NCBI RefSeq assembly: GCF_025398735.1
Contig: NZ_CP104694.1
Location: forward strand, 5,855,465 to 5,919,464
Length of the DNA stretch: 64,000 nt
Direction of reading: 5' to 3'
Origin: Tahibacter amnicola
Lineage (GTDB): Bacteria > Pseudomonadota > Gammaproteobacteria > Xanthomonadales > Rhodanobacteraceae
Positions 1-64,000 of the stretch are shown here, piece by piece; position 1 is the stretch's first letter; every line of letters begins with the position of its first letter. A model generated the notes under the pieces. It saw only the letters and a list, made by a program, of their open reading frames with translations. It was not told where the DNA came from and searched no databases. The position numbers and the translations under genes are program-made.

Positions 1-1
1 G

Positions 2-679
2 CGCCACCCGGCCATCATCTGGATCACCGGCGGTGACAACAACACGATCGGCGACGTGTGGAGCGAGGCCGCGCCCGACAATGACCAGACCGCCGCCGCC
101 TACCGGAAGGCCGGAATTGTCATGCTGTTTCCCTCCCAGCGCGGCGGCAATGACCATGCAGGGCCGAAGGAAGGCTTCCTGGGCGAAGTCGACGATGTGA
201 TCGCTGCGGCCGAATTTCTCGCCGCGCAACCGTGGGTCGATCCGGCACGCATCTACCTGGGCGGCCACAGCACGGGCGGCACGCTGGCCCTGCTGACGGC
301 AGAGACGACAGACCGTTTTCGCGCCGTTTTCGCCTTCGGTCCGGTGGCGGACATCGTCGAGTACGGCGCGCGCCATGTGCCGGCGGATCTCGGACAGGCT
401 CGGGAGCGGGCCTTGCGTTCACCGCTGTACTGGCTTGACTCGATTCGCTCGCCCACGTTCGTGATCGAAGGCGAGGAAGGCAATCGCGACGCGCTCGACC
501 AGATGACGGCGCGCAACCGCAATCTAAACAATCGTTTCCTCCTGGTGAAAGGTACCGACCATTTCGCGACGCTGGCGCCGATCAATGCGCTGATTGCGCA
601 GAAGATTCTGGCCGACACCGGGGCCCGGTCCACGCTCACGCTCAGCCAGGCGGAAGTTGCCGCGCCGTTCGCCCGATAG
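2..679 (+). CDS. alpha/beta hydrolase, prolyl-oligopeptidase (S9)-like, 5' truncated
   Basis: The reading frame is open from the window edge, so the N terminus lies outside. It has the nucleophile elbow GHSTG (Ser codon near 269), preceded by the usual PARIYLGG strand. An acidic segment near EGEEGNRDAL and a KGTDHF histidine are in the order Ser-Asp-His expected of S9/dienelactone-hydrolase-type serine hydrolases. The stretch FPSQRGGNDHAG resembles the oxyanion-side loop of acyl-peptide hydrolases. The substrate cannot be told; a peptidase or esterase are both possible. The fold is clear, the function is not. The next gene starts 249 bases downstream, and I see no feature in that gap. Confidence 0.8.
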   Translation, partial: RHPAIIWITGGDNNTIGDVWSEAAPDNDQTAAAYRKAGIVMLFPSQRGGNDHAGPKEGFLGEVDDVIAAAEFLAAQPWVDPARIYLGGHSTGGTLALLTAETTDRFRAVFAFGPVADIVEYGARHVPADLGQARERALRSPLYWLDSIRSPTFVIEGEEGNRDALDQMTARNRNLNNRFLLVKGTDHFATLAPINALIAQKILADTGARSTLTLSQAEVAAPFAR

Positions 680-928
680 GCATGGACGGCACCGCTGTCC
701 GGACATCCCCCACTTGATTGGCAAAAACGGCCATGAGGCGTCACGGGCTGGCCGCTTGGACGCCCCGATCTGACGTGTCCGATCTCTTCCTGTCCGCTCC
801 GGCTGACGTCGGGCCGTCGCCGGTGACAAAAACCCGGCACCCCGCCGCGCCGATTCGCGCGCCGTGACACACATACCCCGTGGCATGGAAGCTGCTATGA
901 CCCCCGTTGAGGTATCAGGGGCCGCGTC

Positions 929-1165
929 ATGCAACCACAAACAAAAACACGCCGGATGGGCAAGGTTTTTCTTTCGGGCAGCGGCGACGCGCCGCTCGAC
1001 GGCGAAACCATCGTGGCGATCGTGCGCGAGAAAAACGGCGAGCTCGTTCCGATCATCGCCGAGTTCCATGCCCACGATGCCGTGTTCGTCGCCGTCGACG
1101 AGCACGATGGCCAGCAGTTCAAGTGGCCCGAGGAAGTCTATTCCTGGTCGCTGCCCCGCAGCTGA
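929..1165 (+). CDS. small hypothetical protein
   Basis: A 78-residue frame that I do not recognise. It is rich in acidic residues and alternates hydrophobic and charged positions, as in a small beta-rich cytoplasmic protein. There is no signal peptide, membrane segment or cysteine pair. A second ATG at 956 (reading MGKVFLSG) is an equally good start, since neither has a strong ribosome binding site. The gene converges on thpR with a 26-base gap. GC-rich DNA makes spurious frames common, so this could be non-coding, but its composition looks like a real protein and no better frame covers the interval. Confidence 0.5.
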   Translation: MQPQTKTRRMGKVFLSGSGDAPLDGETIVAIVREKNGELVPIIAEFHAHDAVFVAVDEHDGQQFKWPEEVYSWSLPRS

Positions 1166-1191
1166 TCAGTTGTCGCACCAACTCGCACGCG

Positions 1192-1746
1192 TCAGCGCGG
1201 CCAACGCGCGATCTCCACATAGGCAGTGTCCTGCGCGAGCTGGCTATCGATGAGAACGAAATGATCGACCGGCCAGGTCACGGGTGCCACTGGCACGGCC
1301 GGCGGATCACCGGGCGGATCGCGCCGGATCGTAAGGTGCGGCACATAGGGCCCGCATTCCACGCGCAGACCGCGCTGGCGCAGAGCAGCGCCCAGGTCGG
1401 TCCATAAGCGATTGAGCGGTTCCGGTGTCTGCGTGACACCTAGCCACCACGGCGCGCGGTGCCTGGAAAACCGCGCCACATGATCGAACGACAACGCGAA
1501 CGGCATCATGGTCACGGCATCGCCTGCGGCCACTGCGTCGCTCAGGGCGCGCTCGCTGCAATCGGCCGCAAAATCGCCGAGGAATTGCAACGTGACATGG
1601 AAGCGCGCCGGCCTCACCCAGCGACCACCACCGGTGCAACGACGACGCAGGTCGTCGACCACCTCGGCCAGCGCGACGCGCACCGGCGGCGTCGGCCACA
1701 ACGCAAAAAACAGTCGACGCGCGGCAGATGACGATGGCCTGGACAT
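1192..1746 (-). CDS. thpR: RNA 2',3'-cyclic phosphodiesterase (LigT/ThpR family)
   Basis: This 184-residue 2H phosphoesterase has both signature tetrapeptides: HVTL (His50, Thr52) and HLTI (His137, Thr139). Two HxTx motifs about 85 residues apart define the family, which opens 2',3'-cyclic phosphates on RNA and was first found as a 2'-5' tRNA ligase activity. The length matches the family, and the N-terminal RLFFALWP strand is typical. I chose the ATG at 1746 rather than the one at 1767 because GGAG lies six bases before it. The enzyme is cytoplasmic. It is divergent from the pectate-lyase-like gene. Confidence 0.93.
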   Translation of the reverse strand: MSRPSSSAARRLFFALWPTPPVRVALAEVVDDLRRRCTGGGRWVRPARFHVTLQFLGDFAADCSERALSDAVAAGDAVTMMPFALSFDHVARFSRHRAPWWLGVTQTPEPLNRLWTDLGAALRQRGLRVECGPYVPHLTIRRDPPGDPPAVPVAPVTWPVDHFVLIDSQLAQDTAYVEIARWPR

Positions 1747-1948
1747 GATGCGCTCCGGTTGGGCCAATGCATCCTAGGATCACGCTGCCGGAGGCTCAAT
1801 GGTCCACGCCGGTGGCATCGCGACGTGGCGCGCACCCGGCCGCTTCTTCGGTTATGCGACCGGCGTGGCATTTCCACGGTGCAGCCCGCACAGTTCCACC
1901 GCGAGCGCTGTGCTATTGCTACCGCCATCCTGTCGGGGAGCTAACGGC

Positions 1949-3394
1949 ATGCGGGCGCGTCCGCTTTCACTCATCCTGGGATTGGCCCTGGCCCATGCGG
2001 GCGCGGCGGTGGCGCTGCCGGCCTTTCCCGGCGCGCAAGGTTTTGGCGCCGTGGCAACCGGTGGTCGCGGCGGCCAGGTGATCAAGGTCACCACACTCAA
2101 TCCGAGTGGACCTGGCAGCCTGCAGGCTGCACTCAATACACCCGGCCCGCGCATCATCGTGTTTGCCGTCTCGGGCGTCATTGACGGACGCAGCCTGCCG
2201 GACGCGACGTTCTGGATTCCCCACGGCGATGTCACCATCGCCGGCCAGACCGCCAGCGCGCTGGGACGCGGCATCACGCTGTATGGCCACCTCTACACCG
2301 AGTGGCCGGAAACAACCGGCAACATCATCCTGCGGCACGTCCGCGTACGCCCACCCACGCCGGCCGGGGGCGGCCAGAGCCCCTCGAACCAGCACGACGC
2401 CATCCAGTTTTCCGCCGCGCGCCGCGTGATGATCGATCATGTCGACGTCACCCACGGCGCCGACGAACAGATGGACTTTTTCACCGGCGCACAGGAAGTG
2501 ACCGTGCAGTGGTCCATGATCGGCTTCGGGCTTATCGACGTGGGCGACGGCCAGCACAATTTCGGCATCATCAACGGCCCGGGCGGCGGCCGTTTCTCGG
2601 TGCACCACAATTTCTTCGTGCACAACCGCAACCGGAGCCCCGCCATCGCCGATGGCCCGGCCGAGTCGATCAACAACCTCGTGTACAACTTCCGCGAGGG
2701 TTTCGTACACAACAATCCCGCATCGGGACAGTTCAACCTCATCGGCAACCACTTCCGCACCGGCCCCAATGCGACGACCACTCCGTTGTGGTTCGATCCG
2801 GAAGAGAATTCCCTGCCTTCCGGATATCACGTCGCCGACAACTATCTCGATCGCCCCGGCAATTTCGTGGGCCGCATCGACAACCCGTTTGCCGACAACT
2901 TCGGCAGCAACGGCAGCACGCTTGTCAACTTCCGCGAGGAGTACACGTTTTATTGCTGCGGCATCCATGCCGGCCTGGCCGCCAACCCCGCACCATTCAA
3001 CTACAGCGGCAACACCGGCTACGTCCCGGTGGCCACGCAGGCGAATGCGACCGCCGCGGGCGCCGTGTTTGACCGTGCCGGTGCGTATCCGCGCGATCAG
3101 GTCGCGACGGCGGCACGGACCGAATACACCGCGCGCTCGGGCAGCTGGGGCAATCGCTTCCTGGACAGCAGCCAATGGATGACCGGCCTGCCCGCGCCGT
3201 CGGCGCCGCCGGTGGATACGGATAACGACGGCATGCCTAACGCCTGGGAGACCGCCCACGGCCTGAACCCCTCGGTCAACGACGCGGCCCTCGTCCGCCC
3301 GTCGGGCTATACCGCCATCGAGGAATACATCAATGAACTGGCCGATTCCCTGACTGGACCGGTCGACGCCATCTTCGCCAACGGTTTCCAGTAA
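1949..3394 (+). CDS. secreted pectate lyase-like beta-helix protein with C-terminal IFANGFQ tail
   Basis: A 481-residue exported protein. The start at 1949 has GGGGAG eight bases upstream and gives a signal peptide ending near AVALPAFPG. The mature N terminus FPGAQGFGA and the following GGRGG..VTTLN..GPGSL..A segment are typical of polysaccharide lyase family 1-like parallel beta-helices. Repeated short strands such as NIILRHVRVR and VMIDHVDVTHG support the fold. Near the C terminus DTDNDGMPNAWE is a thrombospondin-type-3-like calcium loop. The protein ends GPVDAIFANGFQ, a tail shared with two other exported proteins in this window. Likely role: cleavage of pectin or a related polyuronide outside the cell. 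The substrate is not proven. Confidence 0.85.
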   Translation: MRARPLSLILGLALAHAGAAVALPAFPGAQGFGAVATGGRGGQVIKVTTLNPSGPGSLQAALNTPGPRIIVFAVSGVIDGRSLPDATFWIPHGDVTIAGQTASALGRGITLYGHLYTEWPETTGNIILRHVRVRPPTPAGGGQSPSNQHDAIQFSAARRVMIDHVDVTHGADEQMDFFTGAQEVTVQWSMIGFGLIDVGDGQHNFGIINGPGGGRFSVHHNFFVHNRNRSPAIADGPAESINNLVYNFREGFVHNNPASGQFNLIGNHFRTGPNATTTPLWFDPEENSLPSGYHVADNYLDRPGNFVGRIDNPFADNFGSNGSTLVNFREEYTFYCCGIHAGLAANPAPFNYSGNTGYVPVATQANATAAGAVFDRAGAYPRDQVATAARTEYTARSGSWGNRFLDSSQWMTGLPAPSAPPVDTDNDGMPNAWETAHGLNPSVNDAALVRPSGYTAIEEYINELADSLTGPVDAIFANGFQ

Positions 3395-3416
3395 ACGGGC
3401 AGTACGCCGCAGCCGA

Positions 3417-3447
3417 TTGACTCGGACGTCTATACGTCTTAACGTCC
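3417..3447 (+). promoter_or_regulatory. metE promoter with tandem AGACGTCT-like operator boxes
   Basis: Three contiguous 8-base units, ggacgtct / atacgtct / taacgtcc (3424-3447), form an approximate inverted repeat whose outer arms CGGACGT and ACGTCCG (3423-3429 and 3442-3448) match exactly. A TTGACT hexamer (3417-3422) and a weak TAACGT hexamer (3440-3445) 17 bases apart would put the boxes inside the promoter. The same 8-base unit is repeated upstream of metX. It resembles the MetJ met box, but in Xanthomonadales the described methionine repressor is SamR (ArsR family), so the binding protein is not decided. Confidence 0.6.
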
Positions 3448-3640
3448 GCGGCGTTGATGGTTCCGGGAGTCACGCCCCGGATGAAAAGGGAATCCGGTTG
3501 GAATCCGGAGCTGCCCCGCAGCGGTAATTGGAAACGACCTTCGCCAATGGCACTGGCTCCCCTGCCGGGAAGCGGCGAACAGTAGGCAAGCGGTGATCAA
3601 GACACCGCCACGTCCATAAGCCCGAAGACCTGCCTCGACC
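3445..3640 (+). promoter_or_regulatory. cobalamin (B12) riboswitch
   Basis: The conserved core is easy to read: a GATGAAAAGGGAATCCGG block, GGAATCCGGAGCTG, then the near-invariant GCTGCCCCGCAGCGGTAA (ending near 3528), and the B12-box-like GAAGACCTGCC at 3623-3633. Order and spacing fit the AdoCbl class. It sits in the leader of metE, the cobalamin-independent methionine synthase, a classic target: with B12 present the MetH route can work and MetE is shut off. Downstream, a perfect hairpin CGAAAGC-AACC-GCTTTCG (3640-3657) and a CCGGC/GCCGG hairpin near 3693-3706 are candidates for the expression platform. There is no T-run, which favours translational or Rho-dependent control. Confidence 0.93.
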
Positions 3641-3832
3641 GAAAGCAACCGCTTTCGTACGACCTGGAGCTCCGCGGGGAGACATCCGGACACCGGCGCA
3701 TGCCGGTCTTCGGCGTTTGTCCGCGATTCCGGTTCGCCCGCGGGGGCGAAGGGTCAGGCCATGCCGGCAGACGCTGCGGCGTGTCGTGCCTTCGTTCCTC
3801 TCGGCGTACTCACAAACGCTGGAGGAATTGCA

Positions 3833-6124
3833 ATGTCTTTGGTTACTTATCTCGGTTTTCCCCGCATCGGTTTGAAGCGCGAGCTCAAGCGGGCGCTGGA
3901 AAGCTTCTGGCGCGGCGAGTCCGACGCCGCGGCCCTGCAGCAGGCTGCGTCGGAATTGCGCCTGCGTCACTGGCGCCTGGCCCAGGATGCCGGGGCAGAT
4001 GTCGTGCCCGTCAACGACTTCTCGCTCTACGACCATGTCCTCGATCACGCCGTCATGTTCGACGCCGTGCCCGATTCCCACCGAGCCGTGCTCGATGCGG
4101 ATTTTCTCACCGGCTATTTCGCCCTCGCCCGCGGCCTGCAGAAGGACGGACACGATCTGCGCGCGCTGGAAATGACCAAGTGGTTCGACACCAACTATCA
4201 CTACCTGGTACCGGAACTGCGACGCGGCCAAACGTTCCGCCTGCGCGATGACAAGCCCGTACGGGAATTCATCCAGGCACGCGACGCCGGGCTTCGTCCC
4301 CGGCCCGTGCTGCTGGGCCCCGTGAGCTTCCTGCTGCTGGCCAAGACCACCGACGGCAGCGCGCGACTGGCCCTGCTCGACGCCCTGCTGCCCTGCTACG
4401 TGCAGCTGCTGGCGGCACTCAAGCAGGCGGGCGCGGAATGGGTGCAGATCGACGAGCCGTTCCTGGTGCTCGATCTGGACGAGGACACGCGCCACGCGTA
4501 CGAGCACGCGTGGGAAGTGCTGTCCAGGGCAGACGGACCGAAGCGGTTGCTGACCACGTACTTTGGCGCATTGGGTGACAACGCGGCATTTGCCGCACGG
4601 TTGCCGGCCAACGGCCTGCACATCGACCTGGTCCGCGGGCCCGACCAGCTCGACGACGTGCTCAGGGTACTGCCGTCCGACCGCACGCTCAGCCTGGGCC
4701 TGGCCGATGGCCGGAACGTATGGCGCGCGGACCTGGACAAGGCCTTGCTGGCCTCGCAGCGCGCACATGCGCAGCTGCCGTCCCGGCAGATCTGGCTGTC
4801 CAGCTCGTGCTCGCTGCTGCATGTACCAATCGACCTGGCGCCGGAGACGGCACTGCCCGGCGCGATTCGTCCCTGGCTGTCGTTCGCGCGGCAGAAGATC
4901 GAGGAGCTGCGCACCATCGCCGACGCTCAGCGCAACGATGCAGGGGCTCTGGCAGCCCTTGCCGCGGCACGTGCGGCACGCGCGGCGCGCCTGCTGTCGC
5001 CGCTGGTGACCCGCCCGGGGCTGCGGCGCCGGCTGGAAGCGCTCACCGCGGACCAGGGCACGCGCAAAAGTCCCTACGCCGTGCGTGCGGAACGCCAGCG
5101 CGAAGCCCTGCGGCTGCCGCTGTTTCCGACCACCACGATTGGGTCCTTTCCCCAGACCAGGGCAGTGCGAGAGGCACGCGCCCGCAACCGCGCGGGCCTG
5201 CTGAGCGATGCGGACTACCAGGCGTACCTGGAGAAGGAAACGGCCGCCGCCGTGCAGACGCAGGAGCAGTTGGGCATCGACGTGCTGGTGCACGGGGAGT
5301 TCGAGCGCAACGACATGGTGGAGTACTTCGGCGAGCAGCTCGACGGCTACGCCTTCACCCGGCTCGGCTGGGTGCAGAGCTACGGATCGCGCTGTGTCAA
5401 ACCGCCGATCATCTACGGCGATGTCACGCGTCCTGCCGCGATGACGGTGCAGTGGTCGCGCTATGCCCAGTCACTGACGATACTGCCGATGAAAGGCATG
5501 CTGACCGGCCCGGTGACCATGCTCAACTGGTCGTTTGTCCGCGATGACCAACCCCGCGCGGACACCTGTCGGCAAATCGCCCTGGCCCTGCGCGACGAGG
5601 TGCTCGACCTGGAAGCCGCTGGGATCCGCATCATCCAGATCGACGAGCCCGCTCTGCGCGAAGGCTTGCCGCTGCGTCGCACGGACTGGGCCGCCTACCT
5701 GCAGTGGGCAGTGGAGTGCTTCCGCCTGACGGCTAACGGCGTGGCGGACGAAACCCAGATCCACACGCACATGTGCTATTCGGAGTTCAACGACATCATC
5801 GACGCGGTGGCGGCGATGGATGCCGACGTGGTGTCGATCGAGACCTCCCGTTCGCGCATGGAACTGCTCGATGCCTTCGTGCGGTTCCGCTATCCCAACG
5901 GTATCGGCCCCGGCGTCTACGACATTCACTCGCCCCGCGTGCCCGGCAAGGCGGAGATGCTGGGCCTGCTGCGCAAGGCGTTGGATGTCCTGCCGGCCGA
6001 ACAGTTGTGGGTGAACCCGGACTGCGGCCTGAAGACCCGTGACTGGCCGGAGGTCCGCACGGCCCTGGCGGCAATGGTGTCCGCGGCACGTGAACTGCGC
6101 CTGGGCGTCGAAGCCGCCGCCTGA
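3833..6124 (+). CDS. metE: 5-methyltetrahydropteroyltriglutamate-homocysteine methyltransferase (cobalamin-independent methionine synthase)
   Basis: This 763-residue protein makes methionine from homocysteine and methyl-tetrahydrofolate-polyglutamate without B12. The length equals the family norm (E. coli 753). The zinc ligands are visible as His646 and Cys648 in THMCYSEF, Glu670 in VVSIETS and Cys731 in NPDCGLKTR. Other family marks are GEFERNDMVEYF and FPTTTIGSFPQT. The start was set at 3833, where GGAGGA lies upstream, rather than at upstream in-frame ATGs. The cobalamin riboswitch and tandem operator in its leader make control by B12 and the methionine pool likely. It is cytoplasmic. Confidence 0.97.
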   Translation: MSLVTYLGFPRIGLKRELKRALESFWRGESDAAALQQAASELRLRHWRLAQDAGADVVPVNDFSLYDHVLDHAVMFDAVPDSHRAVLDADFLTGYFALARGLQKDGHDLRALEMTKWFDTNYHYLVPELRRGQTFRLRDDKPVREFIQARDAGLRPRPVLLGPVSFLLLAKTTDGSARLALLDALLPCYVQLLAALKQAGAEWVQIDEPFLVLDLDEDTRHAYEHAWEVLSRADGPKRLLTTYFGALGDNAAFAARLPANGLHIDLVRGPDQLDDVLRVLPSDRTLSLGLADGRNVWRADLDKALLASQRAHAQLPSRQIWLSSSCSLLHVPIDLAPETALPGAIRPWLSFARQKIEELRTIADAQRNDAGALAALAAARAARAARLLSPLVTRPGLRRRLEALTADQGTRKSPYAVRAERQREALRLPLFPTTTIGSFPQTRAVREARARNRAGLLSDADYQAYLEKETAAAVQTQEQLGIDVLVHGEFERNDMVEYFGEQLDGYAFTRLGWVQSYGSRCVKPPIIYGDVTRPAAMTVQWSRYAQSLTILPMKGMLTGPVTMLNWSFVRDDQPRADTCRQIALALRDEVLDLEAAGIRIIQIDEPALREGLPLRRTDWAAYLQWAVECFRLTANGVADETQIHTHMCYSEFNDIIDAVAAMDADVVSIETSRSRMELLDAFVRFRYPNGIGPGVYDIHSPRVPGKAEMLGLLRKALDVLPAEQLWVNPDCGLKTRDWPEVRTALAAMVSAARELRLGVEAAA

Positions 6125-6133
6125 CGCACCCCG

Positions 6134-6162
6134 GCGACGGCAGGCGCCACACCTGCCGTCGC
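6134..6162. terminator. GC-rich hairpin between convergent metE and glutaredoxin-like gene
   Basis: A perfect 11-base-pair stem, GCGACGGCAGG and CCTGCCGTCGC, with a 7-base loop, 9 bases after the metE stop. There is no T tract on either strand. It is probably a shared 3' end for two convergent transcripts, or an RNA-protecting hairpin. Confidence 0.5.
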
Positions 6163-6165
6163 TGC

Positions 6166-6393
6166 TCAAGGGCCGGCCAGAAAGCGGGCCAGGGACGGGC
6201 TGTCGAAGGGCCAGTCGAGCTCGCGCCCCGATGCGGTATCGCGCAATACGGGAATGCGTACGCCGTAGCGTTCGTCGAGTGCGGCATCGTCACCGATATC
6301 GACCGATTCGAACGCGATACCGGCCGCCGCAGCCAGGGCCGCGGCTTCCTCGCACAGATGGCAGTCGTCAAGCGAATAGAGAATGTAGGCCAT
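6166..6393 (-). CDS. glutaredoxin family protein (DUF836-like thioredoxin fold)
   Basis: A 75-residue protein starting MAYILYSLDDCHLCEE. The CHLC redox motif (Cys11, Cys14) after a short beta strand, a later RIPVL with the cis-proline, and the small size fit the minimal thioredoxin-fold family often named glutaredoxin family or DUF836. It probably reduces disulfides or small oxidants in the cytoplasm; the partner is unknown. It is convergent with metE and divergent from sdaA with a 64-base gap. Confidence 0.85.
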   Translation of the reverse strand: MAYILYSLDDCHLCEEAAALAAAAGIAFESVDIGDDAALDERYGVRIPVLRDTASGRELDWPFDSPSLARFLAGP

Positions 6394-6457
6394 ATACCGT
6401 GTACCCCTGGAGCGGGTCGTAGAATAATCGCGGCCCTTCCCCGCCGGAATCCCGCCC

Positions 6458-7840
6458 ATGGCCGTCAGCGTTTTCGACATCTTCAAGATCGGCATCGGGC
6501 CGTCCTCCTCGCACACGGTGGGCCCGATGCGGGCGGCGGCGCGCTTTGTCAATCGCTGGGTCGACGAACGCGGGCTGCTCGACCGCGTGGTGCGGATCCG
6601 CGGCGAACTGTTCGGCTCGCTCGCCCATACCGGCCGCGGCCACGGCACGGACAAGGCGGTGCTCTGCGGGTTCGAAGGCGAATTTCCGGACCAGATCGAT
6701 CCGGACATCATCGACAACAAGCTGGCCCGTATCCGTAGCGAAAAGCGTATCCGCCTGCTCGGACGCCACGACATCGCGTTCGACGAAAAGGGTGACCTGG
6801 TTTTCAACAAGCGCCAGAAGCTGCCCTACCACACCAATGGCATGCGGTTTACCGCCTACGGTGCCAATGACGAAGTACTCGCGACGCGCGACTACTACTC
6901 GGTGGGCGGCGGCTTCGTAGTCAATCACGACGAAGCTGCGGAAGACCGTATCGTCCCCGATACGACGCCCGTGGCGCACCCGTTCCACAGCGGTGACGAA
7001 CTTCTGCAGCGTTGCCAGGAATCGGGCAAGACCATCGCCGGGGTGATGCTCGATAACGAGCTGTCCTGGCGCAGCGCCGATGAGGTGCGCAGCGGCCTGC
7101 TCACAATCTGGCGCGCCATGCAGAGCTGCGTAGCGCGCGGCGTGCGCGAAGCGGGCGTACTGCCGGGCGGTCTCAAAGTCGTGCGGCGCGCGCCGAGCAT
7201 GCAGGCGGAGCTGCTGGCCCGGCCGGAGGCCGCACTGAAGGATCCGCTGACGATCCTGGACTGGGTCAACCTCTATGCGCTGGCGGTCAACGAGGAAAAC
7301 GCCGCCGGCGGACGCGTCGTCACCGCGCCGACCAACGGCGCGGCGGGCATCATTCCCGCGGTGCTGCACTACTTTGACCGCTTTTGCCCGAGTGCGAGCG
7401 AAGACGGCATCATCGACTTCCTGCTCACCGCCGGCGCCATCGGCATCCTGTACAAGGAAAACGCGTCGATCTCCGGCGCCGAGGTGGGTTGCCAGGGCGA
7501 AGTCGGCGTCGCCTGCTCAATGGCCGCTGGCGGCCTGACGGCGGCACTCGGCGGCACCATCTACCAGGTGGAGAACGCCGCCGAAATCGGGATGGAGCAC
7601 AACCTCGGCCTGACCTGCGACCCGATCGGGGGGCTGGTGCAGATCCCCTGCATCGAGCGCAACGCCATGGGCGCGGTAAAGGCGATCAATGCCTCACGCA
7701 TGGCGCTGCGCGGCGACGGCAAGCACCGAGTTTCGCTCGACAAGGTCATCAAGACCATGCGCGACACCGGCAAGGACATGCAGGACAAGTACAAGGAAAC
7801 CAGCCGCGGCGGGCTCGCCGTCAACGTGATCGAGTGCTGA
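6458..7840 (+). CDS. sdaA: L-serine ammonia-lyase (iron-sulfur type)
   Basis: This 460-residue enzyme deaminates L-serine to pyruvate using a [4Fe-4S] cluster. The N terminus [20 protein letters not shown] is the hallmark of the beta domain. Cluster cysteines are visible in the alpha domain at [16 protein letters not shown] and in [14 protein letters not shown]. Both domains are in one chain, as in E. coli SdaA. It is the only gene of its transcription unit and converges on the thrA end of the methionine operon. Its place links serine breakdown to neighbouring amino acid genes but no regulation is visible. Confidence 0.97.
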
Positions 7841-7873
7841 TCAGGACGACGTGTTTCGCCAGAAGTGGACGCC

Positions 7874-7910
7874 CACCCGGGGAGGGCCGTATCGCGGCCA
7901 TCCCCAGGTG
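7874..7910. terminator. long imperfect hairpin between convergent sdaA and thrA
   Basis: The arms CACC-c-GGGGA-g-GGCCG and CGGCC-a-TCCCC-a-GGTG pair over 14 base pairs with two mismatches around a five-base loop. It lies in the 87-base convergent gap and has no T tract on either side. Probably a bidirectional transcript end. Confidence 0.5.
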
Positions 7911-7927
7911 ACGGCAGAACACCTGAT

Positions 7928-10393
7928 TCACACCGTCGTGGCGATCTCCAGCGCATCAGCCAGCAATGCCTGCGCCGTCACTTCGGCGCCGGCGCCAGGA
8001 CCACTGATTACCAGCGGACGCTCGTGGTAGCGCGCAGTGGTCAGCACGAAGAGGTTGTCCGCGCCCGACAGCGTGGCGCAGGGGTGATCGCGACGCACGG
8101 CCTGCGGGCCAACCTGGGCTTTGCCGGTGCGGTCGAGCGTGGCGATGTAGCGCAACACCTTGCCCTGCGCAGCCGCTTCCGCGTACTGGCGCGCGATCTG
8201 CGCATCCACCTCGTCGATACGGGCGAAGAAGTCCTCGGCCGGCAACGCCGTGAGTTCGGCGGGAACCAGTCCCTGCACGACGACGTCGGTCTCTTCGATG
8301 GCAATGCCGGCCGCGCGGGCGAGGATCAGCAGCTTGCGCGCCACGTCGCCGCCGGAGAGGTCAGCCCGTGGATCGGGCTCGGTGTAGCCGCGTTCGCGCG
8401 CCTCGGCCAGCAACTCGGAGAACGGCCGGCTGCCGTCGTAGGCGTTGAAGAGGAACGACAGCGAACCGGAGAACACGCCCTCCAGCGCCAGCAGGCCGTC
8501 GCCGGCACCTTGCAGGCGGCGCAGGGTCTTGAGCACCGGCAGGCCGGCACCGACCGTGGCGGCGTCGCCGTATTGGGTCTTGCCCGCGCGGCAACCGGAG
8601 CGCACCTCGCGCCAACGCGCGAGGCTGGTTCCCTGCGCGATCTTGTTGGCGCTGACCACATGAACACCCGCAGCCAGCCACTCGGCGTGGCGTCGCGCGA
8701 CAGATTCGGCCGGCGTGGCGTCGATCAGAATCTTCACATGGGCGTCGCTGTCCTGCAGCGCCGCCACGGCCGCCTCCACGCCCAGGGGCTTGCCTTCCCA
8801 GTTCAGGCGCGCCGTGGCGGTATCCGGCGTGATGCCTTCGGCATCGATCAGCACGGAACGGGAATTGGCCACGGCCACGAGGCGCAGGTCATCGCCACAG
8901 GCCGGATGCTGCTGCAACTGGCGTAGCAAGGCTCCGCCGACGAGACCGGTACCAACGACGGCAACCGCCAGTTTCGCCGTGCCGTGGCACAGGCGCGCAT
9001 GCACCGCGTTGAGCGCGGCATGGGCGTGATCACCGGCAATCAGCACCGACAGGCCATGGTCGTGGCTGTCCTGGAAACTGCCGAGGATCGGCACGCGCAG
9101 GTCTGCCAGCGCGGTGTACAGGGCCGCCATGCGGCGCGCATCACCGCCGAATCCGGCTCGCACGGCGCGCAGCAGCGCCAGGCCGGCGCGCCACTCAACC
9201 TGGGCGAACGGCCCCAGGCTGCCCGCAAATGCCGGCTCCGCGCGGGAGCGATCAGCGGCGGTGATGACCAGATCGAGACTGCGTCGCGCATTGCATTGCA
9301 CCAGCGCACGCGGCTGGACGCCGGCGCGTTCGAGCGCGCTGAGCACCAGCGAACCGGCAACGCCGCGCACGGATACGGATACGGTGTCTTCTTCCAGCGT
9401 CACCGCACGCGCGGCGCCGCATCCCGTCGGCACGCCGACGATGCGGCTGCCCGGCTGACGGGCGTCGCGGCTGGACCGCACCAGCACCGGCACGTTGGCG
9501 CGGCGCAGCGGACGCAGTGTGTCCGGATGCAGCACGCGCGCACCGGCCGCGGCCAGTTCCTCTGCTTCCGCATAGGACAATTCCGGCGCCGTTCGGGCGC
9601 GGCGGATAAGGCGCGGATCGGCGCTGAGCACGCCGGCGACGTCCTTCCAAACCGTCAGCGATTCGGCATCAAGCAGGCGTGCAAATGCCGCGGCGGACAA
9701 ATCGCTGCCATTGCGACCCAGCGTGGCTGCACCCCCGTCACGACTGCGCGCGACAAAGCCCGGCGCAACGATCAGTGCCTCCGGCCAGCGCGCGGACGCC
9801 GCAGCAACCAGGCGCGCACTTTCATCCCAGGCAATCGCGTCAGCACCGCGCTGGGTGGCTTCCACGAGCAGCAGCTCGCGTGCATCCACGTCCTGCGCCT
9901 CGACGCCGCGCTGGCGCAGAGCCGCGACCAGCAGGCGCGACGACCAGTATTCGCCGATGCCCGCGATGCGATCAACCAGTCCGTAGCCACCGCGCGGCGC
10001 GGTGCGCACCTGCGCCAGCAGCCAGGCAAGTTCTTCGCCGTCACGCTGGAATCCGGCAGCCAGCGTCCGCGCCTCGTCGGGCGCCAACGCGTGGGCCAGC
10101 GCCGTGTGCTGAGAGATCAGCAGCTCGACGCCGGCGCGATCGGGCTCACCGGCCCGGGCCCGTTCGAACAGGCCGAGCAGCGCATCGGTCACCCCGCGGA
10201 CAGCCGAGACGACCACAAAGCACCGGACCGGCGCTTCTGATTGGAGAATGTCCAGCACGCGCCGGAAGCCTTCCAGGTCTTCCAGGCAGCTGCCGCCGAA
10301 CTTGTGCACCCGCCACCGCAATTCCCCCTGACGCGCAATTTCGTCCAGCCACGGCGCCGCAGCACCCCGCGCGTCGACCACCACTGCGTTCAT
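7928..10393 (-). CDS. thrA: bifunctional aspartate kinase / homoserine dehydrogenase
   Basis: This 821-residue fusion has an N-terminal aspartokinase, seen in VHKFGGSCLEDLEGF and in the GRNGSDLSAAAFA segment. A central ACT region follows. The C-terminal homoserine dehydrogenase starts near AVAVVGTGLVGGALL and includes the SANKIAQGTSL and GVFSGSLSFLFN signatures. It catalyses the first and third steps of the aspartate pathway to homoserine. It overlaps the metB stop by four bases (ATGA), so the two are translationally coupled, and it is the last gene of metX-metB-thrA. By position and likely control it serves methionine, like E. coli MetL, rather than threonine. The paralogue name (thrA or metL) cannot be settled from sequence alone. 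Confidence 0.93.
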   Translation of the reverse strand: MNAVVVDARGAAAPWLDEIARQGELRWRVHKFGGSCLEDLEGFRRVLDILQSEAPVRCFVVVSAVRGVTDALLGLFERARAGEPDRAGVELLISQHTALAHALAPDEARTLAAGFQRDGEELAWLLAQVRTAPRGGYGLVDRIAGIGEYWSSRLLVAALRQRGVEAQDVDARELLLVEATQRGADAIAWDESARLVAAASARWPEALIVAPGFVARSRDGGAATLGRNGSDLSAAAFARLLDAESLTVWKDVAGVLSADPRLIRRARTAPELSYAEAEELAAAGARVLHPDTLRPLRRANVPVLVRSSRDARQPGSRIVGVPTGCGAARAVTLEEDTVSVSVRGVAGSLVLSALERAGVQPRALVQCNARRSLDLVITAADRSRAEPAFAGSLGPFAQVEWRAGLALLRAVRAGFGGDARRMAALYTALADLRVPILGSFQDSHDHGLSVLIAGDHAHAALNAVHARLCHGTAKLAVAVVGTGLVGGALLRQLQQHPACGDDLRLVAVANSRSVLIDAEGITPDTATARLNWEGKPLGVEAAVAALQDSDAHVKILIDATPAESVARRHAEWLAAGVHVVSANKIAQGTSLARWREVRSGCRAGKTQYGDAATVGAGLPVLKTLRRLQGAGDGLLALEGVFSGSLSFLFNAYDGSRPFSELLAEARERGYTEPDPRADLSGGDVARKLLILARAAGIAIEETDVVVQGLVPAELTALPAEDFFARIDEVDAQIARQYAEAAAQGKVLRYIATLDRTGKAQVGPQAVRRDHPCATLSGADNLFVLTTARYHERPLVISGPGAGAEVTAQALLADALEIATTV

Positions 10394-11577
10394 GCCGAGG
10401 CTCTCCGCGCGGTTTTCTCCACGTCGAGCGCGCGCTGCAGGCCGGCGGACAGATCCGCCACCAGGTCGGCCGAATCTTCGATACCGATCGACAGGCGCAG
10501 GAGGTTGTCCGCGATGCCCGCGGCGCGACGGGCCTCGGGCGCCATGGCCGCATGCGTCATCGACGCCGGATGCGCCACCAGGCTTTCAACACCACCGAGG
10601 GATTCGGCCAGCGAGAAGCAGTTCAGACCGTCGAGGAAAGCGGCGATGCCCGCGGTATCGGCATTGAGTTCGAAGCTGAGCATGGCGCCGAAGCCCGACT
10701 GCTGGCGCGCCGCGAGTGCGTGCCCGGGGTGATCTGCCAATCCCGGGTAGTATACTTTTTCAACCGCATCGTGCCCGTTCAGCAGATGCGCCACGTGCAG
10801 GGCGTTCTCCTGGTGCGCGCGCAGGCGCGGACCCAGCGTGCGCAGGCCGCGCAGGGTGAGGAAGCTGTCGAAGGGCGCACCGGTGACGCCGGTGCAGTTG
10901 GCCCACCAGGTCAGCTGCTGCGCAACCGCGGCATCCTTGGCCACCACCGCGCCACCGACCACATCGCTGTGGCCATTGATGTACTTGGTCGTGGAGTGCA
11001 CGACGATATCGGCGCCCAGGGTGAGCGGCTGCTGCAGCGCCGGTGACAGGAAGGTGTTGTCCACGACCACGAGCGCGCCGACGGTATGGGCAGCGGCCGA
11101 GACGTGGCGCACGTCGGTGATGCGCAGCAGCGGATTGGACGGGGTTTCCACCCAGAAGACGTCCGGCTTCCAGGTCAGGGCTTCGGCCAGCGCCAGCGGA
11201 TCGGTCAGGTTGACGAAGCGGACGCGGAAACGCCCCTTCTTCTGCCATGCATCGAGCAGGCGCCAGGTGCCGCCATAGCAGTCGTGCGCCGCGATGACGA
11301 GGCCACCGGCCGGTACCAGTTCCAGCACGAGCGCCACGGCGGCCATGCCGCTGGCGGTGATCACCGCGCCGGCACCGTGTTCCAGTTCCGCCAGCGCACC
11401 ACCGAGCAGGTCGCGTGTGGGATTGCCGCTGCGCGAATAGTCGTAGGGGCGCTTCTTGCCGAAGCCTTCGAAGGTGTAGTTGGTCGACAGGTGCAGGGCC
11501 GGGACGACCGCGCCGTGCTGGGTGTCGGATTCGATGCCGGCGCGGACAGCGCGGGTGGTGGCGGAGAACTCGGTCAT
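10390..11577 (-). CDS. metB: cystathionine gamma-synthase (PLP enzyme)
   Basis: This 395-residue Cys/Met-metabolism PLP enzyme aligns by eye with E. coli MetB along its whole length: DYSRSGNPTRD, AHDCYGGTWRL, VETPSNPLLRI, VVDNTFLSP, the PLP-lysine in HSTTKYINGHSD, and SLGGVESLVAHPASMTHA. It joins cysteine with an O-acylhomoserine to give cystathionine. The sequence favours MetB over MetZ, but direct sulfhydrylation cannot be excluded. The start at 11577 has AAGGA upstream. The gene begins 16 bases after the metX stop and overlaps thrA by 4 bases, so it is the middle gene of the operon. Confidence 0.92.
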   Translation of the reverse strand: MTEFSATTRAVRAGIESDTQHGAVVPALHLSTNYTFEGFGKKRPYDYSRSGNPTRDLLGGALAELEHGAGAVITASGMAAVALVLELVPAGGLVIAAHDCYGGTWRLLDAWQKKGRFRVRFVNLTDPLALAEALTWKPDVFWVETPSNPLLRITDVRHVSAAAHTVGALVVVDNTFLSPALQQPLTLGADIVVHSTTKYINGHSDVVGGAVVAKDAAVAQQLTWWANCTGVTGAPFDSFLTLRGLRTLGPRLRAHQENALHVAHLLNGHDAVEKVYYPGLADHPGHALAARQQSGFGAMLSFELNADTAGIAAFLDGLNCFSLAESLGGVESLVAHPASMTHAAMAPEARRAAGIADNLLRLSIGIEDSADLVADLSAGLQRALDVEKTARRASA

Positions 11578-11593
11578 GGCAGGTCCTTGGTAA

Positions 11594-12622
11594 TCAGCAA
11601 CACAGGGCGCGGGCGACGAGCGTGCCGATACGCTCGGGTTCCTTGAGGAAGGCGTCGTGGCCATAGCGCGAATCGATTTCCCGATACGCCGACGGCGCGG
11701 CGATGGCGGCAGCCAGGTCGCGCAGGTCCTGCGCGGGTACGAGGCGGTCGCTGGAGACAGCGACCACGTCGGTGGGCACCTTCACCGTGGCCGGATCAAT
11801 GCGATGCAGATCGATCGATTCACTCAGCGAGAGGTAGCGCTGCGCATCGAACCGCGCGACGAATTTGCGGCCAGCGGCGCAGAGGTAGTCCTCGACCGGA
11901 AAATGGAATCGACCGTCGCGGAATTCGGGCTCGGCGTCGAAGCGTTCGGCGAACTCCTCGGCGCCACGGTAGGTGGTCATCGCCAGCTGGCGCGCCAGCC
12001 CCAGGGCCGCGTCGACAGTGCCGGCGGCCAGTCCGTTGCGCACGATCTCACGCTGGATGGCACGCAATGCCGTGGCCAGCGGGTGCGCGCGGTGCGCGCC
12101 ACTGATGGCCACCAGCTTGCCGGCGCGCGCCGGGTGGCGGCTGGCGAAGGCCAGGCCCACCATCGCGCCATAGGATGCCCCGATGAAGGCGTGGACTTTG
12201 GCGACCTGCAGGGTATCGAGCAGCGCGGCCAGCGCGTCGGCCTGGTCCTCGCTGGACACAGCGCTGGCGGGGCCAAGATCCGACTGGGCCAGCCATTCGA
12301 TCGAGAGCACGCGCCAGCGTGTCAGGTCGACCGGACGGGCTGCGCCGACGAGGTCGTCCCAGTAGCCGTTGCCCTCGGCATGCGTGCACACGTCGCGGCT
12401 CGCGGAGATCCCGCCCTGCACGATGACCGTCGGCGCGCCTTCGGCGCCAATCCACAGGTAGCGCACGGCGACATCGACCGGGCCGTTGCCGTAGCGGGGC
12501 GAAAGGCGGATCACCGTCTCGGCACGCTCCATCCGCTGCGGCCGCGCAATGGCCGGTTGGCTGTCGAACGCGACGAATGCGTCGTCGGCGTAGGCAAGCG
12601 CGGGAAGGATGCTGAGGCTCAT
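11594..12622 (-). CDS. metX: homoserine O-acyltransferase (MetX-type alpha/beta hydrolase)
   Basis: This 342-residue enzyme of the alpha/beta-hydrolase fold acylates homoserine for transsulfuration. The elbow is GASYGAMVGLAFA, where canonical MetX has GGSMGGMQ. The acid is the Asp of SSDRLVPAQDL and the histidine is in YGHDAFLKE. The start at 12622 has GGAG seven bases upstream, leaving a leader of about 200 bases that carries a SAM-I riboswitch. First gene of metX-metB-thrA. Whether acetyl-CoA or succinyl-CoA is the donor is unclear: MetX-fold enzymes of Xanthomonadales include succinyl-CoA users, and the divergent elbow is a warning against copying the name acetyltransferase. Confidence 0.88.
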   Translation of the reverse strand: MSLSILPALAYADDAFVAFDSQPAIARPQRMERAETVIRLSPRYGNGPVDVAVRYLWIGAEGAPTVIVQGGISASRDVCTHAEGNGYWDDLVGAARPVDLTRWRVLSIEWLAQSDLGPASAVSSEDQADALAALLDTLQVAKVHAFIGASYGAMVGLAFASRHPARAGKLVAISGAHRAHPLATALRAIQREIVRNGLAAGTVDAALGLARQLAMTTYRGAEEFAERFDAEPEFRDGRFHFPVEDYLCAAGRKFVARFDAQRYLSLSESIDLHRIDPATVKVPTDVVAVSSDRLVPAQDLRDLAAAIAAPSAYREIDSRYGHDAFLKEPERIGTLVARALCC

Positions 12623-12709
12623 GGTGGTTCTCCGGCAGTGGGTGAGTCTCCTGCGAAGAACCGTCGACGGTCGCTGCAGACACGACGGCGAAACCGTCGT
12701 GCTGCTGCC

Positions 12710-12821
12710 ACCCATCTGTCGGCATGACGCTCGCGCGTCTCCGTAGGAGTTGGCACCGTGCGGCATTGCCGTCGGTTGCCCCGGCTTCCAAGGGCCTGTC
12801 CCTCAGCCGGTCTCGATGGAT
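12710..12821 (-). promoter_or_regulatory. SAM-I (S-box) riboswitch of the metX operon
   Basis: Read on the minus strand, the leader contains the S-box core in order: GAGGGACAGGCCC, GGAAGCCGGGGCAACC, and GGTGCCAACTCCTAC. Flanking ATCCATC (12815-12821) and GATGGGT (12710-12716) pair as P1. These are the conserved kink-turn and SAM-binding elements of Rfam-type SAM-I aptamers. Downstream a stable hairpin CACGACGG-TTTCG-CCGTCGTG is not followed by a T-run, so the expression platform may act on translation or through Rho. SAM binding would be expected to switch off homocysteine synthesis. Confidence 0.92.
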
Positions 12822-12831
12822 CGTGGAGCGC

Positions 12832-12860
12832 ACTGTATCGGCGCATATGGTTATCGTCAA
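12832..12860 (-). promoter_or_regulatory. sigma-70 promoter of the metX-metB-thrA operon
   Basis: On the minus strand, TTGACG (12855-12860), a 17-base spacer and TACAGT (12832-12837) form a good promoter. Transcription would start near 12825, just before the SAM-I aptamer. That spacing supports both calls. Confidence 0.65.
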
Positions 12861-12861
12861 T

Positions 12862-12885
12862 AGACGTTTAGACGTCTAAACGGCC
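12862..12885. promoter_or_regulatory. tandem AGACGTCT-like operator upstream of metX
   Basis: Adjacent 8-base units agacgttt / agacgtct / aaacggcc lie two bases beyond the -35 hexamer. An exact 18-base palindrome, CGTTTAGACGTCTAAACG, spans 12865-12882. The same unit occurs in tandem at the metE promoter. Candidates for the binding protein are SamR, described for Xanthomonadales methionine genes, or a MetJ-like repressor. Neither is encoded in this window. Confidence 0.65.
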
Positions 12886-13055
12886 AAACCTGGCACATAT
12901 AACGGATTGCCACATCCTGGCGGATTTTGGTTGGGCAATCAGGCGCCTGCGGCGAATGGATCCGCCAAAATCCCGCGAATGAGCCGCCCGATGGGCCGGC
13001 TGTCCAGGCCGCGGACATCCCGCTATCCTAGGCGCGCACTTCCGGACCCTTCCGT

Positions 13056-13991
13056 ATGGCCACGCTTATCCGCCCCCTGATCCTGGCCCTGTGCCTGTTC
13101 GGCACGACCGGCACGCAGGCAAAAAAGATATACAAGTACACCGACGCCAACGGCGTCACCCATTTCACCGACCAGAAGCCCGCCACCGACGCCAAGGTCG
13201 AGGAGACCGTGGTCAAGATCGAGCAACAGCGCATGGTGGAGCTGCGGGTCGAGGGCCATGCGGACGAACGGCGCGCGCGGGCGTTCAACCGCCTGGCGGG
13301 CCCCACCGAGGTGGAGCTGAGCGTGGGGGACATCCGCAACGTATCGGCCAATCCGACCCTGCCGCTGACGGTGGTGATGGGGCCGATGGAAGAGCGGGTC
13401 CTGGTCGCCCTCAAGCAGGAAGACCTCTATCAGCCGGCCGGTTTCGCGCTGTCCATGCGCGCGGTTCCCGGCGACCCCAAGGCCAGCCCGGAGGACGTCG
13501 AGTACCGCTGGCCCCTGGGCGACGCGAGCGCATCCATCGGCCAGGGCTTCAACGGTTCGTTCAGTCATACGGACGAGCAATCACGCTATGCGATCGACAT
13601 CGGCAGCGCCGAGGGAACGCCCGTGCTGGCCGCCCGCGACGGGGTGGTGATGGAGGTCCAGGACGACTACTACGGCGTCGGCCTGGACCGCGAGAAGTTT
13701 GCCACGCGCGCCAATGTGGTGCGGGTGGTTCATCGGGACGGCTCGATGGCGGTCTACGCCCATCTCAAGCCCGAAAGCGTCCAGGTCCAGGCGGGACGCC
13801 ACGTCTACCCGGGCCAGAAGCTGGGGGAGTCGGGCAATACCGGCTTTTCCACCGGCCCGCACCTGCATTTCGCGGTTCAGGTCAATCGCGGCATGCGGCT
13901 GGTGTCGATCCCCTTCCGGTTGACCGGCCCGAACGGGCCGATCGAGATCCCGACGGACGGGACGGCCACGATCAGTGACCAACCCCGGTAA
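13056..13991 (+). CDS. exported DUF4124 / M23-family metallopeptidase-like protein
   Basis: A 311-residue protein with a signal peptide (cleavage near TQA-KK). A DUF4124 module follows at residues 23-60 (KIYKYTDANGVTHFTDQKP). The C-terminal LytM/M23 domain covers about residues 155-285. The zinc site is partly visible: FSHTDEQSRYAIDI supplies the first His and Asp, although with longer spacing than the usual HxxxD, and the HLHF pair supplies the HxH motif. Likely a cell-wall endopeptidase or an activator of amidases in the periplasm. The odd first-ligand spacing leaves activity uncertain. It is divergent from the metX operon. Confidence 0.85.
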   Translation: MATLIRPLILALCLFGTTGTQAKKIYKYTDANGVTHFTDQKPATDAKVEETVVKIEQQRMVELRVEGHADERRARAFNRLAGPTEVELSVGDIRNVSANPTLPLTVVMGPMEERVLVALKQEDLYQPAGFALSMRAVPGDPKASPEDVEYRWPLGDASASIGQGFNGSFSHTDEQSRYAIDIGSAEGTPVLAARDGVVMEVQDDYYGVGLDREKFATRANVVRVVHRDGSMAVYAHLKPESVQVQAGRHVYPGQKLGESGNTGFSTGPHLHFAVQVNRGMRLVSIPFRLTGPNGPIEIPTDGTATISDQPR

Positions 13992-14025
13992 ACCCGGGAT
14001 TTTCCAAGGAACACCGGTCTAGCCG

Positions 14026-14075
14026 CTATAATCGCGTCCGGTCCGCCGCCCGTCGTTCCCGTCAGGCGGCGGACC
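14026..14075 (+). promoter_or_regulatory. candidate prfC promoter (-10) and 5' leader hairpin
   Basis: A perfect TATAAT lies at 14026-14031, with no convincing -35 at normal spacing. Starting only nine bases later, GGTCCGCCGCC (14040-14050) and GGCGGCGGACC (14065-14075) form a perfect 11-base-pair stem with a 14-base loop. The hairpin would sit at the very 5' end of the transcript, where such stems protect mRNA. The rest of the leader to 14205 is GC-rich with no other feature seen. Confidence 0.45.
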
Positions 14076-14205
14076 GGCCTGCCCGGCCGGCCAAACCGGC
14101 GCAGGGCGGCGCCCCCGGCCCGTCGCTGCGCCACCGCACGGCCAAGGCCGCCGCGGTATTCCGCCGTAGTCCGTGCCGTCACCGGCACCCTTACCCAGAC
14201 CGAAC

Positions 14206-15807
14206 ATGTCCGAGCACCTGAGCCAAACCCGGCGGCGCCGCACTTTCGCCATCATTTCCCACCCCGACGCGGGCAAGACGACCCTGACCGAAAAGCTGCT
14301 GCTGTTCGGCGGCGCCATCCAGATGGCCGGCAGCGTCAAGTCGCGCAAGGCCGCCAAGCACGCGACATCCGACTGGATGGCGCTGGAAAAGGAGCGCGGC
14401 ATCTCGGTCACCTCGTCGGTGATGCAGTTCCCCTACGAGGGGCACATCGTCAACCTGCTCGACACGCCGGGCCACGCGGACTTCTCCGAAGACACCTACC
14501 GCGTGCTCACGGCCGTCGACTCGGCGCTGATGGTGATCGACTGCGCCAAGGGCGTGGAAGAGCGCACGATCAAGCTGATGGACGTGTGCCGGCTGCGCGA
14601 CACGCCGATCATGAGCTTCATCAACAAGCTCGACCGCGAGGGCCGTTCACCGATCGAGCTGCTCGACGAGGTCGAATCGGTGCTCAAGATCCAGTGCGCG
14701 CCCATCACCTGGCCGATCGGCATGGGCTCGCGCCTGAAAGGCGTGTACCACCTGATCAGCGGCGAGGTGCACCTGTACGAGCAAGGGCGCAACTTCACGC
14801 GCCAGGATTCCACCATCTTCGCCTCGCTGGACGACCCGGAGCTGCAGGCGCGTATCGGATCGGACATGCTGCGCGAACTGCGCGACGAACTGGAGCTGGT
14901 GGAAGGTGCATCGCACCCGTTCGACAAGGACGAATACCTCGCCGGTCGCCAGGCACCGGTATTCTTCGGCTCAGCAGTCAACAACTTCGGCGTGCAGCCG
15001 CTGCTCGACTTCTTCGTCGAGCACGCGCCGGCGCCCAAGCCGCGCAGCACGCTCACGCGCGAAGTCGACGCAGTCGAACCGAAAATGACCGGCTTCGTAT
15101 TCAAGATCCAGGCGAACATGGACCCGATGCATCGCGACCGCGTCGCCTTCATGCGCGTGTGTTCGGGCCGCTTCGAAGCCGGCATGAAGGCATTCCATGT
15201 CCGCAGCGGCAAGGAAATGAAACTGGCCAACGCGCTCACGTTCATGGCGTCAGACCGCGAAATCGTCAGCGAGGCCTATCCCGGCGATGTGATCGGCATC
15301 CATAACCACGGCACGATCTCCATCGGCGACACCTTCAGCGAAGGCGAGGCGCTGAGCTTTACGGGCATTCCCAATTTCGCACCGGAACTGTTCCGCCGCG
15401 CGCGCCTGCGCGATCCGCTGAAGATGAAGCAGCTGCAGAAGGGCCTGGCACAGCTGTCAGAGGAAGGCGCAACGCAATTCTTCCGGCCGATCATGTCCAA
15501 CGACCTGATCCTAGGCGCGGTGGGTGTGCTGCAGTTCGATGTCGTGGCCTACCGCCTGAAGGACGAATACGGCGTGGACTGCACCTTCGAGCAGATCACC
15601 GTCAGCACCGCGCGCTGGGTACATGCGAAGGATGCGAAGAAGCTGGAAGAATTCCGCGACAAGGCCGCCATGAACCTGGCGATCGATGCGGCGGGCGAAC
15701 TGGTGTATCTCGCGCCCAGCCGCGTGAATCTCCAGCTCACCGAGGAACGCTGGCCGGATATCCGTTTCGCCGCCACGCGCGAACACGCCAGCGCCATCGA
15801 AGTCTGA
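14206..15807 (+). CDS. prfC: peptide chain release factor 3
   Basis: This 533-residue translational GTPase recycles RF1/RF2 from ribosomes after peptide release. The G1 motif is [14 protein letters not shown]3 is [15 protein letters not shown] and G4 is [11 protein letters not shown]. The N terminus [22 protein letters not shown] separates it from EF-G. The length equals E. coli RF3 (529). The start at 14206 gives the usual short N terminus. The gene is alone between the M23 gene and a convergent small monooxygenase-like gene. Confidence 0.97.
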
Positions 15808-15820
15808 CCGGCAGGTCACA

Positions 15821-15845
15821 CAGCGCGGCGGCAACAGCCGCGCTG
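15821..15845. terminator. GC-rich hairpin between convergent prfC and ABM-domain gene
   Basis: A perfect nine-base-pair stem CAGCGCGGC / GCCGCGCTG with a 7-base loop, 13 bases after the prfC stop. No real T tract follows. Likely a transcript end shared by the two convergent genes. Confidence 0.45.
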
Positions 15846-15858
15846 TTACCGGACACGC

Positions 15859-16164
15859 TCACCCCTGCCCCACCACGGTGTAATGCACGACCGTGGGCTC
15901 GAACTCCAGCAGGAAATCGCGATCCTCCGGATAGTATTTCGCGCGCTCGATGTCATCGCCGGCAAATCGTCGGATGGCATCCGTATCCGGCCAGAACGTC
16001 AGCGTCATGAAGTGCACGATGTCGTCCTCGGCGCGCTCCAGCACGTGCACGCCGAGATTGCCTTCGGTACCCCGGTAGTCGGCAATGGCACGCTGGTTCA
16101 GGAACTCCCGATAAGCTTTGGCTTTCCCGGCCGGCACCCGGCCATGCCACAGGCGCGCAATCAT
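15859..16164 (-). CDS. ABM-domain (antibiotic biosynthesis monooxygenase-like) protein
   Basis: A 101-residue ferredoxin-like alpha/beta-barrel protein. MIARLWHGRVPAGKAKAYREFL opens as dimeric ABM-fold proteins do, followed by GNLGVHVLERAEDDIVHFMTLTFWPDTDAIRRFAG, a pattern of strands ending in a helix. Such proteins are small heme- or quinol-oxidising monooxygenases, or stress proteins of unknown chemistry. There is no catalytic residue I can name. Convergent with prfC. The upstream side is a terminator for another gene, so this is probably its own transcription unit. Confidence 0.75.
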   Translation of the reverse strand: MIARLWHGRVPAGKAKAYREFLNQRAIADYRGTEGNLGVHVLERAEDDIVHFMTLTFWPDTDAIRRFAGDDIERAKYYPEDRDFLLEFEPTVVHYTVVGQG

Positions 16165-16294
16165 GTCTTTCTCCGGACGGCGTGAAAATGCGGACAGAGC
16201 GATTCCCCACGGACGTCAACATACCGCACAAACTCCAATCCGCACGGCGCGCGACCCCACGGATGGAAGAACGATACTGCGCGATCTGTCCAAC

Positions 16295-16321
16295 AAAAAA
16301 CCCGGCATTGCCGGGTTTTTT
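16295..16321 (-). terminator. intrinsic terminator (bidirectional)
   Basis: AAAAAA, then the stem CCCGGC-ATT-GCCGGG (16301-16315), then TTTTTT. It is symmetric, so it can act on both strands. It lies 24 bases after the stop of the anti-sigma-like gene. Confidence 0.92.
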
Positions 16322-16345
16322 GGGTTTGAAGCGGGGATCGGCCGG

Positions 16346-16894
16346 TCAGATGCCGCTGCCGTTGCTGGCGAAGATGCGGTCTGTCACGCCTTCGCCGTCC
16401 GTGAAACGGTAAATCACGTCGGCCTGTGCGAAGCGGGACTCGGCGCCACCGGAGAAGATCTCGTCGGCGGACTTGTCCTGCATCCTGGCCAGTACGGACT
16501 GGTTGCCCAGCTCTGGCTGGCCACTGCGGGCGGCGAACAGGGCGACGGCGGCGACCAGGCTGGCCGCAATGGCACCCCATTGCCAGCCACGTTCTTCACC
16601 GCGGCGACCGCGGGCGGAACGGGTGTGACGTTCACGAACCTCATGCACCGGCGCGGCGTGCGCCAGCGAGCGCGCGAGGTCGGTCGAGGCTGGTTCCAGG
16701 GCGCGTAACAGACGGGTCAGGTCCGCATGAGCCGCTGAACCGGCCAGGGCGGCTGCCACGGCATCGCGTTCATGCGGAACGACGCGCCCGGCAGACGCGC
16801 GGACGGCCGTTTCGGCATCGATCAACGCCCGGGCACTCAGCGTCGGCGCCGCGGTCATTTCGCGATAGAGCTGGGAAAGGCTTGGCTTAGTCAT
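16346..16894 (-). CDS. membrane protein, putative anti-sigma factor
   Basis: A 182-residue protein starting MTKPSLSQLYREMTAAP. One membrane helix (GAIAASLVAAVALFAA) lies in the middle, after a soluble N-terminal half and before a short C-terminal part ending in DGEGVTDRIFASNGSGI. It is encoded directly after, and overlapping by eight bases, an ECF-type sigma factor, with its ribosome site (GGAG) inside the sigma gene. This is the standard layout of a membrane-bound anti-sigma factor. No ZAS zinc motif (HxxxCxxC) is present and I cannot match it to a named family, so the role rests on context. Confidence 0.7.
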   Translation of the reverse strand: MTKPSLSQLYREMTAAPTLSARALIDAETAVRASAGRVVPHERDAVAAALAGSAAHADLTRLLRALEPASTDLARSLAHAAPVHEVRERHTRSARGRRGEERGWQWGAIAASLVAAVALFAARSGQPELGNQSVLARMQDKSADEIFSGGAESRFAQADVIYRFTDGEGVTDRIFASNGSGI

Positions 16895-17498
16895 CGTAGT
16901 CTCCGGCTCCAAGCTCACGCAGGCGTTCTTTGAGTTCATCCAACCCGCGCGAGACCAATTTTCGTGCCGCTTCCGCCGAAGTGCCGATCAGATCTGCAAT
17001 CTCCTGCAGGGCAAACCCTTGCAGGTGCAGGGAAATCGGCAGGCGCCGTCGTTCCGGCAGCGCGTCGAGACAAGCTTTGAGCTTCTCGACATGCTGGGTA
17101 CCGCTGGCGCTTTGCTCCGGGCCGGCGGTCTCATCGGGAAGGCTGATGCCCTCTTCCGACTCCTCCGGCAGCGGCTCGGCAGCCCTTACCTGGGCCCGAC
17201 GCAGGGCGTCGATCACGGTACTGGCTACCACTCGCTGGATATAAGACGCATGAAAGGCCGCAGACCGGTCACGCTCGACGGCACGCCATAGCCGGATACG
17301 GACTTCCTGCTCCACATCCTCCGGGTCGATGCCGTGTTGCCCCAGGCCGTGGGAGATCACCAGCGCCCGGACTTTGGCGCCGTAATCGGCCAGCAGGCGC
17401 TGCAATCGCGCGTGGTTGGGGTCGGCACTATGGCCCACGGGGCACCGGCATTCGGGAGAAAAGCGCGCATCCTGCGGTAAACGGCCAGCCCGTGGCAA
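16887..17498 (-). CDS. RNA polymerase sigma factor, sigma-70/ECF family
   Basis: The region 2 motif DPEDVEQEVRIRLWRAV and the region 4 helix-turn-helix (LPERRRLPISLHLQGFALQEIADLIGTS, here only described) identify an ECF-like sigma factor of about 183-203 residues. The start is uncertain: the longest frame opens with TTG at 17498, and GTG at 17438 is also possible; neither has a clear ribosome site. It is co-transcribed and overlapping with the membrane protein downstream, its likely anti-sigma factor. The signal it answers is unknown. Confidence 0.88.
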   Translation of the reverse strand: MPRAGRLPQDARFSPECRCPVGHSADPNHARLQRLLADYGAKVRALVISHGLGQHGIDPEDVEQEVRIRLWRAVERDRSAAFHASYIQRVVASTVIDALRRAQVRAAEPLPEESEEGISLPDETAGPEQSASGTQHVEKLKACLDALPERRRLPISLHLQGFALQEIADLIGTSAEAARKLVSRGLDELKERLRELGAGDYDD

Positions 17499-17535
17499 TC
17501 CAGAGGGCCGGGGACATCCGGCCTGTCCCGCATGG

Positions 17536-17558
17536 CCGGCCGGCAGGTTGCCGGCCGG
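17536..17558. terminator. GC-only hairpin after the CBS gene
   Basis: A perfect ten-base-pair stem CCGGCCGGCA / TGCCGGCCGG with a three-base loop, six bases beyond the CBS-protein stop on the minus strand. There is no T tract. Confidence 0.45.
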
Positions 17559-17564
17559 TGATAT

Positions 17565-17993
17565 TCAACCGGCGATGTAGCGTTGCAGTTGCGCCAGCTC
17601 TTCGGCCTGCTCGTCGATCACGGCCTTGACCAGGTCGCCGATGGACACGACGCCGACGACCTTGCCGGCGTCCATCACCGGCAGATGCCGGATGCGGCGG
17701 TCGGTGCACAGGCGCATGCAGGCGTCCACGGTGTGCTGGCCGGAAACCGTTTCCACCGGCGACGACATGATCTGCCATACCGGCGTTTCCGCGGAAGAAC
17801 GGCCCAGCAGGATGACTTTCCGCGCGTAGTCGCGCTCGGAAATGATACCGACCAGCTCGCCGGCCTGCATGACCAGGAGCGCGCCGACGTGGTGGTCGGC
17901 CATGGCCTGGATCGCCGCCAGGACCGGCTGGTCCGGGTCGACCGAAAACACTTCCCGCCCCTTTCCCTGCAGCAAATCTTTGACTTGACGCAT
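17565..17993 (-). CDS. tandem CBS-domain protein
   Basis: A 142-residue protein made of two CBS motifs (about residues 8-66 and 75-133), with GELVGIISERDYARKVIL in the first and GKVVGVVSIGDLVKAVI in the second. Stand-alone CBS pairs (Bateman modules) bind adenosyl nucleotides such as AMP, ATP or SAM and regulate partner proteins. The start at 17993 has GGAGG upstream, so the longer in-frame extension, which would overlap the neighbouring gene, is rejected. The partner is unknown. Confidence 0.92.
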   Translation of the reverse strand: MRQVKDLLQGKGREVFSVDPDQPVLAAIQAMADHHVGALLVMQAGELVGIISERDYARKVILLGRSSAETPVWQIMSSPVETVSGQHTVDACMRLCTDRRIRHLPVMDAGKVVGVVSIGDLVKAVIDEQAEELAQLQRYIAG

Positions 17994-18052
17994 GGCGCCA
18001 CCTCCATCACGGCCTGCCGCCAGTGTACTGCGCACGGACAGGGCATTGGGGG

Positions 18053-18081
18053 CCGGCCCGCCCGCCCTGCAGGCGGGCCGG
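18053..18081. terminator. GC-only hairpin after the BNR-repeat gene
   Basis: A perfect ten-base-pair stem CCGGCCCGCC / GGCGGGCCGG with a nine-base loop, six bases beyond the stop codon on the minus strand. No T tract follows. Confidence 0.45.
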
Positions 18082-18087
18082 AGCGAA

Positions 18088-20763
18088 TCATTCGAAGCCG
18101 TTGGCGAAAATCGTGTCGGTGATCGGAGCGATGGGCAGCGGCCAGGCCCAGGCACCGCGCGAACGCGTGAACACGGCAAGCGTGGTCAGTCCGCGGTCGA
18201 CGACCAGATCCCAGATCATGGCGTGAGGCAGGGTTTCAAAACGTTGCCAGACTGGAGCCGCGACACTGATGTCATTGGTGAAATACAGACCCCAGTCGGT
18301 TCCCGCGAAGACCTGCCCGGGCACATTCGGATTGACCATGATGGCGTTGACCGGAATGTTCGGCAGGTTGCCGGACTTGTTTTCCCAGGTGAAGCTGGCG
18401 CACTGGGCGGTGCAGGTGACGCGGTATACATGTCCCGGTGTAGACGGGGTATTCTGGTCGAAGCCCCCGAGCGCGGCAAACGCGACGAGCGGATTCTGGC
18501 CATCGGTGACGACGTCCATCACCGGCCGGTTGGGCAGCACCGCATTCGCGGCTGTCACATTCACCGCCAGCGCATTGTTCGCACCCGCGACGCCGAGATT
18601 GAAGACGTACTGCACATTGCCGTCGCTGGTTCCCACCACGGCAATGGTCGGATCGGTGAACGAGTACGCCATCTGGTTGATGAAGGAACGGTTGTCCGAG
18701 CCGAGGATGAGGGTGTTCTTGGTCAGGTCGCCGGTCTTGGCCTGCCAGCTGGACGTCGGCTGCGCGCCGGACAGGGTTTCCCACAAACGATAGGTGCCGG
18801 CCAGCATGCGGCCGCAACCAACCGTCCCCGTCACGCAGCCGGAATTGGCGACTGCAGTGTCGCCGTGCTTGTAGATTTCCAGCGGCATCAGGAAGCTCTT
18901 GCGGTCGCTGGACCATGCGCCGGACGCACTCACGATGCCGCCGAAGGGGCCGGTGGTCGACATCACCAGTGCGCCGTTCTGCGCCTGGTAGTACCAGCGC
19001 TGGGCATTGACCGGCTCGATGCGCGTGAAGGTCCCGTCGCCGCTGTAGGTCGACTCCCACTGGCGCACGCCCGGATCGCCGCCGAACAGCACGGCGGAAC
19101 TGCCGTTGTCCTGCGCGCCGCCGCTGGCGCCCGGCGTTGCCGAGTTTGCAAAGTTGGCGGTGATGTCACCCGAGTAGAACTCGATCGTGGAGAGCGAATC
19201 GTTGATCGGCGTCAGCGTCGGTGTCGGCGCCTGCGCATTCGCGGTGTAGTAGACGCCGCCGTCCGAGCCCACCAGCATGCGGTTGTGGTCGTTGCCGACG
19301 AAGGCGCGCGCGTGATGGTCGACATGTGTACTTCCGCCATTGTATCCGCATGTCACATTGGTAAACGTATCACCCCCGTTGGTCGAACGGAACAGATCCA
19401 CTGCGCTGGCAAAGACGATGTTCGGATCCGTCGGTGACACGCTCAGGCCGGCGTCGTACCACATCTGCTGGCCCGACGCCGAACAACCGGTGAATTCGGC
19501 GTCGGCGTCGACAGTACGCGTCCAGGTCAGGCCGGCATCGGTCGATTTCCACACACCGAAGACGTTGCGGTTGGTCGAATGCGCAGCCATCGCGTAGACG
19601 ATCTGCGGATTGCTCGGCGCCGAGGCCAGCTCGATGCGGCCCAGGGTCGTGGTCGGCGTACCGTTGCCGGTGCCCGCCGGCCAGTTATTGTTGGACAAGG
19701 TCCAGTCGCCCACGGCCGGGCAGCCACTGCTCGGCATAGCGGTGCGGTAGACGCCATTGGCACCGTTCTTCGCCAGATCCGGCTGCACGGGTGTCGCAAG
19801 GCCGCGCGTTCCGACAGCGGCGAGCAGCGTGGTCGATCCGGCGTTATTGATGGCAAGAAGACCCGTGATGTCCTGGCGTTGCGCCGTTCCGCCGCTGGTG
19901 AAGGCATTGGTGAAACACGGTCCGGACCAATTGGCGCCCGCATCGTAGGAAAAGTAGACGCCCGTCTTGGTGCCAACGGCCAGTTTCTGCGAATTGTTCG
20001 GATCGACGGCAACCTTGCCGATGGCCTGGTACTGGGGATGGCCGCCGGCGGAAGGCGTGTAGAACGGCGTGAAGACGTCCGCGCCCAGGACGGACCAGGT
20101 CTCGCCTGCGTCCGTGCTCTTGAGCACGCCTGCGGTGCCGAACGAGAACGATCCGAAACGCAGGTCGCCGGTGCCGGCATAGACGGTGTTGTGGTTATTC
20201 GGGTCGATCGTCAGGTCGCCGATGGCGGTACTGGCGATTTCCGGAAGATCGGTCTTGATCGTCCAGGTGGTCGCGGCGGAACAGCAATTGGTCGACTTCC
20301 AGACGCCGCCACCATCGCTGCCAAGGTAGGCGATCGTGGTATCTACCGGGTCGACCACCAGCACATTGGTACGACCAGCCACATGGCCCCAGCCCCATTC
20401 GGAATCGTTCAACGGCTTGGGACCGAGCAGCGTGAACGCATGGGGATTGAGCGCCAGCGGCGATACGCCGGCCCGGCGCTGCGCAAACTCGCCGGCCGGA
20501 ATGCCCGACACCAGCTGTTTTTCCTGTTGCGCCGCCTCGGCCAGCCAGGTGTGTTCGAAGCGGCCGGTGGGATACGCCACGCGCATCGCCCAGAAATCGC
20601 CCTTTGGCGGCGTCGTCGCCTTGCTACCCGATTCGTTCGCTTCCTCCTCGTGCTCCTGTCGCGCGAGCGACCGGGTCTGGGTCGACTGGCATCCGGCCAG
20701 ACTGAGGCTACCGAGGGAAAGGGCCAGCCAGATCAGGCGGCTCAGGGGAACAGGTCGGGACAT
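18088..20763 (-). CDS. BNR/sortilin-like beta-propeller lipoprotein with C-terminal IFANGFE tail
   Basis: An 891-residue exported protein. The start at 20763 (GGAG nine bases upstream) gives a lipoprotein signal with lipobox LAGC (Cys25). The body repeats Asp-box elements, for example KSTDAGETW, KSTDAGLTW and RSTNGGDTF, with NTVYAGTGD and IVFASAVD strands, as in multi-blade sortilin/VPS10-type or GH74-like propellers. No catalytic pair of GH74 is identifiable. It ends PITDTIFANGFE, matching the tail of the pectate-lyase-like protein. A lipid anchor at one end and a putative sorting tail at the other is unusual. Function unknown; adhesion or binding of a surface polymer is possible. Confidence 0.82.
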   Translation of the reverse strand: MSRPVPLSRLIWLALSLGSLSLAGCQSTQTRSLARQEHEEEANESGSKATTPPKGDFWAMRVAYPTGRFEHTWLAEAAQQEKQLVSGIPAGEFAQRRAGVSPLALNPHAFTLLGPKPLNDSEWGWGHVAGRTNVLVVDPVDTTIAYLGSDGGGVWKSTNCCSAATTWTIKTDLPEIASTAIGDLTIDPNNHNTVYAGTGDLRFGSFSFGTAGVLKSTDAGETWSVLGADVFTPFYTPSAGGHPQYQAIGKVAVDPNNSQKLAVGTKTGVYFSYDAGANWSGPCFTNAFTSGGTAQRQDITGLLAINNAGSTTLLAAVGTRGLATPVQPDLAKNGANGVYRTAMPSSGCPAVGDWTLSNNNWPAGTGNGTPTTTLGRIELASAPSNPQIVYAMAAHSTNRNVFGVWKSTDAGLTWTRTVDADAEFTGCSASGQQMWYDAGLSVSPTDPNIVFASAVDLFRSTNGGDTFTNVTCGYNGGSTHVDHHARAFVGNDHNRMLVGSDGGVYYTANAQAPTPTLTPINDSLSTIEFYSGDITANFANSATPGASGGAQDNGSSAVLFGGDPGVRQWESTYSGDGTFTRIEPVNAQRWYYQAQNGALVMSTTGPFGGIVSASGAWSSDRKSFLMPLEIYKHGDTAVANSGCVTGTVGCGRMLAGTYRLWETLSGAQPTSSWQAKTGDLTKNTLILGSDNRSFINQMAYSFTDPTIAVVGTSDGNVQYVFNLGVAGANNALAVNVTAANAVLPNRPVMDVVTDGQNPLVAFAALGGFDQNTPSTPGHVYRVTCTAQCASFTWENKSGNLPNIPVNAIMVNPNVPGQVFAGTDWGLYFTNDISVAAPVWQRFETLPHAMIWDLVVDRGLTTLAVFTRSRGAWAWPLPIAPITDTIFANGFE

Positions 20764-21009
20764 GCAGCGAATCTCCAGGCGAGGAGTGCCTTGCGCCTGC
20801 CTCCCTGCTGTACGCACCGACACGCGAGCGGAATGGCCCATGGGCCGCAATGCCCCCAGGCGTCTGGCCGACCTTCCCCATCTGCCAGCTGGTCAACCGC
20901 AGGTCAACCAGCGAATGAGCATGCATCAGCCCGAAACCTCCGTCCATAGCCGGAATAGTCGGCACCGTATTGCCGGACTGCAGAAGGATCAGAAAACCCT
21001 CGACCCCGG

Positions 21010-21954
21010 TTAGTCCACTCGCACCGTTTGCGCCGGATGAAACCGGTCAATCAGGTACAGCGGGCGCTGTTTCGCTTCGACGTAGGTGCGGCCGAGGTAC
21101 TCGCCGATCATCCCCAGGGCCATCAGTTGCAATCCGCCCAGAAACAGCACCACGACCATCAGCGACGGATAGCCGCGCACCGGATCGCCGAACAGCAGCG
21201 CCTTGGCGAACACCCAGATGGCGAACACGAACGCGATCACGGCGGAAAAAATGCCGACATAGGTTGCCAGCCGCAGCGGAATGGACGAGAACGACGTGAT
21301 GCCTTCCAGGGCAAAATTCCACAATCGCCAGTAATTCCATTTGCTATCACCCGCGAAACGCGGATCGCGGTCATACACGATGGAGGTCTGCGGAAAACCA
21401 ACCCAGGTGAAAAGCCCCTTCATGAACCGCTGGCGCTCGCGCAGCAGTTTCAGCGCGTCGATCGCGCGCCGGCTCATCAGGCGGAAGTCGCCGGTGTCGC
21501 GCGGAATCGGCAGGTCTGTCATGCGTTCCATCACGCGATAGAAGGCGGTCGAAGTCCACTTCTTGATCCACGTCTCGCCGGCGCGGCTGGCGCGGGTGCC
21601 GTAGACGACGTCGAACCCTTCGCGCCACTTCTGCACGAACTGGCCGATCAGCTCAGGCGGGTCCTGCAGGTCGGCGTCGATCACCACGACGGCGTCAGCA
21701 TCCGCGTGGTCAAGGCCGGCCGTCAACGCCAGTTCCTTGCCGAAATTGCGGCTGAGCCTGAGGGTGGAGACACGCGGGTCGGCCGCGCGCAGCGATTCCA
21801 TCACGGCATAGGTATCGTCGCGGCTGCCGTCATCGACGTAGAGCACGCGGCAGTCCAGATCCAGACCGTCAAACACGGCGGCGATGCGTCGCTGGAACTC
21901 ACGCAATCCATCGCTTTCGTTGTATGCGGGCACGACGACGGTGAGGCTGGTCAT
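21010..21954 (-). CDS. glycosyltransferase family 2, polyprenyl-phosphate sugar transferase-like
   Basis: A 314-residue GT2 enzyme. The N terminus LTVVVPAYNESDGL, then CRVLYVDDGSRDDT, VVVIDADLQDPPE (the DxD metal site) and KGLFTWVGFP fit the GtrB/ArnC/DPM1-like group, which moves a sugar from a nucleotide donor to undecaprenyl phosphate. Two C-terminal membrane helices (IFSAVIAFVFAIWVFAKALL and MVVVLFLGGLQLMALGMIG) anchor it on the inner membrane. ATG 21954 is chosen over the TTG at 21960. No flippase or acceptor transferase is next to it, so the glycan it feeds is unknown. Confidence 0.9.
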   Translation of the reverse strand: MTSLTVVVPAYNESDGLREFQRRIAAVFDGLDLDCRVLYVDDGSRDDTYAVMESLRAADPRVSTLRLSRNFGKELALTAGLDHADADAVVVIDADLQDPPELIGQFVQKWREGFDVVYGTRASRAGETWIKKWTSTAFYRVMERMTDLPIPRDTGDFRLMSRRAIDALKLLRERQRFMKGLFTWVGFPQTSIVYDRDPRFAGDSKWNYWRLWNFALEGITSFSSIPLRLATYVGIFSAVIAFVFAIWVFAKALLFGDPVRGYPSLMVVVLFLGGLQLMALGMIGEYLGRTYVEAKQRPLYLIDRFHPAQTVRVD

Positions 21955-22037
21955 GGGCAAGCACCGGGAGAAATCGCGGGAGACTAGCCCGTCATTGTGA
22001 CAGACATCCGGTGATCGCGCCGCGAAATGTCCCTGGC

Positions 22038-22766
22038 CTACTGGCGCAGGTAGGCCGCACCGCCCAGCTGGCGCGCCTGGCGTTCGATCCAGGCGGCCCG
22101 GCGCAGCACGTAGGCCGACGGGCGATCCACCCGGAACCGCTTCGGATTGGGCAGCACGGCCGCCAGCAACGCCGATTCACGCGCCGTCAGCGCACCGGGG
22201 GTTTTGTGGAAGAAGTGCTGGCTTGCCGCGGCAACACCGTAGATGCCGTCACCGAACTCGGCGACGTTGAGGTAGACCTCGAGAATGCGCTGCTTGGACC
22301 ATAGCAGCTCCAGCAGGACCGTGTAGTACGCCTCGACGCCCTTGCGCACGAAACTGCGGCCGTTCCAGAGGAACAGGTTCTTTGCCGTCTGCTGCGTGAT
22401 CGTGCTTGCACCACGCATGCGTTCGCCGTCTTCCGCGTCTTCGATCGCCTCGCGGATTGCTTCGACGTCAAAGCCGTGGTGGTCGGGAAACTTCTGGTCC
22501 TCGGCCGCCACCAGGGCGATCGGCAGCTCGCGCGACACCTGGGCGATCGGCACCCAGCGCTGCCGCAGCGTGAAGCCCTTTTCCCCGGCACTCCAGGCCT
22601 GCCACTGGCGCTGCAGCATGAAGGCCGAATACGGCACCGGCACGACGCGCAGCAGCAGCACCGTCAGGATGCTGCCGACGACGAACACGCCGGCAACCAC
22701 CAGCACCCAGCGGAGCAGGCGGCGGTACCAGCGGACGCGGACAGCGGGCGATTTGCGGCGGGGCAT
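22038..22766 (-). CDS. mtgA: monofunctional peptidoglycan transglycosylase
   Basis: A 242-residue GT51 enzyme with an N-terminal membrane anchor (LLRWVLVVAGVFVVGSILTVLLL). The catalytic motif AAEDQKFPDHHGFD contains the key glutamate. RGASTITQQTAKNLFL and WSKQRILEVYLNVAEFGDGIYG complete the family signature. It polymerises lipid II into glycan strands in the periplasm. There is no transpeptidase domain, and the length equals E. coli MtgA. The start at 22766 lacks a strong ribosome site. The long upstream extension has poor composition and is rejected. Confidence 0.95.
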   Translation of the reverse strand: MPRRKSPAVRVRWYRRLLRWVLVVAGVFVVGSILTVLLLRVVPVPYSAFMLQRQWQAWSAGEKGFTLRQRWVPIAQVSRELPIALVAAEDQKFPDHHGFDVEAIREAIEDAEDGERMRGASTITQQTAKNLFLWNGRSFVRKGVEAYYTVLLELLWSKQRILEVYLNVAEFGDGIYGVAAASQHFFHKTPGALTARESALLAAVLPNPKRFRVDRPSAYVLRRAAWIERQARQLGGAAYLRQ

Positions 22767-22852
22767 GGTCGACGCAGGCGGACCGGTGGCAGCGGACGAG
22801 CGGGCGAGTATAGAGCGAGCGGGCCGGTACCCGTTTGCGACGCGGGCCAAGG

Positions 22853-22880
22853 AAAAACCGCGCGACCAGGGGCCGCGCGG
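22853..22880 (-). terminator. intrinsic terminator of the subtilase gene
   Basis: On the minus strand the stem CCGCGC / GCGCGG with an 11-base loop is followed by TTTTT. It lies 57 bases after the stop codon of the S8 peptidase gene. Confidence 0.8.
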
Positions 22881-22936
22881 CGGGTCCTGCAGGGCCGGGT
22901 GCCCGCAGTCGAGCAACCGGCCGTTACCACATGGGC

Positions 22937-25900
22937 TTAGTGGCACATGTAGGCGTTGGGCTCCAGGCCATCCTTGAACAGAATGTCCACGTTGCCGATG
23001 CGCACTTCATCGAGGAAGAAGCCCTCGAATTCGGTAGCCGGGTCGGACGAGCTGCGCCAGCGGATCTTCACCGTCTGGCCGGCCAGGCTGGCCAGGTCAC
23101 GCGAGAATGGCTTGAACACGGCGGCGCCGGCGGCGTTGTTCGCCGCGTTGTTGGACGAAGCTGTCGTCTTGCCGCTGAACGCCCCGTGGCTGGCCGCGTA
23201 ACTGCAGGCATTCACCGGCGGCGACCCGGTTTCCGAGAAGTCGCTGGGATAGCCGCCATCGGGCGGCAGGTCGGTCCAGGTGGTGCCGCCGTCGGTGGAG
23301 TACTCCATCACGACACCGTCCCAGTTCGTCTCAAGGTTGTAACGGGCCTTGAAGGTCAGGCGTGCGCCGGCCGGAATGGTCAGCGCCGGCGTCTCGATGC
23401 CGCCGCAGGTGCTGGCCGTGTAGTTGGCGCCGTCCGCCGCCGTGGCATAGCTATGAGTCGGCGTGGTCGAGCTGGTCGCAGTGATACGCCACGGCTGCTG
23501 CAGCGTCATATAGGCGTGAGTGTCCACGTCGTCCAGGAAGGTCAGCGGATCCGGCCCATTCGCACCAGCCGGGGTGGCCTGCAGCGTACGCGCGGTCGGC
23601 GAGGCATTGCCGAAGCTGTCCTTGGCGATCACACGGTAGTAGTACGGGCGACCGTTCTCCACCGTGGTGTCGTCAAACTGGGTATTCGGCGTGGCCGTGG
23701 CCACCTGCACCGGCGAGGTGAACTCCGGCGAGGTGGAGCGGAAAATGTCGTACTTCATGCCGGACGAGGTCGGGCAGCCGGTCTGGGCAGCAATCCAGTC
23801 CAGGCGAACGCGGCAGCTGGCGCTGTTGGCATTGGCCGTAATCGTCGACTGGTTGAACGTCGGCACCAGTGTGCAGGTGTCGGTGGAGACCACGTCGACG
23901 CATTCAGAGACGTCACCTTCGACATCGCCACTCACGCCACGAACCTTGTATGCGTAGGCGAATCCGCCCTGCGTGCGATCGTCAACGAGCGGGCTTGAAG
24001 CACCGTGGGCGACCAGGCGGAAGTCGCCCGGCGCGGCGTTGGTGCAGCCACCATCGGCGCGGTAGAGCTGGAAGCTCTGCGCCCCGGCCGGGGCCGCGAA
24101 CTCCACCTGCACCGCAGTGGCGGTGTTGGAGGCTTCCAGCAGGGTCGGCGCGGCGTAAGCCGGCGTGACATTCGGCAGGCCGAAAGCTCCCGAAACAGCC
24201 AGGGCGTAGCCCTGCGAATCGGTCAGCGTCCGACCATTGCCCGGCACTGCCGCACCAATCACGCGGAAGGTATAAGCGCCCGCGGCCGGCGCTGTGAAAC
24301 GCACCTGCTCCACCGTGTTTTTCGCATCCGCGGTACCGCCGCTGACGGAGACGCCGGCGTTGAACACATTGCCGCGGTAAACCGTGCTGTCCGGGCCGAC
24401 GACCTCGAGGTTGAGGTTGTTGACCAGCGTCGCAGCGACACCGGAAGCGGCTTCGGGATCAAACCAGGTCAGCGTGGCGCGCAGTTCCTGGCCCGCGGCG
24501 ACGGCACTGATGGTGTAGGTGTCCGTCTGGCCCGTCTTGAGACCGGTCGCCGTGGTGCGTTCAAACAGGCGCAGGCGGCGCGCATCGTTGCCATTGCCAA
24601 GGGTGTTGGCAAACCAGAGATTGCTGTCCAGCCATGCGCGGCCCCAGCCGTAGGTCGCCTTGCCGAACTCGCTGCCCTGGATCGCATTGGTGCCGTTGAG
24701 AAGAATGGCCTTCATGGCCATGCCGCTCGGGTTGTAGGCATCCGCGGCCGTCTTCACGCCGCGCGGATAGAAGCCTTCCATGAAGTACTGGCGCACCAGC
24801 GCGGCGTTGCCCGCGATGGTCGGCGTCGCCATGGAGGTGCCCGACATGCCCTTGGTCGCCGGTGCCTCGGCGGCCGCGCCGTTGTTGGTATCACCCGCGG
24901 CGGAAATGGTCGAGGAACCCGGCGCCATGATATCCGGCTTGATGCGACCGTCCGCAGTCAGGCCGCGCGAGGAATAGCCCGCAACCGTCGTGCTGCCGGC
25001 GTGACCCAGCGCGCCGACGGTCAGGCCGTTCTTGGCGTTACCGGGCGACCCCACGGACTGCGTGCAAATACCGTTGATGAAGAGCGGCGTCGGGCAGACG
25101 TTACCCTGGAAATCCGGTTCCAGCGTCAGGTCGCCTTCATTGCCGGCAGCGATGATGACGAGGTTGTCCGGCAGCATCCACGACTGGTAGTCGACGTCAT
25201 TGTCGTTGCTGCTGTACTCACCGAACGTCGGGGCACCCCAGCTGTCGCTGTGCAGGCGCGCACCGCCGTAGTAGGCCTGCTCGAGCGTGGCGCGAACGTC
25301 GTTCAGGCCGGTCAGGCCGTCGGCACTGCCGATATCCTGGAACAGCAGCTGCGCATTCGGCGCCATGCCGTCGGCCAGCTCATGGTTGGCCGCGGTCGGC
25401 GTCGAGGCAACGTAGGTGGTCGCATTGAACGTGCCGGCGGCATCGCCCAGCACGGTGCCACTCACGTGCGTCCCGTGGAAGACACCTTCGTCATACGCGG
25501 TCGCACCGGGCTGCACCCAATAGGCGTAAACCTTGCGATCCGGATAGATCGGTCCCCCCGTCGGCGGCATGGAATTGTTCGCGTCGGTGATCGCGACGAC
25601 CGGCCCGCTGCCCTTGTTGAGCGTGGTGAAGAACGCTTCGTTGCGATCCAGACCCGAGTCGGCGACGGCGACGATCTGGCCGGAACCGAACAGGTTGTGA
25701 TCCCACATCGGTAGCGGCGCGCCCACCGCGCCGCTGCCCGACAGTGCCGCGGTGGCGTTGCCCTGGATCGCGGCTACGGCACCGGCGTTGCTGGTCTTGG
25801 GCTTCACGTAGCGTTCGATCCAGGCCACACCGTCAACCCGCGCGGCAGCATCGATAAGGGTGGCGACCTCGTGCCTGGCCACGCGCACGCGCAGGCGTGG

Positions 25901-26488
25901 CGCATCGGCGCGCTCGAGACGGTTGGTGAACTGCACCGCCGGGATAACCTTGCTCAGGGCAGCGGCGATCGCATCGACGTTCTCGCCGGCAAACGCGCTG
26001 ATCTCCAGTTCCACACCGCCGCTGGCATCCGGACGCAGAGCGCCCAGCTCGGCCGACCACAGGCGCGGATCGATCTTCATGCCCGGCTGCCAGCTGCCGG
26101 CCCAGCGCACGCCCGCCGTCCCGCGGGCCTGGTCGAGGCTGACGCCGTTGAGGCGCACCAGATAGGCATTGTTCGGAATGTAGCCGACGACTTCCGCGCC
26201 GCTGGTCTTCAGGTGCTTCGCTGCATCCATGCGACCGGCAGTGAACTGCACGATCGCGTAGTTGGAGGTCGTCACATCCGCCGCTCCCGTGGAGCGAAGG
26301 TCGAGCGACTGGCTGACCGGATCGAAGATGCCCGAACGCAGCAGGAGCGCACCGGGTTCGCGCGTCGCGCGATCCAGTGCATCGACACCGGGAACCGAAG
26401 CCGGAACCGGCGTCGCCGCGTAGGAAATGGAATGCAAAGCAAACAACAAAGCCGCGCTAAGCGCAGTGCGACGGTACGACAACGACAT
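22937..26488 (-). CDS. secreted S8 subtilisin-family serine peptidase, multidomain
   Basis: An 1183-residue exported protease. A signal peptide (about 24 residues) and a long N-terminal pro/insert region precede the catalytic domain. The triad is visible: Asp277 in VAVADSGLD, His338 in HGTHVSG and Ser552 in GTSMATP. After it come a proprotein-convertase-like beta region, two fibronectin-III-like segments (near FAAPAGAQSFQLYRA and YYYRVIAKDS) and a C-terminal beta-sandwich module. It ends VDILFKDGLEPNAYMCH, a variant of the IFxNGFE tail with an eight-residue extension. The start has a strong GGGAGGGAG ribosome site. Probably an extracellular nutrient or surface protease. Confidence 0.92.
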   Translation of the reverse strand: MSLSYRRTALSAALLFALHSISYAATPVPASVPGVDALDRATREPGALLLRSGIFDPVSQSLDLRSTGAADVTTSNYAIVQFTAGRMDAAKHLKTSGAEVVGYIPNNAYLVRLNGVSLDQARGTAGVRWAGSWQPGMKIDPRLWSAELGALRPDASGGVELEISAFAGENVDAIAAALSKVIPAVQFTNRLERADAPRLRVRVARHEVATLIDAAARVDGVAWIERYVKPKTSNAGAVAAIQGNATAALSGSGAVGAPLPMWDHNLFGSGQIVAVADSGLDRNEAFFTTLNKGSGPVVAITDANNSMPPTGGPIYPDRKVYAYWVQPGATAYDEGVFHGTHVSGTVLGDAAGTFNATTYVASTPTAANHELADGMAPNAQLLFQDIGSADGLTGLNDVRATLEQAYYGGARLHSDSWGAPTFGEYSSNDNDVDYQSWMLPDNLVIIAAGNEGDLTLEPDFQGNVCPTPLFINGICTQSVGSPGNAKNGLTVGALGHAGSTTVAGYSSRGLTADGRIKPDIMAPGSSTISAAGDTNNGAAAEAPATKGMSGTSMATPTIAGNAALVRQYFMEGFYPRGVKTAADAYNPSGMAMKAILLNGTNAIQGSEFGKATYGWGRAWLDSNLWFANTLGNGNDARRLRLFERTTATGLKTGQTDTYTISAVAAGQELRATLTWFDPEAASGVAATLVNNLNLEVVGPDSTVYRGNVFNAGVSVSGGTADAKNTVEQVRFTAPAAGAYTFRVIGAAVPGNGRTLTDSQGYALAVSGAFGLPNVTPAYAAPTLLEASNTATAVQVEFAAPAGAQSFQLYRADGGCTNAAPGDFRLVAHGASSPLVDDRTQGGFAYAYKVRGVSGDVEGDVSECVDVVSTDTCTLVPTFNQSTITANANSASCRVRLDWIAAQTGCPTSSGMKYDIFRSTSPEFTSPVQVATATPNTQFDDTTVENGRPYYYRVIAKDSFGNASPTARTLQATPAGANGPDPLTFLDDVDTHAYMTLQQPWRITATSSTTPTHSYATAADGANYTASTCGGIETPALTIPAGARLTFKARYNLETNWDGVVMEYSTDGGTTWTDLPPDGGYPSDFSETGSPPVNACSYAASHGAFSGKTTASSNNAANNAAGAAVFKPFSRDLASLAGQTVKIRWRSSSDPATEFEGFFLDEVRIGNVDILFKDGLEPNAYMCH

Positions 26489-26854
26489 GCTCCCTCCCTC
26501 GGGGGTTTTTTACAGGCAAGCCGTCGAGTGTCTACGGTGTCACACCATCGCGCAATGACCTACGACAGGTGGCGTACGCGCCCCACGACGCAGCCAGCCC
26601 CCGTCGGGAGACGGAAGTGAAGGAGAGCATGCGCGGCCGAATGTTCGCCAAATCCTTGAACGCGTTGCAATCGCGGAGATCCTTTGTCGACAAAGCGGAC
26701 CAAAGCGGCCACACGCTTTGACACCGCAACCCATTCCACACAGTGCCGCTTCCTTCTCATCGGGACATGCGCGATCCTGTCACCGACCGCCCGCCCCGTG
26801 CCGGCGCGCTGCCCGCCCAGGACCCGGCTTCGGCCTCTGCCTCAGGGATTGTCC
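26489..26854. other. divergent intergenic region between subtilase and hslO
   Basis: This 366-base non-coding gap separates divergent genes. It holds the strong ribosome site of the subtilase and a TTGACA hexamer at 26718-26723 pointing to hslO, with no clear -10 partner. An exact 14-base palindrome, CTTTGTCGACAAAG, lies at 26682-26695 and could be an operator. I see no RNA gene or convincing short frame in it. Confidence 0.5.
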
Positions 26855-27742
26855 GTGAACAAGAAAACCGATCTGCTGCAACGATTCCTCCTTGAGCGCG
26901 CTGGTGTCAGTGGCGTCCTGGTCAAACTCGAGGAAAGCTGGCAAGAAGTCGCCGAGCGCGGCGAATACGCCCCGGCGGTGCACGAGTTGCTGGGTGAAGC
27001 CCTCGCGGCCACGGCGCTGTTGACCGGTAACATCAAGCTCAACGGCAGCCTGTCGATCCAGCTCAAGAGCGATGGCCCGGTCCGCCTGCTGTTCACCGAA
27101 TGCACGGATGCCGGACGCCTTCGCGGCCTGGCCCAGACCGACACGGAGCTGCCCGATCGACTGAGTCTTTTCCAGCTCAAGTCGCCGCTGATGGCCATCA
27201 CCATCGAGAACGCCAGCTCCGGCCAGCGTTACCAGGGCATGGTGCCGGTCGAGCAGGGGACACTGTCGCACCTGATCGAAGGGTATTTCATCCGCTCGGA
27301 ACAGTTGCCCACGCACATCCAGCTGGTCTGCGAAGGCGGCAAGGCCGCCGGCCTCCTGCTGCAGCCGCTCGCCCAGGGCGGCGGCATCGGTGATGCCGAT
27401 CCGGATGGCTGGAACCGCGTGAAGCACCTGGCGGCGACGCTCACGCGCGAGGAGCTGACCCAGCTGCCGGTCGAGGAGATCCTGCGCCGCCTGTTCCACG
27501 AAGAGAACGCCGTACTGACGGATTCACGGCCGCTGGCATTCGGCTGCCAGTGCAGCCGCGAACGCGTCGCGGCGGTACTGCGCAATCTGGGCCGCGAGGA
27601 AGCAGAGGCCGCCATCCAGATCGACGGCCGCGTCGAGGTCACCTGCGAATTCTGCAACTCGCGCTACCACTTTGATCGCGTCGACCTGGCCCAGCTGTTC
27701 CGCGACGAACCGGAAACGCCGGGCTCGACCGCGACGCATTAG
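26855..27742 (+). CDS. hslO: redox-regulated chaperone Hsp33
   Basis: A 295-residue cytoplasmic holdase activated by oxidation and heat. The C-terminal zinc centre is complete: FGCQCSRERV and VTCEFCNSRYHFD supply the CxC and CxxC cysteines, which form disulfides on activation. The N-terminal domain opens LLQRFLLERAGVSGVLVKLEESW, as in the family. The start is GTG at 26855 with AGGGA upstream; the in-frame extension to 26684 is rejected for poor composition. No heat-shock sigma promoter could be fitted with confidence. Confidence 0.95.
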   Translation: MNKKTDLLQRFLLERAGVSGVLVKLEESWQEVAERGEYAPAVHELLGEALAATALLTGNIKLNGSLSIQLKSDGPVRLLFTECTDAGRLRGLAQTDTELPDRLSLFQLKSPLMAITIENASSGQRYQGMVPVEQGTLSHLIEGYFIRSEQLPTHIQLVCEGGKAAGLLLQPLAQGGGIGDADPDGWNRVKHLAATLTREELTQLPVEEILRRLFHEENAVLTDSRPLAFGCQCSRERVAAVLRNLGREEAEAAIQIDGRVEVTCEFCNSRYHFDRVDLAQLFRDEPETPGSTATH

Positions 27743-27767
27743 CCGCTATCGCTGCGAAAGCAGCCGA

Positions 27768-30743
27768 TCAACCCGTAACCTGGCCCAGCCAGTATTCGGC
27801 CGGCTGCGGCCGGCCGAACAGGAAGCCCTGGCCAAATTCGCAACCGAGTGCACGCAGCGCTTCCTGCTGGGCCTCGGTTTCGATGCCTTCGGCGATGACC
27901 TGCATGCCCAGCGAACCGGCCAGGGCCTGGATCGCGCGGACGACCGCACTGGAGCTGGCATCGTCACGGGGACGCAGTTCGGCGACGAAGGAGCGGTCGA
28001 TCTTCAACGCCTGCAGCGGGTACTGGTGCAGGTAACTCAGGGACGAATAGCCCGTACCGAAGTCATCCAGCGCCACGCTGATGCCGCCGCGGCGCAGGCC
28101 CACGAGGATCTGCTTGACCTGGGCAGGGTTCTCCAGCAGCGCCCGCTCGGTCACCTCGATGCGGATCCGCGTCGGCAGAACGCCATTGCGGTCCAGGATC
28201 GCCAGCAGCTCGCGGTCCAGGTCACTCTGGCGGAAATGCCGCGCCGTGAGGTTGATGCTGATGAATCCACCCTGCGCCGTCAGCGCCGGCGCGATGGCAC
28301 AGACCCGCTCGAACATGTGCCAGTCGATCTGTTCGGCCGAGCCGTTCTCTTCGGCCACGCCCAGGAACTCGCCCGGCAACAGCACGCCCCGCTCCGGATG
28401 CCGCCAGCGCACCAGGGCTTCGTAGCCGACCAGACTGCGGTCACTCAGGCGCACGATCGGCTGGAAATAGGGCTCGAGTTCGCCGCGCCCGATCGCGCGA
28501 CGCAGGTCGTTCTCGATTTCGAGCAACCGCAACGCCTCCTGGTGCAGGCGTTCGTCAAACAGTGCAAACCGATGACGACCTTCGGCCTTCGCGCGGTACA
28601 TCGCCACGTCGGCATCGCGCAGCAATTCTTCCGCCTTGGCGTAGCGCGGCGATACCAGGGCGATGCCGATGGAGGTCGAGGTGAAAACCTCCTTGGGCCC
28701 CAGCCGGATCGGCGCATTCAGTGCGTCAATGATGCGCGCGGCAAACTCGCTGGCCGCTTCGGCCGTGGTGGCGTCGTGCAGCAGGATGGCGAATTCGTCG
28801 CCGCCGAGCCGGGCAGCGACGTCACCCTGGTCCAGGCACCGGGCGACACGGCCGCCCACTTCGTACAACAGGTCGTCGCCGACCAGGTGACCGACCGAGT
28901 CGTTGATCACCTTGAAGCGATCCAGGTCCAGGAACAGCACGGCGAACAGTCGCTGCGGGTCGCGCCGGTAACGCTCGAGCGCCAGCTCCAGGCGCTCGAG
29001 GAACAAGGTGCGGTTGGGCAATCCCGTCAGGGAATCGTGCAAGGTCTCGTGCTTGAGCTGCCGCTCAATGCTTTCGCGATAGGCGATCTGCTCGCGCAGG
29101 TCGCGATTGGCCGCCGCCAGTTCGCTGGTTCGCTCGGCCACACGCTGCTCGAGTTCGGCATAGGCCGACTTGAGCGACTCGGCGCTGCGCTTGCGTTCGA
29201 GCGCATTGGCAATGTGATAGGAGACGAAGGTCAGCAGTTCCTGGTCGCGTGGCGAATAGCTGTATTCGTCCGAATAGCTTTGCACGGCCAGCACGCCGAC
29301 GGGCTTGTCTTCGCAGATCAGGGGCACGCCCAGCCAGCATACCGATTGCGCACCAAAGCTCAGCACGTCGCCGCTGGCACGCAGCCGCTCGATGCCAGGA
29401 CGATCCGCCAGCAGCGCGGTGCCGTGATTGAGCACGTATTCGGTCAGGCCGCGGCCGAACTTGCGCGGCTTGCGCTGGTGGTCGAACTCATCCACCGAGT
29501 AGGGAAAGTACAACTCGCTGCGGTCGTCCGAGGCGAGTGCGATATAGAAGTTGCGCGCGTTGAGCAGGCCACCTACCACGCGGTGCACGGCGGCGTAGAA
29601 CTCTTCCAGGCTGTCGGTCGTGTTGGCGAGCTCCGCGATGCGGAACAGTGCCGCCTGCAGACGTTCGCCACGCTGCCGTTCCAGCACCTGCTGCTGCAGC
29701 ACGCGATTGGCTTCGCGCAGCGCGTCAGTGCGCTCCTCGACGCGACGTTCCAGTTCCTCGTGGACGCGCCGGCGCTCCAGCGCCGTCAGGATGTGCTGCG
29801 CCACATAGGCCAGCAGCGCCTGATCCTGCTCCGAGAACCGCTCGGCCTCTTTATAACTTTGCACAACAATACCGCCGACCACCTGGTTGCCGCGCAGGAG
29901 CGGCACGCCCAGCCAGTCGACGCATTCGGGCCCCATGGATTGAATCGCGCCCTCCACCTGGGTGGCCAGCGCCTCCGGCGTGCCGCGCAGCGCCTTGCCG
30001 CCGGTGATCAGGTGCCAGGTCATGCTCCGATACAGTTCCTGCATCGTGAAAGACCGGCTCGGGTCCGGCAGGTCGGTATCGGCAACGTCGACAAAATACG
30101 GGAACCGGATGCAGCGCTCCTGCGGGTCGTACAGGGCGATAAAGAAGTTCTCCGCATACATCAGGCTGCCAACGATGCGATGCAGCGCCGCCATCACCTC
30201 GGGCATCTCGCGATCGGCATTGGCCTGGTCGGCGATGGCGAACAGCGCCCGCTGCAGACGTTCGGCCCGCTCCAGGCGCTCGACCGCGCGCTGCAGGCTG
30301 TCGGCCGCCCACACGCTGACCAGCTTGGCGTCCAGCAGGTGCACGCAGCGCGACCAGGCGTCCTGCCAGTCCGCGTTGGACCAGGAGTCCGTGGGCACGG
30401 AAGCGTCGAGGAGGCCGGTCGTCGAATCGGGCGTGCCAAGGGGCTGCAGCAGGCGCACGACCTGGGAATCGGCCTGGACCAGGACAATGGGCGGTGCGAG
30501 GACGCTCGGCTCGCCCGAGCTGCCGTCGCGCCCGCTGCGGTGATGCCCCATCAGCACGGCGGCGGCGGCGCTGTCGACCAGACGGTACTGCCCTTTACCG
30601 AGCAGAGCCGTGCAGAGGGCGACGCCCGCCTGCCCTACGTCCTGCCAGCCGACAGCCTTCAGCAGGCGCAGGACGGCCGCGTCGACCGCATCCGCACCCG
30701 ACGGAACGACGGCTTTCCCGTCGGCGGATCTTGAAATAGTCAT
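27768..30743 (-). CDS. GAF-GAF-GGDEF-EAL cyclic-di-GMP signalling protein
   Basis: A 991-residue cytoplasmic protein. Two GAF-type sensor domains (about residues 180-330 and 360-510) are each followed by a coiled-coil linker rich in Glu and Arg. The GGDEF domain has an intact RLGGDEF (GGDEF at 647-651). The EAL domain has EALVRW (Glu775), INLTARHF, EVTERALLE, LDDFGTGYSS, LKIDRSF, AEGIET and GQGFLFGRP, so the metal and catalytic residues of a phosphodiesterase look intact. The usual RxxD inhibitory site before GGDEF is absent (DQGD at that place). It could make and break c-di-GMP in response to a GAF ligand. Convergent with hslO. Confidence 0.93.
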   Translation of the reverse strand: MTISRSADGKAVVPSGADAVDAAVLRLLKAVGWQDVGQAGVALCTALLGKGQYRLVDSAAAAVLMGHHRSGRDGSSGEPSVLAPPIVLVQADSQVVRLLQPLGTPDSTTGLLDASVPTDSWSNADWQDAWSRCVHLLDAKLVSVWAADSLQRAVERLERAERLQRALFAIADQANADREMPEVMAALHRIVGSLMYAENFFIALYDPQERCIRFPYFVDVADTDLPDPSRSFTMQELYRSMTWHLITGGKALRGTPEALATQVEGAIQSMGPECVDWLGVPLLRGNQVVGGIVVQSYKEAERFSEQDQALLAYVAQHILTALERRRVHEELERRVEERTDALREANRVLQQQVLERQRGERLQAALFRIAELANTTDSLEEFYAAVHRVVGGLLNARNFYIALASDDRSELYFPYSVDEFDHQRKPRKFGRGLTEYVLNHGTALLADRPGIERLRASGDVLSFGAQSVCWLGVPLICEDKPVGVLAVQSYSDEYSYSPRDQELLTFVSYHIANALERKRSAESLKSAYAELEQRVAERTSELAAANRDLREQIAYRESIERQLKHETLHDSLTGLPNRTLFLERLELALERYRRDPQRLFAVLFLDLDRFKVINDSVGHLVGDDLLYEVGGRVARCLDQGDVAARLGGDEFAILLHDATTAEAASEFAARIIDALNAPIRLGPKEVFTSTSIGIALVSPRYAKAEELLRDADVAMYRAKAEGRHRFALFDERLHQEALRLLEIENDLRRAIGRGELEPYFQPIVRLSDRSLVGYEALVRWRHPERGVLLPGEFLGVAEENGSAEQIDWHMFERVCAIAPALTAQGGFISINLTARHFRQSDLDRELLAILDRNGVLPTRIRIEVTERALLENPAQVKQILVGLRRGGISVALDDFGTGYSSLSYLHQYPLQALKIDRSFVAELRPRDDASSSAVVRAIQALAGSLGMQVIAEGIETEAQQEALRALGCEFGQGFLFGRPQPAEYWLGQVTG

Positions 30744-30955
30744 GCGGGCGCTGACCTCGGCACTCGCCTAGCTGGTTGGCGAAGAAGTGTAGCCGCAGTG
30801 TACGTTTCTGCGCGCGAGCGAAAAATTCGACCGGAGACACGCTTTCGGTGTTATTTTTTTGTAAACTGCGTGCAGGATCCTGGCCATCCCCTGGAACTTT
30901 GGCCCGTATCCGCCATCCATACCCCTGGTCACACGTAAAATCTGCTCGCCGATCA

Positions 30956-31999
30956 ATGAGTAAGCGTCTTGCCAGCCTGATCTTCAGCGCCCTGGTGCCC
31001 GTTGCGGCATCGGCGCAGTCGATCGTGCCCGAGTCGACGCAGCTCGCACGGCAGCAGCTGCTGGACAGCCTGCTGTCCAGCCAGCCGCAGCGTACCAGCG
31101 CCGAAAATCTGCGCTACGTACCGGTGTGGAGTGCCCCCGATGGACGGATCCTCATCGCTGTCGCCGGGTCCAGCCCCGCCCTGTCACCGCTGGAGCCTGC
31201 CGCTCCGACAGTCGGCGGCGCCCTGGACTGGCGCCTGGTCGATGCAACCTCTCTGTTCCAGGCGCGGCTTGAGCTCGATCCGGCTTCGCAATGGCGCACA
31301 GGCGCCGGTATCGGCGTCATGCCGATGACCCTGAGCGATCCGGCCGCCACGGATTTCAGCCAGTGCGGCGCCAACGCGCTGGCCACCAATAGCTGTGTGT
31401 CGCCCTCCGCCAGCCCCTGGTATTTCGGCAACGCCGATGCCCGCTGGACGGCAGGCCGCTTCAACCTGGACGTCGGCATGACGCTGAGCTGGCTCAGCCA
31501 GCCCGCCACTCCGAACCAGGCATCAACCGCAACGCTGGCGCTGCCCACCATCGTGCCTGGAAACACGGGCCTCCCCAGCCTGGTCATTCCCGGCACCTCG
31601 CTGGGCCGGTTCAGCGATAGCGCGATGCTCGGCGCACGCGGCCAGTGGGCGCTCAATCCCAGCCAGAACTTCGACATTGGCGCGAGCATCGGCCGCATTC
31701 GCCTGGCCGCCGATTCCCTGGGCGCCCGCACGATCTGGCAGCAGACGGCGCTCAGCCTCGGCCTGGGTTCCAGCGCCTTGAGCACGAGCATTACCGGCCG
31801 CCTGTATTCACCCCTGTCCACCAAGGACATCGGCGGCCAGCGCTGGACCGGCATTGATGTCGGCGTCACCTGGCACACGCCCTGGCAGGCCGATCTCAGC
31901 ATCGGTGCCCAGAACCTTTGGACCAATCCCCCTCTGCGCGGCGACGAAGCCGACAGTCAGGCCCGCGTCCCGTACATCCAGTACCACCAGGACCTCTGA
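30956..31999 (+). CDS. hypothetical exported protein, probable outer-membrane beta-barrel
   Basis: A 347-residue protein with a signal peptide (cleavage near ASAQS). The mature part alternates hydrophobic and polar residues in strands such as WRLVDATSLFQARLELDP, FNLDVGMTLSWLS, QNFDIGASIGRIRLAA and WQADLSIGAQNLWTN, separated by turns, which suggests an outer-membrane barrel. I do not recognise a family. It lies upstream of the TonB-dependent receptor gene and may belong to the same surface programme, but a 338-base gap with its own promoter signals separates them. The start at 30956 lacks a strong ribosome site. Confidence 0.7.
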   Translation: MSKRLASLIFSALVPVAASAQSIVPESTQLARQQLLDSLLSSQPQRTSAENLRYVPVWSAPDGRILIAVAGSSPALSPLEPAAPTVGGALDWRLVDATSLFQARLELDPASQWRTGAGIGVMPMTLSDPAATDFSQCGANALATNSCVSPSASPWYFGNADARWTAGRFNLDVGMTLSWLSQPATPNQASTATLALPTIVPGNTGLPSLVIPGTSLGRFSDSAMLGARGQWALNPSQNFDIGASIGRIRLAADSLGARTIWQQTALSLGLGSSALSTSITGRLYSPLSTKDIGGQRWTGIDVGVTWHTPWQADLSIGAQNLWTNPPLRGDEADSQARVPYIQYHQDL

Positions 32000-32006
32000 T
32001 CCACCC

Positions 32007-32021
32007 GGTCGCATCGCGACC
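32007..32021. terminator. short GC-rich hairpin after the barrel-like gene
   Basis: GGTCGC-ATC-GCGACC, a perfect six-base-pair stem starting eight bases after the stop codon. No T tract. Confidence 0.35.
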
Positions 32022-32103
32022 AGGGGCAATCTCGTCCGGACAATCCCCACTTTGCTTGCTCAGAAATCGCGCAATTTCCGCATCTTTTGCACGCGTGTAT
32101 ACA

Positions 32104-32133
32104 TTCGCAAAACTTCGCAAAATATAGCAAATT
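32104..32133 (+). repeat. three 10-base tandem repeats upstream of the TonB receptor
   Basis: TTCGCAAAAC, TTCGCAAAAT and ATAGCAAATT follow one another with a period of exactly ten bases, one helical turn, in a markedly AT-rich island (about 32040-32160) of an otherwise GC-rich chromosome. An 8-base palindrome TGTATACA (32096-32103) lies just before. The arrangement suggests side-by-side protein sites or bent DNA activating the receptor promoter. A hairpin CTGTTGC-ACAAAA-GCAACAG lies at 32186-32205. Confidence 0.6.
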
Positions 32134-32208
32134 TCTGTTCAAAAACAGACGCTTCCATTCAGGTAGCGCACCCTTGAAAACAGGGCTGTTGCACAAAAGC
32201 AACAGGGA

Positions 32209-32237
32209 TTCCCACGCGTTGCGAATGTTGCTAGTAT
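32209..32237 (+). promoter_or_regulatory. candidate promoter of the TonB-dependent receptor
   Basis: TTCCCA (32209-32214), 17 bases, then TAGTAT (32232-32237): four of six matches in each hexamer. Transcription would start near 32244, leaving a leader of about 94 bases. Confidence 0.4.
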
Positions 32238-32337
32238 CGGCCGCTGCCGAGGCATAGGAAGGTATTTCCTTGGCCATTTCCAGGAAGGAAAAGTACTAGT
32301 CCCGATCTGTGTCACAACTCTGACGTTGGAGAGTGTA

Positions 32338-35190
32338 ATGAGACAAAACAGCAACGAGCTTCTGCGCGCCGTGCGCTACGCCCTTTATGTGGGCACGACG
32401 GCCGCCGTTGGCCTCAGCGCCACGGCCACGCCGGTCTTCGCGCAGGAAGGCGAGAACACCGAAAAGCTGGAAACCATCGTCGTTACCGGTTCGCGCATTC
32501 GCCGCGTTGACCTCGAAACGGCTAGCCCGGTGGTCTCGATCGACAAAGCCACCATCGAAAAGAGCGGTAAGCTGACCGTCGGCGACCTGGTGCAGGAACT
32601 TCCCTCCGTAGCCGGTGCGGCGACCAACCCGCGCGTGAACAACGGCGGCGGCGCGGGTGCGTCCACCATCGAACTGCGCGGCCTCGGCGTCAACCGTACG
32701 CTGGTGCTGCTGAACGGCAAGCGCGCCGTTTCCCCGCCGTTCGACGTGAACTCGATCCCGGCCAACATGATCGAGCGCATCGAAGTCCTGAAGGACGGCG
32801 CCTCGGCCGTGTACGGTTCGGACGCCATCGCGGGCGTCGTGAACTTCATCCTGCGTAGCGACTACCAGGGTGCGGAGTTCATGGCCGACTACGGCGTTTC
32901 CGACCGTGACGACGGTGAGCGCGAAGGCGCCAGCTTCACGTTCGGCCACAGCTCCGACCGTGGCAGCATCATGGGCGGCATCAACTACAACAAGTACGAT
33001 TCGGTTTCCTCGGCTGACCGCGAGTTCGCCAAGGACGCGACGTACCTGTCCAGCGCCAGCATCATCCGCGCCGGTTCCAGCCGCAACCCGCAGGGCCGCA
33101 TCTTCCTGCCGGCCGGCAACAGCTTCGGTTGCGGCTCGGTCAGCCGTACCCCGGGCACCTCCGGCGCCTCGCTGTCGGATTACCGCTGCTACTCGGGCGC
33201 GCGCGACGCGTACAACTACCAGTCGGTCAACCTCGTCATGACCCCGCAGGAACGCGCCAACGCGTTCGTCATCGGCAACTACAAGCTGAGCGACAGCGTC
33301 GAGGTCTACGCGAACTATTTCCACAACGAGACGACCTCGAACTTCGCGATCGCTCCGCTGCCGTTCGACGCGATCGGCGACGGCGTCACGATCTCGCGGG
33401 ACAACTACTACAACCCGTTCGGCATCGACCTGGGCGCCGGCAACGCGGACGGCCTCAACATGCTGACCCGCTTCACGGGTCTCGGCCAGCGTCGCGGTAA
33501 CTTCTCGACCTCGACCGACCAGGCGCTGATCGGCTTCAAGGGTTCGATCGGCGACACCAGCTGGACCTGGGACGCCAGCTACAACTACGGTCACTACAGC
33601 CAGATGCGCAAGAGCCTCGGCTACGTGTACTACGAAGGCCTGCGCAGCGCGCTCGGCCCGTCGTTCCGTGACCCGGTCACCGGCGTGATCACCTGCGGTA
33701 CCCCGGACGAGCCGATCGCCGGCTGCGTGCCGTTCAACATCTTCGCGCAGAACGATCCCGCCCAGGTTGCCCTGCTGAGCAACTACAGCGCGACGCCGTA
33801 CTACAACACTCTGTACCTGCTGCGCCAGGGCGAAGTGAACGTTGCCGGCGAACTGTTCGAGATGCCGGCCGGCGTCGCCAGCCTGGCCGTCGGTGTGTCG
33901 CACCGCAAGGAATACCAGGACTTCGACGTCGACTACATCGCCATCACCCGCGGTGAAGACGGTACCTGCTTCATCTCGCAGGAAGCTTGCTCCACCCCGC
34001 TGAACGGCGGTTACACGGTGAAGGAAGCCTACGCCGAACTGTTCCTGCCGATCCTCAAGGACGTGACGTTCGCCCAGTCGCTGAACCTGATCGTCGGTTC
34101 GCGTTACTCGGACTACAACACCTTCGGTGACACCACCAACAGCAAGGTGGCCGTCGAATGGCGTCCGATCGAAGACGTCCTGCTGCGCGGTACCGTGCAG
34201 GAAGTCTTCCGCGCTCCGAACATCTCGGAACTGTACGCCGGTGCGACGGGCTCGGCCCCGAGCTTCGCCGATCCGTGCCGTTTCCTGAGCGCCTCCGAAC
34301 TGGCTTCCCACAGCAACGCCTGCCAGAACGTGCCGGTCAACTACCAGGGTACGGGCCTGAGCCAGACGTCGGCCGTCGTGTCGGGCGCCGTCGCTGCCGG
34401 CATCGACCTCGTTCCGGAAGAAGGCAAGACCTTCGACTTCGGCGTGGTGTATGACCCGAGCTGGCTGGAAGGCCTGTCGGTCAACGTCGACGTGTGGCGT
34501 ATCTACCTGAACGACACGATCACCCCGCTCGGCGCGCAGACCATCGTGAACTCCTGCTTCCAGGACAACACGAGCTTCTGCAACCTGATCCACCGTACGG
34601 CTGCTGGCGACATCCAGTTCATCTCGTCGCCGACGGCTAACCTGGGTCGCCTTGACACCAAGGGTGTCGACTTCGGCTTCAAGTACCGTCTGCCGGAGAC
34701 CTCGATCGGTAACTTCGGTATCTCGTTCGAGAGCACCTACATCGCCCAGTACGACAACGACAAGCTGCCGGAACGCAGCGATGACGCCGTCGTCCACGTC
34801 AATGGCACGTATAACCGTGACTACGGTAACTACGCCCGCTGGCGCGCTCTGGCCGGCTTGAGCTGGGGTCTGGGTTCGTGGGACGCCAACTGGCGCGTCC
34901 GTTACATCGGCGGCGTGAACGTCGGTAACGAAGACGAGCGTCAGGGTACGTCGGCCGACGGCTCGATCCCGGGCGTCGAGCTGCACTACGGTGCGCACGT
35001 CGAGCACAACCTGGCGGTCGGCTACAACATCGAGCCGATCAACACCCGTCTCGACATCGGTATCGACAACGTGTTCGACAAGCAGCCGCCGCTGTTCTTC
35101 CAGAACAACGTCATCAATGCCAACACCGACGTCAACACGTACGACACCGTGGGCCGCTACTTCTGGGGCCGCGTGACGGTGAAGTTCTAA
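32338..35190 (+). CDS. TonB-dependent outer-membrane receptor
   Basis: A 950-residue receptor. A long signal peptide ends near PVFAQ. A TonB-box-like segment ETIVVTGSRIRR follows, then the plug domain (about residues 50-175, with ELRGLGVNRTLVLLNGKRA, IERIEVLKDGASAVYGSDAIAGVVNFIL) and a large beta-barrel ending in the expected C-terminal aromatic (RVTVKF). It takes up a substrate across the outer membrane using TonB energy. The plug resembles receptors for peptides or carbohydrates in Xanthomonadales, but the ligand cannot be read. By eye it uses GGT and CGT codons more often than its neighbours, a sign of high expression. GGAG six bases before ATG supports the start. Confidence 0.95.
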   Translation: MRQNSNELLRAVRYALYVGTTAAVGLSATATPVFAQEGENTEKLETIVVTGSRIRRVDLETASPVVSIDKATIEKSGKLTVGDLVQELPSVAGAATNPRVNNGGGAGASTIELRGLGVNRTLVLLNGKRAVSPPFDVNSIPANMIERIEVLKDGASAVYGSDAIAGVVNFILRSDYQGAEFMADYGVSDRDDGEREGASFTFGHSSDRGSIMGGINYNKYDSVSSADREFAKDATYLSSASIIRAGSSRNPQGRIFLPAGNSFGCGSVSRTPGTSGASLSDYRCYSGARDAYNYQSVNLVMTPQERANAFVIGNYKLSDSVEVYANYFHNETTSNFAIAPLPFDAIGDGVTISRDNYYNPFGIDLGAGNADGLNMLTRFTGLGQRRGNFSTSTDQALIGFKGSIGDTSWTWDASYNYGHYSQMRKSLGYVYYEGLRSALGPSFRDPVTGVITCGTPDEPIAGCVPFNIFAQNDPAQVALLSNYSATPYYNTLYLLRQGEVNVAGELFEMPAGVASLAVGVSHRKEYQDFDVDYIAITRGEDGTCFISQEACSTPLNGGYTVKEAYAELFLPILKDVTFAQSLNLIVGSRYSDYNTFGDTTNSKVAVEWRPIEDVLLRGTVQEVFRAPNISELYAGATGSAPSFADPCRFLSASELASHSNACQNVPVNYQGTGLSQTSAVVSGAVAAGIDLVPEEGKTFDFGVVYDPSWLEGLSVNVDVWRIYLNDTITPLGAQTIVNSCFQDNTSFCNLIHRTAAGDIQFISSPTANLGRLDTKGVDFGFKYRLPETSIGNFGISFESTYIAQYDNDKLPERSDDAVVHVNGTYNRDYGNYARWRALAGLSWGLGSWDANWRVRYIGGVNVGNEDERQGTSADGSIPGVELHYGAHVEHNLAVGYNIEPINTRLDIGIDNVFDKQPPLFFQNNVINANTDVNTYDTVGRYFWGRVTVKF

Positions 35191-35216
35191 GCGTCACGAC
35201 CACCTCGGTGGTTCAG

Positions 35217-35249
35217 AAAACCGCGCGGCGCAAGCCGCGCGGTTTTTTT
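35217..35249 (+). terminator. strong intrinsic terminator of the TonB receptor gene
   Basis: The stem ACCGCGCGGC-GCAA-GCCGCGCGGT (35220-35243) followed by seven T. It is 27 bases after the stop codon and should separate the receptor from the sulfotransferase operon. Confidence 0.95.
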
Positions 35250-35406
35250 ATGTCCGCCCACAGGGGCGACCCGCGCACTGCGGCGGCACCGGGCCGCCCG
35301 CGCGCCGCCCCCGCGATGCGCCGCGCGGTTGTTCCCCGGCCCCATTCGCTCTACATTGGGCGTTTCTGCGGACCAGCCCGCACATTCCGGAGCGCAGCAC
35401 GTCGCC

Positions 35407-37233
35407 ATGCCCAGCGTTGCCCTGCCCGACATCCTCAACCTCATTCATGCCGGTCGTCACGCAGAGGCCGAGCGCCATGCGCGCGCGCACCTGGCCGCCG
35501 GCAGCAACCGGGAAGAGGCACTGTTCCTGCTGGCAGTCGCCCAGCACCAGCAAGGCCAGCTCGACGACGCGATCGACAGCTACCGGACATTGACCGAACT
35601 CAGGCCCGGTTCCGCCGAGCACTGGTCCAACTACGCCACTGCCTTGCGCGAGTCCCGGCGTTTCGACGAGGCACACGCCGCCTACGAAAAAGCACTCGCG
35701 CTCTCCCCGCGCGACGCAGCCCTGCGTGTCAACGTTGGCCTGCTGCACATGGAGCAGTGCCATTACGCGCGGGCACGCGAGCTGTTCCTGGAGGCGATGC
35801 GCCTCGATCCGCGACTGCCGGACGCACGCATCTTCGGCGCGATGATGTGCTACGAGTTCGGCGATACCGTTGGTACCGAACAACTGATTCACGGCTGGCA
35901 GCAATGGCCGCCGCTCGACGGCGAACTCGCCGTGGATCTGGCCAGCATCCTGGCCAGTTCGGCTGACACTGACTCCGCCGAGAAGATCCTGCAGCGTTGC
36001 CTGGGCAATACCGCGACACGAACGCGCGCGCTGGTGCAGATGGCGCTGTTGCAGGAACGACTGAACCGGCTGGATCAAGCGCGCGCCACCCTCGCGCAGC
36101 TCCCCTCGCCCGCCGACGTTGCGGATACCAGCCTGCGCGACGATATCCTCCACGTACATTCGGTCATCGCCGCCCGCAGCGACGACCTGTCGGCCGCCCG
36201 GAGCCTGCTCGAAGCACTCGCCGAAAAGATCCACATTGAGCAGAAGCGCACGTCGACCTATTTCGAACTGGGCCGGATCTGCGACAAGCTGGGCGACTAC
36301 GATGCCGCCATGCAGTACCTCGGCCGGGCCCACGCCGGACAGATGCTCACCGTGCGGGAAGTCGACCCGAAGCTCGCCGACCCGGACGCACAACCGCTAA
36401 AGACATCCCTCTATTGGGTCAGTCCGGAGCAGTTCGCCGCCTGGCCCGCCGACAGCGCGCCGCCCGCCGCCGCGTCACCCATTTTCGTCGTTGGCTTTCC
36501 TCGCTCGGGCACGACCATGCTCGAACAGATGCTCGACGCCCATCCGTCCATGCAGTCGATGGACGAACGCCCCTTCATCCAGATGCTGGTCGAAAGCATG
36601 CAGGACACCGGCCTGGTCTATCCGGACCAGTTGGGTGCACTCACGCAGACACAGTGCGATGCGCTCCGCGCCCGCTACGACCGGCTCGTTGCCAGCGTCA
36701 CGCCGCTCAAGCCGGGCCAGCGCATCGTCGACAAGAACCCGCTCAACCTGCTGCGGCTGCCGATGATCCGGCGTGTTTTTCCAAGCGCCAAGATCATTCT
36801 GGCGTTGCGACATCCCTGCGACGTGCTGACCAGCTGCTACATGCAGACGTTCCGCGCCCCGTCCTTCGGCGCGCTGTGTTCGTCGCTGGAACGACTGGCG
36901 CAGGGGTACGTGAACGCGATGCGCTTCTGGCTGCACCACGCCGCCTTGCTGCAACCGGACGTCATGGTGCTGCGCTATGAAGATCTGATCGACCAGTTCG
37001 ATACGCACGTTGCCCGCCTGGGCCAGTTCCTGGAGCTGGACGATCCCACGCCGCTCACGCAATTCCACCAGCACGCGCGCAGCAAGGGCTACATCAGCAC
37101 GCCAAGCTATTCGCAAGTGGTCAATCCACCCAATCGAAAGGCGATCGGTCGCTGGCGTCGCTACGAGAAATACTTCGAGCCGGTGTTGCCGGTGCTCGAT
37201 CCCATCATGAGGGAATGGGGTTATGACGTCTGA
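35407..37233 (+). CDS. TPR-repeat sulfotransferase (first copy)
   Basis: A 608-residue protein with an N-terminal tetratricopeptide solenoid (about residues 5-330; helices such as EHWSNYATALRESRRFDEAH and YFELGRICDKLGDYDAAMQYL). A C-terminal sulfotransferase domain follows. Its 5'-phosphosulfate loop is FPRSGTTMLEQ (about residue 363) and the 3'-phosphate region is LALRHPCDVLTSCYM, with a conserved VDKNPLN between. It should move sulfate from PAPS to a hydroxyl group; the TPR part suggests a protein or peptide acceptor, as inference only. No signal peptide is seen. It overlaps the next gene by 11 bases. The start at 35407 has only a distant GGAG. Confidence 0.9.
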   Translation: MPSVALPDILNLIHAGRHAEAERHARAHLAAGSNREEALFLLAVAQHQQGQLDDAIDSYRTLTELRPGSAEHWSNYATALRESRRFDEAHAAYEKALALSPRDAALRVNVGLLHMEQCHYARARELFLEAMRLDPRLPDARIFGAMMCYEFGDTVGTEQLIHGWQQWPPLDGELAVDLASILASSADTDSAEKILQRCLGNTATRTRALVQMALLQERLNRLDQARATLAQLPSPADVADTSLRDDILHVHSVIAARSDDLSAARSLLEALAEKIHIEQKRTSTYFELGRICDKLGDYDAAMQYLGRAHAGQMLTVREVDPKLADPDAQPLKTSLYWVSPEQFAAWPADSAPPAAASPIFVVGFPRSGTTMLEQMLDAHPSMQSMDERPFIQMLVESMQDTGLVYPDQLGALTQTQCDALRARYDRLVASVTPLKPGQRIVDKNPLNLLRLPMIRRVFPSAKIILALRHPCDVLTSCYMQTFRAPSFGALCSSLERLAQGYVNAMRFWLHHAALLQPDVMVLRYEDLIDQFDTHVARLGQFLELDDPTPLTQFHQHARSKGYISTPSYSQVVNPPNRKAIGRWRRYEKYFEPVLPVLDPIMREWGYDV

Positions 37234-37828
37234 AAGCCGTTATCCCGTCGACGACCTGCGTCGCTACATACAGGTTTTCGACAACGCCCTGCCGGACGAC
37301 TTCTGCGACCAGATGGTGCAGTCGTTCAACCACATGGCGCGCTTTCACGTGCGCAATGGCCGCGGATACCGCCAGGGGCTGGAAGAGAGCGGATGGACGG
37401 AGCTGGACATCACGCCCCTCACCGACGCCGGCTTCCAGGGGTTTTTCTTCAAGCAGATCGACGATTACCTGGCGCGCTACAACCAGGCGCTCGGGCTGAC
37501 CATCCCCGTACCGCCCACCTCGCGCTTTGCCGAGCTGCGCATCAAACGCTACGCCAGTGATGGCACCGACGGTTTCCAGCCGCATTTCGATTCCATCAAC
37601 CAGGTCGCCAACCGCTATCTGGTGTTTCTCTGGTATCTCAACGATGTCGAAGAGGGCGGCGAAACCCAGTTCGTCGACCTCGACGTGAAAGTACCGGCCC
37701 GCAAGGGTCGCCTGCTGGTGTTTCCGCCGTACTGGATGTACCAGCACGCCGGCCTGCCACCGCGCAGCAGCGACAAATACATCATCTCTACCTACCTGCT
37801 GTTCCCGGACCAGAGCGTCAACCGGTAA
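37223..37828 (+). CDS. 2OG-Fe(II) oxygenase, prolyl 4-hydroxylase-like
   Basis: A 201-residue double-stranded beta-helix dioxygenase. The iron triad is visible as the HxD of QPHFDSI (about residues 121-123) and the histidine of YQHAGLPP, with a basic residue in RSSDKYIIST for 2-oxoglutarate. YLNDVEEGGETQFVDLDVKVPARKGRLLVFPP is the classic P4H-like core, only partly quoted here. It probably hydroxylates a residue of a protein, peptide or small molecule in the cytoplasm. It starts inside the end of the first sulfotransferase gene and is followed six bases later by the second, so the three genes form one operon and probably share a substrate. Confidence 0.9.
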   Translation: MTSESRYPVDDLRRYIQVFDNALPDDFCDQMVQSFNHMARFHVRNGRGYRQGLEESGWTELDITPLTDAGFQGFFFKQIDDYLARYNQALGLTIPVPPTSRFAELRIKRYASDGTDGFQPHFDSINQVANRYLVFLWYLNDVEEGGETQFVDLDVKVPARKGRLLVFPPYWMYQHAGLPPRSSDKYIISTYLLFPDQSVNR

Positions 37829-37834
37829 TTCTTC

Positions 37835-39268
37835 GTGTCCGATCTCCGCTCTCCCCAGGCCATGGTCGATCGGCTCGCGCAGCTCCAGCGACTATGGCAG
37901 TCGGGCGACGCGGGCGGTGCCGAGGCGGAATTGATCCCGCTGCTGTCTGCGCAACCCGGCCACCTTCCCACCGCGCGGCTCCTGGCGCAGATCCGCCGTA
38001 GCCAGGGACGCCTGCTCGGCGCGACGGCCGCGTTTGCCGGTATCGACGCCCGGACACTGCCGCCGGACCAGGTCGTCGACGTGGCGCAGTTCATGAAGCA
38101 GAGCCAGCAGGAAGGCGCGGCGCTGGCCTTCTGCGAACGGCACCTGCAGGCGACACGATCAGCCGATGTCCACGCACAGGCAGGCATGCTGGCCTTGTCG
38201 CTGGGACGCTTCGACGCGGCGCGGGAACATCTCCTGCGTGCCCTGGAGAGTGGTGTCGATCTCAACCGATGGTTTGTCCTGCAAGGTCTGGCCAGCTGCC
38301 AGCGCTACACCGCGGCGGACCATCCCGACATCCCTCGTTTCCGTGAAGCCGTCTCCGCCGGATCGCTGCAGCCCCGCGCCAGGGCGTCGGCATTGTTCGC
38401 GCTCGGCAAAGCCCTCGACGAAGCGGGTGACGTCGCCGATGCGGTCGCCGCCTATCGCCAGGGCAACGCCCTCCTGCACGCGCTGCAACCGTGGCAGCGA
38501 TCGCCGTGGGAGGCCTTTGTCCAGCAGCGCCTTGCCGGCTCGACACCAATGCCGGCGCTGACACCCGATCCGGACTTCTGCCCCGTGTTCGTGGTGGGGT
38601 TGCCCCGCACCGGCACGACGCTGGTCGCCGAATTTCTCAGCCGTCACGACGCAGTCTGCAATCGGGGCGAACTGCCGTTCGTGGATTTCATCGCGCGGAC
38701 CATCCGGTCGACGCCGGCCAGCGCCCTGCCGACGGCGCTAGCCCAGGGCCGTGCGCTCTACCGCGCGCACGTGGTGCAGGACGAACCGGCTCGCCGCTGG
38801 TACGTGGACAAGAATCCGCTCAATTTCCGCCACCTGGATGTACTGGCGGCGTTGTTCCCACAGGCCCGGGTGATCTACTGCCGGCGCGATCCCCGCGACA
38901 CGGCCATCTCCCTCTGGACCCAGTTTTTCGCCCACGACGACTACGCGTTCTCCAACTGCCTGGAGGACATCGCGGTGTTCGAATCCGGCTGTCGCCGCCT
39001 CATGGACGGCTGGCTGGCCCGGCCTGCACTGCCCACGCGCGTGATCGATTACGAAACGCTGGTCGAGCGTCCCGATGACATCCGCCATGCATTGTCGCAG
39101 TGGGTCGGTGTGACGCCGCTGGCTGATGCTGCTGCGGCTGCCGGCGGCGACCGGGCCATCCAGTCCGCGAGCCTGTGGCAGGCCCGCCAACCCGTCTATC
39201 GCCATTCCGTGGAACGCTGGCGGCGCTATGCCGCCTTCCTGCCTGAGCTGTCGCTATTTGATCGATAG
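37835..39268 (+). CDS. TPR-repeat sulfotransferase (second copy)
   Basis: A 477-residue protein with a shorter TPR-like N terminus (about residues 8-220) and a C-terminal sulfotransferase. The 5'-phosphosulfate loop is LPRTGTTLVAEF (about residue 255), VDKNPLNFRHLD follows, and the 3'-phosphate site is YCRRDPRDTAISLW. It is related to but clearly diverged from the first copy, so recent tandem duplication is unlikely and the two may act on different sites. The start is GTG at 37835, six bases after the previous stop; ATG 37862 is an alternative. Convergent with the DUF4097 gene at 12 bases distance. Confidence 0.88.
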   Translation: MSDLRSPQAMVDRLAQLQRLWQSGDAGGAEAELIPLLSAQPGHLPTARLLAQIRRSQGRLLGATAAFAGIDARTLPPDQVVDVAQFMKQSQQEGAALAFCERHLQATRSADVHAQAGMLALSLGRFDAAREHLLRALESGVDLNRWFVLQGLASCQRYTAADHPDIPRFREAVSAGSLQPRARASALFALGKALDEAGDVADAVAAYRQGNALLHALQPWQRSPWEAFVQQRLAGSTPMPALTPDPDFCPVFVVGLPRTGTTLVAEFLSRHDAVCNRGELPFVDFIARTIRSTPASALPTALAQGRALYRAHVVQDEPARRWYVDKNPLNFRHLDVLAALFPQARVIYCRRDPRDTAISLWTQFFAHDDYAFSNCLEDIAVFESGCRRLMDGWLARPALPTRVIDYETLVERPDDIRHALSQWVGVTPLADAAAAAGGDRAIQSASLWQARQPVYRHSVERWRRYAAFLPELSLFDR

Positions 39269-39279
39269 CATCGCGCCGG

Positions 39280-40182
39280 TCATTCCCGCGTGATGCTGAC
39301 GTCACCGCTGAAAGCGTCGATCTCAACGCGCCCGCTACCGCCACCGACCGTCGCTTCCAGCGACGAACCGGGACCATGCTCGGGTTTTTCCACCGTGCCG
39401 AAATCACTGCGCAGGGTACCGCTGAACGTCTCGGCCTCGATTTTCGCTGCGAGGTCGCCGCGCAGGCCCAGCTTGACGTCCCCGCTCATCGTCTCGACGT
39501 GAATGCGCCCGGCGCCCGCGAGCGATCCGCGCAATTCAATGTCGCCGGAAACACTGCCTGCCGTGACATCGTCCATCGGCGCATTCGCCAGTATGTCGAG
39601 CGTGCCCGACACGGTCTCCACCCGGACATGCCCTCCGACGCCCCGAGCCACGACGTCGCCGCTGACGGTTTCCACCTCCGTCTCGCCCGCTTTGCCGTCG
39701 AACGACACATCGCCGCTCACGCTTTCGATCCGCAGCCGGGATGCATCGGCCTGGGTGCGAATGCGGCCGGATACCGAGTCGATCTGCAGTTCACCGCCGG
39801 AAAGGTCCGACACCACCACCGCGGCGCTGACCACACCGATCTCCACCGACGCTTTGCGTGGCACCTTGATGTTCAGAATGGTGTCACCCATCGCCGTGTC
39901 GGCACCCCAGCCGAACCAGCTGGAGGACTTGTCCGGCCCTTCCACGCGGATCTCCAGATGACTGCCGCTGCCGTCCACGCCCAGCCGCTTGGCGCCGTCG
40001 CCCAGCGTGCCGGTGATTGCGACTTCGGGCTTGTCCCAGCCGGTGACGTTGACCTCGCCCTTGATGTTGTGGATTTCGATGCGCGCTGCGGCATCGACGG
40101 CGCGCGTCTCGTTGATCGGCGTTCCGGCCTGTGCCAGTGCCGGTGCGAGCAACGCGAGCATGGGTATAAAGATGAATTTCAT
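39280..40182 (-). CDS. exported DUF4097-family beta-repeat protein
   Basis: A 300-residue exported protein with a signal peptide (about 19 residues, ending ALAQA) and a solenoid of short strands repeating a VETVSGDV-like unit: LQIDSVSGRI, LRIESVSGDV, TEVETVSGDV, VRVETVSGTL, ITAGSVSGDI-like and IHVETMSGDV. This is the DUF4097 (adhesin-like beta-helix) family, often found downstream of ECF sigma and anti-sigma genes. Its job is not known; envelope sensing or repair is a guess from context. It begins 17 bases after the anti-sigma-like gene ends, so it is third in the operon. Confidence 0.88.
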   Translation of the reverse strand: MKFIFIPMLALLAPALAQAGTPINETRAVDAAARIEIHNIKGEVNVTGWDKPEVAITGTLGDGAKRLGVDGSGSHLEIRVEGPDKSSSWFGWGADTAMGDTILNIKVPRKASVEIGVVSAAVVVSDLSGGELQIDSVSGRIRTQADASRLRIESVSGDVSFDGKAGETEVETVSGDVVARGVGGHVRVETVSGTLDILANAPMDDVTAGSVSGDIELRGSLAGAGRIHVETMSGDVKLGLRGDLAAKIEAETFSGTLRSDFGTVEKPEHGPGSSLEATVGGGSGRVEIDAFSGDVSITRE

Positions 40183-40199
40183 GATTTCTCCAGCATTGG

Positions 40200-40697
40200 T
40201 CAGGTCGACGCGAGCCCCATGCGCGCGAGTTTCAGACGCCGTTCGTTGGTGCGATTGAGAAGGCCGACGAGGAATACTGCATCGGGTCGTTGGGCGAGCA
40301 TCTGCTGCAGTTCGGCGGCCGCACTGTCCAGCTCAGCCATCGGGCCGGCCAGGCGTGGATCCTGCGTACGCAATCCGTCCAGCTGACGATCTGCCGCAGC
40401 CAGCGCGGATGCCGGGTTGTCGTCGTGGACTGCCACCCGCGGCGGCGCCACGCCCGAATCCTGGCGAATCCACAGACCGCCGATCACCACGCCCAGCATC
40501 AGGCTGGCGGCCGCAGCCAGGGGAATGATCCAGGAGCGGCGCCGTGCCGGTTCGGGTGCCGGGTTCGTCGTCGCACCGGCTGGATCCGCGGATGCTTCGA
40601 TCCGCTGCGCAATGTCGAGCCACAAGTCGCGCTGCGGCTGTACCGGACCGCCGAGGTCACGCATCCGGCGACGCCATTCGAATTCATGTTCGCTCAT
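40200..40697 (-). CDS. membrane protein, putative anti-sigma factor
   Basis: A 165-residue protein starting MSEHEFEWRRRMRDLGGPVQPQRDLW. One membrane helix (SWIIPLAAAASLMLGVVIGGLWI) is followed by a helical C-terminal part likely in the periplasm. It overlaps the sigma-factor stop by four bases (ATGA), the typical coupling of sigma and anti-sigma genes. The N-terminal cytoplasmic part of about 60 residues would hold the sigma factor. No zinc motif is seen. Assignment is by layout and topology. Confidence 0.75.
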   Translation of the reverse strand: MSEHEFEWRRRMRDLGGPVQPQRDLWLDIAQRIEASADPAGATTNPAPEPARRRSWIIPLAAAASLMLGVVIGGLWIRQDSGVAPPRVAVHDDNPASALAAADRQLDGLRTQDPRLAGPMAELDSAAAELQQMLAQRPDAVFLVGLLNRTNERRLKLARMGLAST

Positions 40698-41275
40698 GCT
40701 GCATCTCCCAGCACCCGGCGCATCAAGCCCCGCGCCCGGTGCAGCTGTGCCTTGGAGGAACCCACGGCCATGCCCAGCTCGCGGGCGATCTCCTCGTGTT
40801 TCCACCCTTCCACATCGTGCAATACCAGCACGGCGCGTGCCCGCGGCGGCAACTTGGCCACGGCCTGCTCCAGGTCCGAGCGCTCGGCCGCGCAGAAGGG
40901 CACTTCGCCACCGGCGGCCAGCTCGAGGACGTCGTCCTCGACATTCTGCTCGCTGCCGCTGCCACGCAGGTCCATCAGCGCCGTATTGACGCCGAGGCGG
41001 TAAAGCCAGGTCGAGAAGGCGCTTTCAAAACGGAAGCCGCCGATTTTCTGCCAGGCCCGCACGAAGGCGTCCTGAGTCAGCTCTTCGGCACGTGCGTGGT
41101 TCATGCCGACGATGCGCAGGATGGCACCGTAAACGCGGCCGACGTGCTTGCGGTAGAGCAACTCGAAAGCGCGCATGTCGCCAGCAATCGAGCGCTGGAC
41201 CAGCGCGCTGTCGTCTGGCAGCGGCGCCGCGGCGTCAGACATCGCAAAACTCATGGGAAGGCAGGCGGTATTCAT
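40694..41275 (-). CDS. RNA polymerase ECF sigma factor
   Basis: A 193-residue ECF sigma factor. Region 2 is seen in FELLYRKHVGRVYGAILRI and EELTQDAFVRAWQKIGGFR, and region 4 in LPPRARAVLVLHDVEGWKHEEIARELGMAVGSSKAQLHRAR (described, not fully quoted). Three in-frame ATGs (41275, 41254, 41242) compete as starts and none has a clear ribosome site. First gene of the operon sigma / anti-sigma-like / DUF4097. The signal and target promoters are unknown. Confidence 0.92.
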   Translation of the reverse strand: MNTACLPMSFAMSDAAAPLPDDSALVQRSIAGDMRAFELLYRKHVGRVYGAILRIVGMNHARAEELTQDAFVRAWQKIGGFRFESAFSTWLYRLGVNTALMDLRGSGSEQNVEDDVLELAAGGEVPFCAAERSDLEQAVAKLPPRARAVLVLHDVEGWKHEEIARELGMAVGSSKAQLHRARGLMRRVLGDAA

Positions 41276-41310
41276 GGTACCGGCTTGGATGCCCGGCGCC
41301 GCCGAAGGGT

Positions 41311-42264
41311 TTAAGCCCGCCGCTGGCCCGTACCGGTGTCCTTGCGTCCCGATCGGCCGAACGCCGCCGCGGCGGCCGCGGCCTCGGCCACCGTGGCGTA
41401 ATGGATATCCACGATGTCGTCGACGTCGGCTGCATAGCCGCCTGCCATGCTGACCGCAACGGGAAGATGATGCCGCACGCAGGCATCGAAGACCATGCGG
41501 TCGCGCTGCCGCAGGCCGTCCTTGCTCAGCGCCAGCCGGCCGAGGCGGTCGCCTTCGAAGGGGTCAGCGCCGGCCAGGTAGATGACGGCCTCGGCGCACG
41601 ATCGCGCGATCGCCGTCGGCAGGGCGTCGGCCAGGGACGCCAGATAGGTGACGTCGTCGCACCCATCCGGCAGGGCGACATCCAGGTCGCTGCACTCCTT
41701 GAGCGCCGGGTAGTTGCGTTCGCCATGCATGGAGAAGGTGAAGATCGACGGATCGTCGCGAGCGATGGACGCCGTGCCGTTGCCCTGGTGGACGTCCAGA
41801 TCCACGACCAGGATCCGCTGCGCCAGCCCCTGCGCCTGCACATGACGTGCAGCGACGACGCTGTCATTGAAGACGCAGTACCCGGCCCCGTGATCGGCGA
41901 ACGCATGGTGTGTGCCGCCGGCCAGGTTCAGTCCGACGCCACGCGCCACGACGGCGCTCTGCAGTGCAGCCATCGTGCCGCCGGAAGAACGGCGCGAACG
42001 CTCAATCATCCATTCAGACCAGGGAAAACCGATCTTGCGCAGCTCGCTGGCGGACAGCTCGCCACGACTGGCACGCTGCACGTAGGACGGATCGTGCGCC
42101 CGGCACAGCGCCGTGTCATCCGCCGGCGCCGGTTCCCGCAGCGTGATGCCCCAGTCCGCCGCGGTCTTGGCCACCCGTTCGTACAGGCGCGCGTACTTGG
42201 CCATCGGAAAGCGGTGCTCCGGCGGCAGCGGCAGCACGAAGTGGTGACAGTAGTAGGCGTTCAT
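41311..42264 (-). CDS. histone deacetylase-family amidohydrolase
   Basis: A 317-residue zinc enzyme of the arginase/deacetylase fold. NLAGGTHHAFADHGAGYCVFND has the paired histidines of the charge relay (quoted in part), VVDLDVHQGNGT gives the Asp and His zinc ligands, and the Asp of AGADPFEGDRLG completes the site. The N terminus MNAYYCHHFVLPLPPEHRF fits the short bacterial HDAC11-like group. It removes acyl groups from lysine, polyamines or small amides; the substrate is open. The start at 42264 fits family length; the longer frame is rejected. It lies between the sigma operon and pckG with 95 bases to pckG's stop. Confidence 0.9.
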   Translation of the reverse strand: MNAYYCHHFVLPLPPEHRFPMAKYARLYERVAKTAADWGITLREPAPADDTALCRAHDPSYVQRASRGELSASELRKIGFPWSEWMIERSRRSSGGTMAALQSAVVARGVGLNLAGGTHHAFADHGAGYCVFNDSVVAARHVQAQGLAQRILVVDLDVHQGNGTASIARDDPSIFTFSMHGERNYPALKECSDLDVALPDGCDDVTYLASLADALPTAIARSCAEAVIYLAGADPFEGDRLGRLALSKDGLRQRDRMVFDACVRHHLPVAVSMAGGYAADVDDIVDIHYATVAEAAAAAAAFGRSGRKDTGTGQRRA

Positions 42265-42359
42265 CGGACCCGCCAGAAAAAGGCCCGCCGCGGCAATGCC
42301 GACGACGGGCCGGTGCTGCGCTCGCAACGGCGCCGACCAGCAGCGCCGTGCGGGGTTGG

Positions 42360-44138
42360 TCAGCCGGCGGCGACCTTGGCCGGCGGCATTTCCGGCTGGG
42401 TCAGCGCGCTGAGGGTACGTGCGTGTTCGCGACGCAATGCCTCCGGTGTGCGCTGGCCGAACGAGTCCAGGTACTCGCCGATGCCGGTGTACTCGCGCGC
42501 CCAGCCATCACGATCGACGGTCAGGAGCTGGTCCATGTCGGCAGCCGGGATTTCCAGGCCGGCCAGGTTCAGGTCGCTGCGGCGCGGCAGATTGCCGATC
42601 GGGGTTTCCTGGGCGCCGGCGCGGCCACGGCAGCGCTCGATGATCCACTCGAGCACGCGCATGTTGTCGCCGAAGCCCGGCCACATGAACTTGCCGTCCT
42701 GGCCCTTGCGGAACCAGTTGACGTGGAAGATTTTCGGCAACTGGGTACCCGGACGGTCGAAACTGAGCCAGTGCTTGAAGTAGTCGCCGAAGTTGTAGCC
42801 GCAGAACGGCTTCATCGCCATCGAATCGCGGCGCAGCACGCCGACGGCGCCGGTCGCCGCCGCCGTCGTCTCCGAGCCCATTGCGGCACCGACCAGGACG
42901 CCGTGGGTCCAGTCGCGCGACTCGAACACCAGCGGTACCAGTGATTCGCGGCGTCCGCCGAAAATGATGGCGGAAATGGGCACGCCCTGCGGGTCTTCGG
43001 CGCGCGGCGTCCAGCTCGCACACTGCCGGGCGCTGACGGTGAAACGCGAATTCGGATGCGCGGCCGGGCCGTTGGCGGGGTCGAAATCGCGGCCCTGCCA
43101 GTCGGTGACCGGCTTGCCTTCGCCCTTGCCTTCCCACCACGGCTGCAGGTCCGCAGTGACCGCGACATTGGTGAAGATGGTGTCGTGGTCGAGCATGGCC
43201 AGCGCATTGGGGTTGGTCTTGGCGCCGGTGCCCGGGGCCACGCCAAAGAAGCCCGCCTCGGGGTTGATCGCCCACAGCCGGCCGTCGGCGCCCGGCTGCA
43301 TCCAGCAGATGTCGTCGCCCACCGTCCACACCTTCCAGCCGGGATAGGCTTTGGGCGGAATCAGCATGGCCAGGTTGGTCTTGCCGCAGGCCGACGGGAA
43401 CGCAGCCGCCACATAGAACACTTCACCCTGCGGGTTCTCGATACCCAGGATCAGCATATGCTCGGCCAGCCAGCCCTCCTGGCGCGCCTGCCACGAGGCA
43501 ATGCGCAGCGCATGGCACTTCTTGCCGAGCAGGGCGTTGCCACCGTAACCCGAGCCGATCGACTTGATCGTGAGTTCCTCGGGGAAATGCATGATGAAGC
43601 GCCTGGCCGGATCGAGGTCGCCCGTGGAATGCAGGCCCTTCACGAAGCTGCCGTCGCGTTCGATGCGTTCCAGAGCCTTCTGGCCCATGCGCGTCATGAT
43701 GCGCATGTTGGCCACGACGTAGGGGCTGTCGGTGATCTCGACGCCACAGCGGGCGATCGGCGAATCGATCGGACCCATGCAGTAAGGAATCACATACAGG
43801 GTGCGGCCACGCATGCAGCCGGCGAACAGCGCATCAATCTTGGCGTGGGCCTCGTCCGGCGCCATCCAATGGTTGTTGGGGCCGGCGTCTTCCGCATCCT
43901 GACTGCAGACGAAGGTCAGGTGCTCCACGCGCGCCACGTCGGATGGGCTGGAACGGTGCAGGTAACAGTTGGGATGGGTCGACGGATTCAGTTCGATCAG
44001 GTCGCCGGTATCGAGCATCAATTCCAGCAGCGCCTGGTATTCCGCGTCCGATCCGTCGCACCAGTGAACCCGGTCGGGCTGGGTGAGTCGGGTGACTTCA
44101 TCCACCCATCGGTTCAACGCGTCTAGCTTGCTTGCCAT
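42360..44138 (-). CDS. pckG: phosphoenolpyruvate carboxykinase (GTP)
   Basis: A 592-residue enzyme converting oxaloacetate and GTP to phosphoenolpyruvate, the entry step of gluconeogenesis. The GTP-type P-loop with its reactive cysteine is FPSACGKTNLAML. Other marks are YGGNALLGKKCHALRIAS, TVGDDICWMQPGADG, GFFGVAPGTG and the guanine-binding region near FCGYNFGDYFKHW. It is unlike the ATP-dependent PckA family. AGGA lies eight bases before ATG. It is a monocistronic gene in the cytoplasm and its upstream region carries no operator I recognise. Confidence 0.97.
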   Translation of the reverse strand: MASKLDALNRWVDEVTRLTQPDRVHWCDGSDAEYQALLELMLDTGDLIELNPSTHPNCYLHRSSPSDVARVEHLTFVCSQDAEDAGPNNHWMAPDEAHAKIDALFAGCMRGRTLYVIPYCMGPIDSPIARCGVEITDSPYVVANMRIMTRMGQKALERIERDGSFVKGLHSTGDLDPARRFIMHFPEELTIKSIGSGYGGNALLGKKCHALRIASWQARQEGWLAEHMLILGIENPQGEVFYVAAAFPSACGKTNLAMLIPPKAYPGWKVWTVGDDICWMQPGADGRLWAINPEAGFFGVAPGTGAKTNPNALAMLDHDTIFTNVAVTADLQPWWEGKGEGKPVTDWQGRDFDPANGPAAHPNSRFTVSARQCASWTPRAEDPQGVPISAIIFGGRRESLVPLVFESRDWTHGVLVGAAMGSETTAAATGAVGVLRRDSMAMKPFCGYNFGDYFKHWLSFDRPGTQLPKIFHVNWFRKGQDGKFMWPGFGDNMRVLEWIIERCRGRAGAQETPIGNLPRRSDLNLAGLEIPAADMDQLLTVDRDGWAREYTGIGEYLDSFGQRTPEALRREHARTLSALTQPEMPPAKVAAG

Positions 44139-44303
44139 GTCTTTTATCCTGGGCCCGCCAGGGCCCTGCCAGAAAGTCAGGCGAACGACGTTAGCGGCCG
44201 GCAGCCGTCAATGCAACAAAGACCCCGAAGGGCCCTTGTCAAATCAACAAGTTGGCGCGAGACCGCAAGGGTTTCAGCCAAAACGCCGGCCGCCCTTCAC
44301 GTC

Positions 44304-44329
44304 GCCGGAGCGTGGCCCTCCACTCCGGC
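44304..44329. terminator. GC-rich hairpin after the TetR gene
   Basis: GCCGGA, a two-base bulge, GTGG, a CCCT loop, CCAC and TCCGGC form a ten-base-pair stem 23 bases beyond the TetR stop on the minus strand. No T tract. Confidence 0.4.
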
Positions 44330-44352
44330 CGGCGGTCGCCGGGAGCGTGCGA

Positions 44353-44937
44353 TCAGCCCGGAATCAAGGTCGCGATAGCGTGGTCGACGTAGCCGTCGAA
44401 CTCCGCGTGCGACAGGCGCGGCAGGCCCAGCTGCAGCGACAGCTGCAGGAATCCGGCATAGGCGGCATACGCCAGGCGGGCGCGATAGGACGCGGCGCTG
44501 CGGTCCAGCCCGGATTGCCGGTAGGCAATGGTGAGGAAATCGATACGGCGCTGCGAAACCCGCGACATCACCGGCTGCACGATCGGATTGTCGAGCGCGC
44601 GGAGCAGCGCGGAATAGACCACATGCGACTGCATCTCGCGGCTGGTGCGGCGGAACAGCTCGCGCAGGCGCTCCTTGGGGTCGCTGATGGGCTGGACCTG
44701 GACGAACTCCTCCTCGTCCTGGTGCTCCCACCGTTCCAGCGCCGACTTCAACAGTGCCTCACGCGTCGGGAAGTGCCAGTAAAAGCTGCCCTTGGTGACG
44801 CCGAGGCGCCGGGCGAGGGGTTCCACGGCAACCGCGGAGACGCCCTGATCGGCGATGGCGTCGAGGGCGGCCTGTTCCCAGTCGGCGGCGGAGAGCCGGC
44901 CACGTTGTTCAATGCGGGTGAGAACTGCGCTACTCAT
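44353..44937 (-). CDS. TetR-family transcriptional regulator
   Basis: A 194-residue repressor-type protein. The N-terminal helix-turn-helix (about residues 15-60) reads AALDAIADQGVSAVAVEPLARRLGVTKGSFYWHFPTREALL in pattern (only named here), with the TKGSFYWHF recognition helix typical of TetR. The C-terminal ligand domain is generic. It is divergent from the alpha/beta hydrolase-fadE operon, where an exact inverted repeat overlaps the promoter. Likely a repressor of that operon, sensing a fatty acyl compound by analogy with other FadE-linked TetR proteins. The ligand is inference. Confidence 0.92.
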   Translation of the reverse strand: MSSAVLTRIEQRGRLSAADWEQAALDAIADQGVSAVAVEPLARRLGVTKGSFYWHFPTREALLKSALERWEHQDEEEFVQVQPISDPKERLRELFRRTSREMQSHVVYSALLRALDNPIVQPVMSRVSQRRIDFLTIAYRQSGLDRSAASYRARLAYAAYAGFLQLSLQLGLPRLSHAEFDGYVDHAIATLIPG

Positions 44938-45046
44938 GGTGTTCGCGACCGAAGTAATACGGACAAGTGTCGCACTCTAGCGCGCGAATCGACCGGAATT
45001 TAAATCATTTTAGAAAGAATTGAGCTCACGCTAGCCCAATTCCGGA

Positions 45047-45085
45047 TTGACCACTCTAATTGCTACAACATACTGTAGCGTATGT
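45047..45085 (+). promoter_or_regulatory. promoter and inverted-repeat operator at the hydrolase-fadE operon, possibly leaderless
   Basis: TTGACC (45047-45052), 16 bases, CATACT (45069-45074) form a candidate promoter. An exact inverted repeat ACATAC-N6-GTATGT (45068-45085) covers the -10 and the ATG at 45082. No ribosome binding site precedes that ATG, and the start of transcription would fall on or next to it, so the mRNA may be leaderless. The divergent TetR protein is the natural candidate to bind here. Confidence 0.5.
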
Positions 45086-45969
45086 CCGCACATTTACAGT
45101 CCCGCTTGCCAGATCCCGCCAGCCCGCCCCCCGTCACGCTCGTCGCCGGCGACGGCCTGCCGCTCTCCCTGCAGCAGTACGGTCGCACCGGTCATCCGCC
45201 GTTGTTGTTCGCCCACGGGTTTGGCCAGACGCGCCTGGCCTGGCGCGGCAGCGCCATGCGCCTGGCCGAGGCGGGTTTTCACTGCCTCGCCGCCGACGCG
45301 CGCGGTCACGGCGACAGTGGATGGTGCGGCGAGGGCGAGTACGACATTGATCATTTCGTCGGCGACATGGTGCAGGCCGCCCGCTTCGCCGGCCCGGGCT
45401 GCGTCCTGGTCGGCGCTTCGTTCGGCGGCCTGATCGGGCTGTTGTCGGAAGCCGACCACGCACCGCTCTTCCGTGCCCTGGTCCTGGTCGATATCACGCC
45501 GCGCTGGGAAGCAGCGGGCGTCGAACGCATCCTTACATTCATGCGTGCGCACCCGGAGGGGTTCGCCTCCCTGCGCGAAGCATCCCAGGCGATCGCCACC
45601 TACCTGCCGCACCGCGCGGATAGCCGCTCGCCCGAGCGCCTGCGCTCGCTGCTGGTTCAGCAGGAGAACGGTCGCTTCCGCTGGCATTGGGACCCGAAGC
45701 TCCTGGAACGCATCGCGGACGACAGCGAGAAGCACCAGGCGCGACTGCTTCAGGCCGCGGCGCGAATTCGAGTACCGACTCTTCTGTTGTCGGGTAGTGA
45801 TAGCGACGTTGTCTCGCAGTCGACCATCGCCGAGTTCCGCGCCCTGGTCCCGCATGCCGAACACGTTGTCGTTCCCCGCGCCACCCACATGGTTGTGGGT
45901 GACCGCAATGAAGCCTTCACCGACGCAGTACTGTCCTTCGTACGTTCCCTCGGCCGCGGCCGAGACTGA
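45082..45969 (+). CDS. alpha/beta hydrolase
   Basis: A 295-residue hydrolase of the alpha/beta fold. LLFAHGFGQTRLAW carries the oxyanion loop, LVGASFGGLIGLL the nucleophile serine, and GSDSDVVSQS and VPRATHMVVGDRN the acid and histidine. Possibly an esterase or thioesterase acting on acyl compounds, since fadE follows 18 bases later in the same operon. Substrate not provable. No ribosome site precedes the ATG, and the next internal ATG would remove part of the core fold, so the start at 45082 is kept. Confidence 0.88.
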   Translation: MSAHLQSRLPDPASPPPVTLVAGDGLPLSLQQYGRTGHPPLLFAHGFGQTRLAWRGSAMRLAEAGFHCLAADARGHGDSGWCGEGEYDIDHFVGDMVQAARFAGPGCVLVGASFGGLIGLLSEADHAPLFRALVLVDITPRWEAAGVERILTFMRAHPEGFASLREASQAIATYLPHRADSRSPERLRSLLVQQENGRFRWHWDPKLLERIADDSEKHQARLLQAAARIRVPTLLLSGSDSDVVSQSTIAEFRALVPHAEHVVVPRATHMVVGDRNEAFTDAVLSFVRSLGRGRD

Positions 45970-45987
45970 TTCATCGAGGAGTTCACC

Positions 45988-48456
45988 ATGCAACATTGGA
46001 TGCCTCTCATCGCGGCGATCGTCGTGTCACTGGCCTGCTCGTACCGGCGCTTCGGCCTGCGGACCTGGACGGCCGCGACCGCGGCGGCCATCGTCCTGGC
46101 CGGCTACGCCGCCTCGGCGCACTGGGCCGCGACGCTCGGAACCCTGGCGCTGTTCGCGCTGGTGGCCGTGCCGCTGAACCTGGAGCAGTTCCGCCGGAGC
46201 AAGATCACCGCACCGCTGCTGGCGATCTACCAGAAGATCACGCCGCAGCTGTCCGATACGGAAAAGGTGGCACTGGAGGCCGGCACGGTCGGCTTCGAAG
46301 GCCAGCTCTTCAGCGGCAAGCCCGACTGGAACCAGCTGCTGCGCGAACCCGTGCCGACGCTGTCGGCCGATGAGCGCGCCTTCCTCGAAGGCCCGGTCGA
46401 AGAGCTCTGCCGCATGCTCAATGACTGGGAAATCACCCACGAACTGGCGGACCTGCCGCCGAACGTCTGGGATTTCCTCAAGAAGCACAAGTTCTTCGGC
46501 ATGATCATTCCGAAGGAATACGGCGGCCTGCAGTTCTCTGCCCTGGCCCACTCGGTCGTGCTGCAGAAGATCGCCAGCATGTCGACCACGGTCGGCTCGA
46601 CCGTCGCCGTGCCCAACTCGCTCGGGCCGGCCGAGCTGCTGCTGCACTACGGCACCAAGGAACAGAAGGACTATTACCTGCCGCGACTGGCCGACGGCCG
46701 GGAGATTCCCTGCTTTGCCCTGACCGGCCCTTACGCCGGTTCGGATGCCACGTCCATTCCTGACTACGGCATTGTCTGCAAGGGCGAATGGAACGGCGCC
46801 AATGTGCTCGGCATCCGCCTGACCTTCGACAAGCGCTACATCACGCTCGCCCCGGTCGCCACCGTGATCGGCCTGGCCTTCCGCATGTACGACCCGGACA
46901 AGCTCCTGGGCGAGAAGGAAGATCTCGGCATCACCCTGGCGCTGCTGCCGCGCGAGACCAAGGGTATCGAGGTCGGGCGCCGCCATTTCCCGCTGAATGT
47001 GCCGTTCCAGAACGGACCGGTGCGCGGCAAGGAAGTCTTCGTACCACTATCGCAGCTCATCGGCGGCCCGGAAATGGCCGGCGAAGGCTGGCGCATGCTG
47101 GTCGAATGCCTGTCGGTCGGCCGCTCGATCTCGCTGCCGTCCAACGCCACCGGCGCGGCGCGCATCGGCGCGATCGCGACCGGCGCCTATGCACGCATCC
47201 GCAAGCAGTTCGGCATGGCCATCGGCCGGTTCGAAGGCATCGAAGAGGCGCTGGCACGCATCGGTGGCTATACCTACGCCATCAGTGCGCTGTCGCGCGC
47301 GACGGCCGCGGCGGTCGACCGGGGCGAAAAACCGTCGGTGCCGTCGGCCATCGCCAAGTACCACGCCACCGAGCTGGGCCGCGAGATCGCCAAGGACGTG
47401 ATGGACGTCCACGGCGGCAAGGCGGTCATCCTGGGACCGAAGAACTATGCCGGCCGCGCCTGGCAAGGTTCGCCGATCGCGATCACGGTCGAAGGCGCCA
47501 ATATCCTCACCCGCAGCATGATGATCTTCGGCCAGGGTGCGATCCGCTGCCATCCCTATGTGCTGAAGGAACTGCAGGCCACCCAGATCGCCGACTATTC
47601 GCAGCGGCTGAAGGCCTTTGACCGCGCGCTCTTCGGCCACATCGGCTTTGCGGTGTCCAACGCGGTGCGCAGCTTCGTGCTGGGTCTGACCCATGCGCGC
47701 ATCGGTTCGGCGCCGGGCGACAAATACACCCGCCGCTTCTACCGCAAGCTCAACCGCTACGCGGCAGCGCTCGCGCTGGTCGCCGACACCTCGATGCTCA
47801 CACTGGGCGGCAAGCTCAAGTTCAAGGAAAAGATCTCCGCGCGCCTGGGGGATGTGCTGTCCAATCTCTACATCGCCTCGTCCATGCTCAAGCGCTACGA
47901 AGACCAGGGCCGTCCGGTGGCCGACCAGGCGCTCCTGGCCTGGGCCTTCCACGACTGCGTCTGGCGCATGCAGATGGCACTCGACGGCGTCCTGCGCAAC
48001 TTCCCCGTGCGCCCTGTCGCCTGGCTGCTGCGCGCGCTGGTATTCCCGCTGGGCCGCCGCGAAGTGCCGCCGTCGGATCGCCTGGGACGTCGCGTCGCCG
48101 CCATCCTGTGCACGCCGAGCGAAACGCGCGACCGCCTGGGCGAAAACGCCTATCTCACGCCGAGCACGAACAACCAGATCGGCCGCATGAACGCCTTGCT
48201 GCCCGATGTCATCGCCGCCGAGCCGGTGGAGCGCAAGTTCCTCAAGGCGCTCAAGAGCGGCGGCGTGAAGTCGCATGACTACCTGGGCCAGCTGGCCGAG
48301 GTGGAAGCCCAGGGAGGTATCACGACCGAGGAACGCAAGCTGCTCGAGCGCGTGCGCAATGCGACGTTTGAGTTCATCAGCGTCGATGACTTCGACCCTC
48401 GCGATCTCGAGGCCGCGGTCAAGCACGGGAAAACCGTACTGCGCTCCGTCGCCTGA
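45988..48456 (+). CDS. fadE: acyl-CoA dehydrogenase (FadE type)
   Basis: An 822-residue dehydrogenase for the first step of fatty-acid beta-oxidation. Two N-terminal membrane helices (WMPLIAAIVVSLACSY and a second near ATLGTLALFALVAVPLNL) attach it to the inner membrane, as in E. coli FadE (814 residues). The flavoprotein core shows FFGMIIPKEYGGLQFS, FALTGPYAGSDATSIPD and DVMDVHGGKAVILGPKNY. The C-terminal DUF1974 extension is present. GAGGAG lies before ATG. It is second in the operon after the alpha/beta hydrolase, under the divergent TetR gene. Confidence 0.96.
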   Translation: MQHWMPLIAAIVVSLACSYRRFGLRTWTAATAAAIVLAGYAASAHWAATLGTLALFALVAVPLNLEQFRRSKITAPLLAIYQKITPQLSDTEKVALEAGTVGFEGQLFSGKPDWNQLLREPVPTLSADERAFLEGPVEELCRMLNDWEITHELADLPPNVWDFLKKHKFFGMIIPKEYGGLQFSALAHSVVLQKIASMSTTVGSTVAVPNSLGPAELLLHYGTKEQKDYYLPRLADGREIPCFALTGPYAGSDATSIPDYGIVCKGEWNGANVLGIRLTFDKRYITLAPVATVIGLAFRMYDPDKLLGEKEDLGITLALLPRETKGIEVGRRHFPLNVPFQNGPVRGKEVFVPLSQLIGGPEMAGEGWRMLVECLSVGRSISLPSNATGAARIGAIATGAYARIRKQFGMAIGRFEGIEEALARIGGYTYAISALSRATAAAVDRGEKPSVPSAIAKYHATELGREIAKDVMDVHGGKAVILGPKNYAGRAWQGSPIAITVEGANILTRSMMIFGQGAIRCHPYVLKELQATQIADYSQRLKAFDRALFGHIGFAVSNAVRSFVLGLTHARIGSAPGDKYTRRFYRKLNRYAAALALVADTSMLTLGGKLKFKEKISARLGDVLSNLYIASSMLKRYEDQGRPVADQALLAWAFHDCVWRMQMALDGVLRNFPVRPVAWLLRALVFPLGRREVPPSDRLGRRVAAILCTPSETRDRLGENAYLTPSTNNQIGRMNALLPDVIAAEPVERKFLKALKSGGVKSHDYLGQLAEVEAQGGITTEERKLLERVRNATFEFISVDDFDPRDLEAAVKHGKTVLRSVA

Positions 48457-48472
48457 TCCCCTCGCCGTACAC

Positions 48473-48499
48473 CGACGCGCCCCGCTCCGGGGCGCGTCG
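48473..48499. terminator. GC-rich hairpin after fadE
   Basis: A perfect 11-base-pair stem CGACGCGCCCC / GGGGCGCGTCG with a five-base loop, 16 bases after the fadE stop. Only a short TTT follows. It separates fadE from the thioesterase gene. Confidence 0.5.
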
Positions 48500-48529
48500 C
48501 GTTTCAGGCCCTGCCCTTCAAGGAATCCC

Positions 48530-49000
48530 ATGGCATCCGAAGCCCTGCGCCTCTACCGTCGGCTGGGACACTCCCGCCTCGGCCGCTGGTTGTACTCCCG
48601 CCTGATCTGCTGGCGCGCACCGTATTTCGGCAGCATCTCGCCCCGGGTGGAGTCGCTCGAGCCCGGCCGCTGCGTCGTTCGCATCCGCCAGCGGCGGCGT
48701 CTGCAGAACCATATCGGCACGGTCCACGCGATCGCCTTGTGCAACATGGCGGAGATGGCCGGCGGCATCGGCACGGACGTCTCGATTCCCGCTTCGATGC
48801 GCTGGATCCCCAAGGGAATGAGCGTGCGCTATCTGAAACGAGCCACGGGCGTGCTGACCGCCACGGCCACGATCGCGCCGATCACCGACGAAACGGTTGG
48901 CCAGGATCTGCATGCCATCGTGGAAGTGCGCAATACCGCGGGCGAGGTGGTCTTCGATGCGGACATCACGATGTGGGTGTCGCCGCGCAAGGCGGCCTGA
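48530..49000 (+). CDS. hotdog-fold thioesterase-like protein (DUF4442)
   Basis: A 156-residue protein with the hotdog pattern: RVESLEPGRCVVRIRQ, then NHIGTVHAIALCNMAEMAGGIG as the long central helix, and RYLKRATGVLTATATI and GEVVFDADITMWVS as strands. This is the DUF4442/PaaI-like group, which hydrolyses acyl-CoA or acyl-phosphopantetheine. The place after fadE fits an acyl-CoA role. AAGGA lies before ATG at 48530, so the longer in-frame opening inside fadE is rejected. It converges on the Pycsar-effector-like gene with four bases between. Confidence 0.85.
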   Translation: MASEALRLYRRLGHSRLGRWLYSRLICWRAPYFGSISPRVESLEPGRCVVRIRQRRRLQNHIGTVHAIALCNMAEMAGGIGTDVSIPASMRWIPKGMSVRYLKRATGVLTATATIAPITDETVGQDLHAIVEVRNTAGEVVFDADITMWVSPRKAA

Positions 49001-49004
49001 GGCC

Positions 49005-49562
49005 TCAGCCGCGCAGGATCGCCATCCGCACGACCTGTTCGGCACAGGCCAGCACGAAGCCGGTCAGGAAAGACAGATAGCTCCAGCGCAGATAGCGGTA
49101 TTTATGCCGGGCCAGATACAGGCCGAGGGAATACAGGTCCTTGGCCTGCGCTTCGTAGACCGAGCCGTCCGGCTGCAGCAGCTTCGCCACCTCGGCGATG
49201 AAACGGTCGCGCGGCAATTCCGAGAAATGGCCGAAGAACAGCAGGTTGAAATGGGGCGGCAGCTCGCTACTGGTCAACCGCAAGGGCCGGTATTTTGGCA
49301 ATACGGCCAGAATGGCAAGGAGCAACGCCGTCAGCGTGAAGACCGTCAGGATCGCCACGCCCAGGCGCAGCGACGGCTCGGTCAGCTTTCCCATCGATAG
49401 CGTCAGAACAATGGACGATACCGTGATGATGATGTTGGCCTTGGTATCGGCCATCGCAGACAGCTGCACGTGATGCTGCTGCGCCGTTCGCAGGATGTTG
49501 TCTGACGTATTGCGTTCCGGCACATGGGCGAACAGGCCCGACTGGCCCTGGGTGTCGTTCAT
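49005..49562 (-). CDS. Pycsar-effector-like membrane protein (PycTM / DUF5706), orphan
   Basis: A 185-residue protein. After a 25-residue start comes HHVQLSAMADTKANIIITVS leading into a membrane helix, then a second helix (AILTVFTLTALLLAILAVL), the FNLLFFGHFSELPRDRFIAEV motif, a soluble helix, and YSLGLYLARHKYRYLRWSY leading into a last hydrophobic helix. This order (ADxKANI, FFGHF, YSLG...RHKYRYLR) is what I know of the Pycsar effector family PycTM, which damages the membrane when bound to cyclic UMP or CMP. No uridylate or cytidylate cyclase lies within this window, so activity in phage defence is unproven. GGAG lies six bases before ATG. Confidence 0.8.
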   Translation of the reverse strand: MNDTQGQSGLFAHVPERNTSDNILRTAQQHHVQLSAMADTKANIIITVSSIVLTLSMGKLTEPSLRLGVAILTVFTLTALLLAILAVLPKYRPLRLTSSELPPHFNLLFFGHFSELPRDRFIAEVAKLLQPDGSVYEAQAKDLYSLGLYLARHKYRYLRWSYLSFLTGFVLACAEQVVRMAILRG

Positions 49563-49654
49563 GGGCGTCTCCGCTTGTCCCGCCCCATGATAGGAGTTTG
49601 GCGGCGCCCGGCCTACCGGCGGCCATCGCCACCGGCAGGCCGCCAAGGCCCTTT

Positions 49655-52351
49655 TCAGCCGCGCGCGGCCTTGTCGCGGGTCTGCTCGGCGACCCAGGGC
49701 GTCAGCGCGTTGTCGCCATGGCGGGTGCGCAGAGCCGAGCACAGCTCCACCCCTTCGCGGGCCCGTTCCAGCCCCTGCGCGCCGCCGACTATGGTCTTCA
49801 ACCGCGGCGAGAAGAAATCCGCCAGCTCCTTCGTCTTGGCCGTCTGGCACCAGCCATCGCTGGCCAGCTCCGGCAGATCACCCTGCACGGAGGCGGACGA
49901 CTTCGCCAGCAGGTCGGAGAAGCGCCGCTGCATCCAGCCCCAGAACGCTTCGCGATTGGCCGGATCCGACTGGTGGACATACATCAGGCGCATGATCTCG
50001 CCCAGGCGCACGTCCCCGGACAGCGCGAACTCGCGCACACGCTCGCCCAGGGCCGGATCACGCGTCGCGCCGAGCGCGGCGATCATCGAAGCGCGCAGGG
50101 TGGAGTCGGCGTTGCGCTTGATCTCGGCAACCAGCCCGTCAATGGCGGCGGCACCGACCTCCTGCACCGTCACGGCAAGCGTGATGCCCAGGAAGTCATA
50201 GTTGGCGGCCGAGAATGTCAGATGGCCGTCGGCGCCGCGCTTGAGCACGCCCTTGCCGTGCTCGACCAGCGTGTCGCGCACTTCACGCACTTCCGCGTTT
50301 CGGGCGAGGAAGTCGACCAGGTCCATGCGGTACATCGACACCGTTTCCGACTCGCCCGCCTGGCGGCGGTAACCCAGCTCGCGCAACCGTGGCAGGTAGA
50401 GACGGGCTGCAAAGGCATCAAGCGTGATGCGGGTTTCCGGCGTAGCGAGGTTGTGGCGGATCCAGCGGAAGGTTTCGAACAGGGAGGTGGCGACTTCACG
50501 CGTCCTGGAGGTGGAAAGCTTTTCCATCGCCGCGAGTACGGTCGGGGCATCGACCTCGCCGCGCTCGAACCCGGCGCGGATCATGTCGGCATAGGCCAGC
50601 TGCTCGGCATCCGGCAGGCTGGCGACCACGGCCGTCAGCTTGGACTGATCGGCCTTCGCCATGCTGATGCGATAGTAACCCTGGCCATTGGCATTGGCGT
50701 GGTACCAGTCGGGACAGCCGCCCTCGATGGCGATATCCGCCGTCGCCGATTCCACCAGGTGGCACTGCTCGGCGACAACGTCGCCACGCCCGCTGCGGAT
50801 GCAGACGGGAATACCCCATTGCTGCTTCGGATTCCCCTTCGAACCGGCTGGCAGGAACCGCTCCTGGCGGACGGAAAGCACACTCTTGTCACCTTCGCAA
50901 CGTAGCTGCGTACTGACCAGGGGAACACCCGCCTGATCGAGGAAGCTCTTCATGGCCCGGGCGAACGGTTCCCCCTTGCCCGAGGCGCGGGTGAGACTGG
51001 CGATCAGGTCATCCGAGGTGGCGGTGCCGAAGGCATGCGTGCGGGTGTATTCCCGAATGCCCGTGCGGAATTTCTCCTCGCCGATCCAGGACTCGAACAT
51101 GCCCAGGACCGCCGCGCCCTTCTGGTAGGTGATCGCGTCGAAGGCGCCCTCGATATCACCGTCGGTACGGATCGGCTGGCGCACCCGGCGCGCACTGGCC
51201 TGGCTGTCGACAGTCATGGCACGGTGTGCGCTCTGGATGCGGCTGAGGTCCGCACGGTTTTCCGGTCGCAGCTTGCCGGTGACCTTGCCTTCCAGCCACG
51301 TGGCGAAGGCTTCGTTGAGCCAGATGTCGTCCCACCAGGCCATCGTGACCGTATCGCCGAACCACTGGTGAGCGAGCTCGTGCGTATTGATCTCGAACGA
51401 CATGCGCCGTACGCGCGTCGGCGAATTGGCATCGAGCAGCAGCAACGAATCGCGATAAATCACAAGGCCCGGGTTTTCCATCGCGCCGGCCTGGAAATCC
51501 GGGGCACCGAGGAGGTCGAGCTTGCCGAAGCTGTACGGGAACGCAAAGTAGTTTTCCAGCTCTGTAATGATGGAAGGCGTTGCTTCCAGTACTTCCTGCA
51601 GGCGCTTGCCCTGCCCCGCCGGCGCCACCGCGCGCAGCGGCAGGGGCTCGTTGCGCCACTGGGTCGGCGCGATGGCCTTGCCGTCGACGACATCCCAGGG
51701 GCCGACTGCAAAAGCCACAAGATACGTCGGCAGTTTCTGCGTGGTCTTAAACGTGAGTTTTTTCCAGCCCGCGGCGGTCTTCTCTTCACTCACCTGCGGC
51801 GCGTTGGACAGGCCGGTCTGGTCGGCAGGAACCTCCAGGCGGATGTCATAGGGCGTCTTGAAGCGGGGTTCGTCAAAGCTCGGGAAGACGTACCGCGCAC
51901 TGCTGGCTTCCATCTGCGAAACCGCATAGGGCGTATCCAGCTGGCGGGCAATGTACAGGCCTTCGAGCCGCGGGTTGAACGAGGCGTGATAGCGGAAACG
52001 CAGCTGGATTTCCTGCGGTTCCAGAACCTTTCCGAACGCAACGCGCAGGAGTGTCTTGCCTTCTTCGCGCACGCTGGCCGGGTGCGTCTTCTGCTGTGCA
52101 TCCTCCCATTCGGACTGCTCCAGCTTCAGCCCTTTGCCGTGCAGCCAGAGATGATCGACCGGTTCGCGCAGGCGGACGCGGATGGCCGCGACACCGTCAA
52201 ACCCTTCCTGGCGCGGATCGACCTTGAGGTCGAGGCTGTAGTGCAGCGGCTCGGCGAAACCGGGCAGCTGGCCGGTCGGAACCGTTTCGGAGCAGGCGAC
52301 GCAACCCCACAGGGCCAACGCCAGAAAGGCAAAAAGTCGCGTCGGCAGCAT
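49655..52351 (-). CDS. M1-family metalloaminopeptidase
   Basis: An 898-residue zinc aminopeptidase. The zinc motif HELAH (His324, Glu325, His328) and Glu347 in LNEAF form the HExxHx18E site, and QAGAMENPG is the substrate-binding GAMEN motif. An N-terminal signal-like stretch (FAFLALALWGCVACSE) suggests export; two cysteines there are not in a good lipobox. A C-terminal ERAP-like helical domain is present. It trims peptides from the N terminus, probably in the periplasm. ATG 52351 is preferred to 52372 because GGAG precedes it. Confidence 0.94.
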   Translation of the reverse strand: MLPTRLFAFLALALWGCVACSETVPTGQLPGFAEPLHYSLDLKVDPRQEGFDGVAAIRVRLREPVDHLWLHGKGLKLEQSEWEDAQQKTHPASVREEGKTLLRVAFGKVLEPQEIQLRFRYHASFNPRLEGLYIARQLDTPYAVSQMEASSARYVFPSFDEPRFKTPYDIRLEVPADQTGLSNAPQVSEEKTAAGWKKLTFKTTQKLPTYLVAFAVGPWDVVDGKAIAPTQWRNEPLPLRAVAPAGQGKRLQEVLEATPSIITELENYFAFPYSFGKLDLLGAPDFQAGAMENPGLVIYRDSLLLLDANSPTRVRRMSFEINTHELAHQWFGDTVTMAWWDDIWLNEAFATWLEGKVTGKLRPENRADLSRIQSAHRAMTVDSQASARRVRQPIRTDGDIEGAFDAITYQKGAAVLGMFESWIGEEKFRTGIREYTRTHAFGTATSDDLIASLTRASGKGEPFARAMKSFLDQAGVPLVSTQLRCEGDKSVLSVRQERFLPAGSKGNPKQQWGIPVCIRSGRGDVVAEQCHLVESATADIAIEGGCPDWYHANANGQGYYRISMAKADQSKLTAVVASLPDAEQLAYADMIRAGFERGEVDAPTVLAAMEKLSTSRTREVATSLFETFRWIRHNLATPETRITLDAFAARLYLPRLRELGYRRQAGESETVSMYRMDLVDFLARNAEVREVRDTLVEHGKGVLKRGADGHLTFSAANYDFLGITLAVTVQEVGAAAIDGLVAEIKRNADSTLRASMIAALGATRDPALGERVREFALSGDVRLGEIMRLMYVHQSDPANREAFWGWMQRRFSDLLAKSSASVQGDLPELASDGWCQTAKTKELADFFSPRLKTIVGGAQGLERAREGVELCSALRTRHGDNALTPWVAEQTRDKAARG

Positions 52352-52474
52352 CGGCGAATCTCCGCTGGGCAATCGGCGTAGCGTACGCGAACGGCCGCCG
52401 GTTGCCGATAGGAAAGTTGCGGTTTCGCCGATGCTGAGCCGATGGACGCCGCGGAAAACGGCGTTGCAGCGGTA

Positions 52475-53002
52475 CTACTTCTGTTCGAGCGTGACCGCAA
52501 CCGCATGGACCACTGCCGCGATGCGCACCGCACTCTGCACGGCCTGGGCAGTCAGCTCGTGCTTGCGCAGAGTCTTCTCGTGCGAGTCCATGCACATGCC
52601 GCAGCCGTTGATGGCCGATACCGCCATCGAGCACAGCTCAAAATCCACTTTGTCGCAGCCGGGATTGGCCATCGCATTCATGCGCAGGCCGGCACGCAGG
52701 GTGCCGTACTCCGGGTCGCTCACCAGATGCGTGAACCGGTAGTACACATTGTTCATGGCCATGATGGCCGCCGCCGTGCGCGCGCCATTCGCTTCGGCTT
52801 CCGTAGCATGCGCGGCAGCCTCCTCGGCCAGGGCAGCCACCAGCGGTTCGTGGCGCGAGGCGATCGCGGAAGCCAGCGCGACCAGCGCGATCTGCTTGCG
52901 CGAAAGGCCGGGCGCGCCACCTTCGCTCAGGACCGAATCCAGATTCAGGCGGAGGTCCTTGGCGTAGTCGGGAATGGCGGCTTTGAGGTCAGCAACACTC
53001 AT
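52475..53002 (-). CDS. ahpD: alkyl hydroperoxide reductase AhpD (carboxymuconolactone decarboxylase family)
   Basis: A 175-residue all-helical protein with the active CxxC and histidine in NGCGMCMDSHEKTL (Cys134, Cys137, His141), the layout of AhpD. It recharges AhpC with electrons. It lies downstream of ahpC in the same direction, separated by 175 bases that contain a strong GC hairpin, so its expression may be lower than that of ahpC. Length equals the mycobacterial AhpD. Confidence 0.93.
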   Translation of the reverse strand: MSVADLKAAIPDYAKDLRLNLDSVLSEGGAPGLSRKQIALVALASAIASRHEPLVAALAEEAAAHATEAEANGARTAAAIMAMNNVYYRFTHLVSDPEYGTLRAGLRMNAMANPGCDKVDFELCSMAVSAINGCGMCMDSHEKTLRKHELTAQAVQSAVRIAAVVHAVAVTLEQK

Positions 53003-53141
53003 GGAAAATCTCCTGTGAACGCCGGGCAGCCTCCCGCAGCGCGCTGGACGCGCACGTCATGGGCCCGGAGGGATGGGGAATGTGCGCCGGCAGAAAGGCG
53101 ACGGCGCAGGTCAACCAGTGCGGCCGGCAGCGACCGGCAAT

Positions 53142-53167
53142 GCGCGGCGGCCGGCCGGCCGCCGCGC
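53142..53167. terminator. 26-base perfect GC palindrome between ahpC and ahpD
   Basis: GCGCGGCGGCCGG followed directly by its reverse complement, ten bases beyond the ahpC stop on the minus strand. The RNA would fold into a long stem of pure G and C, with no T tract. It may stabilise the ahpC message or attenuate reading into ahpD. Confidence 0.5.
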
Positions 53168-53177
53168 GGGGTCATGC

Positions 53178-53717
53178 TCAGGCCACCTTGAGGGTGTCTT
53201 CGCCCTTGTGCCAGTTGCACGGGCACAGTTCGTCCGTCTGCAGCGCGTCCAGTACACGCAGCACTTCTTCCGGGCTGCGGCCGACCGACAGGTCGGTCAC
53301 GTAGACAAAGCGGATGATGCCCTGCGGATCGACGATGAACGTCGCGCGCTGCGCCACGCCCGCTTCCTTGTCCAGGATGCCCAGCGCCGAGGTCAGCTCG
53401 CGCTTGATGTCGGCCAGCATCGGGAACGGCAGGCTGTTGAGATCCTTGTGGTGCGTGCGCCAGGCGTGGTGCACGAATTCCGAATCGGTCGAACCGGTCA
53501 GCAGCTGCGCGTCGCGGTCCAGGAAGGCCTGGTTGAACTTGGCAAAGCCGGTGATCTCGGTGGGGCAGACGAAAGTGAAGTCTTTCGGGTAGAAGAAGAC
53601 GACCAGCCACTTGCCCTTGTAGGTGTCGTTATTGATGTCGACGAAGGCGGACTTCAGGTCCGTCGAGACAGTGGCCTTGAGGTTGAACTGGGGGAACTTC
53701 TCACCAACGCTCAGCAT
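53178..53717 (-). CDS. ahpC: alkyl hydroperoxide reductase subunit C (2-Cys peroxiredoxin)
   Basis: A 179-residue peroxiredoxin. The peroxidatic cysteine is Cys51 in FTFVCPTEI and the resolving cysteine Cys165 in ELCPCNW, with a second cysteine two residues on. It reduces hydrogen peroxide and organic peroxides in the cytoplasm. AhpD downstream, rather than AhpF, is the expected reductant. AAGGAG precedes ATG. It is divergent from oxyR, its probable regulator. Confidence 0.96.
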   Translation of the reverse strand: MLSVGEKFPQFNLKATVSTDLKSAFVDINNDTYKGKWLVVFFYPKDFTFVCPTEITGFAKFNQAFLDRDAQLLTGSTDSEFVHHAWRTHHKDLNSLPFPMLADIKRELTSALGILDKEAGVAQRATFIVDPQGIIRFVYVTDLSVGRSPEEVLRVLDALQTDELCPCNWHKGEDTLKVA

Positions 53718-53857
53718 GGGTTTCTCTCCTTTGGTTTACGACGAATCCCTTCGAGGGGAAGGGGAACTGCGGAACGAGGCGCAGATTACGGCCATCGTTC
53801 CCATGCGTCCAATCAATTGATAGCATCGCCACGATAGCTTTTGTCGATGGTGCCGGC

Positions 53858-54766
53858 ATGAACCTGCGCGACCTTCGCTACCTGGTGGCCCTGGCCGAAC
53901 ACAAACACTTCGGCCGGGCGGCCGACGCCAGCTTCGTCAGCCAGCCCACCCTGTCCACCCAGATCAAGAAGCTCGAAGACGAGCTCGACGTGGCCCTGGT
54001 CGAAAGGACGCCGCGCAAGATACTGCTCACGGAGGTCGGGCGCGAGATCGCCGCCCGCGCCCGTGGCGTGCTCGACGAAATCGAGCAGATCCGCGCCATT
54101 GCCCGCCGCACGCGCGATCCGGAGGCCGGCACGCTGCGATTGGGCATCTTCCCGACCCTCGGCCCCTATTTCCTGCCGCACGTCGTGCCGGCGCTGCGCA
54201 AGCGCTTCCCGCGACTGGAAATGCTGCTGGTGGAAGAAAAGACCGAGGTCCTGCTCGAAAGCCTGCGCGCCGGCCGCCTGGATGCCGCCATCCTCGCCCT
54301 GCCTGTGCCGGACGACCAGCTGCATGCCGAGGAATTGTTCGACGAACCCTTTCTGCTCGCCGTGCCCAGCGGCCATCCGCTGGCCGGCCGCAAGTCCCTG
54401 AAGGTGTCCGAGCTGGCCGACCAGAGCCTGCTGCTGCTCGAGGACGGCCACTGTCTACGCGACCAGGCGCTGGATGTCTGCCACCTGGCCGGCGCCAGCG
54501 AGCGCGACGGTTTTCGCGCCACGAGCCTTGAGACGCTGCGCCAGATGGTGGCCGCCAACGTCGGCATCACCCTGCTGCCGCTCCTGGCCGTGAAGCCGCC
54601 GGTCGCGCAGTCGGACGCCATCCGGCTGCTGCCGTTCCAGGGTGAAGCCCCCAGCCGGCGCATCGCGCTGGTCTGGCGCCGGAGCTCGGCCAAGAACGCG
54701 TTCCTGTCCGCCTTCGCCGCGCAGCTGCGCGCACTGCCGGAGGAGCTGGGCGTCAGCCTGCGCTGA
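53858..54766 (+). CDS. oxyR: hydrogen peroxide-sensing LysR-type regulator OxyR
   Basis: A 302-residue LysR-type regulator with an N-terminal winged helix (NLRDLRYLVALAEHKHFGRAA, SQPTLSTQIKKLEDEL). The redox pair Cys199 in LLEDGHCLRDQ and Cys208 in LDVCHLAG falls at the same numbers as in E. coli OxyR, so disulfide sensing is intact. It is divergent from ahpC, with 140 bases of shared control region where it should bind; I could not fit a clean set of OxyR half sites there. It ends three bases before the pbpC stop. Confidence 0.96.
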   Translation: MNLRDLRYLVALAEHKHFGRAADASFVSQPTLSTQIKKLEDELDVALVERTPRKILLTEVGREIAARARGVLDEIEQIRAIARRTRDPEAGTLRLGIFPTLGPYFLPHVVPALRKRFPRLEMLLVEEKTEVLLESLRAGRLDAAILALPVPDDQLHAEELFDEPFLLAVPSGHPLAGRKSLKVSELADQSLLLLEDGHCLRDQALDVCHLAGASERDGFRATSLETLRQMVAANVGITLLPLLAVKPPVAQSDAIRLLPFQGEAPSRRIALVWRRSSAKNAFLSAFAAQLRALPEELGVSLR

Positions 54767-54769
54767 AGC

Positions 54770-57178
54770 CTACTGCGTCGCCTCGATGCGCAGTTCGCGC
54801 GAATCGGCCCGGCCGCGATCATCCACCACGCGCGCCACGTGCGAACCGGGACTTCCCGGTTGCCAGAAGAAGGTCTCGCCGGCGCGCGCACTGCCGAGGA
54901 AGGCATCGTCGAGGAACCAGTAGACCTCGCGCACGCCGGCGTCCACCGTCGCGTGAAAGGCAATGCGGTCGTCGTCCACGTGCCGCGTCCGCAGGCTGTA
55001 GCTGGCGCCGCGCACGGGCGAGGTGATCCGCGGTGGATCACCGGCCATGGCCGAGTCCACATCACAGCTGGCCGGTGCCGGCGGCTGGCGGCGCGGGATA
55101 CCAGCCTGGGCAAACACCCGGGCCAGGTCCGACGGCCAGTACTCGAAGACCTCGCTCCGCGTGTGGGCCGGATCAAACGGAGGACACGCGGCGCGCCCGG
55201 TCCGCGTATCGATCGTCACACGCCGATGCACCGTGCTGACCCGGATCGGCGACTTCCCGGGGATGAACCATGTCGTGCCGCGCTGAGGGCAATCGGTGTT
55301 GGGCAGGTCGCCGCTGGCCAGGCAGACCTCGACGCGCTTGACGTGGGCCGGCACGGTCCAGGCCGGTTCGGCGAGAGAGCGGTCCTGTGCCAGGATCGCA
55401 TCGGCTATCCGGAAGAACAGCGGCGCCGCCGCCTCGACGCCGATCAGGGCCGGGTTGCCGGCACCGTCGAAATTTCCCATCCACACCACTAGCACGTACG
55501 GACCGAAGACGCCGGCGGTCCACGCGTCACGGAATCCCCAGGACGTGCCGGTCTTCCAGTAGATCGGCAGGCGCGCGGGCTCCGCGCTGGTCGCCTCGTC
55601 CGGGCGCGGATTCTGGCGCAGCATGTCCATCGTCATGAAACTGGCTTCTTCGGATAGAAGACGCACGCCGCTTGCTACCGGTTCGGAAGCACGCAGCCGC
55701 AACGGACGCAGCACGCCCCGGTTGGCCAACAGGGCGTAGAGCCCGGCCAGTTCCTGCATCGTGACCTCGCCGCCGCCCAGCACGAGTGCGAGGCCGTAGT
55801 GCCGTTCGCTGGCCATGCGCGAAATGCCGGCTTGCCTGAGGAAATCGTAGAGTGTGGGCGACGCCAGCTGCGAGGCGACCCAGACGGCCGGAATATTGCG
55901 GCTGCGGACCAGGGCCTCGGTCGCCGTCACCGGCCCCAGGAAGCGCCCGTCATAGTTCTCCGGCGTAAACGGGCCGAAGGAACTGGGTACATCGCGCAAT
56001 ACCGTGCGCGGATGCAACACGCCCTGGTCCATGCCCAACGCATAGATGAATGGCTTGAGCGTGGAACCGGGGGAACGTTTCGCGAGCGTGCCGTTCACCT
56101 GTCCGCCGATGCGGGCGTCGGCGTAGTCCGCCGATCCGACCAGGGCGCGAACGCCCATGTCGCGCGTGTCCACCAGCAGCGCGGCTGCATTGGTCACACC
56201 GCGTTGTTCGTAGCGGCCCAGCGTGTCGGCGACAGCACGCTCCACCGTCGCCTGGAGAAAGGGATCGAGCGTCATGTCGATCCGACTGCCACCCGGGCCC
56301 GGATCCAGGGACGATTCCCGCAACGCCTGCTCGACCGCGTGCGGCGCCACGAACGGCAGCGCGGAGGGGGCACGCACGCGCAGCGGCAGGCGGAACACGG
56401 CGTCGGTCCCCTCGCTGCCGCCGTGCACCAGGCGCCATCGCGCATACAGGCGGTCGCGCGCCGCGCGCAGGCCACGGCCGAGCGTGTCGGCCGTCTGCGC
56501 TCCGCTGTCGATAGCGGCAAACTCGCGCATGCGCCGGGTGGGGTCCTGCGGAATCACCGCCAGCGTGAGCATTTCGGGAAGGCTCAGGTCCTGCGCCGGT
56601 TTGCCGAAATACACCAGGCTCGCCGCCGCCACGCCCTCGACGTTGCGGCCATAGGGGGCATAGTTGAGATAAGCCTCCAGGATGTCGTCCTTGGCGTAGC
56701 GCATCTCCAGCCACACCGCGAGCCCGACCTGGCGCAGCTTGCCCATCGGCGTGCGTGTATTGAGCCCGTACATCAGGCGGGCCAGCTGCATGGTCAAGGT
56801 CGAGCCGCCCTGGCGGTTACCACCCTGCACATAGGTGACGAAAGCACCGCGCGCGAGGCTGATCGGATTGACACCCGGATGCCAGCGGAACCACGCGTCT
56901 TCCTGCAGCAACACGGCGTCGACCAGCGGCGCCGGCATCTGCGCGAGCGGCAGCCATTGGCGGTACTTGTCGTCCCTGGACAAGGTGAGTCGCAACAACT
57001 CGCCGCCGCGGCCGTGTACCGCAATTGAGGAAGACGCGTGCGCCGAGAGCGGCGGCCGCGGCCAGTAGCGGATCGCGGCCAAGGTCGCCACAACCAGCAT
57101 GACTCCGACCAGCGTGTTCTGCCAACGCCAGATCAGCCGGCCAAGCCACCACAACGGTCGGAACTTGTGCATCTTCAT
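54770..57178 (-). CDS. pbpC: penicillin-binding protein 1C
   Basis: An 802-residue class A penicillin-binding protein with an N-terminal membrane helix (TLVGVMLVVATLAAI). The GT51 transglycosylase domain has its catalytic LLQEDAWFRWHPGVN (Glu93) and QGGSTLTMQLARLM. The transpeptidase domain has SxxK in PGSTLKPF (Ser372), SRN and KTG (YWKTGTSWGF). A C-terminal immunoglobulin-like BiPBP_C module (DRIAFHATVDAGVREVYWFLDD) marks it as PBP1C. It starts 47 bases after the alpha-2-macroglobulin stop, so the two are co-transcribed, the known pairing in which PBP1C repairs wall damage and the macroglobulin traps proteases. Confidence 0.95.
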   Translation of the reverse strand: MKMHKFRPLWWLGRLIWRWQNTLVGVMLVVATLAAIRYWPRPPLSAHASSSIAVHGRGGELLRLTLSRDDKYRQWLPLAQMPAPLVDAVLLQEDAWFRWHPGVNPISLARGAFVTYVQGGNRQGGSTLTMQLARLMYGLNTRTPMGKLRQVGLAVWLEMRYAKDDILEAYLNYAPYGRNVEGVAAASLVYFGKPAQDLSLPEMLTLAVIPQDPTRRMREFAAIDSGAQTADTLGRGLRAARDRLYARWRLVHGGSEGTDAVFRLPLRVRAPSALPFVAPHAVEQALRESSLDPGPGGSRIDMTLDPFLQATVERAVADTLGRYEQRGVTNAAALLVDTRDMGVRALVGSADYADARIGGQVNGTLAKRSPGSTLKPFIYALGMDQGVLHPRTVLRDVPSSFGPFTPENYDGRFLGPVTATEALVRSRNIPAVWVASQLASPTLYDFLRQAGISRMASERHYGLALVLGGGEVTMQELAGLYALLANRGVLRPLRLRASEPVASGVRLLSEEASFMTMDMLRQNPRPDEATSAEPARLPIYWKTGTSWGFRDAWTAGVFGPYVLVVWMGNFDGAGNPALIGVEAAAPLFFRIADAILAQDRSLAEPAWTVPAHVKRVEVCLASGDLPNTDCPQRGTTWFIPGKSPIRVSTVHRRVTIDTRTGRAACPPFDPAHTRSEVFEYWPSDLARVFAQAGIPRRQPPAPASCDVDSAMAGDPPRITSPVRGASYSLRTRHVDDDRIAFHATVDAGVREVYWFLDDAFLGSARAGETFFWQPGSPGSHVARVVDDRGRADSRELRIEATQ

Positions 57179-57225
57179 ACGGTGGCACCGTCGCCGGCCC
57201 AGGCCGGCGACAGTGACTTCTCGCC

Positions 57226-60200
57226 CTACGGTTTCTCGACCACGATACGACCGGCCTTGGATTGGGCCTGCACGGTGCGGTCATACATCGACTCGCCAAA
57301 GGCCGGCGGCACGACGAAGCTGCCCACGTTGATGGCCTTGATGCGGTACACGAACTCGCGGACGTCGGTCGTGGCAGTACCGTAGATCACGATGCGGTCG
57401 TCGCGCACATCGATGTATTCCGGCTGCCAGGTGGAACTGGACAGGCCCACCGAACCACGCCAGACCGGCGCGACCGCTGCTTCGCCTGCCTCACCCTCTT
57501 CCGACGGCGTCGGCGCCGCCGGGATCTCCTGCACCGGCTCGAAACCGCCAGGCAACAAATCCACAATAGCGGTATTTCCCACACCGTCCGCGCGCGTGGA
57601 GCGGATCTTCAGGTGCACGGTCAACTCTTCACCGAGCACGGCCTTGTCGACCACGCGGCCGTCCTTGTCGTGGAATTCCCGCACCACTTCGAGGCCCTCC
57701 TTGCGTTCGACATCCGGTGGCTGGCGATCAAAACCGGTCTGGCTGACGCTGTACCAGGTCGCCAGATCCGCCGGATTTTCCACCCGCACCGCGGTGGCCG
57801 CGCCACTGAACGTACCGCGCGACACCAGGCCTTCGGACTTGCCGATGACCTTGGCCGTGCCATCGGCGAGCACTTCCGACAAGGTGATCGGCGCACCTTC
57901 CGCTCCGATCTGCGTGGCATAGGCATCGAGCGCCAGGATCGTCGTCGCCGACGACAGCGTGTTGAACCAGCCTTTCTGCAGGACCCGGACGATGTTCTGC
58001 AGTCCCTGCGCCGGCAGGGCCTTGGCGCGTTCGGGGAAGTGCCTGGATATCACGTACAGCGTGCCCGCGTCGCGGATCAGCGGATCGTGGTAGCGCTCGT
58101 AGCGCCACTCTGCTTCCTCGGCGCTGCGCAGCAGGCGTTTCTCGGGGCCTTCGATCAGCTTGTTGGCTTCCTTGTCTTCCTTGAGCAACTTGAGCGCCGC
58201 CGCCAGATGGGAGGCGGCGATGTCGTGGGTCCAGACCTTGTCGAAACGTTCCTCCAGGCGCTGGCGAACCGACGCCAACGCATTCGTGGTGACCTGACCC
58301 TGGCGCGTAAGCACATACACCGCGAAGGCACGCTCGCGCAGACCGTGCAGCGATCCGTCGCTTTCATTGGTGGCCAGTTGCTGCAGGTAGCCGTTGGCCC
58401 GGTCGAGCAGGTCTGCCGGCACGGCCCAGCCCCGCTCCTTGGCCTCGACCAGGAACAAGGTTGCGTAGACCGACACGTAGCGCTCCGCCGTGGGACTGGA
58501 CGTCCACAACCCGAAGCCGCCTTCGGCGTTCTGGCGCGACCGCAACACCGACAGGGCCTCCTTGAAGCCATCGGCGTTGGTCTTGGCCGAATCGTCACGA
58601 CCCACCGCACCGAACTCCGGATGCTTGGCAAACACCAGCGCCGGCACGGCCCGGCTGAGCAACTGCTCCGTGCACTGGTGCGGGAAGCTGCCCAGGTAGC
58701 TGCCCAGGCCCTTGGCCAGCACCAGCGGCACGTGGGACGCCGCGGCATCGCGCTTGGCAAATGCATCGAACATCGATCGCAATGGCTTGACGTCGACCTG
58801 GCCGCGATCGATGTTACCGACGGCCACTTCCGTGCGGTAAGCCACGGCTGGACGTACCGAGAAATCGACCGACTGGCGTGCCGCCTTGTCGGTGCTGGAA
58901 GCCGTGAACTTCAGGGTCGCCGCACCCGGCTCGCCCTTGGCGCGCAACCGGAACACCACCACGCCTTCGCGCAACTCGCCCAGGGCCAGATCCTGCGCGC
59001 CGTCACCGACGACTTCCACCTGTTCCGACGGCTCCAGTTTCACGCTGACCGGTACGGCCTTGCCACCCAGCCCGGTGAGATTGTTCGCAACACCCACGCT
59101 GACATCGAACTCATCGCCCGGCGCCACCATTGCCGGCACGTTCGGCGACAGCACGAAATCGCCGCGAACCGTGGTGGATCCGGTGAACGTGCCGATCTTG
59201 TCCGGCGACGCCGCCACGGCCATCACGCGCAGCTTGCCGTTGAAATCATCAGGCACCGTCCATTTGAATTCCTTCTCGCCATTGACGTCGACAAGGCCGG
59301 ACCAGTACGCCACCGGCGGCTTGCGCTTCTTCTTGAACGGATTGAGGTGCTTGCCGAGCAGCCCGTCCGCATCACCACCCGGTGCGGCCATGCCCGCGAG
59401 CTTGGCAAATTCCGGGAGGATCAGATCCAGGATCTGGCTGGTGGATACTTCCAGCATGCGTTTCTGGAAAAAGTGATCCAGCGGGTCGCCGAGCGAATAG
59501 CGCGCGACCTGCAGAATACCTTCGTCAACGGCGAACACCGTCACGCGCGAAGCAGGACCGGCGCCGACCTTCATCGTCAGCACCTCACCCGGCTTGATCA
59601 GCGCAGGCGTGACCACCTCCAGCGGATTCTTGCGCGCCGCGCGATTGACCGAGAACGGCGCAATGCCGTAGCTGAGCGGGCTCATGAATATTTCGTCGGA
59701 AGCCGGATCGCGCACGTATTGCACGTTCACGTAACCGTTGCCCTCGAAATCCGCTGGCACGCGGATGCGCTGCACCGAACCGGTGGTGGACGACTTGAAC
59801 CAGGCGTGCGCATAGACCTTCTCGCGCTCGAGCGTGATCAGGCCCGCGCCGGCGTAGGGCGCGCGCACGGCGATCTCGATCTCCTCGCCCGGCGCGTAGT
59901 CCTTCTTCGACAGCGCCAGCTGCAGCTCCGCATTCCGTTCGAGCGAGCGCGCCACGTTGGCCTCGCCGGCAACGGAGTAGCTCACCTGGTTGAGGGTCTC
60001 GCCACGGGCATTCTTGATCAGCAGGGCGAACTCGCCCGGCGTCTGGGTCGGCAGGCGATAATCGATGCCAGCCGCCGGAATCTTGAACGCCTCTTCCTTG
60101 AGCGGCACTTCGCGAAGGCGCGATTGGTACTTGTACACGCCTGAGTCCTGTTTGGTCAGCACGGATACGTAACGTCGCTCGACCATCACCGCCTTGAGCC

Positions 60201-63200
60201 CTTCCACCGCGGTCCGCTTGGCCTGCGGGTCGATGGCGATCAGGTTCACCGAGCGCTCGGCATCCCGCGTGACGTAGCTCAGATCGTCGGCTGCCTTTAC
60301 GCCAACCAGGTAGTCGAGCGACGACACCAGGCTGGTCGTCTCGGTACTGACGCCGCGGCCGCCCTCGGCCTCGTAGGCGCGGGCCAGAAAGTGCAACCGG
60401 TAGGTGGCCGTACCGTACTTGGTCAGGTCCAGCGGGAAGATCGCGTCGCCCTTGTCGTCGGTCGCCTGCTCGCCCAACTGCTCGCTGTAGCCCTCTTTCG
60501 CCTTCTGCGGGTCGTGGAACACGTGCTGCGGAAAACTGCGGAACACGGGCAGGACAGGCGAGAGATTCAGTACCGCCTCGACGCGACGATCCTGCGCCGG
60601 CGTGCCGAAGAGGTTCTGGACGTTGACGCGCGCCGACAGGTCGACCGGCTTGATCCAGCCTTCCACCACCTCCTGCGACAAGCGCACGGTTGCTTTCATG
60701 CGGTCGGGCAGGAATTCCTTCACCTGCACGGTGGTCGAGCCCAGCAACAGTGTCGTGCCGTTCTCTTTCACTAGCGACAAGTTGACCGTCCACGCACCCG
60801 TCGGCGACGTTTCCTGCGTGGTGTAGGCCAGTTCCTCGAAGCCCGCCTCGCCCATGCGCACCTTGCGGCGGTCCACGGACAGGCCACGCGCGTCGAGAAT
60901 CTCCACTTCCAGCGGCACGCCGACGAGCGATTTCGTCCAGTCCGCGGCGCGCACGATCATGCCGACATGGAAGGTATCGCCCGGGCGGTACAGGCCGCGG
61001 TCGGAGAAGAGATAGGCCGTCAACTGGCCTGCGTCACGCGCGTTGCGGATGCCGCCGACATCAAAGCGCGAGAAGTCCAGGCGCCGATCCTGCGTACCAT
61101 AGGGCAGGAACGACAGGTCATCGCCTTTCTTCACCACGAACAGCGCCGGCTGCTTCTCGCGGGTGAACGCATCCAGGGCCGCGAAGTGCGCCTTGCCGCC
61201 GGCGTCGCTCGACTCCTGCGCCAGCGCCTGGCCGTTGCGGCCCAGGATCTGGATCGACGCACCATCCACCGGCGTTCCATCAGCGATGGACTGGACGAAC
61301 ACATCCAGGCTGCCGTCCATCGACTTCTTCACCACCAGCCCGAGATCGGTAACGACGATGAAGCGTGCGTCGGTCAGTTCCGAGGTGTCCTCGGAGTAAC
61401 CGTCACCTTCGTACTCGCCTTCGTATTCACCCTCATACTCGCCCTCATCGCTCACGGCGGCTTCGGCGGGCGCGGTGAATTCGTCCTTCTTCGTTTCGGC
61501 GGGCGTGTCGGTACTCGGATCGTAGTTCTTGAGCTTGACCAGGAACACGCCACGGCGGCCGTCGCCCAGGTACTTGGCCAGGTCAACGCCCTCGTAGTGC
61601 GCCTTCTTCGGATCATCCATCTGGAAGGCCAGCTTTTGCTCAAAGCGTTCGGTGATCTGGTCCGGCGACATCGCGCCCAGCTGCGGCTGCGCGAAGGTGC
61701 CGTGATTGAAGGTCACCAGGTGCTGCAACTGATCGGGTAGCACGCGGGCGATCTCCAGCGCCATGCCGGGAACGTTGCGCGACACCACCGCGATGCGCTT
61801 CTCGCCCGACATCGACAGCAGCGCGCCTTCGGCCATGAACTTGAGCATGCGCGGGTACTCCGGCACGCGGACGACGTTGTGCGCCGTGTCGCCCAGCACG
61901 TAGCCGCCGAAGGAACGCATTCCCTTGGCGACCTGCACGTAGACGTAGCGGCCAGGATCGGCGTGGTACTTGAAGCTGTGCGTGGTGGAATATTCCAGCT
62001 CCGCCGCGACAGGCTCCAGGTCCAGCGGCTGGGCGACCTTGAGCACCTTCATGTCGACATCGCCGTAGGACCAGTCCCAGGTCTCCTCACGCCGGTCTTC
62101 GGGCGCGAACGGGTTGGTGACGGGCAACAGCCACGCCTTGGTGCTGCTCACCATGGGTTTTTCGCCCACGGCGTGCGACAGGTTGAACATCAATACCTGT
62201 TCGGGCTCGAACTGGGAGTTATCCACCAGGGTGGCGTCGATACCGGACAGGCCCAGGCTGTAGAGGCCCGGCACGGAAATCTTGGCGCTGAGTGCCTTGT
62301 CCAGGGGCTTGCCGCCCTGCGCAGCGGCAAGATCCTTGTCGATGGTGATTTCCAGGGTGGTCGAATCCTTGGGCAGTGCGAGCGGTTCAGAGTGCACCCA
62401 GGCCGCCAGTTTGTACTTGTCGTAATTGACCACCGCCTTGCGCGGCTCGGCCTTGGGATTGGGCTTGGCCTTCGCGTCGTAGGTCAAAAGCGTCAGCGTG
62501 ATGTGCTTTTCGAATTCGGCGGGATCCACCGGATGCGAGAACGTCACGTGGGCGATGGTCTTCTTCATCGCCGCGTCTTCCGGGTCCTGGTAGAACTCGG
62601 TGTTGGCAATCTTGGCGACGAAGGGCGCCGTGCGGAACTCGAACTGGTCCTCGCCGATGCGCACCTGCGGTGGGAACAGCACGGCCTTGTCGAAATGGAC
62701 GGTGTAGCTGGCGCCGATCGGCCAGTCGTTCTTCGGCCGGAACGTCAGGAAGCGGTCGTTGTTCCAGTGCCAGGTGCCTTCCACCGGCGGTTCGATGCGC
62801 ACGCCCTCGGTGACATCCTTGGAAACCTGTTCGATCCGCGCCACGGACGCCGAAAACTGCACATTCAACGGGCTCGTCACGACGGTGCCGTCGTCCTGGA
62901 AGCGCGTGACCGGCGGCGCCATCACCTTGAAGGTGGCCGGTACCGGCTCCGGCGGCCGTGGACGGTCACGCCAGGCGACGTAGCCGAACCAGCCTGCGGC
63001 TGCCACGACCGCGACGCCGCCCAGCACGCCCAAAGTCGTCCCCGGCCGCGCCCGCACCCCGTTGTAGGCCGCCAGCCCGCCGCGCTCGGCGGCCAGCATC
63101 CATCCGGGCGCCTGCCACGACACGCGTCCGACAAAAACGGACAGCAGGCGTCCGAGCAGCAGCAACACAAACGACAACAGGCGCCACAGCCCGACCACGA

Positions 63201-63240
63201 GCAGCAGCGGCAGACGCGCGATCGCGCGAAGCAGATCCAT
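57226..63240 (-). CDS. bacterial alpha-2-macroglobulin with thioester motif
   Basis: A 2004-residue protease trap. The start at 63240 (GGGGA upstream) gives two N-terminal hydrophobic helices (LLLVVGLWRLLSFVLLLLG and LGVLGGVAVVAAAGWFGYVAW) instead of a lipobox. A chain of macroglobulin domains follows. The bait-like region precedes PVAYWSGLVDVNGEKEF. The thioester motif CTEQ (Cys1523-Gln1526) lies in FPHQCTEQLLSR and is intact. An alpha-toroid and a C-terminal receptor-type domain complete the E. coli YfhM-like order. It would capture invading proteases in the periplasm. An unusual acidic repeat lies at about residues 597-612. It is upstream of pbpC in one operon. Confidence 0.94.
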   Translation of the reverse strand: MDLLRAIARLPLLLVVGLWRLLSFVLLLLGRLLSVFVGRVSWQAPGWMLAAERGGLAAYNGVRARPGTTLGVLGGVAVVAAAGWFGYVAWRDRPRPPEPVPATFKVMAPPVTRFQDDGTVVTSPLNVQFSASVARIEQVSKDVTEGVRIEPPVEGTWHWNNDRFLTFRPKNDWPIGASYTVHFDKAVLFPPQVRIGEDQFEFRTAPFVAKIANTEFYQDPEDAAMKKTIAHVTFSHPVDPAEFEKHITLTLLTYDAKAKPNPKAEPRKAVVNYDKYKLAAWVHSEPLALPKDSTTLEITIDKDLAAAQGGKPLDKALSAKISVPGLYSLGLSGIDATLVDNSQFEPEQVLMFNLSHAVGEKPMVSSTKAWLLPVTNPFAPEDRREETWDWSYGDVDMKVLKVAQPLDLEPVAAELEYSTTHSFKYHADPGRYVYVQVAKGMRSFGGYVLGDTAHNVVRVPEYPRMLKFMAEGALLSMSGEKRIAVVSRNVPGMALEIARVLPDQLQHLVTFNHGTFAQPQLGAMSPDQITERFEQKLAFQMDDPKKAHYEGVDLAKYLGDGRRGVFLVKLKNYDPSTDTPAETKKDEFTAPAEAAVSDEGEYEGEYEGEYEGDGYSEDTSELTDARFIVVTDLGLVVKKSMDGSLDVFVQSIADGTPVDGASIQILGRNGQALAQESSDAGGKAHFAALDAFTREKQPALFVVKKGDDLSFLPYGTQDRRLDFSRFDVGGIRNARDAGQLTAYLFSDRGLYRPGDTFHVGMIVRAADWTKSLVGVPLEVEILDARGLSVDRRKVRMGEAGFEELAYTTQETSPTGAWTVNLSLVKENGTTLLLGSTTVQVKEFLPDRMKATVRLSQEVVEGWIKPVDLSARVNVQNLFGTPAQDRRVEAVLNLSPVLPVFRSFPQHVFHDPQKAKEGYSEQLGEQATDDKGDAIFPLDLTKYGTATYRLHFLARAYEAEGGRGVSTETTSLVSSLDYLVGVKAADDLSYVTRDAERSVNLIAIDPQAKRTAVEGLKAVMVERRYVSVLTKQDSGVYKYQSRLREVPLKEEAFKIPAAGIDYRLPTQTPGEFALLIKNARGETLNQVSYSVAGEANVARSLERNAELQLALSKKDYAPGEEIEIAVRAPYAGAGLITLEREKVYAHAWFKSSTTGSVQRIRVPADFEGNGYVNVQYVRDPASDEIFMSPLSYGIAPFSVNRAARKNPLEVVTPALIKPGEVLTMKVGAGPASRVTVFAVDEGILQVARYSLGDPLDHFFQKRMLEVSTSQILDLILPEFAKLAGMAAPGGDADGLLGKHLNPFKKKRKPPVAYWSGLVDVNGEKEFKWTVPDDFNGKLRVMAVAASPDKIGTFTGSTTVRGDFVLSPNVPAMVAPGDEFDVSVGVANNLTGLGGKAVPVSVKLEPSEQVEVVGDGAQDLALGELREGVVVFRLRAKGEPGAATLKFTASSTDKAARQSVDFSVRPAVAYRTEVAVGNIDRGQVDVKPLRSMFDAFAKRDAAASHVPLVLAKGLGSYLGSFPHQCTEQLLSRAVPALVFAKHPEFGAVGRDDSAKTNADGFKEALSVLRSRQNAEGGFGLWTSSPTAERYVSVYATLFLVEAKERGWAVPADLLDRANGYLQQLATNESDGSLHGLRERAFAVYVLTRQGQVTTNALASVRQRLEERFDKVWTHDIAASHLAAALKLLKEDKEANKLIEGPEKRLLRSAEEAEWRYERYHDPLIRDAGTLYVISRHFPERAKALPAQGLQNIVRVLQKGWFNTLSSATTILALDAYATQIGAEGAPITLSEVLADGTAKVIGKSEGLVSRGTFSGAATAVRVENPADLATWYSVSQTGFDRQPPDVERKEGLEVVREFHDKDGRVVDKAVLGEELTVHLKIRSTRADGVGNTAIVDLLPGGFEPVQEIPAAPTPSEEGEAGEAAVAPVWRGSVGLSSSTWQPEYIDVRDDRIVIYGTATTDVREFVYRIKAINVGSFVVPPAFGESMYDRTVQAQSKAGRIVVEKP
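61404..61448 (-). repeat. 12-base tandem repeats coding an acidic EYEG tract inside the macroglobulin
   Basis: Nearly identical 12-base units encode EGEYEGEYEGEYEGDGY in frame. The unit length keeps the frame, so copy number can change by slippage without breaking the gene. The tract sits between folded domains and is likely a flexible, strongly acidic loop. Confidence 0.8.
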
Positions 63241-63577
63241 CGAATTTCCCCAATGAGGTGCGGCGAGGTCACGCCGCTGGCTCCGCGGCGTGTCAGGCAA
63301 TGGTTCCCGACTGCGCCGGTCCAGGCAAGCCATCTTGCCGGACGGCGCTATTGGCGCACCGGCCTGTGGCCGTTTCGGGGCAGATTCGTGCCGAACCCTG
63401 TCGGCCGAGGGAAAAGCCCGTTGCCGGTTATCCGGCCGCTCCCGTTCGTCAGCCGGCCACTGCCGTCCAGCGAAAACTTTTCTTACACCCGGGGTCGCCA
63501 ACGCGCGTTATTGTCCCCTTTGCCGGAAAATCCCAACCGGGATGGTCGAATCGCCGCGGGCGGTTCCGGGGGGCGTC
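63241..63577. other. divergent intergenic region between macroglobulin and a small gene
   Basis: 337 bases with no supportable gene. The ribosome site of the macroglobulin gene lies at its left edge. A possible but weak promoter pair for the rightward gene (TTACAC near 63483 and TTATTG near 63508, 19 bases apart) is the only signal seen. Confidence 0.35.
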
Positions 63578-63877
63578 ATGCACACATCCGACGTCGCGAT
63601 CGCGTGGTTTTCGCGCGACGACTACGACCAGATCCGGTCACTGGTGCCGGACCGGACCTGGCGCGGCACCTACGACGACTGGCTCGACGATGCGGAGCAG
63701 GCCATCCGCGGCCTCGAGGCCAAGGGCATGCACGCCGTGAAGGCCCATATCCACGCCGACACCTTTGCCACCTGGTGCCGCCTGACCGCCCGGGCGGCCA
63801 ACAATGCGGCGCTGGACGACTTCGCCAACAACCTCGCGGGCAAGACTGCCATCCAGACGCATATCACGCTGGGTTGA
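63578..63877 (+). CDS. hypothetical protein
   Basis: A 99-residue protein starting MHTSDVAIAWFSRDDYDQIR, with a G-rich ribosome site just upstream. It is soluble and largely helical by composition, with a central EQAIRGLEAKGMHAVKAHIHADTF segment (only described). The TWCRLTARAANNAALDDFAN pattern recalls short proteins of unknown function in proteobacteria. No catalytic residues, signal peptide or membrane helix. I do not recognise a family name. It is divergent from the macroglobulin gene. Confidence 0.7.
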   Translation: MHTSDVAIAWFSRDDYDQIRSLVPDRTWRGTYDDWLDDAEQAIRGLEAKGMHAVKAHIHADTFATWCRLTARAANNAALDDFANNLAGKTAIQTHITLG

Positions 63878-63954
63878 TGCTGCCGGGCGCCGGGCACTGC
63901 ACCGGGCCAACTGGCACGGGTACGGCCACCGCGCATTGCCGATAATGCCGGTTG

Positions 63955-64000
63955 ATGCGAACTCATCAGAAGTGGTTGGTCGCCGCTCTGTGCATCGGCG
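63955..64000 (+). CDS. start of an exported protein, cut by the window edge
   Basis: ATG at 63955 opens MRTHQKWLVAALCIG, which looks like the beginning of a signal peptide. GATAAT at 63941-63946 may be part of a promoter or chance. Only 15 codons are visible, so no function can be given. Confidence 0.4.
   Translation, partial: MRTHQKWLVAALCIG

Follow-up and report, generated by a model that had tools for sequence, protein, structure and literature searches.

Tandem met boxes and riboswitches at metE and metX: probable operators of a MetJ-type repressor

The two methionine promoters in the 64-kb window (the whole stretch of DNA that was analyzed), those of metE and of the metX-metB-thrA genes, carry tandem 8-bp boxes and are each followed by a different riboswitch (Table 1). 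The comparisons described below make it very probable that these boxes are the operators of the genome's own MetJ-type repressor, with the riboswitch as a second check at each locus. The preliminary description had proposed one DNA-binding protein for both loci and a separate riboswitch for each. This proposal is supported: scans with models built solely from relatives link the two loci to a single shared motif, and both riboswitches are real.

Operators, promoters and riboswitches at the two loci

Table 1. Features of the metE and metX loci, in window coordinates.
Feature	Position	Strand	Basis
Probable metE promoter: -35 TTGACT (3417-3422), 17-nt spacer, -10 TAACGT (3440-3445)	3417..3445	+	by eye; not listed by consensus scan
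metE operator, three contiguous met boxes GGACGTCT ATACGTCT TAACGTCC	3424..3447		sequence read directly
Cobalamin (B12) riboswitch aptamer	3441..3651	+	Rfam RF00174, 100.6 bits, gathering threshold 31.5, E 5.5e-24
metE, cobalamin-independent methionine synthase	3833..6124	+	Pfam PF01717, PF08267
thrA-type aspartokinase/homoserine dehydrogenase	7928..10393	-	Pfam PF00742, PF00696
metB-type Cys/Met metabolism PLP enzyme	10390..11664	-	Pfam PF01053
metX, homoserine acyltransferase, alpha/beta hydrolase fold	11594..12622	-	Pfam PF00561
SAM-I riboswitch aptamer	12709..12822	-	Rfam RF00162, 71.2 bits, gathering threshold 44.4, E 1.1e-14
metX promoter: -35 TTGACG (12860-12855), 17-nt spacer, -10 TACAGT (12837-12832)	12832..12860	-	consensus scan
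metX operator, three contiguous met boxes AGACGTTT AGACGTCT AAACGGCC	12862..12885		sequence read directly

Direct reading of the sequence confirmed that tandem units of the same AGACGTCT type stand at metE and metX, and that the metX operator contains the exact 18-base palindrome CGTTTAGACGTCTAAACG (12865-12882) that had been described. Both promoters have at least two contiguous 8-bp met boxes, as sites of the MetJ regulon do. At metE the boxes fill the promoter spacer, cover the -10 hexamer and share 7 nt with the start of the Rfam aptamer match; at metX a single base separates them from the -35 hexamer, which lies downstream. A sigma-70-like promoter had been claimed at each operator; the one at metX was recovered by the consensus scan, while the one at metE was seen by eye and is absent from the scan list. 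The aptamers claimed to follow the operators, B12 at metE and SAM-I at metX, are both supported by Rfam. A gene like metX (E <= 1e-60) is present in 99 of the 117 family genomes.

High-GC DNA abounds in GACGTC-rich words, and the two loci were chosen by eye; the boxes might thus have arisen by chance. Counts of single units would agree with this explanation: 8-mers with at most one mismatch are not enriched in the 64-kb window (14 found, 18.6 expected) and, being at chance level, are useless as evidence. Tandem 16-mers with at most three mismatches were found three times versus 0.13 expected, a number reached in 0 of 100 shuffles, and all three matches belong to the metE and metX operators. 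The suspicion that the motif occurs at chance frequency is therefore borne out for single units and contradicted for tandem pairs. In the whole genome the plain consensus pair AGACGTCTAGACGTCT with three mismatches was again not enriched, with 13 places versus 21 for the reversed control. Since the plain consensus is too weak at this scale, models trained on relatives were used instead. A matrix from 29 metJ promoters from outside the genus, with training sites chosen for their consensus likeness, gave scores of 32.3 and 29.1 at metX and 27.1 at metE; the next score in the window was 13.1 and the highest of 100 shuffles 19.8, so that the shuffles reached neither locus. Furthermore, the position of the boxes relative to the promoter is fixed across genera. 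Chance is thus an extremely improbable source of the boxes.

MetJ in the genome and its relatives

The protein that binds the tandem boxes is most probably MetJ, because the genome encodes one MetJ (contig 1, 1,659,037-1,659,510; PF01340 134.5 bits, cut-off 25, E 5.7e-39), which has the ribbon-helix-helix core of the family and is identical to E. coli MetJ (1cma) in 54 of 75 aligned residues. The identity includes K23, T25, E39, R42, E59, A60, F65 and L70, eight positions that we take to be contacts of MetJ with DNA or S-adenosylmethionine (SAM). The protein is not of the compact, unextended form; it has 157 aa versus about 104 residues for the E. coli chain. A C-terminal tail rich in Lys and Ala is found in 34/34 MetJ proteins of the family (37-306 aa, 30-51% Lys+Arg, 29-45% Ala); Pfam family PF01340 does not require the compact form. 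The parse of MetJ loci counted 34 of 36, leaving out L229 and L237; L036, a contig-edge fragment, was unused. The best box pair upstream of metJ lies at -158 to -187 in all 34 parsed loci. MetJ was found in 125 sampled genomes of the organism's own family, and no sampled member of the family was seen to lack it.

Met boxes are present at 30/30 metX orthologue loci that were fetched (self included), a conservation that is hard to explain without function. Even the locus with a short flank, L050, has them, with 14/16 positions matching over two boxes. A SAM-I riboswitch occurs at all 30 loci. Among the 28 pattern-matched loci, the boxes and the -35 hexamer are 1 nt apart at 25 and 6 nt apart at 3. 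The preliminary description would have fallen if the motif were not conserved upstream of metE and metX orthologues. At metX it is conserved throughout; at metE conservation is partial, as detailed below.

The place of the boxes at metX also fits a different explanation, in which they are MetJ sites with a small, absent or even activating effect on metX and the riboswitch does the work. Class II activators have their sites beside the -35 hexamer, and in the 28 pattern-matched metX loci the boxes stand upstream of the hexamer and not over it. In the available excerpt of one study on X. campestris, fragments of 109 bp and 52 bp upstream of the met-operon start had equal activity with and without methionine, control was located in the 5'UTR, and metJ was said to be missing from strain 8004 (PMC6230763). 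As far as the operons can be compared by published description, this reporter result argues that the promoter of the corresponding X. campestris operon does not respond to methionine; the SAM-I riboswitch of X. campestris is moreover described, in a second partly available paper, as acting mainly on translation (PMC7270179). On the other hand, the boxes are kept at all 30 metX loci fetched, and those of metE cover the core promoter. To our knowledge, no MetJ activator has been described. We regard a weak or activating MetJ at metX as unlikely.

Genome scans used a model, R1, that was trained on relatives without own-genome or metE sites. In the 6.46-Mb genome this model listed metX, metE and metJ, and in addition cysJ and cysG/cysB. 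The E-values were individually weak (0.08 to 6; 150 of 1245 candidates scored). The expectation that hits would precede methionine genes was thus realized for metX, metE and metJ, but among the same scored candidates five of the ten distinct places are not before Met/Cys genes, and two of these five are inside genes. Note that distances of R1 sites are approximate, since the gene caller missed some genes and the next gene is not always the true one. Met boxes recur, in addition, at sites between convergent genes, a setting with no evident task for a classical repressor.

Across the genomes tested the motif tracks MetJ. R1 sites were found in 16/16 genomes shown with MetJ (G412 and G399 excluded) and in 1/17 shown without it (Fisher 1.5e-8, phylogeny ignored). 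Seven of the 16 contribute a site of their own to R1; the other MetJ genomes, none of which supplied a training site, have R1 sites in 9/9 cases (Fisher 3e-6, phylogeny ignored).

Proposed two-layer control and known regulons

From these computed features we infer a control in two layers, in which MetJ would bind the boxes with SAM as co-repressor. When SAM is abundant, adjacent MetJ-SAM dimers would occupy the tandem boxes and lower transcription at both loci. At metE they would sit between the -35 and -10 hexamers and over them, at metX against the -35 hexamer. The metE transcripts would then be checked by the B12 riboswitch, sparing the B12-independent enzyme when B12 lets metH work, and the metX transcripts by the SAM-I riboswitch. 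The metJ gene itself would be another target of MetJ, perhaps along with the sulfite reduction genes cysJI and with cysG-cysK or a cysB-family gene. The Lys/Ala-rich tail may strengthen DNA binding. SamR is present in the same genome, with its own palindrome before samR.

The proposed system resembles the MetJ regulon, as far as it is described in the accessible part of Leyn et al. 2014 (PMC4239095), in the MetJ core, the tandem AGACGTCT boxes and the control of metE, metB, metX (in Pasteurellales), thr genes and metJ. It differs from that description in the Lys/Ala-rich tail, the SamR in the same genome, the B12 and SAM-I riboswitches, and the sites that also precede cysJI and cysG-cysK/cysB-family genes. 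The same part of the survey places the MetJ regulon in Enterobacterales, Pasteurellales, Vibrionales, Aeromonadales, Alteromonadales and Shewanellaceae, and its table shows none for the 4 Xanthomonadales genomes that it covers (PMC4239095). A later paper, with reference to Leyn et al., describes in passing the MetR/MetJ system of E. coli as apparently conserved in Xanthomonas too (PMC7270179). Our literature search found no paper on MetJ in Lysobacter. MetJ throughout the sampled family would settle this confused point of the literature as it stands in these excerpts, if the sampled family is, as we infer, Xanthomonadaceae. The available parts of the regulon surveys do not report a tailed, family-wide MetJ. 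Under the same condition on the family, the finding would add this tailed form, together with a clear set of promoters that stack protein operators and riboswitches.

With the X. campestris met operon, as given in the available parts of PMC6230763 and PMC7270179, the metX locus shares a SAM-I leader followed by acyltransferase, metB and hom. In contrast to that operon (metJ reported missing, promoter reported unresponsive to methionine; PMC6230763), it has a conserved MetJ-type operator against the -35 hexamer.

SamR, MetR and the operators of metE

SamR is indeed a published methionine regulator of Xanthomonadales, as the preliminary description had stated: the excerpt of Leyn et al. 2014 lists metB, metE, metF, metK, metX2 and hom in the regulon of this ArsR-type protein (PMC4239095). 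It was considered as the binder of the boxes. Homologues of both metJ and samR are present in the genome. A SamR-type gene stands immediately before metH1-metH2, and SamR was found in 59/59 family genomes searched. The palindrome in the samR leader is not that of the met boxes: it spans 24 bp, contains ATC-N10-GAT and stands about 26-30 nt before the start at 30/30 loci fetched. This palindrome is above threshold at 0/30 metX loci (29 true leaders; the L050 leader was unscored), and in the window it stands upstream of neither metE nor metX, the best score anywhere being 4.8 versus a threshold of 6.1. Conversely, the met-box matrix passes at 0/29 samR leaders. SamR was rejected as the binder of the tandem boxes; we judge this assignment very unlikely. 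The question of MetJ or SamR is thus largely answered in favor of MetJ, which is encoded in the genome and which the motif follows.

The genome agrees with the computationally described SamR regulon of Xanthomonadales, in the part of PMC4239095 that was available, in having samR beside metH1-metH2 and a 24-bp palindrome before samR. It departs from that regulon in that the palindrome is missing from the metX loci and the window, and that at the metE of other genera it replaces or joins the MetJ boxes. The metE operator is swapped between MetJ and SamR.

MetR, a regulator of the LysR type, was a further candidate for metE. Its sites have the motif TGAA-N5-TTCA, which is absent (<=1 mismatch) upstream of metE and metX; the 9 matches elsewhere in the window are at chance level. 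The available excerpt of Leyn et al. has metE mostly regulated by MetR in Xanthomonadales (PMC4239095). MetR was rejected at metE, where no site was found upstream in the window, and its involvement here is highly improbable.

The orthologues (n=30) document the swap at metE. MetJ boxes only are found at 8, SamR sites only at 15, both at 6 and neither at 1. Met boxes were scored at 14/30 metE loci with the 99.5% shuffle threshold and at 11/30 with a stricter threshold of 18. The stricter count is given because a coding-DNA control (600 nt inside each gene) yielded matches above 12 in 5/30 metE genes, the highest being 16.7, albeit in 0/30 metX genes. A broader reading would combine a family-wide, tailed and histone-H1-like MetJ, which binds chromosome-wide, with a metE that is handed between MetJ and SamR through a both-operator intermediate while the B12 riboswitch stays constant; we offer it tentatively and consider it rather doubtful as a whole. 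The metE loci (MetJ only, both, SamR only) make up a natural series for studying the replacement of a regulator with the RNA switch unchanged; the B12 riboswitch is present at 29/30 of them.

Met-box arrays at metE and metX

Direct reading confirmed the positions that the preliminary description had assigned to both operator arrays, and Rfam gives the two riboswitches it had named, B12 at metE and SAM-I at metX (see table). A single 8-base met-box unit with one mismatch is found at chance level in the window (14 versus 18.6 expected). The tandem pair matches three times in the 64 kb against 0.13 expected, a number reached by none of 100 shuffles, and every one of these matches falls at the metE or metX locus.

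Features of the met-box system (plain numbers, window positions; C1, the contig of the same genome; L, fetched loci)
Feature	Position	Strand	Basis or context
metE promoter TTGACT-17-TAACGT	3417-3445		read by eye
metE operator, three adjoining 8-base units	3424-3447		upstream of metE
Cobalamin riboswitch	3441-3651	+	Rfam
SAM-I riboswitch	12709-12822	-	Rfam
metX promoter TTGACG-17-TACAGT	12860 to 12832	-	promoter scan
metX-metB-thrA operator, three adjoining 8-base units	12862-12885		upstream of metX
metJ	C1:1659037-1659510 (L001:1489-1962)		PF01340
Met-box site, cysJI	C1:6181760-6181775 (L172, L174 for this and the next site)		R1 site model
Met-box site, cysG-cysK / CysB-family regulator intergenic	C1:1047845-1047867		R1 site model

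At metX the nearest box lies upstream of the -35 element and is separated from it by one base. Among 30 metX loci, this one included, TTGAC[ACGT] follows the box after 1 nt in 25 and after 6 nt in 3, and the pattern is unmatched in 2; on closer reading one of these two, L050, also has a box, one base and then TTGACG. The metE promoter does not appear in the output of the consensus scan; its spacer is filled by the boxes, which also cover the -10 element. In the window's own family (f1), 99 of 117 genomes have a metX match (E <= 1e-60), and the best 30 of these loci, when fetched, all contained the boxes and a SAM-I riboswitch. A metE match (E <= 1e-100) occurs in 47/117 genomes; the B12 riboswitch is present in 29 of the best 30 loci fetched and missing from L090.

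MetJ and its probable operators

A PF01340 search of the genome (6.46 Mb, one contig) returned one MetJ (E 5.7e-39), the core of which is identical to E. coli MetJ at 54/75 positions. C-terminal to this core is a tail of 76 residues, mainly Lys and Ala. All 34 f1 MetJ proteins parsed (23 genera) have a tail, of highly variable length (37-306 residues), with 30-51% Lys+Arg and 29-45% Ala; the f9 proteins (n=13, 90-97 residues) are without one. This Lys/Ala-rich tail resembles H1.

Across the order MetJ was found in 145 of 398 sampled genomes, 20 of them from families f8, f9 and f12 and the remaining 125 from f1. Because the list of 20 of the 253 MetJ-negative genomes, which runs in kinship order, starts outside f1, we infer that no sampled f1 genome is missing MetJ.

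The motif was examined with two models. The first, a matrix built on metJ promoters (29) from genera other than the window's, with sites chosen by resemblance to the consensus, placed metX (32.3 and 29.1) and metE (27.1) on top in the window; the next score was 13.1, and the maximum in 100 dinucleotide shuffles was 19.8. The second model, R1, was trained on 21 metX and 10 metJ sites from relatives, with the genome's own sites and all metE sites excluded. Counted on both strands of whole genomes, R1 gave 8 to 43 matches in 12 f1 genomes, 1 to 26 in six MetJ-bearing f9 and f12 genomes, and in 17 relatives from the order shown to be without MetJ zero in 16 and one match in the other. MetJ was shown in 10 of the 12 f1 genomes, and G412 and G399 were left out of the MetJ-bearing count. 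R1 sites thus occur in 16/16 genomes with MetJ versus 1/17 without (Fisher 1.5e-8, kinship ignored); after dropping the seven MetJ genomes that supplied R1 sites the comparison is 9/9 versus 1/17 (Fisher 3e-6, kinship likewise ignored). On computational grounds it is strongly supported that the metE and metX boxes are MetJ operators.

Upstream of metJ itself, the best box pair within 300 nt lies at -158 to -187 in 34/34 loci parsed. It is this constant position that points to putative autoregulatory boxes; the scores (maximum 16), which carry no shuffle control, are at least 12 in 24 loci, 11 in five, 10 in four and 9 in one, those of 9-10 coming from genera g4, g6, g8 and g24.

Repression of metX by MetJ in cells is less sure than the identity of the operator, because in X. 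campestris two promoter fragments, of 109 and 52 bp, showed no response to methionine (PMC6230763). The SAM-I riboswitch of this species is described as working mainly at translation (PMC7270179). Published statements on MetJ in Xanthomonas disagree: Leyn et al. 2014 (PMC4239095) report MetJ in 62 genomes from six groups and in 0/4 Xanthomonadales, for which they propose SamR; PMC5343134 likewise gives 62 genomes and 6 groups; X. campestris 8004 is said to be without metJ (PMC6230763); and the introduction of PMC7270179, citing Leyn et al., has the E. coli MetR/MetJ system seemingly conserved in many Gram-negatives including Xanthomonas. A literature search with most subscription journals outside its coverage returned no title or abstract opening that reports MetJ in f1.

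SamR and the metE operator

The genome also has a SamR-type ArsR-methyltransferase gene, which in its own neighbourhood precedes metH1-metH2; a close homologue is present in 59/59 f1 genomes searched (26 genera). About 26-30 nt upstream of samR, all 30 fetched loci (L246-L275) have a 24-bp palindrome made of two overlapping ATC-N10-GAT, a strong candidate for an autoregulatory operator. Leaders were scored with a matrix for each of the two motifs, and the cut-offs (MetJ 12.2, SamR 6.1) were set at 99.5% of the score distribution from shuffled leaders. The SamR motif exceeded 6.1 at 0/30 metX loci (29 true leaders scored, L050 left out), and the MetJ motif exceeded 12.2 at 0/29 samR leaders. 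The 30 metE leaders (L078-L107) divide into MetJ only (8, the window's own among them), SamR only (15), both (6) and neither (1); raising the MetJ cut-off to 18 gives 7, 17, 4 and 2. This mixture, with the B12 riboswitch kept, indicates at the sequence level that the metE operator has changed hands between MetJ and SamR within f1.

Wider predicted regulon

In the genome of the window R1 gave 16 matches at 10 distinct places, with 150 of 1245 first-look candidates scored and E-values that are approximate and individually weak (0.08 to 6). Those at Met/Cys genes are metX, metE, metJ, cysJ-cysI (predicted site 16 nt upstream of the called start) and the stretch between cysG-cysK and a CysB-family LysR gene; MetJ may reach into sulfur assimilation through the two cys sites. 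The preliminary description had raised the question whether all genomic copies precede methionine genes. Five of the 10 places do not precede Met/Cys genes (genes named by eye): one is ahead of a phasin-like gene, two are intergenic (DegV-like / winged-helix and tyrS-like / M23-like), and the remaining two fall within genes.

In relatives, strong sites are also found at cysJ, cysG//cysB, gltB, purH, thrA and hom-thrB (names partly by eye). A further site lies between divergent TonB-dependent receptor and fmdB-like genes in four genomes of four genera (L178, L190, L203, L210); the receptors of L178 and L190 matched siderophore, heme and B12 receptor models, each time below cut-off.

The MetJ tail and the box sites between convergent genes may be what is new in this system. 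Tandem met-box palindromes recur in relatives between convergent genes, where promoters are unexpected. One such pair, a glycine-zipper gene and a SleB-like hydrolase, was read in L198 and L209 and deduced from identical neighbours in L180, L191 and L212; another, pdxJ and exb genes, was read in L201 and deduced in L216.
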